Source: Brachycybe producta (Eukaryota > Arthropoda > Diplopoda > Playtdesmida > Andrognathidae). From it: a stretch of 64,000 bases of DNA. Position 1 is the first letter of the stretch; each line of letters opens with the position of its first letter. The notes beneath the pieces were generated by a model. That model was not told the DNA's origin and searched no databases. It saw nothing but the letters and a program-made list of their open reading frames with translations. Below are positions 1 through 64,000 of this stretch, one piece after another. The position numbers and the translations under genes were made by a program. Location: positions 1-64,000 of the forward strand of contig JAUPFP010000115.1 of the NCBI GenBank assembly GCA_036925085.1, in the 5' to 3' direction.

Positions 1-236
1 CATCATTAGTACAAATGCAATTATGCTTTTTTTTCTCTAATCAAAAAGGCTGGTTAGAGGCTAAAATGTCTGCTTAATATCAGTTGTCAACTACAGTTCT
101 AGCCTCTAACCAGTGTTTTGATTGAAAAAAAACTATAATTGTTGGTTGATCTAAACTGAGATGGTTACTTCACAATCGGCACTTGGGCCACAGATTGAGA
201 AACAGTTGCTTGATAATGCATAAAAATCCGAGCCCT
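1..236. mobile_element. Family A MITE, left end cut by window
   Basis: This copy ends rightward in the family terminus (rc GGGCTCGGATTTTTATGCA). The interior arms carry GGTTAGAGGCTA / TAGCCTCTAACC as inverted repeats, followed by TGGCACTTGGGCCACA-like sequence. Seven copies or fragments of family A occur in the window; the full length is about 310 bp. Confidence 0.8.
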
Positions 237-267
237 ATTGATAAGCTTTTTATATGAGTTTGAATTA

Positions 268-395
268 AGCAGACGACATTTTTTTTAATATATTTAAAAC
301 GTTTATTTTGAAATATATCAACATGAAAAAAAAACATAAATGTTTGAGCTACTCTTCTAGTTTCTAAGCCACTGTCAGTTTCTCCTTATAGTTGT
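268..395. repeat. Family C palindrome, right-arm fragment
   Basis: It carries the family C landmarks GTTTATTTTGAAA, ATATCAACATGAAAA, TTGAGCTACTCTTCTAGTTTCTAA. Located downstream of the BORCS7 stop. Confidence 0.7.
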
Positions 396-499
396 TTTAA
401 CACCCCCTGTATATTAATTACATTTACCACATATTAATTTTTGACACAATTTTTTAATTTTCCTTAAATATATAATATACACATAAAAAGATAAGATAT

Positions 500-1741
500 T
501 CATTGTTGAATTTGACTGAGCTGGTCCTTCACTTTGTCAATAACTTCAGCACTAAAAATAGAAAATCAAAACATAAAAGTATAAACAGTTTAAGCTCCTC
601 AAACTCTTAATTATTCTAAATATAAAATATCTTTGGAGAGCAAAATTAAAGGAAATTTGATATTATTAAATATTATTCTTGTCTATAAAAAAAAGTTTAT
701 TTTGAAAGATATCAACATAAAAAATACTATTAACTCATATGAAATACTATTCTAGTTTCTAACAAACTTTCAATTTTTCTGAAAAGTAAAAAAATAACTG
801 TTTGATAATCAAGCTGTTCCTAAAACAGGCAAGTAAGCGCAGTAAAATACACCAAGAGTCTGAGCGTTATACCAAATATTAACCAATTAGAAAGTACGTG
901 TGTGACGTCAGACCGAATAACAAACCAAATTACAAGTTGTTGTTCCTCATAAAAGGGGCGGGGCAAACGACTGACTGTACTTTATTGTCCTTACTTGCCT
1001 GTGTTCCTAGTGTGTGACGTCACGAATGTTTTATTCTTATTACTCAGTGATGAAACGTTATAATATACAGCACCGTTTTTACTCATTTCTTGTTTTTATC
1101 TACTTCTCACTAGACGGCGCCACATTCTATTTACAATTCGCACGAGGATTCAGAAGCGGGAAATTCTTTCTTGCCATCAAAAGTGGACGGAATCAAAGAA
1201 AAGGGAAAATAGGCCACTTCTAAAGACACTTGAATAAGGTAAAATACCTTTTCTGAATCCCATCCAGTCTGTAAACAAGTTAAAAAAATAGTTAGCAATA
1301 ATTTAGCTATTTTAAATAGTGAAATATACTCGAAACTTACTGAATTTGCATATGAGTGGTCAGTAGGGTCATTCGTTTCAGATTCTAAACCAAATAAATA
1401 CAATTAATAAGTCAATTAATGTACTAAATACAAACTGAACAGAATTTTAACCAGTTCTGAGTTCTCAATGGCATATTCCTGTAAAGCGAAATTTCTGGCC
1501 GTATGCATCAAAATCTACGATCGATAATAAAGAAGAGATTAACGAGAGGACAAAAAACGGCTTAAATTTGTAATTTAGCCGCTTAGAGGACGGATCTTAC
1601 GTCGTTACATTTCGATCCACGAACGATTTGTTTAGTTAGAGATCCAACACTATTTATATTAAGCTGGATTCTTTCTGCCAATCGCAGTTTTGATTCTGCG
1701 AATAAATTTCTAGCACTCGCTCCTGATGTTGTGGTCGCCAT
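500..1741 (-). CDS. BORCS7: BORC complex subunit 7 (BORCS7) orthologue, five exons
   Basis: BORCS7 is a subunit of BORC, the complex on the lysosomal membrane that recruits ARL8 and kinesin to move lysosomes outward. Exons on the minus strand: 1741-1601 (start ATG preceded by an A-run, 47 codons), 1514-1452, 1384-1341, 1268-1248 and 551-500 (stop TGA). Every junction is GT-AG; the donors read GTAAGA, GTTAAA, GTAAGT and GTATTT. Spliced length is 321 bp, 106 residues, the same size as the human protein as I remember it. The match runs end to end: MATTTSGASAR (human MATGTPESQAR), LTKQIVRGSK (LTKQVLKGSR), ARNFALQE (ARNMVLQE), LKRMTLLTTHMQ (LRKMAIITTHLQ), IQK, and a C-terminal DQL. No stop or frameshift is seen, so it looks functional. 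The first three introns are 67-86 bp; intron 4 (696 bp) holds a MITE and a palindrome fragment. No membrane segment is visible. Identity is very likely; UTR limits are not determined. Confidence 0.93.
585..790. repeat. Family C fragment in BORCS7 intron 4
   Basis: Contains AAAGTTTATTTTGAAAGATA, TCAACATAAAAAATACT and TTCTAGTTTCTAA in family order. With the MITE at 825 it accounts for the excess length of intron 4 over the other three introns. Confidence 0.7.
825..1002. mobile_element. hAT-like MITE, GGGCGGAG family (family B), in BORCS7 intron 4
   Basis: The ends are ACAGGCAAGTAAG and CTTACTTGCCTGT. Flanks are gttcctaaa (816-824) and gttcctagt (1003-1011), a 9-bp target duplication with two mismatches. 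The interior has TGACGTCAGAC and GGGGCGGGGC, as in other family B copies. An 8-9 bp duplication points to the hAT superfamily. Confidence 0.8.
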
Positions 1742-2160
1742 GTTTTTTTTTTTACAGCTCAGCTGTTAGCTATTATTTGATCTTTATTAGCGACTAGGTT
1801 TTTAACGACTAATTAAAGTACAGGCATCTGTAGAAAGCTTCAGAATTTCTTTGACTCCGCCCTTTTATGAGCGTCAGACCAACTATCAACCAATTAAAAA
1901 TAAAAAGGGCGGGGAATATGACATCAGACCTAGTAACAAATCAATTAAAAATTGATGACGCTCATAAAAGGGCGGAGCCAAAGAAATTCTGAAGCTGTCT
2001 ACAGATGCCTGTATTAAAATGGTTTACGACAAGGGTGACGATACGGGAGGTGAATCTCGTACCGTATGATATGCGAGGGAAACGACATAGAAGAACATCA
2101 TATACGAGATTCACTGAGAGTCACAGCAGAGCGCATGTATGACGTGTTTTTTACTTTTAT
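1742..2160 (-). promoter_or_regulatory. Probable BORCS7 5' region, invaded by a MITE
   Basis: This lies directly upstream of the BORCS7 start on the minus strand. The first 78 bp before the ATG end in a run of A and are the likely 5'UTR. A complete hAT-like MITE (1820-2012) sits next, only about 80 bp from the start codon, so it lies in the promoter or 5'UTR. Beyond it, 2030-2160 is unusually CpG-containing for this window and holds an imperfect fold-back (GTGAATCTCGTA near 2051 against TACGAGATTCAC near 2104). No TATA box stands out. The promoter role is inferred from position only. Confidence 0.4.
1820..2012. mobile_element. hAT-like MITE, family B
   Basis: Ends ACAGGCATCTGTAGA and TCTACAGATGCCTGT are inverted. 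Flanks attaaagt (1812-1819) and attaaaat (2013-2020) are an 8-bp duplication with one mismatch. Interior arms carry ACTCCGCCCTTTTATGAGCGTC and its reverse complement. It sits next to the BORCS7 start codon. Confidence 0.85.
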
Positions 2161-2352
2161 CCGCGTTTTACTGGATACACAGAATAGAATTTAATTCTTT
2201 AAATATAGTAAAAAGCAGATAAAAAGTAAAATTGGTTGACATACATATGCTTTGCTGTAAATTTCGGTGAATCTTAGTGAATCTCATACATAATTTAATT
2301 CTATGTCGTCCCCCTTGGTTTCTGAACAGCTGATTTTTGATATTGTCTTTCA

Positions 2353-2910
2353 GAAGCAATATTGAAAAGTTCTAAAATGTTTTAGAAACTAGAAGGGTAG
2401 CTAGCGCAATGAATTAAAAGATTTTCACGTTGATATTTTTCAAAATAAACTTTTTATTGAGAAAAATTTTAAAAATTTATTAAAAATCATTGTCTGCTAA
2501 GCGTCGTCTGCTTAAAGATTGGGGTTATTTTGAAACACATAAAAAAGCTTATTTTGAAAGATAATCGCCATGAAAATACCCTTAAGTCATTGAGCTATCC
2601 TTCTAGTTTCTAAAATATATTCAAAGTTTTTTTTTGCTCCTGAAAAGACAATAATCAGAGGCAGGTAGTTAGAAATAGGTGAAAACTTCAATTGGCTCCG
2701 CCCTTGTTATGACGACTGGCAACTTCTAATCGGCTGGTTATGTAGTCCGACGTTGAAAAGGGCGGAGCATGTGACGTCAGACTTCATAACCAGCCAATTA
2801 GAAGTTGCAGACGTCATAACAAGGCGGAGTCAACTGAAGTTTTCACCTATTTCTAACTGCCTGTTAATCAGAGTTCTAGAGGAGTTTACACTTTAAAACC
2901 ACCTTAAAAT
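2353..2910. repeat. Family C palindrome interrupted by a family B MITE
   Basis: The left arm (GTTTTAGAAACTAGAAGGGTAG, TTTCAAAATAAACTTTTTAT) mirrors the right arm (AAAAGCTTATTTTGAAAGAT, GAGCTATCCTTCTAGTTTCTAA). The right arm is split at GACAATAATCAGAG by the MITE at 2661-2864 and resumes with TTCTAGAGGAGTTTACACTTTAAAACCACCTTAA-type terminus. The element was therefore present before the MITE landed. Confidence 0.85.
2661..2864. mobile_element. hAT-like MITE, family B, nested in family C
   Basis: Ends GCAGGTAGTTAGAAATAGGT and the inverted ACCTATTTCTAACTGCCTGT. It is flanked by an exact 9-bp repeat taatcagag (2652-2660 and 2865-2873) that restores the family C arm when one copy is removed. Inverted arms contain TTGGCTCCGCCC and CAACTTCTAATCGGCTGG. 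Confidence 0.93.
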
Positions 2911-2914
2911 TACT

Positions 2915-3140
2915 TCTGATCAGCATTTAGAAACTAGAAGAGTAGCTCAGTCACTTAAGAGTATTTCCTTGTTTAATATATTTCAAAATAAGCTTTTAAT
3001 CGAGTTTATAATTGAACCAAATTTAAGCAGATGATATTTTTTTAAATTTTTAAGTTTATAAATAGTTTATTTTGAAAGATATATCATCAGCATGTAACTA
3101 AATAACTTCCTTAAGTGATTGAGCTACCCAGCTTACCCGT
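2915..3140. repeat. Family C palindrome copy
   Basis: Contains TTTAGAAACTAGAAGAGTAGCTC, CACTTAAGAGTATTT, then CAAATTTAAGCAGATGAT and the mirrored AGTTTATTTTGAAAGATAT and GTGATTGAGCTACC. It runs straight into the next copy. Confidence 0.75.
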
Positions 3141-3144
3141 CTAG

Positions 3145-3465
3145 TCAACCCTCTCTCGAACTCTTTGATTATTCTGTGTTTCAGTTCAAAATGAAGAAAA
3201 AACTTTGCAATTATTTTTGAAACTAGAATGGTAACTTAATATTTCAAAATAAGCTTTTTAAAAAAATATCAGTTAGAAAATATGACGCAACGTTAAGCGA
3301 ACGATATTTTTTAAAAATTTGTATAAAAAATGTTTATTTTGAAAGATATCAAAAATGAAAAAAAAAATATCCTATAAGTGATTCGGCTACCCTTCTAGTT
3401 TCTAAAACACTTTATAGTTTCTCTTAATTTTGCACCTGGAAGACAGAATAATGAAGAGTTTGGAA
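3145..3465. repeat. Family C palindrome copy, near complete
   Basis: Begins CTCGAACTCTTTGATTATTCTG, has both mirrored arms and ends AAGACAGAATAATGAAGAGTTTGG, the inverse of its start. Confidence 0.8.
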
Positions 3466-4198
3466 AAAATACCACCTGTTCATTAAACCATCTTTTTAAG
3501 AACAAAAAAAAAACTTAATTCTCTGTTTGAAAGCGCATTAAATAAACAAATTAAACATGTTTTTTAAGAGTAAAACACGTATTTATTCAATTTGAAAAAG
3601 ACAATAAAAAAATAACCAAAAAAAAAACCATTTACTTTTTTTGTAAAAAAAAAAATACTTTTCTTTTGAAAAGTCATTCAGTTAAGTTCAGACGAGGTCA
3701 AGGATTCCAAAATTCGAAGCAAAAAATAAGATCAACAAGAAAGAAAAAAATGTAGAGAGATAAATAATTAGGAAAAAGTAAATTAAATTCAAGTCATACA
3801 TTTGATTATTTTGATGGACGACTCGTTATTATTCAAAATGTTTAAAATGTGGGCCTAAAGGTTAGAATGTGATTAGGTCTTCTTCTTCTTCTTCTTCATT
3901 TCTTTTTATATAAGAGGTTGCTAACCTAGAAATATATATTATATAATATATTAAATAAAAATTTTTTTAAAGATATTTCGTGGCTTTTTCATTGAATTAT
4001 GCATCAATTTTTGTTTAATCTTATTTTTTTTTTTTTGGTTTCGGAAGAATGAAACTTTTAACTTTAAAAAAAAATTACAAATTCCTTCTTTTTTTAAGGC
4101 CTGGCTTTTTTTAATACCTACACGATTTTGGTATTTAATACGTAAAATAAAGAGAGTGAGTGAATTTTTTAAATTTTTAGTTAAAAATTTAGTCTAAT
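3466..4198. other. A+T-rich unique DNA, no gene seen
   Basis: Homopolymer-rich sequence with a short (CTT)n run near 3881-3896 and many A and T tracts. No convincing exon, RNA or repeat unit. Confidence 0.5.
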
Positions 4199-4497
4199 TA
4201 AGGTGGTTTTAAAGTGTAAAAGACTCTCGAACTCTTATTCTATCAAAAAAATTAAAAGAAACGTGAATGGGTGTTTTAGAAACTTGGAGGCGCGTCGGTT
4301 AATCACGGTATTTTCATCTATTTTTCATGTTTTTGATATCTTTCAAAATAAACTTTATATGTGACTTTGAAAATGACCCAAGTTTAAGCAGACGATGTTT
4401 TAAGTTTTAGTCGAGAAATAGTTTATTTTGGAAGAAAATCAACATGATTGATATCCTTAAGTGATTGAGCTACCCTTCTAGTTTTTAAGACGTTGAA
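4199..4497. repeat. Family C palindrome copy with intact left terminus
   Basis: Starts TTAAGGTGGTTTTAAAGTGT, the family terminus, and has both arms (TTTCAAAATAAACTTTATAT; ATAGTTTATTTTGGAAG; TTGAGCTACCCTTCTAGTTT). It is cut at its right end where family D begins. Confidence 0.8.
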
Positions 4498-4503
4498 AAA
4501 CCA

Positions 4504-4688
4504 GGGGTCTCATTACATAAAAAATTCATAAAGATTGTGACAATCATATGTTAAGATGTCACTACTTATGTTGTACACCAGTCAATGGTAATCATATCAC
4601 CGTTATGACAATATTTGTCATAATATTTTGTAATGACTGTATGAGCTAGATATTACAAAAATGTCATATTCCATTTTTGTAATGAGGC
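4504..4688 (+). mobile_element. Family D element, copy 1 of a tandem pair
   Basis: Carries CATAAAGATTGTGACAATCAT, TACACCAGTCAATGGTAATC and ATGACAATATTTGTCATAATATTTTG in order. It ends TTTTTGTAATGAGGCTC, roughly inverse to its start GTCTCATTACATAAAAA. Confidence 0.7.
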
Positions 4689-4693
4689 TCAGG

Positions 4694-4931
4694 GGGGTTC
4701 CCAATACAGAAATAGTCATAAAATTGTGACAATCATACCGTGTGATGTTACAGCTTATGTGCTATATTTTAAGACTATTACATTATGATGTACACCAGTC
4801 AATGGCAGTCATATGATAATATTTGTCATAATAATATTTTGTAGTTTGCTTTTACTATTACAAGGTTATGAGCTAGATATGACAATTTACTGTGATATGA
4901 GTGTCTTATTTTATTTTTCTAATGAGGCTCC
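4694..4931 (+). mobile_element. Family D element, copy 2 of a tandem pair
   Basis: Same order of landmarks: CATAAAATTGTGACAATCAT, TACACCAGTCAATGGCAGTC, AATATTTGTCATAATAATAT, TGAGCTAGATATGACAAT, ending TTTTTCTAATGAGGCTCC. It follows copy 1 directly, in the same orientation. Confidence 0.7.
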
Positions 4932-5387
4932 AGAGTTTTAGATGAAGTTTTGGTCGCTGTATTTAGTTCTGACCCCTGGGTTTGTTTGTGTCTCGGCTTT
5001 TGAGTGTGTGGTCCACCTTTTCCATGTGTTTTTTTTTGTGTTAGTTAAACAACCTTAAAAATGCATTTAAATTTGTATTTTTATATTTTTCTAAAAAAAA
5101 AAAATAGGAGGAGGAGGAGGAGGTTGATCCATGTAACATTTTTTTTGCTGTTGTTTTGGGTCAGACAACCTTGAAATGCAAGTGATGAATAAACAATTAC
5201 AATACAATTGTTTAAGAATCGAATCACGGGGTCGTCAAGTGTCGTGAAACGACGACGACGTCAGTTCTCTTCCATGTCATTGATTTTTATCTTTTCAAGT
5301 TTTACATGTTTACTGACTACAACTAATCGATACACATACTGATTTCATCACAACACACAATTTAGGTGCAACAAAATAAGGCTTTTA
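4932..5387. other. Spacer with simple repeats and a small CpG patch
   Basis: A GGAGGAGGAGG run lies at 5105-5123. At 5222-5268 is a CpG-containing patch with GTCGTGAAACGACGACGACG, partly self-complementary. On the minus strand an ATG at about 5278 opens only 18 codons. No gene supported. Confidence 0.4.
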
Positions 5388-5487
5388 AAAGATAGTTTTT
5401 CTTAAGTGTAAAACTCCTTTCTTAAATCTTTTGTTATTCTGTCTTTCGGAAGAAACTAGAAGGGTAATTAACTCAATCACTAAAAGG

Positions 5488-5692
5488 ACAGGCAATTAGA
5501 AATCGGGACGAACAGAAGTTGGCTCCGCCTTTTTTATGACAAACGCAACTACTAATTGGTTGGTTATGTAGTCTGCAGTCACATGCTCCGCCCTTTTCAA
5601 CGTCGAACCACACAATAAACCAATTAGAAATTGCTGGTCGTCATAAAAAGGGCGGAGCAAACTTCTGTTTGTCCCGATTTCTAATTGCCTGT
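5488..5692. mobile_element. hAT-like MITE, family B, exact 8-bp target duplication
   Basis: Ends ACAGGCAATTAGAAATCGGG and CCCGATTTCTAATTGCCTGT are perfect inverted repeats. Flanked by ctaaaagg on both sides (5480-5487, 5693-5700). Inverted arms include GAAGTTGGCTCCGCC. The 71-codon open frame inside (minus) is a by-product of the palindrome. Confidence 0.95.
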
Positions 5693-5716
5693 CTAAAAGG
5701 TGTGTTTTCATGTTTA

Positions 5717-5871
5717 TGTTACTGTCAAACTGCTGAATGAGTCAAAATGCAGATTGCCTAGGCAATCTGCAAAACAACCAACCTGCTAGTGAGTCTGCAA
5801 AATTCAATACATTTTAGGTATTGAATTTTTGCAGATTTCCTAGTAAAAGCAGTTTGCAGATTGTAAGTAAT
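5717..5871. mobile_element. Family E MITE with a perfect 24-bp palindrome
   Basis: Starts TGTTACTGTC and shares ACCAACCTGCTAGTGA, TCTGCAAAATTCAA and TTGAATTTTTGCAGAT with the copy at 13695. Its left arm holds a perfect 24-bp palindrome at 5748-5771 centred on CCTAGG, not found in the other copy. Confidence 0.75.
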
Positions 5872-5995
5872 ATTTATATATTTTAAAATAAGCTTTTTTA
5901 TGGCACTTTAAAAATGACAAAATTTAAAACAGATGCCATTGACTGATTGAGCTACTCTTCTAGTTTCTAAAACACTTTTAAGTTGTCTTAAGATA

Positions 5996-6250
5996 AATTT
6001 ATAAACAGCTGATTTTTGAACTATCAAAAATTAAGAAAAACTAGAAATTGTTTTAGAAACTATAAGGGGTAAACTCAAGTCAATTTTAAGAGTAAATTTT
6101 CATGTTATCTTTCAAAATAAACTTTTTCTAAGTTGGGGGGGTAATTTTCGAACTTACATAAACATCTCATTTTAAAAAGATATCAACATAAAAATACTCT
6201 TGAATGATTGAGCAACCCATCTAGTTTCTTAAAACAAATTTGGTTATAGA
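5996..6250. repeat. Family C palindrome copy, alternative terminus
   Basis: Starts with the second terminus type, ATAAACAGCTGATTTTTGAACT, then GTTTTAGAAACTATAAGGGG and mirrored arms ending GAGCAACCCATCTAGTTTC. The two terminus types suggest subfamilies. Confidence 0.75.
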
Positions 6251-6709
6251 CCAGTGAAATACAGAAGTAGGCTTATTATATTTTATTATTTTTTTTTAAA
6301 TTTCATTTCAGTTAAAATGTGAACTCCAAAAATGTGAAAGTTAAAAAAAAGTGAAATGGCTCTTTTATTAAACGGTCAATAATTGCAAGCAACTCACCTT
6401 CAAGGTAAAGAAAAACCTTTAAATTTTATTTTTTTTAAAGTTATTTTTAAAATTATTCAGAAAAAACTGTCTGCTTTTATGTAAAAAGTATATAGAGAAA
6501 GAGGAGAGGGGATGCTGTTGTGTGGACTACAATACCTTAAAAAATGGATGTTTTTGTTCAAAAAAAACAAAACCAAAAATCCCCTCTTCACCTGTTTAAA
6601 ATAGGTATAAAAAAGTCCATTAAAACGTAAAAAAAGCTATTCAAAGAAATGTTTAAGTATGGAGGGGAGACTGATTTTTTTTTTTTACATATTTTTGTTT
6701 TCATACTAA
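6251..6709. other. A+T-rich DNA without recognised features
   Basis: T- and A-tract-rich sequence. The 77-codon minus frame at 6588-6821 is lysine/phenylalanine-rich low complexity, not a gene. Confidence 0.45.
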
Positions 6710-7506
6710 GGCCCTGTTTCCACTTGATGAAAGTCATTAAATCGTAAATGTTTGAACTGAAGAAAAACGGTTGTTGTGAAAATCTGCTCTGAAGAAAAAA
6801 TAACAGTTGTGAAATTTTCAACCTAAGAAAAACGGACTGTTTACTGTTGTGAAATCAATTAATGCATTTCCTTTAGTTGGACAATTATTAGGAAAAAAAA
6901 AAAGGAATTCGTTAAGAGAGTACAAATGTGGCTCTCGCCTATACACTATTAAGGTTTTGTTTATTATGTTAGGTTAATTGAGAAAACCCCTATCGCCCTA
7001 CCACTTTTAACTAAAACCATAAATTGTCATTTTTCTTCAATATTTTACATTGAAAACGTGTTATTCAGAGGTAAAGCAATATAGTTAAATCTTCCATACA
7101 TCTAATTAAATTACATTATATTTCCTGAAGTTATGAATAACTGAAGGAATGGGTAAATTAGAACCTTACCAATACCAACGTGAAATCTAAAAATGGTGGT
7201 CAGAATAACCCTCACAATGGTCACCCCAATTTAAATAAGGCCTTAAAGTAAGGTCATTTTCAAATTTACATAAAAAAAACTTATTTTGAAAAGATATCAT
7301 GAAAGATATCAACATGAAAATACTTTAATTCATTGCGCTAGCTACTCTTCTAGTTTCTAAAGCACATTGAGGTTTATCTCCATTTTGTACCTAAAACAGA
7401 ATAATCATAGTTTGAGTGGCGTTTATATTTTAAAACGACCTAAATTTTGTGATTTTTCTAGTTTAAGCCATTTTCACCCTCATTTTTGTCAAGCGGAAAC
7501 AGTGCC
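6710..7506. mobile_element. PIF/Harbinger-like element with nested repeats
   Basis: Termini GGCCCTGTTTCCACTTGA and TCAAGCGGAAACAGTGCC are inverted, flanked by taa (6707-6709) and tta (7507-7509). These fit a TWA target duplication only loosely. The interior holds a relic of the 7699 family (CACCCCAATTTAAATAAGGCC near 7222) and a family C arm (7245-7445). A composite or a large decayed element; moderate confidence. Confidence 0.5.
7245..7445. repeat. Family C right arm, nested
   Basis: GATATCAACATGAAAATACT, GCTACTCTTCTAGTTTCTAA, ACAGAATAATCATAGTTTGA and GGCGTTTATATTTTAAAACGACC in family order. GATATCA is duplicated locally. Confidence 0.75.
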
Positions 7507-7698
7507 TTAAACAAATTTAGGAGATTGATGAAAGTTTGGATTTTTTTGTGTTTTTACTGAACAAAAGCAATTTTTTTCTTACAAATTTCACTGTGTCTAT
7601 CTTCTTCTCCCTTCAACTTTTTTTTTACAATGTGTTTAAAATAATTATGAAACTACCCCGCAAACATTACATTTTGATAAAATGTTCAAGAACATTTA

Positions 7699-7862
7699 GG
7701 CCTTGTTTCCATTGGGGTGAAAATTTGAACTTTTTGGTGAAAAATAGAACAAACGTGGCCTTTGCCAATGATAGTGAATGGGCAGGGGTCACGTTTCTTC
7801 TATTTTTTAACCAGTTGAAATTTTCAAAAAGTTCTAATTTTCACCCCAATCGAAACAAGGCC
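7699..7862. mobile_element. PIF/Harbinger-like palindromic MITE (TTA duplication)
   Basis: Ends GGCCTTGTTTCCATTGGGGT and ACCCCAATCGAAACAAGGCC (one mismatch) are inverted and flanked by TTA on both sides (7696-7698, 7863-7865). Arms continue GAAAATTTGAACTTTTTGG. Length 164 bp. The 111-codon plus-strand frame across it (7536-7871) is spurious. Confidence 0.85.
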
Positions 7863-8114
7863 TTAAGGTAAAACTGAGCTCGTATTTTTTTTTTAAAAAA
7901 TCATATTCCTTAACGCATAACTGGCCACATCAGTCATTGTTTTAAGCCACGTAAACATTAAGAGGCTACATCCCAAAATTATTTCGAAAAATCGCCTCAA
8001 GGACCACTAGCATAATTTTTTTTTTACATTGATGTGATTTTGATAATTTTATTGCTCTTCCATAGAGAGGCTCTTGCAATTATCACCCTGTCTGTAGGCT
8101 TTAGTGATTTTGGT

Positions 8115-8215
8115 AATTCTAGTTTCTAAAAACAAACACTTTCTTGTTTCTCTTGATTTTGTTCCTGGAAGACAGAACAATCCAAGTGTTTGAAAATAAA
8201 CCAACTTAAAGTTGC
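8115..8215. repeat. Family C right-arm fragment
   Basis: TTCTAGTTTCTAAAAACA, CTTGTTTCTCTTGATTTTG, TGGAAGACAGAACAATCCAA. Confidence 0.65.
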
Positions 8216-8653
8216 TTCTGAAAGAAAGAAAAAAATGTTCACAAGGTCCTGCAACTGTGTGTTAGCAAATTTACTTATATTTTTTCTCACAGTTTCTATT
8301 TTAATTCAAAGACCCTTTTTAACTGAAAAATCCTCCTGAGATTTTGCCCTGAGCTACTTTGAATTTATTAGAGACACTTCCTTTCACAGCCATTTTTTTA
8401 TCTTTTCTTTATGAAAATTGTTGGATTCACTATAAGTAATAAAGGGGAGTATATTTCTACTTAGGAGGAGGTGGTGGCCCTGGTGGGGGGATATTTGTGA
8501 TTTCCTGCGTCTAGTGTTCCCCCCTTTTTCCTGTAATATGGTAATTGGTGACTGAAAACCATTTCCATAATTTCAAACAAAACGTTTAGAAATGTGTGTG
8601 AGAGATAACCGGTTAGAATATAAAAGAAGGTGAAATACACAAATACTACAATT

Positions 8654-8966
8654 AGAGCTCGGATTTGTATGCTGTATCAAGCAAATGTTTCTCAATTTGT
8701 GTCCCTTAAGTGCCAAGTGTCAAGTAATCATCATTATCAACACAACTGCAGTTATGTTTTTGTGTTTTTTTTTCTAATCAAAAAAGCTGGATGGAGGCTA
8801 TATGTTTCTGGTTACTATGAGCTAGAGTTCTAGCTTCTAATCAGTCTTCTTGATTTCAAAAAAAAATCGTTGCTTGATCTAAATGGGGAATTGTTTCTTT
8901 ATAATATTGGCCCTTGAACCATAGCTTGAGAAACATTTGCTTGATATTGCATAAAAATCCTAGCCC
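8654..8966. mobile_element. Family A MITE, near full length
   Basis: Starts GAGCTCGGATTTGTATGC and ends inversely GCATAAAAATCCTAGCCC. Contains CAAGCAAATGTTTCTCAATT and the mirrored TTGAGAAACATTTGCTTGAT. Length about 313 bp. The 67-codon frame at 8630-8833 is inside it and is not a gene. Confidence 0.85.
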
Positions 8967-9728
8967 GAACTATATAATATAATATCAAAATAGGTTATAT
9001 TTATTTGTGTGTTAGCATAACAAAAGAAAAGTGAAACATGTTTTTTGTTGTTGTTTTGTAGTCAATTTCGAATATATTTAACCGTAGTTAATGTGCATTA
9101 ACATGTATTTCTCATTTTATATGTTTGTGTGTCTGTGTGGTCTCACAAAAAGAAAAAAAAAAGAATGGAATTCCATGTGAGCAGATGTGCGTGTTTGTGT
9201 GTGTGTATTCTATGATTATCCATCTGTCATGTCAGATATGAACATGTTGCCCGAAAAGTTGTTTGTATCTTTACAACAACAACAAAAACTGTCCATCTAT
9301 TTATGAAGTTTTTCTTTAGATGTGAATAATTTGTAGTTTACATACAAAGTCAATAAAGAACACACACACATGCATATACTGTATGTATCTTTATCTTCAA
9401 AGTGGGAAAAAACAGTCATTCTGCGCAAAGCACTAGTCAGTGTGCACAACCACCAATTTGCAAGTAAAGGTTAACATATGCCTATTCGCTTTTTTTTATA
9501 TAGAAAGCTGCTTGTTTGACTTTGCTTTAAGATTTAAACCATCAAAGTCAATACTGCATATTAGTGTCAAAATCTAGCTGCTATCATATGCTACTGTCGT
9601 AACCAGCTTGTATTGCCCTTTATTTGATTGGTTACTTTGTTTTCAACCCTATGACCTATGAAATGCTGCAAATATATAACCAAATTAATGGATACTTCAA
9701 TAAGCAAGCTTGAAGCAGTTTGCCTTTA
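8967..9728. other. Spacer with TG-rich microsatellite, no gene
   Basis: (TG)-rich tracts near 9120-9210 and CA near 9361-9370. A 34-codon open stretch near 9618-9715 has no start and no splice support. Confidence 0.4.
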
Positions 9729-10105
9729 GGGTAGGTTTATACTCCAAACTTTGCTAAGATTTGCAAGCTTTGAAGCTTCTAAAAATTAGCTCCCCAAAGC
9801 TTAGCTTGTTCATAGAAACATGTGGTTTTGGAAGCATCACTGCATTTTATAACCTTTATACCCTATAAAACAGATATACGAAATAATAGAACCCATGCCC
9901 TTCTGGAAGAAAAAAGAGTGTGAATGGTTCACCCCATTTGTGCATCTGTTTCATGATTGGCGCTTTGAGTTGATAAGCTTCGAAAAGTTGAACAATTTTA
10001 AAGCTAGCTTCATGCTCTGGCGAAGACAAAAATCTGAAGCTCTGACGTTAATTTTGAAGTTTTGCAGGCTGCTTTGCCGCTTAGCAAGGGAGTATAAACC
10101 AAGCC
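9729..10105. mobile_element. PIF/Harbinger-like MITE (TTA duplication)
   Basis: Ends GGGTAGGTTTATACTC and GAGTATAAACCAAGCC are inverted, flanked by TTA (9726-9728, 10106-10108). Subterminal CTTTGCTAAG / GCTTAGCAAG are also inverted. Length 377 bp. The 82-codon plus frame beginning at 9895 lies mostly in it and looks incidental. Confidence 0.8.
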
Positions 10106-10108
10106 TTA

Positions 10109-11319
10109 GAGATAAATTAAAACGCACATATGAAATGATTTAAAAAGCTACAAAAAGCAATGCAAAGCCACAGAAAGCGAATATGCAGTTTAACCTAAAA
10201 TCTGCCCATTGCACAACATTTTTAGTTAATGTGTAAAATGTCTAAAACAACACAAGAACTCATATAATACCTTGGGGTTGTTTTGTTTTAGGCATTTTGC
10301 AGATTAGCTAAAATGCTGTAAATTATTCTGATTTATTTGCAAATTTTTAGTTTTGTATAATGTCTAGTGAATTTGTAGAATAACTTACTTTTTTAGTTTG
10401 GCTGTAATATAACAAAAGTGAAAGCACAATGCTTCAAAAAATATTTGAAATGCTAGCAAATTGTGTAGATTTAATACTGAATGATTGCATTTTTTTTTGT
10501 ACATTGACTAGTAGATATGCAGCATAACTGATTTTTTCTCTTTAATGTTAACATAATATTCCTAGGTATGTATGTTAAACACAATAACATACTTAGAAAA
10601 AGAACATTCAAACTGACAAATTTAGTTTTTGTTGCTGTTTTTTTTATAGTTGTAACTTATAATCAAGATTGTAATTCATTTTTTAATGCTACTGATCACC
10701 ACAAACCCCATCATTAGCATTGCATTCTATGGAAATTTTTGAACTTCTGTGCTATTAAGACGTTATGAATATTAAAAACAAAATGGCATTCATAAAAAAA
10801 CATTCATTGCATATTAATTTAGGGGTTTTGTCCACTGAGATAAATTCCTTGTGAGATTTTTCTTTTACCTAAGTGCAGTAGCTCTCAGAACTAAAACTAA
10901 ACTTCCTGAGAACCTACCTGCACTATAGTTAAAATGTCCCACTGGTGTAAAGCAGTTATAAGGACCAAGTTCAAGAAGAAAACTTGGCACTTGTGACTCT
11001 TTTCAACAAGGTTACAACAGAAAACACACTTGTTTTAATAAGTAACCCTTGAACTGGGTTTTTCCATATTGGAACTTTGCTGTACATAGTGGGTTCAAGT
11101 TAAGCTCCAAGTGTGTTGTTTTCGGTAGTGCTGATCGAGCACCAAATTGACCAATGCCAAACTGAATAACCACTAAAACCCCATATTAAAATGGCTTTAT
11201 AAATATTTATTTTGTTTATGTCCTTCCAGATGGCGTGCCAGCTTGGCTGTTATGTGCTAGACAATTTGAGAAAATTTCTATTTTTCAAGCGAACGTTTTT
11301 CAGCAGAAACATTACGAAA
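10109..11319. other. Unique DNA, nothing firm
   Basis: A+T-rich. A consensus-like acceptor (TATGTCCTTCCAG) lies at 11220-11232 before a short open stretch, but no donor or second exon supports it. Confidence 0.35.
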
Positions 11320-11530
11320 AAAATTCAAAGTATTTTAGAAACTACATTAGTTGGTGATAATGTTAAAAGTTTTTCGTGATAATATCTTTCAAAATAAACT
11401 TTTTGTGACAGTTTGAAAAAAGGCGAAAATAGTTTGGAAATGGAAATCTAAAAACGCTTGATTTTCAAACTGAACTATAAAATGTTTATTTTGTAAGATA
11501 TAACTGCCATGAAAAAATATTTTAACATAA
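11320..11530. repeat. Family C palindrome, degraded
   Basis: TATTTTAGAAACTACATTAG, ATATCTTTCAAAATAAAC and the mirrored AATGTTTATTTTGTAAGATA. Confidence 0.65.
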
Positions 11531-11664
11531 TCTTTTCCCCGATTTTGAAAAGTAATTGATTTTTTTATATTGTTTCTATAAAAAAAAACGTTTGCTTGAC
11601 GTTTTTGCGTCCAAATTTTACAAAAAACGTCTATGGAGAGCATAACATTAGTCACTGCAGTGGC

Positions 11665-11869
11665 ACAGGCAGTTAGAAATCGGGGAGAACTTCAGTTGGC
11701 TCCGCCGTTTTTATGACGACCGGCAACTTCTAATTGGTTGGTTATGTAGTCTGACGTCACATGTTCCGCTGTTTTCAATGTCGAACCACACATCAAACCA
11801 ATTAGAAATTGCTGGTCGTCATAACAAGGGCGGAGCCAACTGAAGTTCTCCCCAATTTCTAACTGCCTG
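11665..11869. mobile_element. hAT-like MITE, family B, in palindromic flanks
   Basis: Ends ACAGGCAGTTAGAAATCGGG and the inverted AATTTCTAACTGCCTGG, with GTTGGCTCCGCC arms. Instead of a simple 8-bp duplication it is flanked by cactgcagtgg at 11653-11663 and 11873-11883, a self-palindromic 11-mer that is both direct and inverted. Confidence 0.8.
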
Positions 11870-11883
11870 GGCCACTGCAGTGG

Positions 11884-12966
11884 TGCCGTAAGGAAGGGAG
11901 AAAAAAAAAGCAAAAATGCATTTCTATAAAGCCACCTTTATCAATCTCCTCGTTATTTTCTTATGTAAATTTGGGCCTTAGTTGTTTTTCATCAGTATTT
12001 TTTTTAGTGTCAACAAATTTTATGTTACTATAAATCTTACCACGAAGAATGTCAAGTTTATAAACTGAATATATTTGATATATTAAAACACAATAGAGAG
12101 AGAGATAGAGAGACAATAAATTTACATATATTTAGAAGACTTATTTATTTTCATTGTGATCAAGGTCTTGACTAGAAATGCATCGGTGCGAAAATTACTT
12201 TTTTATTTTTTTAAAAAAAAGTAATTAAAATACAGGTGAAATGGGCAATGTACCTTTTTTTTTGGTAAGTTAAGTTAATGTAAGTTTCATTAAGTATGAT
12301 GTTTTAATACATGTTATAAATAATGAATGAATAAAAAAAAAACCTAGTGACCTAAAAATGCTCAGTGAACTTATTTTTTTTTAAAAAAAATGGAGGAGGT
12401 GGGTGTCAGTGACATCATGTCTTAAGTATATATGGATTTTTTGTTGTGTGGTCAATAGTCGATTTACTTTATACCAATTTACCACTTGTGAAAAAAATGC
12501 AAATAAGTTTCACAAACACTTATAATTATCCAATCTCTTTTTATTTTGGTTATAAGAAATATATTAAATTTTTTTTCTCAACAGTGAAAATATATTGTAA
12601 TTGATAGTCTTTCTTTAAGAACAAACACATTAAAACAGAAATTTCGCAAAGTGTTTTTCTCTCTAAATTGTTTTCTTTTCTTTTAGGTGAATAACACTTC
12701 TTGCGAAATATATGAAAATAACAAAATAACTTTTAATTACAAAATGATAATAAGTTGGTAAAATTAAATTGAGAGAGTATTAAAGAGAGAAAGATTCTCT
12801 CATCGGACAAATAACATTTTGCAATAAATTTCCACTCAATTTAATCGAAAATTGGGTGAAGCGAAATTTATTTGCTATATTTCTTACCACGGTCTATTTG
12901 CCCAATTCTCATAACAAAATCTTATTAAAAATTATGCTTCATCACTTAAGAAATTAATAAAGAAAG

Positions 12967-13019
<53 letters not shown>

Positions 13020-13627
13020 TACTTATTAATTAATTTCTCTTTGTATTAGTAATAAACGGATTAGTTTGAAAGTTATTAAACGTTAGATTCAGTTTAATAA
13101 CTTTTGATGGAAAAAAGTAGAAATCGTGTATTCATTGTAGTAAAACGGAAATGGGTTCAGAAAATTGAAATTTAAAAAAACAAAACAGATTAAATGAGAA
13201 AATTGTGAGTTGTTTCCCCTCATTGTGTCAATTCCCCCCAATTATCTTGAAATGTTTCTGGCCCTTTGGGGCAAATCATTCATGCTTATATTTCTCTTAT
13301 TTACGTCTGAAAGACATTTCTGAACACAACAATATTATCGATCACATTCGAAACTGATATACAAGGCTTATATTGTCACATTCCAATACAAAATTAGAGG
13401 ATGTCTTTCAACTTATTACCAGTATCCATTAAACATCACCACAATAGAACTTCAACATTGTTGCAAATAGGAGCCTTTGTAAAGTTTGTTTAGAATTTTT
13501 ATTTATGCCTTAATTATCGGATATATCGATTGTATATCAATCTAAAATAAGCACATAATTATTTACTAATTTATTACAAAAATATTATGGTTTAGGCTTT
13601 TACCCAAAAATTATATATCTTAATTTA
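11884..13627. other. A+T-rich unique DNA
   Basis: No exon, RNA or interspersed repeat recognised. Contains GA-rich patches (12094-12113) and the long GA microsatellite listed separately. Confidence 0.4.
12970..13014. repeat. (GA)n microsatellite
   Basis: An uninterrupted run of about 22 GA units. Array length is prone to assembly or polymorphism differences. Confidence 0.95.
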
Positions 13628-13690
13628 GAATCTGTTATCCGAATCTATCTTGGTCCCACTAAGTTCGGATAATCGATGCTTCAATGTATG
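13628..13690. repeat. Short relic with pogo/Tigger-like GTTATCCGAA motif
   Basis: CTGTTATCCGAATCTAT and AAGTTCGGATAATCGATG are partly inverted, resembling the TATCCGAAC-type ends of pogo/Tigger transposons. Very short and uncertain. Confidence 0.3.
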
Positions 13691-13694
13691 TATA

Positions 13695-13872
13695 TGTTAC
13701 TTGTCAATCTACGGAATCAGTCAGTCCGCAAATTGACTAGATGCAGTTTACAAAAGAACCAACCTGCTAGTGAATCTGCAAAATTCAACACCTAAACTGT
13801 ATTGAATTTTGCAGATTCACTAGCAGTTTGGTGCTTTTGCAGATTGACTGATTCCGCAGATTGACAGTAACA
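13695..13872. mobile_element. Family E MITE, complete
   Basis: Ends TGTTACTTGTCAATCTACGG and the inverted CCGCAGATTGACAGTAACA, flanked by TA on each side (13693-13694, 13873-13874). This suggests Tc1/mariner-type TA targeting. The central TGAATCTGCAAAATTCAA and TTGAATTTTGCAGATTCACT are inverted. Confidence 0.8.
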
Positions 13873-13874
13873 TA

Positions 13875-14519
13875 TATATTATAATAATAAGCCTATAAAA
13901 CTGTATAATTTAGTAAATATTTTATAAATAATTTAGATTACATATTAATATTTAACGATTCAATGATCAATTTGAAATTTAAAATTGCAGATTTCAATAG
14001 TTTTACTTTTTTTTAAAAAAAAACTGAATTTGATTTTAAAATACATGTATATAATTTCTATTTTTGTAGATTTAAATGAAATCAATTTGGATTTTTAATT
14101 AGAGTGTAATTTATTTTTTAATTTCAACCCTGAAATTGTGTGGCACACAATACGCAGGTTGTGAATTAACACAGAAAGAACACAGGTAAAGGATAATAAG
14201 AACACAATTTTATGTTTTTGTTACCATGATGACATTTGCAAATTTATTTTTAAGAGAGGTTTTGTGTGGAGAGAAATAATCACCTCAGGGTTGCTTTAAT
14301 TAAATAAAACAATGCTATGCAATTTTGAGTAACGTTTTCATGAAGTTTTTAAGATGCCGCTAATAACAATAATAATAAAGGCTACTTACTAATCAGGGTT
14401 ATGTTTAAAATGAGGGGGGAAGATGGAAAAAAATGGAGGTTGGATAAAAAAAAATATGTGAAAAGAAAAGAAAAAACATCCTCAACTGTTTAAAATGGTT
14501 TTTCTTACCTGACATTGGA
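13875..14519. other. A+T-rich spacer
   Basis: No gene. A donor-like CACAGGTAAAGG at 14182 is not preceded by a convincing exon. Confidence 0.4.
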
Positions 14520-14670
14520 CTCATTTTTAGCCCTCATCATGATTATAATTTAGTCTGTACAACATTCTTTTTGTTTTTGTTTTAAATATATAACAAAATT
14601 TATGACTGTTGTAGCAGACTCATAAATTAAAAAAAAAAATAGTATGATCATGATGAGGGCCAAAATTGTT
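14520..14670. mobile_element. Short inverted-repeat element (AGCCCTCATCATGAT ends)
   Basis: TTTTTAGCCCTCATCATGAT at the left mirrors ATCATGATGAGGGCCAAAAT at the right, about 150 bp in all. One copy only in the window; target duplication not clear. Confidence 0.6.
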
Positions 14671-14715
14671 CCTTAGGAAAGTGTTAGTTAAGCCACTAAT
14701 ATATTTTATCATCAT

Positions 14716-14841
14716 ACTGCGTTTGCATTAGAAAAGTTAACCGCAGCTGAAAATAACCAGTTGTCTTTCATTGTTTCCACTAGGAAACTCACTGATTTAC
14801 TTTATAAATGCAGTTAATTTTTGTAGTGGAAACGAGGTATT
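14716..14841. mobile_element. Short TIR element (TGCGTTTGCATTAG ends)
   Basis: CTGCGTTTGCATTAGAAAAG ... AGTTAACCGCA mirrors TGCAGTTAA ... TTGTAGTGGAAACGAGG. Only about 126 bp. The ends resemble the TGTTTCCACT type of PIF/Harbinger MITEs. Confidence 0.5.
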
Positions 14842-14950
14842 CCTAGTAATTATGCTCATGGTTATCTTAAGTGCAGTTATTTCATTATAATGAAAAGGAG
14901 ACATAAGTGGACATTTTGGTAGTAGTTCAAGGATTTGTTTTTTGTTGTTA

Positions 14951-15685
14951 TAACTACAATTACAATTAGTACTCTGCTAGCAGCCAAATAGGCCTATGGC
15001 AGTGGGACATAAAAGTCCACATGCAGCATTAAGCATTGTCAAGCACATATACATACACATATATAAAAAACAAAATGAATATACCAGGGGCGCACCCAGG
15101 GGGGCAACTGGACAAATGCCCCCCCCCACAAATATCTGAAATATTCGAAAAGTTTTATATAGTCGGAAATCTAGTAAAATAATATAGTAAAATTCGCTTT
15201 GCTATACTTATCTGGTCAAACGGGATGAGTTCAGCAAATTAGCATCCACTCTCAAACCAGAGGGGTCCAACACTTAGGATGAATCTCGTACACTCTCATT
15301 GAAATAATAAATGAATCTGGGAATATTTGCATGAATATACATTTATGTGCATTTTAATGCACCCAAAACCACATTTTTTTTAATTCACGGCATAATTTAA
15401 CAGTCTGATGGTGAGTTTTATATTTTTATTTTATATATGAATTTCACTGACCTCCCCAAACAAAATTGCTGAGTGCGCCACTGGAATATACAATTGTCAA
15501 TCCCACAAAACAAAATTATCTCCATTCACCACTTCCTCAGGAAGAGAGTTCCATTGTCTTATAACTCTAGGAAAAAAGACCAATAATATGAATCTGTCCT
15601 AGCAATTTTCCTAGAGTGGTCAGCCCTGCCCATGTATAGTGTTTTATGAATGGACTGTGGTTTAGGACAATCACCACGTCTTGAG
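14951..15685 (-). mobile_element. CR1/L2-like retrotransposon 3' end, split by a hAT MITE
   Basis: The minus-strand 3' end is shared with copies at 18842 and 26881: landmarks ATTAGTACTCTGCTAGCAG, AATAGGCCTATGGCA, GCATTAAGCATTGTCAAGC, and CTCAGGAAGAGAGTTCCATT. The element at 15085-15483 interrupts it. Its 3' tail reads as short ATTGTA repeats, as is usual for this class. Confidence 0.85.
15085..15483. mobile_element. hAT-like MITE with exact 8-bp duplication
   Basis: Ends CAGGGGCGCACC and the imperfectly inverted GTGCGCCACTG, flanked by gaatatac on both sides (15077-15084, 15484-15491). Removing it and one duplicate restores the retrotransposon sequence seen at 18960 and 26995. Length 399 bp. 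Confidence 0.93.
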
Positions 15686-16764
15686 AGCTGACTGTCAGTA
15701 TTGTAACATTCAATAAGAAATGGTCCCAATATCAGAAAAATATACTAAAGTATAATATATTTATCTGATATTATAATGTCAGTTTTTGTGAATGTTGGCA
15801 TATTGTATTTGGAATATGCCAACATTTCTACTGGCATAACAACTTAATGCTATAAATTCTGTTAAAATAAACGCATTGTTATCAGCTTGTAGTAACTAAT
15901 TTGGTTATTTTCCATTATTTATTGTGAACTTGTGGATGAGATGCTAAGATATTGTTCAAAATACAATAGGGGTAGGGTATATTATGCAATAGAAATGTTA
16001 ATTATTATTCTTATTATCATGTAATCATTGTGCATGTTTGTGACCCACTGTGACTGTACAAAATTGAGAGAGCCCACATAGCATATGACATAATTTGGAA
16101 AGAAATGTAATTAGGACATAACATTGATTAGACATATTTTGCTGACAATTTCTTTGTTGTTTCTTTTAAAAGACAAAATTTTACCACATATTGTTTTAAT
16201 AATTGTAAATTATTGAAATTGAGAGTGAAAAAAATAAGAATTTTTTTGTTAAAGATTCTATTCAGTATTATAATGTAATTAATAATAATGTGGACAAATT
16301 TGGAAATGGGGTAGAAATTTGAAAGAATCTTTCTTTCTTTCTTAGCCACACATGAATTGTTCTCAATTTAATGTGAATTGAATCGGAAAGGCGTTACAAA
16401 AAAAAAATAAGCCATGCACATAATCGGTAGTGAAAAAAATGACTAAACATCATTTTTCTGTAGAGAGATAGATAGAGAGAAATATTTTACCAAAAAAAAT
16501 GTCTGACTTGATTCAATTGCACGTTTCATTTATTCTAATCATAATAAATGGTTGAATCTTTCTTTCTTTCTTTCTTGTATAAATTTTGTGGAATCTTTTG
16601 TGTGAAGAAAATTTAAGAGATGATATTTCAAAACTTTTTTTTTTCTGTTTTCAACTTTTTTTTAAAAAAAAAATTCAATATTTCCGGGGTACAATTTTTA
16701 AGTGACAGTATTTGGCTTTTCTACATTTTAGTATATATTTATTCGGTTTAGTTCTTCGGATGTT
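15686..16764. other. A+T-rich spacer with hairpins
   Basis: Holds a perfect 14-bp-stem hairpin (15791-15826) and an adjacent ATATCAG...CTGATAT fold-back. (TTTC)n lies at 16558-16575. No gene. Confidence 0.45.
15791..15826. repeat. Perfect hairpin, 14-bp stem
   Basis: AATGTTGGCATATT, an 8-nt spacer, then AATATGCCAACATT. Could be an element core or a structured transcript; no evidence of expression. Confidence 0.85.
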
Positions 16765-17140
16765 TTTAAGAACAGGTGATTTTCGAACTCTGGTTATTCT
16801 ACTTTTCAAGAGCAAACAATAAGGAGAAATTAAAAATATGTTAGAAAGTAGAACGGGTATATGAATTATGACGTGATAGTATTTTTCATGCTGATATCTT
16901 TCAAAATAAACTTTTTATTCTAAAAAAAAAGTTAAAAACTTTCATCTATTTGGTCATTTTCAAACTAACATGAAAAAAGCTTATTTTAAAATATATTAAA
17001 AATGAAAATACTCTTCAAAGTGGTTGAGCTGCACTTCTAGTATTTAAGGCAATTTCAAGTTTCTCTTAATGTTTGCTCCTGAAATACAGAATAAACAAGA
17101 GTTCGAGGGGCAGTTTAGATTTTTTTTATACCACCATCTC
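16765..17140. repeat. Family C palindrome copy, nearly complete
   Basis: Starts AACAGGTGATTTTCGAACTC (second terminus type), has both arms and ends CAAGAGTTCGAGGGGCAGTT with the first terminus type. A mixed-terminus copy. Confidence 0.8.
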
Positions 17141-17142
17141 TG

Positions 17143-17720
17143 GTCTAGTTATTTAACTATTTTAGCTCTTCTCTTAAGTTTAGCTGTTTTTGCTTTTAAC
17201 CAATACAGATATTTTTTTTATTAGTTTACCTGATAGAAGAAAGTTTAATTTATGGTAATTTTTACCCAGTTTAGCTTAATTCATAATGTTTCTGTTCAGT
17301 TTAGTTTTTTGAAAGTTTAGTATTTAATATTTTGGTCTAGTTTAGCTCTTGGAAAGTTTAGTTTTTGTTACTTTAGTAAATTTTATTTTAACCACTTAGT
17401 CATTTTAGCTGTTTTCTGATTTTTTGGGCGTATTTTTGGTCTAGTTTATTTAATTTAGATAGTTTTTTTTACTCAGTTTACCTGATAGGAAGTCTAATTC
17501 ATTGTAATTTTTACCCAGTTAGCTTCATTCATAACGTTTCTGTTCAGTTTAGATTTTCAAAAGTTTAGTATTTAATATTTTGGTCCAGTTTAGTGAGCTC
17601 TTGGTATGTTTAGTTTTTGCTACTTTTATAAATTTTCTTTTAGTTTTTGATAATCAAATCAAACTTGGTTCTTGTCACTTAACCATTTTAGCTGTTTACT
17701 GATTTAACTATGTTAATTTT
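17143..17720 (+). repeat. Tandem duplication, unit about 295 bp
   Basis: Landmarks repeat in order about 295 bp apart: TGGTCTAGTT(T)ATTTAA (17144, 17438), TTTACCTGATAG, TTTTTACCCAGTT, TAATATTTTGG, GGT(A)TAGTTTAGC. A third partial unit begins near 17700. TTTAGCT is a frequent internal motif. Confidence 0.75.
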
Positions 17721-17758
17721 TATCCAGTTTAGCTGTTGTAAAATGAAGAGTAACGTGT

Positions 17759-17845
17759 AGTCAAAGCTAGTGCTAAACTCGTCACTTTTACATGAAATTT
17801 TCTATCAAAAGTTCAATGAATTTTAGCACTAGCTAAATTCGTGAT
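17759..17845. repeat. AGTCAAAGCTAGTGCTAAA fold-back
   Basis: AGTCAAAGCTAGTGCTAAA near the left end mirrors TTTAGCACTAGCT at the right. Shares its left arm exactly with the hairpin at 26803. Confidence 0.7.
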
Positions 17846-18841
17846 ACTTTTTTTGTGTTACTTTTTATTTTTTGTAAGTAATTCTTGTGCAATCTTACTG
17901 TAGTTTACTGATGTGTGTTTCTGAGCATAAATTAACTAGAATTTGCATTATTTCAACCAAAACCAAAGATATATTTTTTTTGCTAACATAGAAAACTAGT
18001 TTTGTAATGCCAATTTTTTGTTTGTTTGTTTTGATTTCATTGTTAATTTATGAAAATCTAGTTTTTTTTTCATAATTGTTGTTAAGAATGACAAGAAAAT
18101 TGTTGTCCAAAAACCAGGTTGTCTCCTGAAGAAAAAAGAGAGAAAATAAATTCTGCATTTTGAAAGCACCGAAAAACATATAGTCAAATACATCACATGG
18201 TCAAATTATGGTTTCAAACAAAAAAAAATACTTATCTTATGGTTGCATGCCATCATCATCATCATCATCATCTAAATTCTTGGTGTCATTGCACTTCACT
18301 CTTTCTTTTTTTTTTGTCTGAAATCCTGTGTCTTAGAGAAAATTTTCTTATCCACTGACATTTTTTTTTTGTTGTTGTTGAGAGAAGTCTCTTCTTTTGA
18401 TCTCAACCAAGTTAATTATCACCATTGGTAACGTAATTATTTCCGGGATTTTTTGGTTTTTCGCAAGATTCTATTTTTTTTTTAATATAAAGTTTAATAT
18501 GAAAAATTAAAGTAGTAAGAAAAAAAATATAAGTAAAGAAAAATCTTGAAAGTTTTAATCTTTTTTTATTATTTAAAGATTAAGAGATACTTAAGACAAA
18601 AAAAAAACTTGGCTTAAAACATGAATTAAGACAAAACTTGTATTTGCTATTCATGAACTCTGCCTACGTGTTTTTTTTTGTTTAACATTTGTTGTGGATA
18701 TCAACTAAAATTACAGTTGTAACAACCCGCTACTCGGGCTGCTACAATGTTCACTCCTTTATACTACGGTTCCATTATCTTCGAAGTGGATAGAGGCTAA
18801 GAGGATAAGTTTTATGTAGCATATTACTGTATTTCTGTCTA
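17846..18841. other. A+T-rich spacer with a CAT microsatellite
   Basis: (CAT)n at 18251-18272. A more G+C-rich patch at 18716-18815 contains GCTACTCGGGCTGCTAC but has no supported gene. Confidence 0.4.
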
Positions 18842-19311
18842 CAATTACAATTAGTACTCTGCTAGCAGTCAAATAGGCCTATGGCAGAGGGACATGAGAG
18901 TCCAAATGCAGCATTAAGCATTGTCAAGCACATATACATGCACATATATAAAAAACAAAATGAATATACAAATGTAAAACCCACAAAACAAAATTATCCC
19001 CATTCACCACTTCTTCCTCAGGAAGAGAGTTCCATTGTCTTATAACTCTAGGGGAGTAAAAAAGACCAATAATATGAATCTGTCCTAGCAAAATCTCCCT
19101 AATTTTCCTAGAATGGCATCAGCCCTGCCCATATATATAGTGCTTTATGAATATCACTGGACTGCGGTTTAGGACAATTACCACGTGTAATTTTTCCGAA
19201 CAATTTCAAACTTAACTCAGCCCTGCGATGTGCCAAACTATGCCTACTGTTTAGATAAGCATTGAGCTGGGTGACCTTTCCCGCTAGTCTTCTCCATTTG
19301 TCCAAGTTCTA
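18842..19311 (-). pseudogene. CR1/L2-like retrotransposon 3' end with RT C-terminal relic
   Basis: Same 3' sequence as 14951 and 26881. On the minus strand it encodes HSLAHRRAELSLKLFGK, identical to the peptide in the larger copy, then frameshifts. 5'-truncated near 19311, as is typical for target-primed insertion. Confidence 0.8.
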
Positions 19312-20484
19312 CTAGAGGTACTAAGAAACACTAGATCAGCATATATTTAAGGTGCACATTGCACTTGGAACCAGGCTCAACCAGCCTCTTTTAAGGCGAA
19401 TGTTTTCGTTTTTTAGTTTTGATTCGCTAAATCAAAGTATGATATATCTATACGAAAACAAAATTACACAATTTAAATATATTAATTTCGGAAAATTTAA
19501 TCTCATAACGAAATTTCTAATAACAGTAAAAATTGAATATCAATTGATTGCGGATCTCGCTCACCCCTGGTGGACCATTTAACACACCCTGCTTTGGAGT
19601 CCACTAGTTTAGAAAATGGCCGACATTTTAGTTAGAAATTTGTTTTTATCAATATAATAAAATTTAAATTCCCCCCCCCCCCCCCCCCCGGCAAAAAAAA
19701 TATTAAACATTGACTGTGCAGAATTTTGTTTTAAGAAGGAAAGTGAAAAATTGGAAATTTACAGATTAGTTACTGAGTTGTATAGTCATTTTTTTTTTCT
19801 CATTTCGTTCCATCTAAATAAAATAAAAAAAAAGCTCCTCGTGAACAATTTCTTCTATGCTATTATATAACGAAGTGTGAATGCAATTAACATGACACAA
19901 TGTGTATCTATTTCACACGCCATCTTCACATCACTTTCTTAGATTATGGATCTTAGTTTTTTTTAAAAAAAAAAAAAGAAGTGTAAAAAGAAAATACACA
20001 ACTAAGAAAAAAGGGATAAAAAATGCATGTCATTTGAAGTAGCCACTCGTGGAAATACATAGGAAAAACAGGTCAATGACATGCTAATGTACATATAAGC
20101 CCTAATGTATATGTATGTTATTGAAATAAGATTTTTCTTTAAGATATATGCGAAAGTAACATTTCAACTTATTATTTTTAAGATGAAAAATTTTTCTATC
20201 TCTCCTTATTTTTCTGCTTTCATCTTTCTTTAAGCTTTTTCTATTAAAAAAGGACAAAACTATATAATATACTAGAAGAAGAAAAAGATGAAAAGTTCTT
20301 TAGGAATTTATTTCTAAAACATTCATAATGACATGCAAACAATGTAGTTTCTGTTTGAAAACTCCTTTAGGGCTTTAACTACAAAGCACAGAATTAATAT
20401 TTTTTAATAATTTTTTACTTCTGACATGAAAATAGAAAGTTGGTTACCAGCTTTTTTATACATATAAAAAAACCAACAAAAATT
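19312..20484. other. A+T-rich spacer, poly-C tract
   Basis: A 19-C homopolymer at 19671-19689. An ATG with good context at 19616 opens only 13 codons. No gene supported. Confidence 0.4.
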
Positions 20485-20640
20485 CAAAATATGTTAGAAA
20501 CTAGAATAGAAAAATGAATGTGTGTGTGACCTAAAAGCTATTTTAATGATAATGATGATTAATATCTTTGAAATTAAACTTTTTATAAAAAAAAACATTG
20601 AAAATGATTAAATTTTATATTCTTTTTATCAACTTTAAGA
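20485..20640. repeat. Family C left-arm fragment
   Basis: ATATGTTAGAAACTAGAATAG and TTAATATCTTTGAAATTAAAC in family order. Confidence 0.6.
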
Positions 20641-20699
20641 TAAAAAACTAAAATTTTGAAACTGAAATAAAAAGGGTTATTATTTTAAAAAAAAAAACA

Positions 20700-21005
20700 A
20701 CTTAAAATTTATGAAGGGTTGATTTTCGAACTCTGGTTATTTTGCATTTAAGAAGAGCAATACTTTTAGTTTGTTAGAAACTAGAATGATAGCTGAATCA
20801 CTTAATAGTATTTTCGTTTCTCAGTATCTTTCAAAATAAACTTTTTTTTTTCACCAAAAATTATAAAATATTGTCTGCTTAAACTAGAATCATTTTCAAA
20901 CTAATATAAAAAAAGCTTATTTAAAAAAAAATAGTATCAACATGAAATTATTGTTAAGTGATTGAACTACCTTGTCGTTTCTAAAATACTTTAGTTTCGC
21001 TTATT
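20700..21005. repeat. Family C palindrome copy
   Basis: Starts TTGATTTTCGAACTCTGGTT, then GTTAGAAACTAGAATGATAG, CAGTATCTTTCAAAATAAAC, ATTGTCTGCTTAAAC and the mirrored right arm to TTCTAAAATACTTTAG. Confidence 0.75.
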
Positions 21006-21139
21006 TATGAAACTTTGCTTTTTAAAAAAAAAACTTGAACTCTATATGAAAAAAGAAACATCGAATAGAAATTTCATTAAATTGAACACATTCATAGACG
21101 AAATTTGACCTTTTTTAACAGTTCTGCAATAGGAATATT

Positions 21140-21290
21140 TTATAACTGTCGTGAAACGTTATTTTTGAGAGATATCGTCATGAAATTATTTACAAATGAT
21201 TGTTTACTCTTCTAGTATTTAAGAAATTTTAATTTTTTTTTATAAATTCACTCTAATTTGGATGGTTTAAACTTTAAACCAATTTATATC
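21140..21290. repeat. Family C right-arm fragment, degraded
   Basis: CGTTATTTTTGAGAGATATCGTCATGAAA-type sequence followed by TTTACTCTTCTAGTATTTAAG. Confidence 0.5.
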
Positions 21291-23605
21291 AAGTTTCATT
21301 TGGATGGCATTGAGAATTTCATAAAGATCCTAATAAACTTTACTAAATACGGTGTATTAAAGTTTATCACCTGGAAATCATATATGACCGCCATGATGTT
21401 GAATCGTTAGTAAATTTATCAAGAAAAACTGAGGTTATGTCAAAAACATCATTTCTGACCTCGTTTATACTTTTAGGCAGCTTATGGAATTTTATTATAC
21501 GCAATATAGGCTTATTATATGAAGATTTCAATCTTGTGTTCATAAAGGCGGTCTAATTGTTTTGCACTCTAATAAATAACTTGTTAAAAAAAATGTTAAA
21601 ATCTTGATGAACGTCAATTTTTGTCAGCTAAACATCTACCCTACATTTTTCTGAAGTATTTTTTTTTCTATAATTTTTAACTGATTTTGAGCTAAAAAAA
21701 CTTTTTTTCTTTATGCTTAGTAAAGAAAAATTATTCACAATAGGTAGGTTAATTATTAATAATAAGCAATGTTAGGATAAATTACTTTTCAAAGTAATTT
21801 CTTACAATTACTAATTACTAAAGCAACCAAAAATACTTGTTTAGAGGCTAGAGCTTGTTTAGAGGCTTAGATGGTAGCCTCTAAACAGTTTTTTTGTTGA
21901 AAAAAGCATATTAATTACATCGGTAAAAACAACTAATTGTCCATTTACTAAATTTTAAAAAGAAATTAATTTCAATTACTACTTTTGTAACTTTCAATTA
22001 CAACTTCCGGGACAGAGAAAAACTTGTCACCATTAAGTTGAAAAACATTTAAAAAAAAAAGCAATTACAAAACTCTAAATGCTTGGCAATAAATCATTAT
22101 ATGACAACCAGAAAAATATGTTTTTCAGTCAAAGAACCTGGTCAGAGAATAAAATTCAGAGCCTAAATGTCAAACTAATATCTCACTCCGACTAAAGCTC
22201 TAGCCTCTTAACCACCAGGTTTTTGAAATACGGATCTTTCTAGTCTGAACAATAGTTTTAGATACTACTTTCACTTTTAGCCTTTAACCAAGTTCTTTGA
22301 CTGGAAAACGCATTTTTCTGATTGCCTTAATAATCAGGAATAGTTAACTGAAGTTCCAAGTAGTTTTGGAACAAAAAATATAAAAAGAAAAGTAATTTTA
22401 ATTGTAATTTAAAAAAATTATTTGAAAAGTAATTTAAAGTGTAGTTTCATTTGATGTGGTAATTAATTACAATTATAAATTACATAGTTTTAAAAAGTAA
22501 TGTGGCGAATTACTAATTAATTGAAAAAATAATTTAATTACAGTCATTCATTACTTTTGGCAAATTACTTCCAAACACTGATCCTAATGTTACTAGAACA
22601 GTGATATGGCAATGGCAAGTTGAATTGCAATATGACAATGGCAAAATTCTATGCTGCTTTTAGACTAAATAGTCTCTGTCTCTGCCACACAAGGCCCTCT
22701 GTGATGCCTGCAGAGTATTTATTTAAATATTGTACGTTGCGTGTACTTAACCAGAGCTTATATAACTGTCTTTGTGATGAATAACGGTTTTAGGAATTTT
22801 GTTAAAACAAATTTTAAGATTACGATGTCTGATTTCAGGCACATTCTGGAAGAAGAAAAAAATAACTCCTTAATGATATAAAAACCTAATAAAAAGGTCA
22901 CTGAAAAATAAACTGGAGTAATAATGTTTTCTCTCCATGTATTGTTTTTTTTTGTGTCTGTGTGGGCCCTCCTTGACCAAATAAATATCTTTTAAGTGAG
23001 AACTTTTATTTGAAGTTTTCTTTTATTCAAGGTGAATGTGATTCAAGTAACTGATATGAAAGATGAAATGTGTAGACAACAATAGTCATAAAATCTCGAT
23101 TATATTTGTATCAAGTCTCTTTCTACATTGTATACTAATACGAAGGTTGTATTATGTTATATATAAAAAAAATATGTTACAGGTATTTTCTCCTTTTGTT
23201 TTTCATTTCTTTTTCCATAAATGGTTCTCATAGATGAAGACAATATTTCTTGAAATTGAGTTATCAAGATTCACAATTCACAATGAAAATGAATTGTGAA
23301 TTACTACACAACATAAAAGTACAGATTGTAGCCTCTTCACAATGGTGTACTTTTTTTTTTGCGAAATTCTAAGACATTCTGAAACAGTTTTTGAATATAT
23401 ATATATATGGGAATATTTCATCTCAATCTGATGATAAACCGTTGAATAATTAATTATTTATTAACAAATGTTTGCTGTAGGAACATTCATTACATATACT
23501 GGAGATCACTTGTCAAGAATTTTTTAAACTTTCAACTTTAATTTAGCCTAAAATGTAAACGAATTTGGCAAATTTATTTTCATGACAATTATTTTCAACT
23601 ATAGA
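21291..23605. other. Unique A+T-rich DNA with faint repeats
   Basis: A degraded family A-like pair of arms (TAGAGGCT / AGCCTCTAA) lies near 21843-21890 and 22150-22220. A short GACTAAATAGTC palindrome at 22662 shares flanks with 55108. Open stretches at 21250-21410 and 22700-22885 have no splice or homology support. Confidence 0.35.
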
Positions 23606-23954
23606 CAGTGGGTGTAGCTAGGTTTTTGGCGCCTGAAGCAAAAATCTGAAATGCGCCACCCAAAAAAATTTTTTGAAATAGAATTTCATAAGTAATTCAA
23701 AAAATTAACGTGGTTAGAGGCTAGAATTCAGAGATGAAACTAGCATAGTCTTATCGAGACTCATTTGTTTTTTTTTACTGAAAGTACATTTTTTTCTGGT
23801 TTTCTTACTAATTATTATAAAATGATTAATTATTAATGAGGCAACTGGGAAATAAAGTTATATAAATTAAAATGAGGAAATGAAGGCGTCCTTTTGGAGA
23901 CTAACGCCAGGCGCAAACTGCTCTCATTGTTGCCCTGTAGCTAGCCACTAACTG
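23606..23954. mobile_element. hAT-like MITE
   Basis: Ends CAGTGGGTGTAGCTAGG and the imperfectly inverted CCCTGTAGCTAGCCACTAACTG are flanked by actataga (23598-23605) and actattga (23955-23962), 7 of 8 bases. Length 349 bp. Confidence 0.8.
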
Positions 23955-23962
23955 ACTATTGA

Positions 23963-24957
23963 CATTACTAATAGACTACCCGGTACTTCTCCACTTTGAA
24001 CAATGTTTTATAATAATAGAAATTTGTAGAACAATCTGAAATATCATGCCTTATCTTCAATTGTTTCTTGCGATTTTCTCAGGTCACAATAACTATTTAA
24101 AATTCTAAAATTTCTCATCAAAGGAAGGGAAGAATTAAGTTCAGAGATGGTGATTGAAAATGTTAGATTTTTTGGTGATCATTAAGGTGACCAAATGAAG
24201 ATTACCAGTTTCTCACATAATGTGTGACTAATGATTATAGAATAATTAGATATAGTGTCTGAATATTTAAAAAAATTCCATTTATTCAAGAAATGATTGA
24301 AGAAAATGAAACAGATTCCAAAAACTGAACAAAAAATTGATGCAAAAATGACACAAATGGTAAAATTAAACACACATTCACATGTTTATTGTTTTTAAAA
24401 TCAATTTCACATTTTTTTTTAATTATTTCAAACTCATGTCATGTGAAATATTTCAATCAAATGAAATATTTCACATATATTTGACGTGAAATATTTCAAT
24501 GGCACATCACTAAATGAAAACACGTCCTCCAAAGAAGCGATATTGAAAATCTACTTAAGTGGTTAATTTACTATTCTAGTTTTTAAAACACTTTCAGTTT
24601 TTTTTTCTTTCTTGATTTGCATATTTTGCAATGGCTATGTACATACATCAAGTCACATAACATCCACAAACGTAGTTTTCCAGGGAATTAATTATCTTGA
24701 GTAGAGTTGTAAATTCTTGGATGCGCATCATGCATTTGAGAATGGCAAAAAGTATAGGTTTGTTTAACGACATTTGGTAGGAAGGATTTGGGAATGTTGG
24801 TAATTTATTATTATTTTTTTAATAACCACAATGATGTTGATATAACGACGACACAAACAACATAAATGATTTGTACCATCAACAGGACAAGTGAAAATAA
24901 TCTGATAAACGAAAAATCGTTTGTCGAGTTGTGACACGCACGTTTCAGTGTGTAGAG
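23963..24957. other. Spacer with family C fragment and ATTTCA fold-backs
   Basis: At 24438-24500, TGTGAAATATTTCA is repeated three times in alternating orientation. A family C fragment (ACTATTCTAGTTTTTAAAACACTTTC) lies at 24545-24610. On the minus strand 24092-24044 is an open stretch after an AG, ending TGA; unproven. Confidence 0.4.
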
Positions 24958-25301
24958 TAGTGATTCCCAAAGACAGGCATTTAGAAATTGGGACGAACAG
25001 AAGTTGGCTCCGCCCTTTTTATGACGACCGGCAACTTCTAATTGGTTTGTTGTGTGGTTCGACGTTGAAAAGGGCGGAGCATGTGACGTCAGACTACATA
25101 ACCAACCAATTAGAAGTTGCCGTTCGTCATAAAAATTGCAGAGCCAACTTGTGTTTGTCCCGATTTCTAAATGCCTGTTTCCCAAAGAGTGTGGCCGCGG
25201 CACAAAAGTAGTGTGCTGTGAGTTTTGCTAGGTGTGCCACGATTTTTCCAGGCACAAAACACTGTGCTGTGGGGGAAGAAAAAAAAGTTTGGGAACCACT
25301 G
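24958..25301. mobile_element. hAT-like element (GTGGTTCCCAAA ends) carrying a nested family B MITE
   Basis: The left end TAGTGATTCCCAAAG and right end TTTGGGAACCACTG are inverted, as in Charlie-type hAT termini. Flanks gtgtagag and gcgtagat agree at 6 of 8. The MITE at 24973-25178 is inserted in its left terminal repeat. Related ends occur at 49833-50061. Confidence 0.75.
24973..25178. mobile_element. hAT-like MITE, family B, nested in another hAT element
   Basis: Ends ACAGGCATTTAGAAATTGGG and the inverted CGATTTCTAAATGCCTGT, with GGCTCCGCCC / GGGCGGAGC arms. Flanked by exact ttcccaaag (24964-24972, 25179-25187). Overlapping open frames of 96 and 130 codons on opposite strands arise from the palindrome and are not genes. 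Confidence 0.93.
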
Positions 25302-25326
25302 GCGTAGATTGATATTAGTGTAAGCT

Positions 25327-25640
25327 CAGGGGCGTAACTTGGGGCCCCCAACTCCGGCAACTGAGGGGATGGGTGGTGGTCGCAGGAGGTTTAGGGGTAC
25401 AACAATCTGAACAATGATATCATTCTAAAAGGTATCCAAAGTCACATGTGTTAAAATTTCAGCATCGCGAAAGAGAATTAAAAAAAATGAATGCTGACTT
25501 AATTTGCAATTATGTATTGTGTAAACATTAACCATATGTCAATTAAAGCACCTACTTATTAAAATTATTATTACTCATTTCAATCAAGTCTATAAATAAA
25601 TAAATAAATATTTTTGGATTTTTATTTTCAATAAAATACT
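25327..25640. mobile_element. Possible hAT fragment (CAGGGGCGTAACT end)
   Basis: CAGGGGCGTAACTTGGGGCC is a typical hAT-type terminus. No matching right end is found, so the extent is a guess. Confidence 0.35.
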
Positions 25641-25647
25641 TTTATTT

Positions 25648-26074
25648 TAGAGGTGGGACAAATCCTAAGTATACTCGAATCCGAATCCTAAAAGGTTCTC
25701 GAATCTCCCGAATCTCGAACCTCTGGAATCCTTCATATAAGAGTCCTATATTATTCATTAAGAAGATACAAATAAATGAAATAATAAATATTAAATTATT
25801 AATAATAAAAAACAAGTGTGGCTTCACTCAGGGTCGCCACAAGGTGATATTGGTGATCCGGGTACAACACTGAAATTGCATCAATCGCCGTTTTTTCTTA
25901 GTGAACGCTTCTATTGGACGTCAATGGAGTTAGAACTAATTTTACCAAAGTATGTAACAGTTTTTTTTAGGTTAGGATTCGAAAAATTCGAAAAGACGAA
26001 AAAAGCGCGAAGATTCGAGTTTTCGAATCTCGAATATTTTTCAAGATTCGCGGGATTCGAATGTCCCACCTCTA
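25648..26074. mobile_element. TAGAGGTGGGAC inverted-repeat element
   Basis: TAGAGGTGGGACAAATCC at the left mirrors GATTCGAATGTCCCACCTCTA at the right, with further ATTCGAATC-like motifs in both arms. Length 427 bp. Ends are of hAT type; the target duplication is unclear. Open frames at 25642-25827 and 25816-26115 fall within it. Confidence 0.75.
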
Positions 26075-26263
26075 CAGTACTTTATTTCATTTTTTGTGGC
26101 GCAGAGAGACCTTAATAAACAACAACAGCCAATCCAAAAGGAAAAGTTAAAAATGGACAAACAAACAAAAGACACAAAAAAGTAGAATTAATTTGTTAAA
26201 AAATAATAAAATTAATAATTGTGTAAAAATAATTATAAAGTGCAACCATCAAGAGAAATTTAC

Positions 26264-26297
26264 CTTTAGCTCTCTGAATTCTCTTTAAAGTGCTCAT
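26264..26297 (-). other. Candidate first coding exon, unproven
   Basis: On the minus strand an ATG reads MSTLKRIQRAK and ends in a consensus donor AAAG|GTAAAT, with a stop in frame upstream. No certain second exon is found; a weak acceptor near 26116 would give only a few more codons. It could be chance. Confidence 0.15.
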
Positions 26298-26548
26298 TTC
26301 TCATATTTGGGGCGTTGTTCAGTTTTTCATTTTTTTGTACAATTGTTTCCTATATTGTCTTAAATTTAATTTGTTATGTATTTTTAATTTTCCTTAAAAA
26401 AGGGGTGGTAGTTGGTAGGTGTGAGATGCACTTTTCGTGCAATTTTTGGTCCGTTCTACCTTTTACTACTATTATGCATTTTTCGTTGATATTATAATTA
26501 TTAAGTACAGTTGTACTCATTAGTAAGAATTCACTTTAAAACAATGGC

Positions 26549-26580
26549 AGAGAGGGGGAGGAGGAGGGGGGGGGGGGGGG
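26549..26580. repeat. G-rich tract
   Basis: GGGGGAGGAGGAGG followed by a 15-G run, a potential quadruplex former and sequencing trouble spot. Confidence 0.85.
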
Positions 26581-26802
26581 TTATTAAAAAAGTATATGTA
26601 CATATTTGGGTTACAAAAATTAACACACAAAAACTGTAACAACTTATTTTTCCATTAGTTGTTTTTCATTAATTAGGACAACAAAAAAAGAGAAACAAAA
26701 ATGACTCAGAAAACTTTCTGTTTCAATATTAAGTATAAAAATGTGCAATGGTCAATCCAATGTTTTACAAGTAGCCATTACACAATATGCAAATATAAAA
26801 TA

Positions 26803-26869
26803 AGTCAAAGCTAGTGCTAAACTCATCAAACTAAATGAAACATTTATGAGTTTAGCATTACCTTTGACT
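26803..26869. repeat. 67-bp hairpin, 24-bp arms
   Basis: AGTCAAAGCTAGTGCTAAAC TCAT mirrors ATGAGTTTAGCATTACCTTTGACT with three mismatches around a 19-nt loop. The left arm recurs at 17759, so it is a tiny dispersed fold-back family. Confidence 0.75.
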
Positions 26870-26880
26870 CAGCAATCATT

Positions 26881-27975
26881 TTACAATTAGTACTCTGCAA
26901 GCAGCCAAATAGGCCTATGGCAAAGGGACATAAAAGTCCACATGCAGCATTAAGCATTGTCAAGCACATATACATGCACATATATAAAACAAAATGAATA
27001 TACAAATGTCAATTCCACAAAACAAAATTATCCCCATTCACCACTGCCTCAGGAAGACAGTTCCATTGTCTTATAACTCTAGGAGAAAAAAGACCAATAA
27101 TATGAATCTGTCCTAGAAAAAATCTCCCTTATTTTCTTAGAGTGGTCAGCCCTGCCCATGTTATAGTGCTTTATGAATATCACTGGACTGTGGTTTAGGA
27201 CAATCACCCCATGTAATTTTCCAAACAATTTCAAACTTAACTCAGCCCTGCGATGTGCCAAACTATGCCATTGTAGCACTGACATCATCTCAGTGACACT
27301 ATCTGTAAATTTGTGCCTGCCACAAACAAACCTAGTGGCCTTATGCTGAACCATTTCAACTGAATGAGTGTGTGTGACAGAGTGAGGATTCCATACACTG
27401 CAGCAATACTCAAGATGAGGCCGAACCAATGCTTGATAGGCAATAGTTTTAACTTGTGCTGGGCAGGTGCCCAATGTCCTTTGACTAAAATGAAGCATGT
27501 GTAGAGCTTTCCCAGTAACACGATCAATGTGTTTTTCCAAGAAAGGTCATCTGTCATTGTAACGCCCAAGTACTTATAACACTTGACACTCCGAATAGTG
27601 TCATTCATACTATAATTGAACACAATTGGATTTCTACCCCAAGTTAGCCTCATAACACTAAACTTTCCCTCATTCAACTGAAGTTGCCATGTATTACACC
27701 ATCCCTCAATTGCCTTCAAGTCTAGAGCTAATGTTTCACATATCACATCACATATCACATATCAACCTCTTTGTAAATTAGGGTATCATCAGCAAATTGT
27801 CTACAGTTGCTGCCAACTGTGCTGCTGAGGTCATTAATAAATATCAGGAACAAAAGAGGACCCAGCACACTACCCTGGGGTACACCAAATTTAACAGCCA
27901 ACCACTCTTGAGTGAGACCCATTTACAACTACCCTTTGTTTCCTATCACTTAAGCTTTTGAATCCATAAGCTATG
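26881..27975 (-). pseudogene. CR1/L2-like non-LTR retrotransposon, 5'-truncated reverse transcriptase relic
   Basis: Reading the minus strand from 27975: a frame with [11 protein letters not shown], a frameshift, then [20 protein letters not shown] and [15 protein letters not shown], the fingers/palm motifs with the catalytic F-A-D-D. A TGATATGTGA-type tandem expansion (27730-27760) breaks the frame. It resumes WCNTWQLQLNEGK and CYKYLGVTMTDDLSW, shifts again to LVRPHLEYCCSVWNP and HSLAHRRAELSLKLFGK, then a 3' untranslated part ending in ATTGTAA-type sequence. The motif set fits the Jockey-superfamily CR1/L2 group. Three or more frame breaks make it inactive. Endonuclease and ORF1 are absent because of 5' truncation. 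Confidence 0.92.
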
Positions 27976-28850
27976 AAAGTGTTGAAGGGTTAGATGGGAT
28001 CGATGATTCATTAAAGACTTCAAATGATTCAATCATTCAACACTAGATGTGATGTGATTGATACTACATCTGGACACTGGCTATTGGCTAAAAAAATAAG
28101 TACATTTACTATTCTGTGCATAAATGTGTTCCTATCATGCAAAACACAAAACTGAAGTTAATTTTTATTGATGACCAAACAGAAACACAACATTATTTTA
28201 TTTATGACTCCATCTAAATATACCAAGTTACCAACTAATGTCAATTTTGATATTACCCTTGAGGTGGTTTATTAATGGGGTTTACGGAGTATCTCAAAAG
28301 TTCGAAACCATTCTGAAATGATTACAAAAAACTGTTTCTATTACGAAAAACAGAAAACAAAATTAAAAAGAATATCGAATTAAAAAAGAAACCACAATTA
28401 CAGTGAAAGAGATTAGGTGATTTCTGGCATTTTGCTGAGGCTATTTATTATTTTCTGCTGGTGATTTTAAACAGGAATATTAATGATTAATAATATTTGT
28501 TAGTAATCAATTAATTAATCGATGATGGCTCGATTGCAAAATAAAAAATTTCCAACTAATATTTTAATTTAGACTTTTTATTTTCATTCAGTTATTGTAT
28601 TAATCTAATTATCTTTAATTAAGTTAATTAAAGATTTAAAAATGACTTGGTAGTTTACTTTTATTAATTAATTATTGATTCGCTTGTATATATGTAATCA
28701 TAATTTATAAATAATACATTCTAAATAGGTTTTCACAGTTACTTGATAATATGTCAGATGCTAAACACAAAGCAACAATAATTGTTACTTTAAGATATTA
28801 AACATAATTATTTTTTAATATCATTAGTATACTGCATCATGTGATCTTAC
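27976..28850. other. A+T-rich spacer
   Basis: Dominated by ATTAAT runs. The polypyrimidine-rich acceptor TTGCTTTGTGTTTAG (minus, near 28780) could serve the candidate gene at 28851-29238. Confidence 0.4.
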
Positions 28851-29238
28851 ATTTTAATTACAATCCGAATTTGGTCAAGAACTTGTGACATTTGAAGTAC
28901 TCCTTGAAGTACTCCTTGAAGTACTTCTTGAAGTACTTCCTGCATATTGAAAAATCATGTTTAATGAGTTTAAAAATGAAAATTAAATCTGATGGAGTCC
29001 TTTTGGAAACTGGTGCCAGGAGCATAGTACTATTTTTTACTGTCTTAAAAGCAGTGACGGTCCAAGGCCCGTTGATGTACCGCATCGAATGTCGGCAACC
29101 CGTGCCCATATTCGACCTCCCGTGGTTTTTTTCTGGGCTCAACAGGGCCGATCTTGGATACACGTCTTCCATAGAAACTCGTGTTAGTTGACTAAAAAGT
29201 TTAAACCCTCCGGGCGTGTAAACGCTTGGAGTATTCAT
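28851..29238 (-). CDS. Candidate two-exon gene of unknown function
   Basis: Exon 29238-29041 starts ATG (MNTPSVYTPGG...) and holds 66 codons, ending ACA|GTAAAA. A 101-bp intron ends TTTTTCAATATGCAG. The next exon (28939-28851) keeps phase 0 and ends AT|GTAAGA, a strong donor. It contains four 12-bp repeats that read as EVLQ/GVLQ, then MSQVLDQIRI. The intron size matches BORCS7 and the block is CpG-rich against its surroundings. Against it: the same DNA also reads through without splicing for 126 codons, the plus strand is open for 99 codons, and no family is recognised. The next exon is not found: the best acceptor gives a stop within two codons. Confidence 0.35.
28893..28941. repeat. 12-bp tandem repeat, four units
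   Basis: TTGAAGTACTCC repeated with small changes. Being a multiple of three it would add four residues per unit in any frame. Confidence 0.9.
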
Positions 29239-29288
29239 GACTTCACTGTTTCTCGTAGCTACACCGAGTTACTAGTTAACCAACATAT

Positions 29289-29525
29289 TTAGCTTTTAGC
29301 ATTTTGTCCAATAGAAAAGACATAATTAGCAGCAATTCTCAACAGGTTAAAACAAGGTTTCTCGAGCACTTTTGTTATAATTATTCCTTTCCTCCGCCGC
29401 CTCCTCATCATTTTCTGCACCTTGTCCCCGCAATATGCAGGGTCGACCGTAAGGGTTCTAGCTCTCCACTTTTTCCGATTTTGTGCCAAACTTCCAGAGA
29501 CCCCACATGCCTTCCATATCCCATT
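29289..29525 (-). other. G+C-richer open stretch, possibly a mobile-element ORF tail
   Basis: The minus strand is open from 29525 and reads GSLAQNRKKWRARTLTVDP, then a run of five arginines. S-L-A-Q-(D/N)-R-x-x-W-R resembles the C-terminal tail of some retroelement ORF2 proteins, but no other domain is seen. Origin undecided. Confidence 0.25.
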
Positions 29526-29534
29526 TTACGGGAC

Positions 29535-30095
29535 TGGCTCACTACAGCTACCAAGGGTCACTACAGCTACCAAAAAATATAGGCCTTTTTATTTATCAAT
29601 ACGTTTAGTTTAGATTACATTCGGTTCAGTTAGGCTTCATTATGTTCGATTAGGTTTTATTAGGATCGGTAAGGTTCGGTTAGGTTTGGTTAGGATCGGT
29701 AAGGTTCGGTTTGGTTAGGATCGGTAAGGTTCGGTTTGGTTAGGATCGGTAAGGTTCGGTTTGGTTAGGATCGGTAAGGTTCGTTTAGGTTTGGTTAGGA
29801 TCGGTTAGGTTTGGTTAGTATGGGTACTTTTAGGTTAGGATCGTTAAGGTTCAGTTAGGTAAGGTTCGGTAAGATTTCATTAGGTAAGGTTCGGTTAGGT
29901 TATGGAGAAAGGGTTTTTTTTAGCTGTAGTGACGAAAAAATGATAAAAAAGGTCTATATTTTGTCCCCCTATTTTTTGGTAGCTGTAGGGACCCTTTTGA
30001 TGAACAAAAGGTCTATTAATTTTTTTGGTAGCTGTTGTGACCCAAGTAGCTGTTCTCCCCTTAGTAGCGCTTGTGAGCCTTGGTAGCTGTAGTGA
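29535..30095. repeat. Inverted and tandem GGTAGCTGTAGTGACC motifs around a pentamer array
   Basis: GGTCACTACAGCTACC occurs twice before the array (29537-29573). Its complement TGGTAGCTGTAGTGACC and variants occur at least five times after it (about 29923-30099). The whole is a large inverted structure of about 560 bp. Confidence 0.65.
29605..29905 (+). repeat. Minisatellite made of (TTAGG)-like pentamers
   Basis: Central 25-bp units TTAGG-ATCGG-TAAGG-TTCGG-TTTGG recur at 29691, 29716, 29741 and 29766, with 30-bp variants that add one more pentamer. Flanking sequence keeps the 5-bp phase (TTCGG, TTAGG, TTCGA, TTAGG). See findings. Confidence 0.85.
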
Positions 30096-30109
30096 CCCCC
30101 AACCCATTT

Positions 30110-31224
30110 TACCACCATGTTTCAGACTTTTTGGGCCTTATTTTGACTCAAATATATCAGACAAAATCTCTAAAGTCTAGTTAACATTTTTTATAATACA
30201 ATATTTAACTTTTTTCAAATTCAACAATACTAATAATTTAGCAATTTAAATTATTTCGGAACTTATTAAAATTTGAATAGGCGTTAAAAATTATAAAGGA
30301 CAAAGACACGTTACTCATCATCGTCAACATCATCCTCCTCCTCCTATATTGATTCATAATGTTGACCTCAAGTGTAAGACTAGGCCTACTATATTATTGG
30401 ACAATACTCATTTGAGTTCAACTTGATGATATATTATTTGCTTTTGTTTTTAAAATCATGCATCAGTTAACTTAGACGGGAAACCTAATCCTAAAAACAG
30501 GCATCATTATCATCAACATCAACATTATCATCGTTATTCAAATGATGATGAGGTTCATGATGATGATGATGAATCGTCATCAACAACTTAAATGCAAGGT
30601 GCGTTTGTTGCATTTTGCTTATAATATTTGTAAACAAAAAAATGTTTGTTTTGTATTATCAAGAGGGGAGAATAAAAAAAAGAAACAACAAAAAAAACCC
30701 ACAGGTGTAATTTGGCAAGAAATCGATAGGCCTACTACATACAGACTTTGCTGACTCACATGGTCATGGCAGCCATTTTTAAATGATAGATTTTTTTTTT
30801 GTTAAATTGCGATCTTGATTCTCTTGAACTTTGTTTTGGCCTTCTACATATGCAACATATCAAGCGAGCAGATTTCATTTAGTCAGTGGAATGTTATAAT
30901 TTGAAATTTTGAAATGTGGTTTCTATATAATGCCAGTAAACTTTTATAACATTCCACAATTTTACATAATCAATGACAACCTGAAAAAAAATATATATTG
31001 TGTAGTTTCATTCATTTGCCTTCAGAGCTCTTTCTCCTTGTTACAATTGCCTATTTTGTAAAATGTAAAATTTGGTTTTTGTTAATCAAGTTAGTTACTT
31101 TTCTAGTTCTTCATCAAATGGTTGTGTGTGTATTCTTGGAATCCTTTTTATATTTTCTAAAAGTCCGAATATTTAGTACTCTAATTAGTGTAATCAACCT
31201 AACTCATAACCACCACAATTGAAT
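30110..31224. other. Unique DNA with GAT/CAT microsatellites
   Basis: (ATC/GAT)-rich patches at 30310-30345 and 30490-30575. On the minus strand 30776-30760 reads ATGGCTGCCATGACCAT followed by the donor GTGAGT. A possible start exon but far too short to judge. The 70-codon plus frame at 30542 is methionine-rich microsatellite. Confidence 0.35.
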
Positions 31225-31345
31225 TAATTAGTATTTTCATGACGGTATTTTTCAATATTAACTACTTCTATAAAAAGTTTATTTACAAAAAGGAAATATT
31301 TTTAACATAATCATGAATTTGCTATTCTAGTTTCTAATAAATCCT
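31225..31345. repeat. Family C fragment
   Basis: TTTTCATGACGGTATTTTTC, TAAAAAGTTTATTTACAAAA and TTGCTATTCTAGTTTCTAA. Confidence 0.6.
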
Positions 31346-31589
31346 TTTTTTTTCGGGTCCAAATTCAAGAAGGAATTTTTACACTCCTATTGGTTCAAAA
31401 ACAATGTGATGTCATGTGTGTTTGCACAGCTCAGAGCGTGAATTTTGGAAGCTTAAAGCACGCATGAAAACGCACCTCGTATTCTTATATTCCCTTTATG
31501 CAGATAAAAATTATTGTGAATTCTCTAGTAAAGTATATGCTGCTTACAGTATACTGATTAGTTACATCAAAGTGACGTAAAAATGACCA

Positions 31590-31975
31590 TTAAGATGTTT
31601 TTTAACGTGTAAATGGATCTTGAATTCTACAGTAATTATTCTGTCTTTCAGCTGTGTAAAATGAAAAGAAACTTGAAAGTTTATTTTAGAAACTAGAAGG
31701 GTAGCTCAATCACTTAAGGCTATTTTAATGACGATTACGTGTGGTTGATAATGACACAACTTTAGTTAAATATCGTTTAGAAAACGATATGTTGTGTTAA
31801 ATTTGTATTCTGTAATATAAAAAGTTTATTTTGAAAGGTAACAACATGAAATACATTTTAAGCCATTGAGTCTACCCCTCTAGTTTCTAAAACACTTTCT
31901 AGTTTCTCTTTATTTTGTTCCTAAAAAACAATCAAGAATTCGAAAATCAGCTGTTCATAAATTTATCTTGAATTG
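31590..31975. repeat. Family C palindrome with central hairpin
   Basis: Both arms present (TTTTAGAAACTAGAAGGGTA; TCTACCCCTCTAGTTTCTAA). The centre has ATATCGTTT-AGA-AAACGATAT flanked by ACACAAC / GTTGTGT. Ends with the second terminus type, CGAAAATCAGCTGTTCAT. Confidence 0.8.
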
Positions 31976-33916
31976 AATTTTGTGTGAAATGAAAATGTTA
32001 AATTATGCTAATAAGGCTAATGTTAATCTATTAGGCCTAATGGTTCTTGATTTGTAATTGTTTGCATATAATAAGTAATCACAAAATGCATTGTCAATTC
32101 TTTTGTTTAATAATTGAACCAGGAATAAGTTTTTTTGTTTTGCATAAATTAGAAGTGCTCATATAGGCATGTGGTGGACGTAAGTGGTCAATTGCATAAA
32201 TTACTTCAAAACATAAGATTAACATCAAAAACTGGTTTTGGTCATCCGGATTTTTTTTTGTTGTAACTTCTTTTGATTAAAAAAGAGGAAACGCAAAGTT
32301 AAAAAGATAGTTGTTTCTGCAAATGCACATTCAAATATTTCAGTATAAATAGCCTCCTCTTTTCTACCTGTTTCTTCTATACCTTTATTTTGAGGTCTAA
32401 ATTCAAGAAGACAAATATAGCATTTTTAACTGCAACTTTTGAACTCTTTAAACAATGTTCGAACATAAAAAAATTCTCATCTTATTTTATCTTATTTTTT
32501 TCTATGTTGGAACCTTGATTAGAGGATTCAAGTTAGAAGTTTCAAGTATGAAATGTTCTTAGATTTGGACCTGAAAATGAGGGAGCCTCTCTGCCAAGTT
32601 GCAAACAATGTAACAAGCCTCTCTTTCAAAAAAAGGCTGAGAGCAGGTGAGAGCAATGCTATATTATTATATCCTTATTGCTCAGGTGTGTGTGTTGTTG
32701 GATAGGTGCTGATGGCCTATGAGTGAGATTTTCTCTCTCAACCGTATAGAAAAAAGGGGGTCACATGTTTCTGACCGATTCGGGAAGAGTGTTTCACGGC
32801 GGCATTTGTGAGCTAACCTCTGAGGACGACGGTTGTTGTTGTTAGAGTCGATTTACAGTAGAGAAAAATACACCTTTTTTAAATGTAGTTAAGAGTGTGG
32901 TGTTTTTTTTTAAACGTGAATTTATTGATTGGATTTTTTTTTTGACACTTCAAAAAAATAATTGATACATGGAAAACTTCCATTTGGATTATTATTATTA
33001 TTATTTTTAAAATATTTATGTGAATGTGTGTGTGTGTGTCTAAACTTCAAGGATTGTTTTTTTTTAAATGTACATTATTGAAAAGTTTTCAACAAAAAAA
33101 AAGACCGGATATGGAAATGTGTTTTTTTTTGAGGGACATTTGATTTAAAAAAAATTTCGGTGGAAAAAAAAGGGTTGGAGGACCTTTTTTTTATTATATT
33201 TAAAAATATATATATAAAAAAAAATTAACGTAAAAAAGGATGGTCACTAGTGTCACATACTGTGTCATTCGGGATATTATTATTAATTTATTATCACTAT
33301 AAAAAACAAATACAAACAACCATAAAAAAATCTGTATTCATTTTCAGTTGTTTTCTTGCTTGAATTGTGGTTAGTTTTTTTTTTACTATGAGGATTATGG
33401 TGATTATTATTATGTTCAGCGGAATAAGTGTCGAAGTATCACTTTATAATAATAATAATAGAAATTTGGAAATCATTTTATCTTGAACATAAAAAGGTAG
33501 GCAATAATTAAGCTAATTTCTTCTTTGATTAAATAATTTAAGTGATGTTTTTTTAAAACTTTTTAAGAATTTTGTTGAATTTTTCATTGAATTTTTATGG
33601 TAGTTTTTATAGTTGTTATTTTTTGCTATGACGTCATCTTCTGATTTGTATTTAAAATTGTACAAAGATCAGAGTGGACGTTGATCGTGAAAATACCTAC
33701 TATAAACGCGATATAATTTTTTTTGGTGGCTTTATGAAATATAGCTTTTACTGTCCATTGTCAGAGATTTAAAAAAAAATAGAAGAAAAATTAAATTGCA
33801 ATATACACTACAAATAAAGCGTACATTTCTAATTAAAAATGCAACATTATTATCGATAAATTATCTTGCATTTTATATTAAAAAAATTAAAATACATGCT
33901 TTAGTTTTTATTATTA
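31976..33916. other. Unique DNA; possible transcription start region near 32.8 kb
   Basis: A small G+C/CpG-richer block at 32775-32862 (CACGGCGGCATTTGTGAGC) is followed by long T and A tracts. At 33388 an ATG opens a hydrophobic 32-codon frame (MRIMVIIIMFSGISVEVS) with the look of a signal peptide and a donor-like GTAGGC just past its stop. A gene start is possible but unproven. Confidence 0.25.
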
Positions 33917-34180
33917 CAGTGCAATCGCGGTAATCCGAACTCATGAGAGTTCGAAACTTTCAGTAATCCGAACACAATTATAAAAAAAAAATCGACCAAA
34001 TATGCGAAACAAACTTAAAATTAATGTATAATATCATTAAATAATGATAATAAAAATTGACAGTAATGATTTGTAAATAATAACATTTAATGTAATTTAT
34101 TTTTATTCAATCTCGTTAATCCGAACACCCCACCCCCCCCCCCCCCTTTGCATTGATTAGTTCGGATTTCCGCGTTCGTA
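33917..34180. mobile_element. pogo/Tigger-like relic (CAGTGCAATCGCGGTAATCC)
   Basis: The left end CAGTGCAATCGCGGTAATCC follows TA. The motif repeats as AATCTCGTTAATCCGAAC at 34108, and the right side has TAGTTCGGATTTCCGCG. Such ends are typical of pogo-type Tc1/mariner elements. A 14-C run at 34133-34146 lies inside. Confidence 0.5.
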
Positions 34181-34251
34181 TTTAATATTATAAATCAATG
34201 GTTCTTAACCTTTTGTCTCTCCTTTCTCCTAACATCTCCCCTGAGTGTGAT

Positions 34252-34442
34252 CTGGGAATACACATACCAATTTTTGGAACACTTTTCGACTACAGAATGG
34301 AGTCGAAGGTGGTTAAGCTACATGTATACTTGTAATGTGGTTGCAAATGCATTTTCTATGAAATAACTCAAGGTGGTCGGTTTTGGCGACAACCCGATTT
34401 CATTTTACAGTCTAAAAGTGGTCTTGTGTGCCAAGGGCTTCA
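34252..34442. mobile_element. Family I MITE, copy 1
   Basis: Arms CACTTTTCGACTACAGAATGG and CATTTTACAGTCTAAAAGTGG are inverted. The centre AATGTGGTTGC ... TTTTCTATG ... CAAGGTGG is shared with copies at 41315 and 50216. Confidence 0.75.
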
Positions 34443-34752
34443 CGGTCAACAACTCCCCATAGAAATAAAATTTGTCAAATTAATCAAGATAATACATGAG
34501 AAAATTATTATTAATCCAATGCTTTGACTATATTTGACTATATCGCCATAAAATTAATAAGGTGAATTTTTTTATTATTTTCAATATAATAACGAACTCG
34601 TATATAGTTGAAATTTTAATTTGTTTACGTATAATTTATATTAATTTGACTATCTATTCAATTTCATTTCATTTTTGATGAAAATTTTCAAGAGGCAATC
34701 TCCCCTCTCCCCTGTATGATCATATCCTCCATACTTCATTATAGGAAGCCTA

Positions 34753-35062
34753 ATACCTTGTACACACAAGAGTTAAATGAATTCAAATTAAATGTGTTTA
34801 GGTGAATTATACAGAAGCCAGTTAAAGACATGAACCCAAATAAAAATTGACTTTTATTATTAATAGTTTAAATTGAAATACTAAATCAATATTTTGTCAA
34901 TAGTTTATATAATTATATTGAAGTATTAACTCAATATTTTGAGATTATTAACTGAATAAATTGAATTCGACATGTTGTTTGTTTGCCCTTCACAGGGCTC
35001 TGTAGAACGCATTTATTATTTAAATGCATTTAAGTTATCAGCTGTGTGTACTATGTATAACC
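34753..35062. mobile_element. Family F element, copy 1
   Basis: Outer ends CCTTGTACACACA and TGTGTGTACTATG are inverted. Interior TAAATGAATTCAAATTAAAT, AATAAAAATTGACTTTTAT, TTTGCCCTTCACAGGGCTCT and TATTTAAATGCATTTAA are shared with 43335 and 60382. Confidence 0.8.
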
Positions 35063-35187
35063 CAGGTTAAGAAAGCCTGTTTTAGATGAGATTTAAATGT
35101 ATTTTTATCACAGCTCTTTCTATTTCGTAATATTGTAACTAATAATTTCATAAAAATGCCATCAAAAATGAAAAAAAAATTTTTTTG

Positions 35188-35309
35188 TTAATTATTTAAC
35201 ATAATTAAATTTTTATAAGAATTTCTTTTGTGGCCAGTTTCAACAGTTGCTATACATAAAGGGTCAGTGGGCAGTTCTTGTTGTACTTTATTTAACCAGA
35301 TCTTTTGTT
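35188..35309 (-). other. Open stretch with strong acceptor, possible terminal exon
   Basis: After CTACTAAAGTTTTCAG (branch-point-like motif plus acceptor, minus strand) a frame reads QKIWLNKVQQELPTDPLC and continues to a stop at 35188. The plus strand is open here too for 74 codons. No partner exon with matching phase is established. Confidence 0.18.
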
Positions 35310-35934
35310 CTGAAAACTTTAGTAGAATGGGTAGACATTTTTTTTTCTTCATATTTATTATTAAACTTCAGACCAACTAATAACATGTTTAAAAACTTTA
35401 TTATTTTTTATTGTTGTTTTTGTTGTTGCTGTATAAGCAATTACCGGGTATTTGGCACTGTTCTAACTTAACTTATAAATTACAGTAGCACCATTGACTT
35501 AATTCATTGTAGAATGTATATAGCAATTATTATAGAATAGAAGAATCACCGATTGGTCTAACAAAAAAAAAAGCCAAAATGTGATCACTACTTACAGGCC
35601 AGAAGATAAAAGACTTGACTGTTGTTATATTGAAATATCTATATAATGTATAAGAATATCAATGACCCACTTGTTAAAAAGATTTAAGAACAATACACTA
35701 TAATAATATTTAAGACAATAAATATTACAATATATATACGTACCTCAAGGTAAAGTATAATTTGTAGAAGAAGAACCAAAAAAAACTTGAACTGTTCACT
35801 TTTTTAACCCTTTGAACCCGACTTTTTTTATGAAGTCCATTACAAAATGAATTACTTAATGAACCACTATGAAGTAGTGTATTGGCTCTTCAATATAAAA
35901 ACTAATGTTGTTTAAAAAAAATGTTGATTGCTAT

Positions 35935-36349
35935 CAGGGCCGGATTTAGCCAAGACGGGCCTATAGGCTTTATGGGTCTTGCCCTCCTCCTTCACCTAAT
36001 AGGCAATAAAATTTCAATAATTTTAATAATTTTTTTTCAAACCCCTAAGCATGGTATGGTACTAGTATTATACTAAATATCGGTACAGGCGCAGCAAAGT
36101 TATGGAAAAGCAAATAGGTTATGTGCTGTTATGATTTTGCAAGTGTACATTGTCTTTTTAAGAGAAACAAAAACGTTATAAGTGCGATTGCAAACTGCAG
36201 ACATTTTATAATAATGATAATGGTAATGACAAATTTATACACTTTTTAATTTTTTTTTAACTTTTGCACGGGCGTCTGGCAACCAAGATCTACAAGCTTT
36301 TAGGCTTCATGTTTTCAGTCTACTTAGCCTAGTGGATAATCCAGCCCTG
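35935..36349. mobile_element. hAT-like MITE (CAGGGCCGGATTTAGCC ends)
   Basis: Ends CAGGGCCGGATTTAGCC and GGATAATCCAGCCCTG are inverted; flanks attgctat (35927-35934) and gttgctat (36350-36357) match 7 of 8. Length 415 bp. Confidence 0.88.
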
Positions 36350-36465
36350 GTTGCTATATAAGCTTATATACATTGTTCTACAAGTGTCTTATAATATGTT
36401 TGTGTAGGCTTTAAACGTGGCCATATTTTTTTTAAAAAAGTAAGAAATGTTATTTATTGTCTCAC

Positions 36466-36515
36466 CTCAAAGTTGTCTTGAGAACAACAGAAACAAATGA
36501 TTTAGTTAACGCCAT
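36466..36515 (-). other. Candidate first coding exon, unproven
   Basis: An ATGGCG start reads MALTKSFVSVVLKTTL and ends at AG|GTGAGA, a consensus donor. The peptide looks like a mitochondrial presequence. A 23-nt AG/GTAAGT-bounded segment at 35603-35625 could follow in phase, but the chain is not closed. Confidence 0.18.
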
Positions 36516-38551
36516 TAAGAGATTTAATTTTTTTTTTCTTTCTCTCTTTCTCAAATATATACGTGCTTGCCATTGTTTGTCACAAAATGTAGGCCTTTGT
36601 ACACTTTATAGTCTAACCTAGTTGCAAGGCTATTTTTATGTTTTGTCTACTTCACAACAAGTCCGTTATTAAGAATCTTTTTTTAAGGTTAGCCACTTGT
36701 TGAATGTGTCCATTTCTAAGCAAATTGGTAATGTCCTCAACCTTATGCCACACAATACAACTTAACAGTTCTCACACATTTTCCATTTTGCCTATAAACT
36801 ATATATTACTTATATAGTGATTACTTGTGGGCTTTAACAATACATGTAAAACATTTTAAGTGTGTAATAGCATCTTTTTGGTAAATCCCACTTTTTCATG
36901 CTTTTTTCTCAGAATTTACAAAGTTACATAACAAACAATAGTGTTTTATAGCATTAGGGGAATCTGTAAAAAAAAAAAGGCATTTCTATATTGAAGACTG
37001 GGCAATAGCCATTCGGGTTTTTACAGACTTTACTGATGCTGCAGTTTTGAATAGTACGGTACAGACAATATTAATGTATGTAGCATTAGATAAAGTCACT
37101 ACAAGCATAAATTAAGCCATTGCTTATTCAGTTTGCATGATGAAATTTGAATTTACCAATGTTAGAAACACTTCAGTGTTTGAAATTTACTATTCAACAC
37201 AACCAATCATCAAAATAAATAACGGCTGGAGAATGCATTAATAGTGATCAAATAACTGCAAATTAAAAGTGGTCAGCCATTTTTTTTTACAAATTTTACC
37301 GTTGCTATATGAAATACAAGAATGTTTTGTAGATATTGGTAAATTCCATAAACAATTACTGCAGAAGTTGTATAGTAGACAATGTGATGTTGTAAATGAG
37401 CAAGTAATGGTTTTGCTAATCCATTTACTGTGATTGGATAATCTATAATAACCAGGGATACCTGAGTTAGGCTTTATTACTTTACCTTTTTGTCTAACTA
37501 TTTACCTATCGTGATCTGAACTAATACTTCAGAAACACTTGCAGCGTTTGTAGTTTGTCGCTAAGTAGTTATTATTACCTAGCTACCATCATCCATATTG
37601 TACTTTTGTGGCCTTTTGTTAGCAATACGTAAAGTACTAAAGTTGAGAGAAACGTGTTTGCACGTCGTTAAACCATGACACCTTTTGAATTTGAATTGGG
37701 ATTAAGTAGTTGTAACTTTAAGATTTAGATCGTTTATGGTGTCAACTCAAGAACAAGGTTGTTCTTGAAATAGTATTGTTTTGATTAATTAATAAGTCAT
37801 TGAGAAATATTAATGTCGTCATCACGTTTTGTTGAACATGTGATAGTGATTATAATATTTTTTCATAATTTGTTTTAATTGCAAACATTCTATATACAGG
37901 AAAAAATAAGCAACCACGTTAAGGCTATACATTTCATCAATTTCTTTCAATATTTCATGGAAATCTTTGTTGAAATAAAACAAAGTTCATATATTTTAGA
38001 ACATCTTTGTTAATTTTGTCTTAACAAATTTTATTTTAATTATTTTTTTTTAATTATTTTATCAACTTACAGACCAGACTGTCTCAAAACACCCTGATAT
38101 TTATTTAATTTGATATTTTTTGTTAAATTTTATTTTTATAAGGAAAAATTCTTAGCATAGGCCTACAGTAATTAAAAAAATTAAGATAAAATTGTCAGAT
38201 TTTTATTACATGAAGATATTCTAAAATAATGTGTTTTTGATTTCCATTAAGATTTTCATGAAATTTTAGTTTTGTACGAAAAAGTTTCGAATTGCATATT
38301 GGTTGCTATTTTATGTTTTCCATAGCTGTAAATATTTATTATCGGTTTCTCAACACAAAGAAAGAGAATAAATTGTTCAGAAAAGAGAATTTCACCTTGT
38401 TTTCAACAAAGTATAGAAAAATTGATGTATATTTTATTCAGATGGCTGAATAAACACATTTCTCTTCATATAGAAATGTATTATATTATTTTAAAAAAAA
38501 AAATTTAAAAAAAAAATAATCAGGCTAAAAGTTAATTTTTCAAAAATGTAG
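36516..38551. other. Long repeat-poor A+T-rich stretch
   Basis: No dispersed repeat recognised over about 2 kb, unusual for this window. Contains the exon candidates listed at 37300-37560 and nothing else firm. Confidence 0.4.
37300..37560 (-). other. Two candidate exons in matching phase, unproven
   Basis: Minus strand: exon 37560-37506 (AG|CGACAA ... GATAG|GTAAAT) has one open frame, RQTTNAASVSEVLVQIT. Exon 37358-37300 (ACTTCTGCAG|TAATTG ... ACG|GTAAAA) joins in phase as IVYGIYQYLQNILVFHIAT. A further acceptor 44 bp on would add LFDHY and a stop. Each element is weak alone; phase agreement is the only extra support. No family recognised. Confidence 0.2.
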
Positions 38552-38665
38552 AACAAGAGATTGTCGCGCTTTTGTGTCTATGTTAATCAAGCGGATGAAC
38601 TAACTCCCTTCAAAAGGGAAAAAGTGAGGAGGAACTCGTCAAAATCAACCAAGCAATTCATTTAG
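38552..38665 (+). other. G+C-richer open block, possible terminal exon
   Basis: After ATGTAG| the plus strand reads NKRLSRFCVYVNQADELTP and on to a stop at 38665, 37 codons, with base composition well above its surroundings. The acceptor is weak and no upstream exon is seen. The minus strand reads MNCLVDFDEFL here, so the strand is uncertain. Confidence 0.2.
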
Positions 38666-39204
38666 AACTTCTTTTTTTATATCTAACTGAAAAAAGAAGA
38701 AAAAAATTCAAACAAAAAAAATCTATGAATGGAAAAATCTTTGAAATGTAAAATTTGCTGTTTTTCTGCAAGATAAGTTTAAATAATTTAATTGTTAAAA
38801 GCTCATGGTTTATTTATTTATTCACTACTTTAATTTTATTTAATGTAAAAAAAAATCTTCAAATACTATATAAATGTTCTTATAATATTAACAATTGTTT
38901 ACACAAAGGTTTAAATTTAAATTCGTTTTCTCCATATTAACAAAAAAATCAATGAATTTGGAGGTAGTTTCTCTGTAAACTGATTTTATTGTCTTATTTT
39001 TTTTTTCACACGTTTTTAAAGAGGAATTTAACAGATTTTATCTGCTTTGAAAATGGTTAAAAGATTTGTAATTTGATAAATTTGAATGAATGGAAAATCC
39101 TTTTTGCATGATATCATTAGATGACTTTACATTTTAATAATAATTATCTGATATCTAAAATATATTTGACTACAGATAATATTATTTTTGAAAATGACAT
39201 CAAT
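38666..39204. other. A+T-rich spacer, no gene
   Basis: Low-complexity A+T sequence; the 61-codon frame at 38755 is N/L/F-rich noise. Confidence 0.45.
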
Positions 39205-39425
39205 GGACCTCACTACAGAAAAAGTCATAAAATTGTGACAATCGTATAACTTATGTTGTCAATGCTTGTGCACTATTATTTTATGATTGTTACATTAGTT
39301 TGTACATCAGTCAATGGCAGTCATAGGACAATATTTGTCATAATAATATTTTTTCAAGTTTGCTTTTGTGACTATGAGCGAAATGTGACAATTTACTGTC
39401 ATATTACAGTCTTATTTTAAAGTGA
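39205..39425 (+). mobile_element. Family D element, copy 3
   Basis: CATAAAATTGTGACAATCGT, ACATCAGTCAATGGCAGTCA, AATATTTGTCATAATAATAT and ATGTGACAATTTACTGTCAT in the same order as the 4694 copy. Confidence 0.75.
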
Positions 39426-40011
39426 TCCAAATTTTACTTTTTGTCAACACCTTGACTACAATTTTCCTAAAAAGTGTTATTTTAAAGATAATAGTTAAGA
39501 AAAATACAGTACTTTAAGCACGTTCAGACACTAAACGTTATAACATTTATACTACTTATTTTTTTTTAACTATTTCCGGTTTAGCTATATTCAAAATCTC
39601 TTCGAATATTGTGAGCGTTATCATTTACGTAATAATAAAGGTATGTTGTTATACAGTACAGTATATGCACAATATAATATAAGGCCTACACACATTAGGT
39701 CTACGGTCATTAACCCTTTACACTGTTGGTTGAATACCAGACTCATAATTGAAAAATGTTGTGAATAACCATTTTCTTATGTAAAAATGTTTACTATGAT
39801 TTTTGCATCTTCACCCTTTGGGTTTTTTTTTTCTTCTTCTAAATGTTTAATTGAGTTTCTTTGAAGAACGCGAAAAAACAAAAACCTCATCGTGACCAAA
39901 AAACATATATGTGACAGCCAATTTCTTTCACGTTTAAACGTTTTGAATATCCGGAAGAATTACAAAATTACTTCCTTTGCAACATTACTTTACTCCCTCC
40001 ATCTAAAATAA
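39426..40011. other. A+T-rich spacer
   Basis: Nothing recognised beyond short T tracts. Confidence 0.4.
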
Positions 40012-40620
40012 ACTTATTTTAATTTGTATCAAATTGTGGATGGATATAAACTTTTAAAATTTTACTGTGGCAGCCATTTTGTTTTGCATGTTTTTTTTTT
40101 AAACTGTACAACAAAGTTGGACAAAAATGGTAACTATTTTTAGGGGTTTATTATAATTATGGAAAGATAAAAACTTAACATTTTACTAAGGGTTGCTTGT
40201 TAAACTACAACATATTTGGACAAAAATGGGATCCATTTTTGAGGGGTTCATTCTAAGAATTCACATCTAAAATGGCAGCTATTGTTTTATTAGCAAGAAC
40301 GTTGTCTCTGAATTTTGAAAAATAAAAAACACCACATGCAGCTAGTTGTAGACAAGGTGGTTTTAATTTGCATCAATTGTGGAAAAAAACTTTTAAACTT
40401 TTACTGTGGTAGCCATTTTGTTTTGCTTGTTTTTTTAAAAAACTGTACAACAAAGTTTGAAAAAAAAATGGTAATCATTTTTTGGGGATGTTTATTCTAA
40501 GAATTTACAGCAAATATGTCAGCTATTGTTACTTTTACTAGCAAGAAAGTTTTCTCTTGGAATTTTGAAAGATAAAAAAGCTTTTTTACACCACAAGCAA
40601 CTATAATTCTAGAAGGTGGT
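40012..40620 (+). repeat. Direct duplication, units about 345 and 260 bp
   Basis: TTTTACTGTGGCAGCCATTT (40061) recurs 339 bp later as TTTTACTGTGGTAGCCATTT. So do AACTGTACAACAAAGTT, TTCATTCTAAGAATT and the unit end AGACAAGGTGG / AGAAGGTGG. The second unit lacks a roughly 80-bp internal segment that is itself partly repeated in the first. Confidence 0.8.
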
Positions 40621-41314
40621 AACATGTAATCTCAAAGTAATAATAATGCTGAAAAAAAAAATGGCTGCCAAGTTTAGTATCAAAATTGGTGAAGGAATTT
40701 ATTCTGAAATAGATACTGTACTGTAGAGAATAATTATATAATCGGTTTAGTGTTGGAAGGAAATCATGTGGGTTAGGTTCAAATCTGTTCAATGAAGAAC
40801 AGGGCGGTTTATTTATATTTATTTCTGGTTTGGAGTTGAGTATGTTATTTAAGAGAAGAAGAAGATGGCGATCATTATACTCCACCTACCAAATACAGTC
40901 AGATGTCACCTTTTGTTCACCTTTGTTCTAAATTGTATGAATTATTTATCTCTCTGAATGTAGCCTACAATATAAAGCACACCTGATCGAGAAAAAATAC
41001 TAGATTTGTTAGAACAGTACAGGTAGTAACAAGGTGACGGATATCATTTGCATTTCTAGAATTATATTTTCAAATCAAAGTTAATGTAATTAAATGCAAA
41101 TGTCCATAATTGGTGTGCTCAAGTGGTAGCTCACATGTATTTCAGTATAGTTCTAATATTTAATTGGTATCAGATAATACAATAGGCACAATTTGCATTT
41201 TTTTAGTGTCGATTATGCATTATGCATTATTATTTGAAATGGTATCGCTGGGGGTTCTTGGGACACTTCACCTAAAAGACAGTTCATCTAAACAATTACA
41301 TATACACCACATAC
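40621..41314. other. Unique DNA, nothing firm
   Basis: All three plus-strand frames are open near 40860-40930, which argues for chance. A short TPDREKILDLLEQY reading ends at a GTAGTA donor at 41023, unsupported. Confidence 0.3.
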
Positions 41315-41495
41315 TCGGAATACACAGACCACGTTTTGACCACTTTTCTACTGCAAAATGAAGTCGAAGGTGGTTGAGCTGTGGTTGTCATGTATTTTTT
41401 ATGGAAAGACTCAAGGTGGGTCGGTATTGGCGAACTACCCAACTTCATTTTGCAGTCTAAAAGTGGTTAAAAAGTGGCTTATGTGTCAAGGAACT
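41315..41495. mobile_element. Family I MITE, copy 2
   Basis: TACACAGACCACGTTTTGAC, TGCAAAATGAAGTCGAAGGT and the mirrored TTCATTTTGCAGTCTAAAAG; centre ATGGAAAGACTCAAGGTGGG. Confidence 0.75.
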
Positions 41496-43064
41496 AAATG
41501 TATTTTCACTTAAATGACAGTAGAACATTAAATATTTATGTGAAAACATCACTAGAATAAATTGCATTTCGAAAACGCTTGAAATACATTTACGCATGTG
41601 GGATCTTGGCTTTATAGTCTCACTTTTTTTTTCTTCTAAAAAAAATAGATAGGGGGAATTTCAAGTTAAGCTCTTTTGAGATACAGAAAAAAAGGTAGAA
41701 TACAACGTGTCCCTTTAAAGTTTTTTTTTTTGAAAACCCCCTTCCATCCTTTTTTTTATATTTTGAAATATATGCAATAAAACTCACTCACAAATCTTGT
41801 CTTAAGTTGGGGGGGGGAGAATTAGGGGATAAAATGAGAATACCGAGTGTACCTTTTCAACCCCATAAACTAGAGAGAGAGAGAGGTATTGCTAACCTCT
41901 ATCTCCAACCCTCATCCATTGTGCACTAGAGATGGATTCCTATGAGATGGGAATCGTGCAAAATCGAAGACATCCTTAATATTTCCTCCAACTTTCCACT
42001 TTATTGTCTTGCTATATATATTTTTTGGGGAGTTTGAAAAACTAAACCTGTTAGGTCAACAACAACAAAAAAAAGTTAAAACAGTTAGTCAGGGCCTCCA
42101 AAAAGGACAAGTTCATGAAGATAAAAGTTAACATCACCCTAAACTTAATCAATTGGAATCCGTTTAAAATCGCATTTTTCCCATTGCAATTGAAGTGATT
42201 TTCATAGAGATGGAAATATTTTTTTCGTCTAGAATTTCTAGATATTTTTTTTTTGGAAGTGTGAGAGAAATTATTTTATTCTCACTTGTAGTTCAAAATT
42301 TAAAATCTAGTGTTACACACACACCGTGCAAACCTTCTTCCCCCCCCCCCCCGTTCTTCACTGACATATGAAGCTTGTTAACATATAATAAACCTGAACA
42401 ATTTTCCGTGCAATAATATGTCACGGTTTTATTTTTCATAGTATATAAAGGGTTAACAAATGTCGAGACCTTAATTTTTTTTTTAACAACCTCAACAAAA
42501 AATACGACATTTTAAGTTCGTTAAAAAAATGTTGCAGGCGATTTCGTGCTTCATAGTACATGGAAACACTTGAGGACCTTGAACCCTTTTTTTGTAGATT
42601 TTAGTCTAGAATTTAAAATATAAAGTGGTCTCAAAAACGCGGGTTGTGTGGTCCGCTGACAGCTTTTATGCAAACAACATAGAAAATATTAGTTTTGGAC
42701 TTTTGGTATACGTATATAGCAAAAGCACATTTCTAAACTCACTGGTTAATCAGCATTGTTGTATTGACAGTGCCATCATAACAGATTCAGTAGATTAACT
42801 GGTGGTTTTAAAACGTGCTGATAATTTCAGGATAAAACGTATTTTTCAGAACCAAAAAGCCCCCAATCTATATAGACCAAAACATAAAAAGTGGCCCAGC
42901 TAAATCATTTAAAATTAAATATCTCGAATCTTTTTGGTTCAATTTCACTGGAAAATTGACATTTATCTCAAAAATTATAATTAACTCCAAATAAGATTTT
43001 TGTTTGTTTGAAAGATCATGTGCTTAAGCAAAAAGACATTATTAAATTCCATTTAAAGATGGTT
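41496..43064. other. A+T-rich spacer with homopolymers
   Basis: GAGAGA at 41874-41884 and a 13-C run at 42340-42352. No exon or repeat family recognised. Confidence 0.4.
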
Positions 43065-43700
43065 TGTGAACAGCTGATTGTCAAACTCTGATTATTCTGT
43101 CTTTCTGGAACAAAATTAAGACAAACTAGAAAATGTTTTAGAAACTAGAAGGGGTAGCTTGATCACTTGAGGGTATTTTTCATGTTAATATCTTTCAAAA
43201 TAAATCTTTTAAGAGACAATTTTTAAAAAAATCATCTGATTCAAGTCGAACCGCTTTCAAACTTACGTAAGAAAACGCTTAATTTGAAAGATATCAACAT
43301 GAAAACATCCTTTAAGTGGTTGAGCTACCTGTTTATATGAGTTAAATGAATTCAAATTAAATGTGTTTAGGTGAATTATACGGAATCCTGTTAAGGACAT
43401 TAACCAAATAAAAATTGACTTTATTATTAATATTTTAAATTGAAATACTAAATCAATATTTTAATGTCAATAGTTTCTATAATTTATATTTAAGTATTAA
43501 CTCAATATTTTCAGATTATTAACTGAATAAATTGAATTCGATATATTGTTTATTTGCCCTTCACAGGCCTCTGTAGAATACGTTTATTATTTAAATGCAT
43601 TTAAATTATCAGGTTCACATTCAAGTTTCTCTTCATTTTGCACCTGAAAGACAATAGTGAAGAGTTCGAGAGACGTTTACACTTTAACCTCATAAAGCAT
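43065..43700. repeat. Family C palindrome interrupted by a family F element
   Basis: Left terminus GAACAGCTGATTGTCAAACT, both arms, then at GAGCTACCT the family F copy intervenes. The arm resumes CATTCAAGTTTCTCTTC and ends AGAGTTCGAGAGACGTTTAC. Confidence 0.8.
43335..43612. mobile_element. Family F element, copy 2, nested in family C
   Basis: GTTAAATGAATTCAAATTAA, GGTGAATTATACGGAATCC, TTTGCCCTTCACAGGCCTCT and TTTAAATGCATTTAAATTAT match copy 1. The outermost TGTACACACA ends are missing or diverged. Confidence 0.8.
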
Positions 43701-46058
43701 TATAGATTGGGGTGTTGGTTCTGAGACATGCTGTATACAGAGACTTATCAGAACAGGTATAAAACTACAAAAGTTATTCTATTAGTTTCTGTCACACCTT
43801 GTATAATGATTCAGGTCACTGATTTGCATCACACAGTGTGAAGATTTTTTTTATAAAGAAAATCCCTCTCCCCCTTCCAAAAAAAAAAATTACTGAATTT
43901 AAAAAAATTGACTGTTTTACTGGGACAATCTTCATATGTGAAGATACATTTTTTTTATATATATATATTTTAAAATATATAAAAGTAAATGATAAATGGC
44001 ATCTTTTCACAGTTGCCTGAGACTTCCTTGTTTTTTCTTATTATAATGAGCCACGGTGGGGGGAAAGAATAATATACAATATAAAAAAAGTGAATTATTT
44101 TAGCTTTCATTTATGACCTACCTGATGCCTCACCACCACCACCACCACCCACAATAAAATAAATCTCTTTTGGAAATCTTTTTACACCACAAGAAGAAAG
44201 GAAACAAAAATTTTTTTTTTCATTTTCAACTTTTACCTTCCTTTTAAAATGACCTCTCATCTCAACCTTTATCCTTAACATTTAAAATTTTGTTTTACAA
44301 AAACCATAATTCACTTTTTAACATCCATCAGATTTGAAAAATAACATGACGGATTTTTTTCTTCTATCTCACTTTAAAAAGAGTCAGAGCCAATGCCCTC
44401 AATACACAGAACTTTTTTGGTTGTTAGGAAAGTTTGGTTGAAAGAGACAACAAAACAAAATAAGAACTGACTTGATGGACAGGTTTTTTTTTAAATAACA
44501 AAGTAGAATCGTCTTTTGGTATAGGTCTATCTATGTAGGCAATGTTAAATTGTGAATACATGTATTTTTTTTTAAAATGTTAAACCTGTTAGGTTGGTGT
44601 GTGTGCGCAAGGGCCTGCAAAGTTGGAACTGTTGGGTACAGACGATAAATTCTGTCTCCTCAATCCTGGTTTAATAAATTCAAAAAGTTATCTCTTGTAT
44701 GTGGTGGGTTTTGCTAAGTCAATCCAACTTTTATGACACATCAAACTTGGCTCGAACGAATTCACTTCAATTTTTCGATTAAACTTAAGTAAACTGGATG
44801 GTGGAGGACGTGGATTGACAAGCCATAGAACGTTATAACATGTATTTGTTCAAATTGTAATGTAATTAGTTAACATTTAAAAAAAAAAATGTAATCTGTC
44901 CACAATATAATTCAAATGAAAGTTTAATTAAAAATAAACAGAAAAGATCTGAATGTTTGTGGCGATTTTGAGAGACAATCTAGGATTGACAAGACGAAAT
45001 TGATCGTCTGTATCTAGCTTTACCTCGAGAACTCAATACGTTTTTGAATTTAGTAATTTACAATTACAAATATACATAGGTTGTGTTGTGCTGTTCCATT
45101 TAACATGCTTGAAGAAGTTTACCTTTTTTTAGAAGACTTGATTTATTATCAGGTTAAGCTTCACTTAAGTTTTACACTTAATTTTAATGAAATACACAAA
45201 TAAGGAATGATTTTACCATAATGGACAGAGATAGTAATTTGTTTGTTTTTCTTAGTTGAGGGCCACTGAAGGAAGCTTAATTATTAATTAGGCTTAGCTA
45301 TGAGTAAAAAAGAGTGACCACATTTTAACAATAGGCCAATAACACTCCCTGTGTGTGTGCAATGTGAACTGGTGCATGACTCCTATGACTAATGAGTTTA
45401 GAATGTCTTCTGGACAGATGGACACGTGACCAGAATTTGGTGACAACAAATGGTAGGATTCTGATTCACCTTTTTGTTGTTTTTTTTTTATTCAAATTTC
45501 CAAAATATGTTTTAAGTTGTTTCTGAAATTTTGTAAGGTTATTTGGGTTCATCGATATAGTAGTGTCCAGTGCTGACTCATTGCCATTTGAAAACGACTA
45601 CATTTGTAGACACTTGTAGAGAGAGGCATAATATTGAGATTGCCAGTTTCTAAAAACAGTGCTCAGCACTTAGGGAATGCACGTGTCAATTTATGTAAAT
45701 GACTGACAATGTCTCAGGACTACAAATTGTCTGATCAATTTAGTTGGCGTACTACAAAAGTCGTTGTGATTGCTTTGAAACACAATGTCGTTATTGTGGT
45801 TAAGCAATTGACCAATTTTTTGACATTTTTAAATGGAACCATTGGTCAGTTCAGGTGCATCATAGTAATAGACAGTAGCTGCACTTGGAGGGGGGGGGGG
45901 AGGTGTCAGCTCTTTGCACATTGCACAGCAGAATTAGATATATGGTATCGCCATCTGTCTATAGGTTAATACTTTTTATGGACAGTGGCCGCGCATGAGC
46001 AATTTTTTGTCACTAAATATTTTCATCTGGTAGTTTACTATCTCTTCTAGAGCTGGAA
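43701..46058. other. Mostly unique DNA
   Basis: Microsatellite (CAC)n at 44132-44149. An 86-codon plus frame (45709-45969) lies in a slightly G+C-richer part but has no recognisable domain and runs through a G homopolymer. No repeat family recognised. Confidence 0.35.
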
Positions 46059-46170
46059 TTAGTTGCGTGCTGAAGTTGAAGATTTTGTAGCTGAAGATGA
46101 GATATGTAGTGCCAACTATGCCACAGCATGGCCACCATGATATTACTCTTCATCTTCAGCGCGCTACTAA
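46059..46170. repeat. 112-bp fold-back
   Basis: TTAGTTGCGTGCTGAAG at the left mirrors CTTCAGCGCGCTACTAA at the right, with second-order GAAGATGA / TCATCTTC arms. Confidence 0.65.
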
Positions 46171-46180
46171 ATCATCTTTA

Positions 46181-46592
46181 AGCCTAGTACAGAATGGGCG
46201 ATAGTCGCCGGACACACGTATCCAGCGACTTGACGACATCTTCATTGGACACAGCGACTTGTATCTGAATACATGTAGTCAGTGATATTGACTGTCCAAA
46301 CCGAAGTCAGTATCTGTTTTTTTTTGTTCACTTACATGTAATAATAAATCACAATAAAACCCTTTGTCACTTGTTCGCTTCTAGTTATGGACTGAGCAAT
46401 GTTTTCCATTTGAAATGGGAAACAGAGAAACAACTTAACAAGCAACAAACATTCTTTGATGTCAATCCAAGCCACGGAATACTCGAGCGATATGTTGCTT
46501 TGGATCCGCAAATACGTCTCCAGTCGCAAGGAAACTTTTTGTTCTCGACAATATTTCCGGGCAGATTATCATCCTCCAGTCTGTACTAGGCT
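46181..46592. mobile_element. Inverted-repeat element (AGCCTAGTACAGAATGGG ends)
   Basis: AGCCTAGTACAGAATGG mirrors CCAGTCTGTACTAGGCT. Length 412 bp, close in size to the G element at 56415. Target duplication unclear. Open frames of 65-77 codons inside it on both strands are not genes. Confidence 0.7.
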
Positions 46593-47639
46593 TTTTCTAT
46601 TCAAATGTGAGCGACCAGCTTGTTCATTAGACCCGCCCTTTTTTTCACCCTGCCACTTTACAAGTGCGGCCCACAAACTGACAATTTGAAATTTTGCCCT
46701 TTTATGATATTGTTGTCATAGTTTACTTTGCATAATAACCTACAATGAATAATATTTTAACCTGCTGCTACTGCTGTACATTTTACTTCAACAAAAGCCA
46801 AAGCTAATTTTAAACTTAAAAGGAATTTTTTGTTTTTGCTATTAGCACTTTCAAAATTTCATTCTCTATAACATTGGCCATCAAAATGAATTCAGTGAGA
46901 AAACTGGTTTGTCAATTGAAGTTTTTTTTTTAATTTAAACTGTGTTCCAGTTTACAAAAAAAGAGTCAACTATATGTATTTATATATACAATGTACTTGT
47001 ATGGACAAGTGACGAGATTCTATTGAAAGGATTAATTTCTTGTACCTACTACCTGTCCTCACAGGTAAATGACATAGCGGTATTTTTGTTAGCTTTTGGC
47101 GTAGGAGCTTTTTTTTTTATCTCTCTCTCTTTCTATTGCTTACCTACCAAGTAGGCCTACCTACCTACCTTCCTATACCAAACAAACCAGCCAACCAACA
47201 AGGCTTGGCTGACCTTCACTGACCCATTTGTGGCGCGCCCAACGTCATGGCCATTATATATTGAACTGAACTGTACTTCCCTATTTTTCAGTCAGATTAA
47301 CTGTTTGCTTTTCAACATTTATCACGAACAGTTACAACTAATTGTAATTTTTTTTTGTTGTTGTTGTTCTTTTGGTAGACTTCTTCTACTTTTATATAAA
47401 TAACAATAATTACCACTCTGTTTACTTCTTGAAAAAAAAAAGTTTTAAAGCAAAATTACAAAGAGAAAAACCTGCACAATTCAGATTTAAGAACTTGATA
47501 TTTAAATGTGATTAAGAATATATAAGATACACGCCTATTTTATATACAGATAGATGGCTATTTACTAATTTTAAAAAGAATGTAAATAATAGGCATTGAA
47601 TTAACAAGATTTCCTTTTTTTTGTATTGATTATAGCTAG
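46593..47639. other. Spacer, no gene supported
   Basis: Contains (CTAC)n near 47155-47168. A CpG-richer patch at 47230-47260 has a minus ATG (MAMTLGAPQMG) that stops after 12 codons. Confidence 0.35.
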
Positions 47640-47874
47640 GGCTCGGATTTTTATGCAATATCAAGCAAATGTGTTTCTCAATTTGTGGCTCAAGTGCCAA
47701 TTGTGAAGTAATTATCATCATTAGAGCAACTGCAATTATGCTTTTTTTTGTCAACAGGAGCCTCTAACCAGTGTTTTTGATTGAAAAAAAAATGTTGCTT
47801 GTTCTAAACGTATATTGGCCATTGAGCCACAAATTGAGAAACATTTACTTGATATTGCATAAAAATTCGAGCCT
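47640..47874. mobile_element. Family A MITE, internally shortened
   Basis: Starts GGCTCGGATTTTTATGCAAT and ends GCATAAAAATTCGAGCC. The left arm (CAATTTGTGGCTCAAGTGCC) is intact; part of the right half is missing. Open frames on both strands sharing an LILHKNPS-like peptide come from its termini. Confidence 0.85.
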
Positions 47875-48645
47875 TAATTATAACTTATTATGCGTTTTTT
47901 TATTGTTAACTAACTTAACAATGAAGGTGAATAGAAAAAACGAAAGAATAGAATCAAGTCTTGATTGAAAAATAAAAGGGGAGGTGAGGAGGAGGAGGAG
48001 GAGGTTTCACTTTCAATAAAAATTATACAATAAAGAAAGCCACAGATATTCTAAGCAGGTATTTTAATTCTTTTAACAAAAAAAAATAACTAGCTTATTA
48101 TATCTATTCATTCTTTTATATGAAATGTTACTTTCATCTTATTTCTTTTTTACATGGTCATATTACAAAAATTCTATCAGATAAAGGATTTTTTGAAGAA
48201 TTAGACAATAACCCTTTATTTATTTTTTTTTTTTTTCAACTCCACCTACTTTTTTATTTTTTCACATTGATAAATAGAAGAAATAAAATAGTTGAATATA
48301 GAGCAAAGAAAAGTTTTGACAAGAATCTTAGGGAAAAGAATGTTGAATTTGAAATTTTCATGAGAAATGTTTCTTGAATTTCTTGCTCTCAAAAAGGTAT
48401 ACTGACATTAAAGCTAAAACAGTGTCACAATGAAAAATAAACTTTTCCTCAACTAAAAACATTTTTTGTTGACTTTATGGTGTTGCTTAATTGCAAATGC
48501 TCAGAGGCTTTTTATGATGTTTCAGACTTATATAAGACTAGTAGGCCTACTGGTAAAAGAGAGCCTGAAATAAAACATACTGCCACTTTCAGCTCATGGG
48601 CAAAGCTAGAACTGGGTTGGCAATTTTATATAAATGAAAGCCCGT
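47875..48645. other. A+T-rich spacer
   Basis: (GAG)n at 47986-48003. The 85-codon plus frame at 48120-48377 is K/F/N-rich, with no motif. Confidence 0.4.
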
Positions 48646-48825
48646 GGGCTTTGTAGATCTCGTGTCCTGGTGGGCTTTGTTGACCTCAGGGGCATGGTGG
48701 ACTTTCTGGATTTTAGGGATGTTGTTGGGCTTTCTGGGTTTCACGGGTCCAGTGAGCTTTGTTGGCCTTACGGGTCTGGTGGGTTTTGTGAGTATAATGG
48801 ACCTGGTGGACCTTTGAGAAAGAGG
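48646..48825 (+). repeat. 9-bp-periodic array reading as decayed Gly-X-Y (collagen-like)
   Basis: Twenty consecutive 9-bp units begin with GGN or a codon one substitution from GGN (GAC, GAT, GAG, AGA, GTC, TGG). In frame the peptide runs GLC RSR VLV GFV DLR and on to GPG GPL. A 27-bp higher-order repeat (GGGCTTTGT...) is also visible. No start, splice or signal peptide is tied to it. Either a remnant of a collagen-type exon or a minisatellite with a 9-bp subunit. Confidence 0.6.
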
Positions 48826-49832
48826 ATCTCATAGTCTTTGTGGGCCTCCTGTGTCTGGTGGGCATCATGAGATTTGTGGGTTTTTTTTTTGGCTTGTTGG
48901 CCCGAGTTCGCTTTGAAGTTTTCTGTGCTGGACTGTCTTGTGAGCCGAAATTTGTTACAAAATGTAGATTTCTACTTGAAATTTAGGCTCAATAGCGTGT
49001 TTATCAGAACTATTTTTTGGAGAGAAAAAAAATCATAGCTTGTTAGAAACTAGAAGAGTAAAGTATTGTATATTATAAAAGTAACTTCAGTTTAGAACGT
49101 CCTTCAAGACAAACGTTTTAAAATATAGCCTACTGCGAAACTATTTACATCTTTGAAAGAAATCTTTATGAAATTTACTAAAGATAAAAACGAGATAACT
49201 GTAGTCTATGTCTATAACGGTAAATTTTATTGCTTGAGAGTACCATAACGTTAAGTTCTGAATTATTTCAATTAATAAATCATATTTATTTATTTTATAG
49301 GTATATAAAATAAATAAATTTGTCAACGGTATGTAGTAGCCTTGATTTTATAGCAACCTGAAGATAGAAAACAAAAAATAAACTATTTGGCACCTTAGAG
49401 ACAATTGACGTTGGTGGTGGTGGTAGCGGTGTGGTCACTTGTGGTGCAACCTTGTGAATAAAGGAGTGGAGTAATAATATAAATGTTAGCATTGTTTACT
49501 GTAAACGTCAAAGGTGCCTGATCAATAATATTCTGTAAATACACATTGCCAACCGTAACTTATACAATGCATACAATCAGAAATAACAATTTACTTGCTA
49601 CTGCAATAAACAATAACATAGGGGAAATGCTTCAGGTATATTTTAGTTTTAATTTTATGGTTTATAATTGAAATTTTCAATTTCTCTTTTCCTATAGAAG
49701 TAACATAGCTATGTTAACTTAGAATTTTATATTTTTGAATTTTAAGTTACAAATTGAAGTTTCAATTTGTACTCAAAACAATTCCATATCAAAGAATGAA
49801 AAGTTGGACGTGGATAATAGCTATTATAGGAT
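48826..49832. other. Spacer; proline-rich open stretch on minus strand
   Basis: At 49380-49460 (minus) a stretch reads VAPQVTTPLPPPPTS, produced mainly by a (GGT)n-like run. No splice support. Confidence 0.35.
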
Positions 49833-50061
49833 TACAGTTGAGTACCAAGTGTGCCGGTTGTCAATACTCATGGCACACTAATGACTAGTTGCCTCAGTAC
49901 ACCCTTTGTAAATCACTGGTTTAGTAAAGTTTTATTTTATTTTCCAATGAAATGACATTTTATTTGAAAATATTAAATTATATTAAATTCAGTATAACAT
50001 CCACAAATGTGGGGCACACTTGGCAAAACTCACGGCGCACCCTTTGGGAATCACTGCATTA
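49833..50061. repeat. hAT-type terminal fragments (GTGTGCC ... AATCACTG)
   Basis: Two right-end-like blocks: ACACCCTTTGTAAATCACTG (49899-49918) and CGCACCCTTTGGGAATCACTG (50035-50055), each preceded by a GGCACAC-type motif. They resemble the element at 24958. Confidence 0.5.
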
Positions 50062-50215
50062 GAGTATCAACTGGGCCGGTGCTTCGCATTTCAGGCCAAA
50101 TTAAGTCCCTCCAGCCCCTGCTAACAAGTGGGCACTAGTGCGTGGAAACGGATTTTCTCCTCATATAGTGAAGAGAACTGATCAAGGGCCAAGCGTGCGA
50201 GTTTTTTGTATGTTA

Positions 50216-50398
50216 AGGTTTGGATACACGGATCACTTTTTTACGACTTTTCAACTTCAAAATGAAGTCGAGGGTGGTTGGGCAGTGGTTACAATGTATT
50301 TTCTATGGAAAGACTCAAGATAGTTGGTTTTGTCAATAACAATAATTCATTTTGCAGTCGAAAAGTGTTAAAAAAATGTGGTCTGTGTGCCAAGGACC
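50216..50398. mobile_element. Family I MITE, copy 3, with TTA duplication
   Basis: Left AGGTTTGGATACACGGATCAC and right GTGGTCTGTGTGCCAAGGACC are inverted. TTA flanks both ends (50213-50215, 50399-50401), so the family is PIF/Harbinger-like. Length 183 bp. Confidence 0.8.
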
Positions 50399-50401
50399 TT
50401 A

Positions 50402-52049
50402 GACCAAATTAACATCCCTTCACTGCTAGTATCCTCCAACTACATTACCTACAAGAAGCATTGCTAGCTAGCCTCCACCTTAAACTTTGCTTGTCGTTTC
50501 AAATGGAACACACCAATTATGGTCCACTATACAATAAGTAATTGTTGAATCATTGATGATGATGATGATGATGAATGATTATGCTTTTTTTTTTTACAAG
50601 TAAATGGTTTTTAATATTTAGCACATGTTCCAGTTAAAGGTCTAAAATCTAAATCATTATCATATTCATCGAAGATGGATGTGACTTGTCGATTTTTTCT
50701 GCTATTTGTCAATTTGTTCAGTGAAAAAAACAGGATATGTTTACTTGGTCCTTCCGTTAAAAATAAAAATCATTGGAAATTCCAGTGATGCTACTTTTGT
50801 TCAGTTTTTATTTTCTGTACACTTAAGTTTTTTTAATGGTCTCTCTTGAGTTGACCAGCACTTGTTTGCCCATTGGCAAATTTTTAAGTGGTGGATGAGC
50901 CATATATTTTTTAGGAATTATTGTTAAGGTGCTAACGAAAAGGAAAAAAAAAGAAGTTACAATTGGTAATTTGGTACACACACACACACAACAACTTGTA
51001 CAAGTTTGTAGAATTCCTCTTTTTAAAATTTGTACATCAACTTCAAGTTTTCTTTAAAAAAAACTAGCCTTGGCCCACTTTTTCGTTTTCTTTTTCTAAA
51101 ACAACTATAACAACTTGCTTAAGACAAAAACCATTTTAGCTGTTATATTTTTTACTTGTAGACAACTCGTATTAAATATGTACATGTAGGAAATTCCATT
51201 ATTTATCTTTAGTCTGTTGTCCTAATTTTAATGAGAATAAATAAAAAAAATTGATGAAGAAACTATTAAGACTTATTAATTCTTAATTTGCTTTTATTAT
51301 TTTAACCTTTTTTTTCTCTTTTGGTTGATTAAGAAATTTGAAGTGCTCAGTTGTTTCACTTTTTTTTTATAATCTAATTCAAAGTTTTGTGTTATGTTAC
51401 ATCATCATCAACATTATGACCCGATTTTTTTTTGTACAATTTATTTTATGTATCAATATATAAATTCTATATGTCGCTCATATTGGAATATGATTGTAAA
51501 AAAAAATATGCGCATCAGTGATTTTTTTGTGTATTTGGAGAGGAAGTGAACACACTCATGTGGCCTACACAAAATGCCCAAGTACCTCAGGCAAATGTTT
51601 CATGTAGGTCTCTTTTTTTTTTTTGAAGAAAAAATGGAAAACTACTGTATATGAGTTCAACTTTTGCAATGACACAATAGCCTTCTCTTATTCTGTAGAT
51701 TGAAGTAAATAAATCGTGAGTTTTAAAACTTCATTAGGACTGTGTTGGACCATATGTAATTTTGTTTAACAAGACTTGACAATATAATTGTATATGGCTA
51801 CATTTTGAGTGAATTTGGAACTTTTTCAAGTTCTCTTGGTTGCCCTTGTCACCTTTTAATTGGTTTACCTGGAAGAATATCACAGCAGTAGCTAAGTCAT
51901 AAAAGTTTTACCAAAGGAAAGTCGTAAAAATTGACATCTTGTAAATAAAATCAGTGTACTTTGTTGTTTGTACAAAGGTTATATTTCGAAGTGAATTAGC
52001 TGAAGTTTTAGGTAGAAAACATCACTAAACTATTTTTGTCATTCTGCGT
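50402..52049. other. A+T-rich spacer, GAT microsatellite
   Basis: (GAT)n at 50554-50573; CA at 50977-50989. No gene or dispersed repeat recognised. Confidence 0.4.
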
Positions 52050-52268
52050 TTTAGAACTCAGAAACAATATTAACATTGTTTTAAGAACTATGCTGATATC
52101 TTTAAAAATTACCTTTTTATGAACCAAAAATTGAAAAAATAATGCCATAAAAAGTTTATTTTTTTTAAGAGATATCAACATGAAAAGGCTCTAATGTAAT
52201 TCAATTACTTTTCTAGTTTCTAAAACATATTCAAGTTTTTCATAATGTTGTTTATGGGATGTAGAATA
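52050..52268. repeat. Family C palindrome copy
   Basis: GTTTTAGAACTCAGAAACA, GATATCTTTAAAAATTACC, GATATCAACATGAAAAGG and TACTTTTCTAGTTTCTAAAA. It abuts a family D copy, as at 4497. Confidence 0.7.
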
Positions 52269-52269
52269 A

Positions 52270-52535
52270 CCAGGGCGGTTATTACAGAAAGTTAATAAGA
52301 CTATCATATCACAGTAAATTGTCATTTCTAGCTCATAACGTTATAACAGTTAAAACATATTATTATGACAAATATGTTCATATGACTGCCATTGACTGGC
52401 GTACAGAGTACTGTGACATAAAATGAGTCATGAAAGAGTCATAAAATAATAGCGCATAAGGAGTGGCACCTATGGTAAGGTGCGATTGTCACTATTTTAT
52501 GATTTTTTTTTTCTGTTATGAAGCGCCGGAGTTTT
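52270..52535 (-). mobile_element. Family D element, copy 4, inverted
   Basis: Minus-strand order: AATCATAAAATAGTGACAATC, GCCAGTCAATGGCAGTCAT, ATTTGTCATAATAATATG, TGAGCTAGAAATGACAATTT. Again adjacent to family C. Confidence 0.75.
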
Positions 52536-53449
52536 AGGGACATTCCCAGTTTAAACTACACTTAAGTTACAACTTGGTACAGCTAAATTGGAAATGGTCA
52601 ATTCTTAAAAAAAAATAATGCTAAACTAAACAACTAAAAGACACAAACAACTAAAACTAACGACTCTGTACTTAAACCCAAATTAATGTTCTTTTAGGAC
52701 ATGTTTTACTTTAAATGGCTAAAATGTGGTAAAATTGAAAATAATTTTTTGACGAATTTCTTGAATCACATTAATAGTTAAATTTGTAATAAGATTTCAT
52801 AATTTTAGTTTAGATATTTGTAGATAAGTTCATCTAAGTGTTAGAATGTCAATTTTGAATTGCAAATTACAATGCTATAAAGATTCAAATTGATTGATCA
52901 AATTAAGAGATTTTTCATTTGATTGCACTTTAGTTACAGGGTGAATATCCTAAGCTCGAGAAAAAAAAAGCAGTTCTAATTTGATAATTACACATTTTTT
53001 TTGTCGTTGTCGTGTTTTTTTTTTTTTTTTTTTGTTGCTGCTTTTAAATTTGTTCTACTCTATCGAACGCTTTGAATTGCTTCTCTGTATTTCCTTACTT
53101 GATGTTGTGTTCGACGGATTCAGACAATTATTATTTTTATGTAATTTGTATGTAAAGAAGTACAGAAAAAAACAAGTAATCTTTGTGTAGTTTGCACTTC
53201 TTAATAAAAGAAAAATTGCGCGTAGAGTCTGCATGTTTTATTAAAATTTTGCATTTGAAATTTTGAACGTGGCCTTGATTGAAGCAATAAGTTTGTTTGA
53301 ATCATTTGCATAAGATAAATTAAATCAAATCAAATGGGATTCTGATAGATATATCCTGTATTGAACTTTTTTATTGTTGAAGATTTCGTTATTATTATCA
53401 TTGCACGCATTTGAGAAGGTCGTTTTTTTAGTAATAATATGCTCGCATT
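52536..53449. other. A+T-rich spacer
   Basis: No gene. CTAAACTAAACAACTAAAA-type sequence at 52621-52640 echoes (inverted) the TTTAGCT-rich duplication at 17143. Confidence 0.35.
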
Positions 53450-54215
53450 GCTTTCAAAAGTGCAAAATCAATCATTTCGCGAAATCACTAGTCACTTTGC
53501 GAATTCACTGAATTTTGGTAGTAAATCATTGCATTGACTACAATTTTATGCAATTTTCAGAATGCCTACATTGTAGATCAACAAGATTATCTAGATAATG
53601 CTTGACAACATTTTGTGGATTATCTTGTTGTTTTGTATATCATGTATAATCAGTAGAGCTCATATTTTAATTGCAATATCAAGCCAATGTTTCTCAATAT
53701 GTGGCCCAAGTGCCAAATTGTGTTTTTTTTTTCTCAATTAAAATCACTGGTTCTCTCTAGAAGCTGGAACTTTAGTTGACAACTGATAGTAAGTAACCAG
53801 ACAACTTGTCTCTAACTAGCCTAATGATGATGATTACTTCACAATTGAAAAACATTTGTTTGCTATTGCAACCAACAGTGAAGTACTAATTAATTACAAT
53901 TAAATTAATAAATTCTATAAATAAATTAAAAAAGCAACATTTTTAAAAGTCAATCTAGAAACACGCGTCTTACAATAATCAGAAGTAGTTAACGCAAGTT
54001 TCGAGTAGTTTGATAACGAAAATACAAAAATAAAACACAAAAAGTAATTTAATAAGTAATTTAAAATTAATTGCATTTTGCATTTGAAAAGGCATTTAAT
54101 TACGCTAAAAACTAGTCAATATATTGATTGACTACCAATGTGGTGGTTTTGCAAAGTGACTAGTGAATCAGTGAATTTGTTGATTGACTGATTTTTCATT
54201 TTAACAAGTTGTATA
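53450..54215. mobile_element. Inverted-repeat element with nested family A MITE
   Basis: AAATCACTAGTCACTTTGCG at the left mirrors TTTTGCAAAGTGACTAGTGAA at the right, with GGTAGTAAATCATTGCATTGACTAC-like inner arms. The family A copy at 53655 lies inside. Distantly like family E (GATTCACTAG). Confidence 0.55.
53655..53870. mobile_element. Family A MITE, truncated at right
   Basis: GAGCTCATATTTTAATTGCA, CAAGCCAATGTTTCTCAATA, TGTGGCCCAAGTGCCAA; right half shortened, ending TGAAAAACATTTGTTTGCTA. Confidence 0.75.
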
Positions 54216-55238
54216 TATTGATTGCATTTTTACATGATTTGAATTTGATACAAGTTGCGTGAGATTTGTTATTATTTTTTTTTTTCTGTCTTCGTAACAA
54301 ATCGATTGTGGGACATGCGTAGAATAGGCCATTTCCTCTCTAGAGAACATTTCTAGTTTTTTATTTTGGTGTTTTTTTTTGTGGTGGTTGTTGTTAAAAT
54401 ATATCTCTGAAGTGAGGTGTGATGAGTAAATTTCAACTCATGGCGCCCAGGATTTTTTATTTTTATTTTTCAAAGGTGTTTTCAGTTCCAATATATTGTT
54501 TCACACAGTGGGAGATTCTTTTTTTAATGAATCACGAAAAATATTAACTTCCAAAAAGTTATTTTTTATTGCACGAAATAAATTATTAAATATTAATATT
54601 AGATTGAGGGTTATTTGACGTTTTGACCTCCACATGTAGTTGGGGGGTCTTCAAAGCTTTTTTTTTTTTGGTTTTCGAATGAAAAATGCTTTAAAGGTGG
54701 TGAATTTTTTTTTTGTGGGCCATAATTTGAAGATCCTTGTGGTAAAGAATGGCAAAAAATGAGTAGTGTTTTTTTTTCTCTCTTCTGAATTCCATAAATT
54801 TCTTTTAAATATTATACCAGTAAGTATTATAACCTTGTGATTAATGGCCATTATTATCAGAAACATATAACAAACTTTTCATTTTTTTTTTTGTCTCATC
54901 CACCTCATTAATTTTTTTTGTTATTGAACCCATCTGTAATTAAGAATGGCTTCAAAAGTAATTTTTAGGTATTCAAAGTGAAAGTAAAAATATTTTTTAG
55001 AAGTAGCATGAGAGTAAATTTAACTTTAAAACTTATTTTAAAAAAGTATTTGAGTTTAATTTGATTAATTACTCTGAAAGAGCTAGCACAGAGAGAGCCT
55101 GTGGCATAAGGACTATTTAGTCCAAAAGTAGCGTTAAAATTAAAATGGATTGTCAAAAATAAGGTTTTATCATCTACTATAATGATATAACAATTATGCC
55201 ATGCAAATTTTAAATTTAGTTGAATGGCATCATTAGTG
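54216..55238. other. A+T-rich spacer
   Basis: A GACTAAATAGTC-like core with flanks shared with 22647 occurs near 55105-55125 in inverse orientation, otherwise nothing. Minus frames of 71 and 113 codons here are K/F/N-rich noise. Confidence 0.35.
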
Positions 55239-55420
55239 AGGCTCGGATTGTAATGCAATATCAAGCAAATATTTCTCAAGGCTCCTCCTAGAAATCTAGT
55301 TGTCAACTGATAGTAACTAGACTTCTAGCCTTTAACCAGCCTTTATGATTAGAAAAAAAAAGCATAATTGGAGTTGTTATAATGATCATGATTACTTCGC
55401 ATTTGGACTTGCATAAAATC
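55239..55420. mobile_element. Family A MITE, internally deleted
   Basis: GAGGCTCGGATTGTAATGCA, CAAGCAAATATTTCTCAAGG, then a jump to CTAGTTGTCAACTGATAGTA and the right arm ATGATTACTTCGCATTTGGA. Confidence 0.75.
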
Positions 55421-55489
55421 ATTAATAATTTGTAAACTTTTAAGTTAAATAGCTAAGTAACCTGAAGAAAAAAAATCAAAATGACGTAG

Positions 55490-55710
55490 TAACTAGAATA
55501 GTAGAAAAATATGCTGACAGTATTTTTATCTTCAAGATATGTTTCGAAATTTTTTTTTTTTTTTTTTTGCTACATCACGTTTTTTAAAAATGATTTTGAA
55601 ACATTTATGACATTTAAAAAGTTTATTTTTAACATCATCATAAAAATACTTTTAATAGTATTATCATGATTATTCTAGTTTATAACAAACTTTAATTTTT
55701 TGTTTCCTTA
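55490..55710. repeat. Family C palindrome, degraded
   Basis: GTAGTAACTAGAATAGTAGA, AAAAAGTTTATTTTTAACAT and GATTATTCTAGTTTATAACA. Confidence 0.6.
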
Positions 55711-56244
55711 AAATTGGTTCTTAAAAAACAGTTTACATTCAATATGTAAATCTTTTAGTCTGAAATGAAATGTGTTAACATTTATTTTAAAAAAAATAAA
55801 GTAATGATGTGTAACTTTTGCATTAAAAAGTTTTGTAGTTAATTAACTAATGATGCCATATTTGCATATATTTTAACATGTACATAAAGCGGAAGTAATT
55901 GTTTGAGGAAGGGTTGTTATGGCTATGGGTCACTACGTCTTTTTTTTTTTCATTTACTTCCTATTTTAATGTATTTTCAGTAGATCCATAGGTTAATAGA
56001 AACCCAATTAGTGTATGTAGTGAAGTCCAACAACTTGGATAAAGTTTTCGAGTTTCAGATTTTTTAATCATGGGATTTCATTGGATTTAACAAAGAAAAT
56101 TCTCTAGAGTATTTGGGATTGAAAGTTTTATAACCTTTTTTTTGTGTGTCTGTTTCCATAGTAACTTTTTTTTACCTGTAGGCTGTAACTCTGTCTATGA
56201 ATTTATGACATTTAGATGTTGTTGTAGCTGCCTGAATCAAAGTA

Positions 56245-56865
56245 ATTTTAAAATGTCCTGCATGTCAATAATTTTATGTTGATATCTTTCAAAATAACCT
56301 TTTTGTAGACGAAATTTAAAAAAAAAAATATGTATCAAATGCCATAAAAAGCTTATTTTTAAAAAAAATATCAACATGAAAGTACTGTACTAGTGATTCA
56401 CCTAGGGACAGTTATGGCGCATTCACACTAGGCTGGTTTACCAGCTGCTGGCTGGTTGTAACCCTCTAGCAGCATAGTGTGAACTGCTACCAGCAGCTGC
56501 TTTTCCAGCAGGTTAGTGATTTTAACAGCAGCTGGTCAAGTTGAACATGTCCAACTTTAGCAGCTACCAGCTGGTCATGTGACTTCCTTCCTGCTGCTAC
56601 AAGCTAGGGTGAACCCTTTATCGCTAGTAGTGGCACTAGTGGGCAGTTGAAACTCCACTGCTTGGGTTGGTTGTTGTTAGATTTTGTGTTTTTGCAAGAT
56701 GGTGATTGGACGACTTGTGCTGCTAATATCAGCAGTGACTGGACAAGTGTGAACCCAAAGTAGCCACTTGCTTGTAGCCAGCAGCAACCAGCAGCTTGTA
56801 AACCAGCCTAGTGTGAATGCGCCTTTAATGTTCTAGTTTCTAAAAACACTTTCAAAGTTTTTCTT
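56245..56865. repeat. Family C palindrome interrupted by the 56415 element
   Basis: TTATGTTGATATCTTTCAAAATAA and ATATCAACATGAAAGTAC precede the insert. The arm resumes at ATGTTCTAGTTTCTAAAAAC and runs to CTTAAGGTAGTTTAAAAGTG. Confidence 0.75.
56415..56824. mobile_element. PIF/Harbinger-like MITE, 31-bp ends (GGCGCATTCACACTAGGC)
   Basis: GGCGCATTCACACTAGGCTG at the left is the exact reverse complement of CAGCCTAGTGTGAATGCGCC at the right, continuing to about 31 bp. TTA on both sides (56412-56414, 56825-56827). Interior is CAGCAGC/GCTGCTG-rich and the most G+C-rich repeat in the window. Length 410 bp. The high end identity implies recent insertion. Confidence 0.88.
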
Positions 56866-57165
56866 AAGGTAGTTTAAAAGTGTAAACGCCTCGTGAATGC
56901 CGATTATTCTGCCTTTCAGGTGCAAATGAAGAAAAACTTGAATGTGTTTTAGAAACTAGAAGAGTAGCTCAATCACTCTGTAAATTTGAAAAATGACCCA
57001 ATTTTAAGCATTCTCTATATAATTATTTTTTTTAAATTGTCATCTATAAAAAGTTTATTTTGAAAGATACCAACATGAAAAAGATATTAGCCTGATTGCC
57101 AGCTACCGTTCTAGTTTCTAACACACTTTTAATTTCTCTCCTGAAACACAGAGTAACCAAAGTAC
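56866..57165. repeat. Family C palindrome copy
   Basis: TAAACGCCTCGTGAATGCC, TTTCAGGTGCAAATGAAG, TTTTAGAAACTAGAAGAGTAG, mirrored AAAAAGTTTATTTTGAAAGA and ACCGTTCTAGTTTCTAAC. Confidence 0.8.
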
Positions 57166-57787
57166 AAAATTCACCTGTTAGTAAAACATCTATTTAATCC
57201 TTTGCCAGAAATGAAATCCTTAGTAAAACAATGTGCTAATATTATTGACAGTTCAAAATTTTAATGTTGTCTAGACTTTCCAGTTTGAAATTAGGATATT
57301 CTACTTGAATGCTAAACCGGTAAATATTATTTTGAAATAATTAGCATTAAAGTTAGAATAGTGAAAACCTCATTTCAAACGTTTGTTAGCAATTTATACA
57401 CAAAAAAGACACATTTTCATTACAACAGTTAAATTTTGTAATATGTTCATGTGTTGATTTTGTGTCAATTTTGTTGAAGTGGGACACACATTATTGATGC
57501 AAAATTATATCTAAACTTACTAACAATGAAGCATTACAAATTTTGATAAGATAGAATGAACTATTTTTTGATGTTGTTGTTGTAACAAATGGTTTGGACA
57601 GTTGGACACATTACAAACTGGTGACAACAATGTCTCTATATTAACATCCTGCAAAAATGTATTGAAAAAAAAAATCGATCAACAAAAATTGAGAAAAATA
57701 GAAGAAAATTAGGTATATACATTATATTGTCGTCTAATTTTTACTTTTTGTCTCAAATTTTTGATTTATCAATTAATTGAAAAAAGT

Positions 57788-58066
57788 GTTAAGGTGGTTA
57801 GCTAGTGTAAAACGCCTCTCGAAGTCTTATTTTGTCTTTCAGGTGTAAAATGAAGAGAAACTTGAACGTGTTTTAGAAACTAGAAGGGTTTCATGTTGAA
57901 AATACCTTTCAAAATAATTTTTTTTTAAAAAAAATTTGAGTTTGAAAACGACCAAATTTTAAGCCGACGACGCTTGGCGGACAATATTTTTTTTAATTTT
58001 TGTCTAGAAAAAGTTTATTTTGTAAAATGATTCAGCCACCCTTCTAGTTTCTAAATATTCTTGAAA
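57788..58066. repeat. Family C palindrome copy with left terminus
   Basis: TTAAGGTGGTTAGCTAGTGT, CGCCTCTCGAAGTCTTATTT, TCAGGTGTAAAATGAAGAG, then AAAAGTTTATTTTGTAAAAT and CACCCTTCTAGTTTCTAAA. Confidence 0.8.
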
Positions 58067-59026
58067 GACTTAAAAGGGGGTTTCTTGCACACCGTCTTAC
58101 AGAAAACGCTGATCTTCGGTGTGTTTTTTTTTCTGTAAAAAAACTGCGGAAGATTCACAGCAATATTTGACTTATTTATTGCATGGAATCTTACGAGAGA
58201 GAAAAAAATAGCCAAGTGTGATCGCAGCTTTACCAAATAGGTGTTATAACTTAACCTGTTGTATTATTCACTTCTCAATTTTATAATTTGCATTATAAAA
58301 TTACAAGACATTGTGGCCCACTTTGTACAAGTAAAATTACTTGTTATTTTTTTTTAAATACTACTTTTATTACAAAATATAAACAAAAACTGCGTGAATA
58401 GTGAAATATGGATCTTCTAACTTTTTTTTTTAAAAAAAGGTCAATATTTGAAAAACTTCCTTTTGTTATTAATTTTCATTTCTAAAAGGTGTATCTTTTA
58501 TTATTTATTGTTGGGCATGGTTGAGAAAGAAAGAAAAAAAAAATAATTTAGGCCAAATGTTGTGGGCAGTTTAAGAGTTGTGCAATATTGATTTGCATTT
58601 AACTAGATGGACATATAATATGTTAGGAAAGATGGAAAGGGTCATTGAATGAAAATCAAGTCTCTAACCCCGTTTCCTGGAATCGCCCAGTTTGAACCCT
58701 TTTTTTATATAAAGAGAAAGAAAAAAAATCAATTATCGGTTAGAAGTTTTACTTCTATGTAACTCCTATTTCGAAATTGTGTTTTAGCTTCATTTTATTA
58801 TTGATTATTAGCAACTTTGTGGGCAGGTAAGATGAATTTTTTTTGGGGGGGGGGAGGGGGTGGGCTAGAAATTTATGGTTGATTTTGTTACCATGACGAT
58901 GGAATGATTACTTGAAATAAATGCAGGACACACACACATATAACACCATTACATGTCTTTTTTATGACATATTTTATGAAGAAAATCGTTACCAATATTT
59001 TACCTTTATGAGTTTTATGTTCTACA

Positions 59027-59098
<72 letters not shown>

Positions 59099-59334
59099 GC
59101 CTAACATTTGAAGTAATCTACTACTATATGGTCTTGTGTAATCTTGTCAACAGATTTCACTTTTCCAGCTTTTTTTTTTTAGAAGTTCTAATATTTTAAG
59201 ATGAAATTCAATGTCTGTTAAAAAGTAGAAGAGTTAAAAAAATGCTTTGATTCCTAAAATTTGTCAATTTATTTGTTCCACTCATGATGATAAAAAATGT
59301 TAAGAAACGTAAAGAAGGTTTTGGATAGGACTTT
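58067..59334. other. A+T-rich spacer
   Basis: G-rich run GGGGGGGGGGAGGGGGTGGG near 58843-58863. A donor-like GGGCAGGTAAGATG at 58823 follows a short hydrophobic open stretch, unsupported. Confidence 0.35.
59033..59095. repeat. (AT)n microsatellite
   Basis: About 30 AT units, nearly perfect; potential cruciform. Confidence 0.95.
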
Positions 59335-59515
59335 GAAAACTAGAAAAGTAAATGAAACATTTAAGAGTATTTCTTAAATTAAAACTTGTTTATGAAAATT
59401 TCAGATTTTCAATTTGAGCCAAAATTCATAAGGAACAACACTAGAAACGTTTAGTTTGAACGTTATCAAACCTGCAATAAAACTATTATTTTAAAAAATG
59501 TGAATATGAAAGTAT
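59335..59515. repeat. Family C fragment, degraded
   Basis: AAAACTAGAAAAGTAAATGA, CATTTAAGAGTATTTCTTAA, then weakly mirrored sequence. Confidence 0.5.
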
Positions 59516-60381
59516 GACTTATTTAATTCTAAACTCACTATCAATTATTAATAAGAAAACTTGAGATACTAAATATCTTGGCAAAGTCTTAACTAAACAT
59601 AAGACTGTTCACTAATTGTTATTAATTTTACATCAATTTGAAACTTTCTTAATAAAAAAATTATTGTTATGAACCAACAATTTAATAATTTGTATAAATT
59701 TTCTTTTTTTTTTAAAACTATTGTCTTGTGATGTGCAAATGGGGTTCAAGAACTTAGTAAAACAACTAAATTTATTTAAATGATGCTTGTTAATTAAAGA
59801 ATTAACAAATTAAAGACCTGAATATAATTTTTGGATTATTATTAATAATTATTTAATTATTAATATATTATAAGGAGCGGAAATGAGACTTGTGAAATCA
59901 ATGCACTCATTATTATTATTTTATTAATTACGGACATATTATTCACTATTCAGCAAAAGGAAACATGATGATGATAATGATGCTGTTGGTCATCTGTTGG
60001 TGGAAGTGAAGGAGGTCATTTGGTTACAATGATTTTTTTTCCGCCCACCCACACCACCTGTCTTTAGTACATTTTTTTTTGAAAAATAAATTTAATAATG
60101 CTAGTTCAATGGTTTCTTGTCATGTTCCATTTGAATGAAATGCTGAATATGATTAATAAGAAGAAGAAGAAGAAAAAATCAACTTTCGAGCATGACGAAA
60201 TGAGCTTACAAATGGAATAATGATTTTATAATTAATTTATTAAATTTGAGAAATCAATGACTGGAAAATATTGACCATAATATATTTTTTTTTTATCATT
60301 TTTTTTTTGTTCGAACATTTTTATGTCTCATTTTTTGATATTCTGATTTTTGTTGTTACTTATTGCCTCGCTTATTGCATA
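59516..60381. other. A+T-rich spacer
   Basis: ATTATTAATAAT runs and AAGAAG at 60160-60175. A signal-peptide-like MMMIMMLLVIC reading at 59967 is microsatellite-driven. Confidence 0.4.
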
Positions 60382-60692
60382 ATACCTTGTACACACATAA
60401 GTTAAGTGAATTCAAATTAAATGTGTTTAGGTGAATTATACGGAATCCAGTTAAAGACATGAACCCAAATAAAAATTGATTTTATTATTAATATTTTAAA
60501 TTAAAATATTAAATCAATATTTTTTCAATAGTTTCTATAATATAATGTATATTATATTTAAGTATTAACTCAATATTTTGAGATTATTAACTGAATAAAT
60601 TGAATGTCACATATTGTCCATTTGCCCTTCAGAGGGCTCTGTAGAACATGTTTAATATTTAAATGCATTTAACTGTGTATGTGTGTCGAAGG
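60382..60692. mobile_element. Family F element, copy 3, with intact ends
   Basis: ATACCTTGTACACACATAAG at the left and TGTGTGTCGAAGGTAT at the right are inverted. Interior landmarks as in copy 1, including TTTGCCCTTCAGAGGGCTCT. Confidence 0.82.
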
Positions 60693-60724
60693 TATAAGAT
60701 TGAAAAAAGTTTTCTTTAAATATT

Positions 60725-61085
60725 TAATATGTAAACGCCTCTCGACAGGCCTATTCTGTTTTTCAGATGCAATAATGAAGTGAAACTTAAATATGTTTTA
60801 CGAATTGGACAGTATCTCAATCGCGTAAAGGTATTCTTTATGTTGCTGCTATATTTTAAAATAAGCTTTTTATGTGAGTTTAAAAATGACCAAGCTTTAA
60901 TGCAAAAACAATAATTTTTAATTATTGTCTCTAAAAAGTTTATTTTAGAAGATATCTTACATAAAAAAACACCCCTTAAGTGATTCATCCTACCCTTCTA
61001 GTTTCTAAAACACTTACTAGTTTCTCTTAATTTTGCTCTTGAAAGACAGAATAATAAGATTTCAAGAATCAGCTGTTCATAAATT
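60725..61085. repeat. Family C palindrome copy, mixed termini
   Basis: Starts TGTAAACGCCTCTCGACAGG (first type), both arms, ends TCAAGAATCAGCTGTTCATA (second type). Confidence 0.82.
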
Positions 61086-61139
61086 ATATTTGCTTCAATA
61101 AAGCATTCCATTGTTACTTTTTTTATTTACATATTTTGG

Positions 61140-61452
61140 ATTTGGATTTGGATTTTGATGCAGTATCAACCGGAATGTTTCTCAATATGTGGCCCAAGTG
61201 CCAATTGTGAAGTGACAATCTCGTTTAGATAATAAAAAAAAATTGTTCTTTCTAATTAAAAACAATGGTTAGAGGCTAGAACTCTAGTTGACAACTGATA
61301 GTAACCAGATATTAGCCTCTCTACCCAGCTTTCTTGATTAGAAAAAAACATAATTGTAGTTCCTCTAATGATGATTAAATGTACTTCACAATTTGCTCTT
61401 GGGCCACAAATTGAGAAACATTCCGGTTGATATTGCATCAAAATCCGAGCCC
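61140..61452. mobile_element. Family A MITE, near full length
   Basis: GGATTTTGATGCAGTATCAAC ... TTTCTCAATATGTGGCCCAA, mirrored TTGGGCCACAAATTGAGAAA ... TATTGCATCAAAATCCGAGCCC. The minus 82-codon frame 61256-61504 is spurious. Confidence 0.85.
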
Positions 61453-62456
61453 TTATAATTACATATACAGTATACATATAAAAAAAAATTAGGCTTAGAG
61501 GCAAAAAATGACTATAATTGACGTTGTAATAAACTAATAATCTCTACAGTACTTTAATATAGGGCAAATTTTTTTTATGTACATGTAACATTAGTTAAAC
61601 ATCACCTAAAAACAACATCATTACAATGATATTATAAATAAGTAACAAACAAAAAAATTCTGATTTATTTCTCATGTGAATTTTTCTATATTTGAAATAT
61701 ACAATTTAAATCGACGATTCTCTATTGTATTGAAAATGTTTTTAAAATTACGTTTTTTTTAAAAAACAAAATGTGTTTTTGGGCGTTGAAGTAAACGTCT
61801 AAATTTACACAACAATTTTCGTGTGCCAAGGTTATAATAGCCCAGAAAATAAATGTTTGATTTTTTTTTTTGGTTTAAAAAACAAAACAAAAGGTTGCCA
61901 ATTATTTGATACCTAAAATGATTGCCAGAAAAGCGTTTAAATTGCAATTGCAGGAAGAGTATTTTGTTAAAAGTTTTGCAAAAAAATGTTTTTCTTTTGT
62001 CATTTTTAGTAAAAAAAAAAAAGGTCTCAATTAAATTTTACCTTGAAAAAATCTTATCAAATTTATTGGCCGGGCCCTTTAGTAAAATAAAGGGAGAAAA
62101 AAAAAGAACATGACATTAATTAATGTGAATTGGTAAATTATAAACAATGACGTTTTAAACTTGCATGTATGATAATACCATTTGATAATGTCTTAGGTAA
62201 TTTATTCTAGTTAATTGTAATAGTGTAGCTACTAAATTTAACACAAAAATTACTTTTAAAGTTTTAAGTGTAATTAAAAATTGCAATTCATGAAAATGTC
62301 GACATATAGTTTGTAAAGTAAACTTATATTAGGGACTTTATAATTAGCGAAATTTCGTAGGCTACAAAGTTAAATTCAATGAAATTTATTTATTTAAATT
62401 AAGTAATATTATTTTCGTTTCGATTTCGTAGGGCCTACTTTGAGCTAATTAAGTTC
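61453..62456. other. A+T-rich spacer
   Basis: No repeat family or exon recognised; short frames at 61759-62113 are K/F/L-rich. Confidence 0.4.
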
Positions 62457-62596
62457 AAACTCACATTTTTAATCAAGATGAAAATACTCTTAAAAGTGTT
62501 TGAGTTACTTTTCTAGTTTCTAAAACAATTTTCTTGTTTCCTTGAAAGACAGAGTAATCAAGAGTTCAAGAGGAATTTACACTTTAAACACTAAGC
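62457..62596. repeat. Family C right arm
   Basis: AAGATGAAAATACTCTTAAA, GAGTTACTTTTCTAGTTTCTAA, GAAAGACAGAGTAATCAAGAG, GGAATTTACACTTTAAAC. Confidence 0.75.
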
Positions 62597-62739
62597 AGGG
62601 TTTTTCTATTTTTTATTTAGCCCTGTTCAGAGACTTCAAGTTGAATTTCAAGTGCTAAGTTTTATAAGTTCGTTACTTAAATTTGGACCTCAACATATTA
62701 GCCTACTAGTCTAGCTTTTATAAAATCTTTGTCAGGATG

Positions 62740-63169
62740 GTGGTTTTAAGGTGGAAACGCATCTCGAACTTATGTTTATTCTGTCTTAAAAGATGTAAAA
62801 TTAATAATAAAAAAAACTTGAATGTGTTTTAGAAACTAGAAGGGTAGCTCAATCACTTAGGGATATTTTCATGAATGCTATCTCTCAAAATAATCTGTTT
62901 ATGTGTGTTTGAAAATAAGCTAAGCTAAGCGACATCTTTATAAAATTGGGTATTTTCTAAAGATGTTGCTTAGCAGATGATATTTTTTTAGTTCTTTTCC
63001 ATAAAAAGTTTATTATGAAAGATATCAACATGAAAATACCTATAAGTTATTGAGCTACCCTTCTAGTTTCTAAAACACTTTCTAGTTTGTTTTTTTATTT
63101 CGCAACTTGAAAGACAGAATAATCAAATGTTCGAGGGGAGTTTACACGTTAAAAAAACCACCCTTAAGA
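62740..63169. repeat. Family C palindrome, most complete copy (reference)
   Basis: Starts GGTGGTTTTAAGGTGGAAAC and ends GTTAAAAAAACCACCCTTAAG. Every left-arm landmark (TTATTCTGTCTT, TTTTAGAAACTAGAAGGGTAG, TCAATCACTTAGGG, ATGCTATCTCTCAAAATAA) has its mirror in the right arm. The centre is GCTAAGCGACATCTTTA ... AAAGATGTTGCTTAGC. Length about 430 bp, essentially a single long hairpin with no room for a gene. Confidence 0.88.
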
Positions 63170-63629
63170 GGATGCTATTTACATCTGACACTTTTTGCGT
63201 GCACGAAGTGTCAGCTGTAAACCTACGTACAAGGTATGTACGTTATTAATGGATGCCATATCATCATCCTATCTGGTGAAGGACAAATCATGATAATGGT
63301 ATCAAAAAAATAAAACATAATAGAACACAAATATGGGATTTAAAAATCGAATTAAACAATACATCTATTTATTCGTGACTAACCATTTCACGTCTAATAG
63401 ATGTGATTGATGTTTCCTAAATTTTAAATACAATGCAATCTAACAAAAAAATCCTTCACTCTATGAATTATTTAATTAAAAGTGACTAAAGGAAGGTTTT
63501 TTTTTTGTAATCCTATTTCTAAAAGTGGACAAAATTGTGTTATAGAACATCCGGAGAAACAATTTTAACAATTTCAATGATAAAATTGTTAAGGTATATT
63601 TTTAAAATGTGTCCCTCTCTCTCTCTTCA
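63170..63629. other. Spacer with small fold-backs
   Basis: CTGACACTT ... AAGTGTCAG at 63198-63230, then GTACAAGGTATGTAC. No gene. Confidence 0.45.
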
Positions 63630-64000
63630 ACTCTGATGATTCTGTCTTCAGCCAATAAATACACTGAAATAATTGAACGAACCTTCTAGTTTATAAAACA
63701 CTTTCAAGTTTTTCTTAATTTTACTCTTGGAGACATATTCACAACTGTGACTTATGTGGATAGGAATCACACTATCTCTAGCTACAACCATACACTTAAT
63801 TAACTATTGATTTAGCTCGATATATGGATACCTTTACCTATCTGCATATTCACAGTTGTGTGAATATGGCTTCAGGAGTAAAATTAAGAGAAACTTTGAA
63901 AGTGTTTTAGAAACTAGAACGGTCGTCCAATTATACGAGCGTATTTTCATGTTGATTATCTTTTAAAATACGCGTTTTATGTGAGTTTGAAAATGACCTA
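63630..64000. repeat. Family C palindrome interrupted by a fold-back, cut by window end
   Basis: ACTCTGATGATTCTGTCTTC ... CCTTCTAGTTTATAAAACAC, then the insert at 63734-63868. Then GGAGTAAAATTAAGAGAAAC, GTTTTAGAAACTAGAACGG and CATGTTGATTATCTTTTAAAATA to the window end. Confidence 0.75.
63734..63868. mobile_element. Small TIR element (CATATTCACAACTGTGA ends)
   Basis: CATATTCACAACTGTGA mirrors CACAGTTGTGTGAATATG. About 135 bp, nested in family C; single copy in the window. Confidence 0.65.

Follow-up and report, generated by a model that had tools for sequence, protein, structure and literature searches.

BORC is described as a complex of eight subunits that is associated with lysosomal membranes and connects lysosomes with kinesins (PMC7478246); ARL8, a small GTPase, and PLEKHM2 act together with it (PMC11156585). 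In iPSC-derived neurons, as summarized in the latter source, loss of either BORCS5 or BORCS7 results in the depletion of axonal lysosomes (PMC11156585). In flies, BORC is termed an Arl8 activator (PMC12772503), and BLOS-8 is given as the Caenorhabditis elegans orthologue of BORCS7 (PMC12465487). The BORCS7 family (diaskedin, C10orf32; PF16088) is represented by a Pfam profile of 103 positions. The millipede protein described here has 106 residues and keeps the order of the segments of this profile, and comparison with the profile revealed no feature that would set the millipede protein apart from its family.

The window, by which we mean the whole 64,000-nucleotide stretch that was analysed, corresponds to bases 1-64000 of contig C115, which is 272,638 bp long and belongs to an assembly of 442 contigs totalling 295,300,729 bases. 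The minus-strand join of 1741-1601, 1514-1452, 1384-1341, 1268-1248, and 551-500 yields 321 nt that start with an ATG, run through 106 codons with no internal stop, and end with a TGA. Exon 1 (1601..1741, 47 codons or 141 nt, from the ATG) is followed by intron 1 (1515..1600, 86 bp), exon 2 (1452..1514, 63 nt), intron 2 (1385..1451, 67 bp), exon 3 (1341..1384, 44 nt), intron 3 (1269..1340, 72 bp), a 21-nt microexon 4 (1248..1268), intron 4 (552..1247, 696 bp), which carries repeat-like stretches, and exon 5 with the TGA stop (500..551, 52 nt). All four introns display GT-AG boundaries, and their phases, derived from the exon lengths, are 0, 0, 2, and 2. The eight splice sites of this model are all included among the 47 donor-like and 21 acceptor-like consensus-like sites listed. 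A possible AATAAA poly(A) signal is located on the minus strand at 302..307, about 190 nt past the stop and within repeat-like sequence, and ATTAAA motifs near the 3′ end of the gene start also at 458 and 289.

The first-pass annotation had put forward this five-segment join as being in phase, with AG/GT-bounded exons of which none exceeds 47 codons, and all of this was borne out. It had also derived a host intron range of 67-86 bp, which describes three of the four introns but not the 696-bp intron 4 that it had omitted, and a model of host introns built on that range therefore rests on three introns of four. The concealment of the gene from open-frame listing is a matter of small exon size; exon 1 is recovered at once when either the open frames or the complete assembly is searched with the profile.

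A Pfam search names a single family for the 106-residue protein, PF16088 (BORCS7), with an E value of 3.9e-35 and a score of 120.6 bits (curated cut-off, 27.3 bits). The alignment pairs residues 4-103 with profile positions 3-102 of 103, so that a complete frame of about 100 residues scores above the cut-off over nearly the whole profile. The sole chain found in a PDB search up to E = 1 is that of BLOC-1-related complex subunit 7, and this match is weak (E = 0.017). The assignment to a 'DUF2365-type family' made earlier has to be replaced, as the protein matches PF16088 instead; we take DUF2365 to be the former name of PF10157, which the Pfam profile search lists as BORCS6. The main claim, that an animal genome carries an intact BORCS7 gene here, is supported by the in-phase join, the PF16088 match, and the presence of the same protein in a second contig (C190, described below). 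At the level of sequence, the gene is thus confirmed as real, intact-looking, and ordinary. The best explanation, to which we assign a probability of about 0.96, is that the locus represents an ordinary BORCS7 orthologue of the source animal, a five-exon nuclear minus-strand gene predicted to be spliced to encode a 106-residue BORC subunit.

The BORCS7 region is present also on contig C190 (90,557 bp), collinear and nearly identical. The identity is 99.63% between C190 16-20000 and the start of the window, 98.8% between C190 54001-64000 and window 50571-60599, and 99.8% between the last 6.9 kb of C190 and C115 80001-86952, in a comparison that covered about 37 kb of this 90.6-kb contig. All five exons are unchanged in C190, which encodes the same protein in a complete frame. 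Within the gene, the two copies differ at three positions, one in each of introns 1-3: a 1-bp indel after 1584 in intron 1, one substitution at 1432 in intron 2, and a change at 1338 that turns the intron 3 donor from GTAAGT on C115 into GTGAGT on C190, both being ordinary donors. Intron 4 is the same in the two contigs throughout, and the resulting counts (three differences among the 225 bases that introns 1-3 comprise, and none among the 696 of intron 4 or the 321 coding bases) constitute a sample too small for a test of selection. C190 starts only 15 bases ahead of C115 (window position 1 is C190 base 16). The data suggest an assembly break, shared by the two contigs, just past the 3′ end of BORCS7.

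The simplest reading of this arrangement is that C115 and C190 represent two haplotypes of one locus. Alternatively, the two contigs could be two real loci that arose by a recent segmental duplication and carry two BORCS7 genes, as might be surmised from the presence of the gene on two contigs with the identities given above. We consider this unlikely because all compared stretches of C190, up to its last base, are collinear with C115 and because the 15-base offset between the contig starts is as expected of unpurged haplotigs. Slightly less likely again is a recently doubled locus in which both C115 and C190 carry real, working genes; if true, it would mean that a BORC subunit which is, to our knowledge, otherwise single-copy has been duplicated in this lineage.

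With two haplotypes of one locus as the preferred reading, we turn to the copy number in the rest of the assembly. A search of the 295 Mb assembly with the BORCS7 protein gave eight matches up to E = 10, four on C115 and four on C190. The PF16088 profile gave five, namely C115, C190, and three weak ones; in the control, this profile had matches in two of 14 prokaryote genomes, none of them above the cut-off. A candidate second locus at C1:4990575-4990781 (E = 0.18) was rejected because its translation is a tandem repeat; it reaches 29.3 bits, which is above the cut-off, only with frame neighbours included. The matches on C54 (18.4 bits, E = 0.48) and C2 (18.0 bits, E = 0.67) were rejected as being below the cut-off. 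The C54 match (within C54:187258-190458) sits in a 109-aa open frame of coiled-coil appearance, which is perhaps, we presume, the end of the nucleoporin Nup88. No further convincing BORCS7 locus beyond C115/C190 was found by the protein and PF16088 profile searches of the 295 Mb assembly, and the C115/C190 locus is the sole credible PF16088 member there, as would be expected of an orthologue rather than a paralogue.

The same searches bear on whether the gene could be an unused but intact-looking duplicate, a pseudogene, with the working BORCS7 located elsewhere or absent from the assembly. Its setting, amid repeats and with the end of the gene 500 bp from where the small contig C115 begins, is compatible with such an origin. 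Nevertheless, the complete open frame and all splice sites are present in both copies, the introns are retained where a processed copy would have none, and a better BORCS7 locus was not found in the assembly. We therefore regard a pseudogene as very improbable and retain the ordinary orthologue.

The contribution of individual exons was evaluated against the same profile. Stepwise addition of exons, in profile order, raises the PF16088 score from 50.4 bits for exon 1 to 82.6 with exon 2, 100.7 with exon 3, 108.1 with exon 4, and 120.6 with exon 5, which extends the match to position 102 of 103. Omission of the 21-nt exon 4 lowers the full score to 107.1 bits. Taken alone, exon 1 matches with E = 2.8e-13, exon 2 with 20.2 bits (E = 7.1e-4, below the cut-off), and exons 3-5 with 28.8 bits (E = 1.5e-6, barely above the cut-off), and the five-exon join is therefore far beyond chance. 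The 88 GT and 87 AG dinucleotides of the 1,542-base stretch would allow many joins, but a fortuitous combination of splice-like sites is vanishingly improbable in view of the whole-protein E value and these three separate matches.

At E up to 1e-5, the coding exon bases of BORCS7 are matched nowhere else in the window. In intron 4, the stretch at about 671-783 recurs, in full or in part, at 29 further places in the window (E up to 1e-4); another, at about 861-970, resembles an inverted-repeat element at 1812-2020. An inverted-repeat search of the window lists this element together with those at 2662-2864 and 822-1005, the latter lying in intron 4 with its arms at 822-851 and 976-1005. The similar palindromic element at about 2662-2864 is 93-97% identical to 36 of 37 scored places on other contigs and 86% identical to the remaining one. 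The element counts are lower bounds, as 40 of 13,922 first-look candidates were scored for a 1,451-base query that contained several repeats. This element likely belongs to a very abundant MITE-like family. In total, self-matches at E up to 1e-5 take in 14,641 of the 64,000 window bases, and the description of the contig as 'otherwise repeat-only' is therefore without support from the self-match test.

The window contains 1,031 stop-to-stop frames of at least 30 aa. A Pfam scan of the 150 longest (at least 59 aa, E up to 0.05), a selection that short-exon genes would escape, gave 11 families, of which BORCS7 (3e-13) alone is convincing; the remaining ten have E values of 0.0016 to 0.041, with one member each, in 150 scans. 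Neither a tRNA (ARAGORN, bacterial code) nor an Rfam match at the gathering score was found in the window. On the minus strand at 27082-27761, two overlapping open frames of 155 and 158 aa resemble a LINE reverse transcriptase, of which they would represent the distal part split over both frames; a reverse-transcriptase family is absent from the 11 families of the 150-frame scan. A degenerate tandem array rich in GGTTAGG-like units, reminiscent of TTAGG, is located at 29623-29901. Long TTAGG arrays occur in the assembly (499 overlapping matches of a 30-base pattern in the forward and 7,180 in the reverse orientation; the reversed control had 3 and 0, respectively) and presumably fit the arthropod telomere type. 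In C1:1-10000, positions 1-300 and 4801-5000 read N, and CCTAA repeats fill 5001-10000; this stretch is a telomere-type array beside what may be a gap.

Profile searches for the seven partners of BORCS7 in BORC found four of their families above the respective cut-offs in the assembly, each as exon-like pieces: LOH1CR12/BORCS5 (5.1e-15; control matches in one of 14 genomes, none above the cut-off), BORCS8 (1.6e-16; none of 14), KxDL (3.5e-13; none of 14), and GCN5L1/BLOS1 (1.6e-13; one of 14, none above the cut-off). The BORCS8 match is listed with stops in its stretch, which come after the matched exon-like piece; the stretch listed for KxDL has stops inside it. BORCS6 (PF10157) gave two adjoining matches, 1.5e-4 and 3.8e-4, both below the cut-off, with control matches in two of 14 genomes. 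With the Snapin/Pallidin profile, 16 matches were obtained; all are weak, some fall within long open frames, and none is a clear orthologue. Since this profile also matches five of the 14 control genomes (none above the cut-off), its hits carry little weight, and the translation around the best of them revealed nothing decisive.

The transcription, splicing, complex membership, and function of the millipede gene are inferred, and the same role as in the systems described above would follow from its orthology to BORCS7. By analogy with mammalian cells, worms, and flies, its product would join BORC on lysosomes, where the complex would work with the small GTPase Arl8, and BORC and Arl8 together would couple lysosomes to kinesins. 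The finding means little beyond annotation. A short gene with small exons, found here only on two small contigs, nonetheless readily escapes a listing of open frames or an analysis restricted to large scaffolds, and in this animal a BORCS7 overlooked in this way could be mis-scored as lost.
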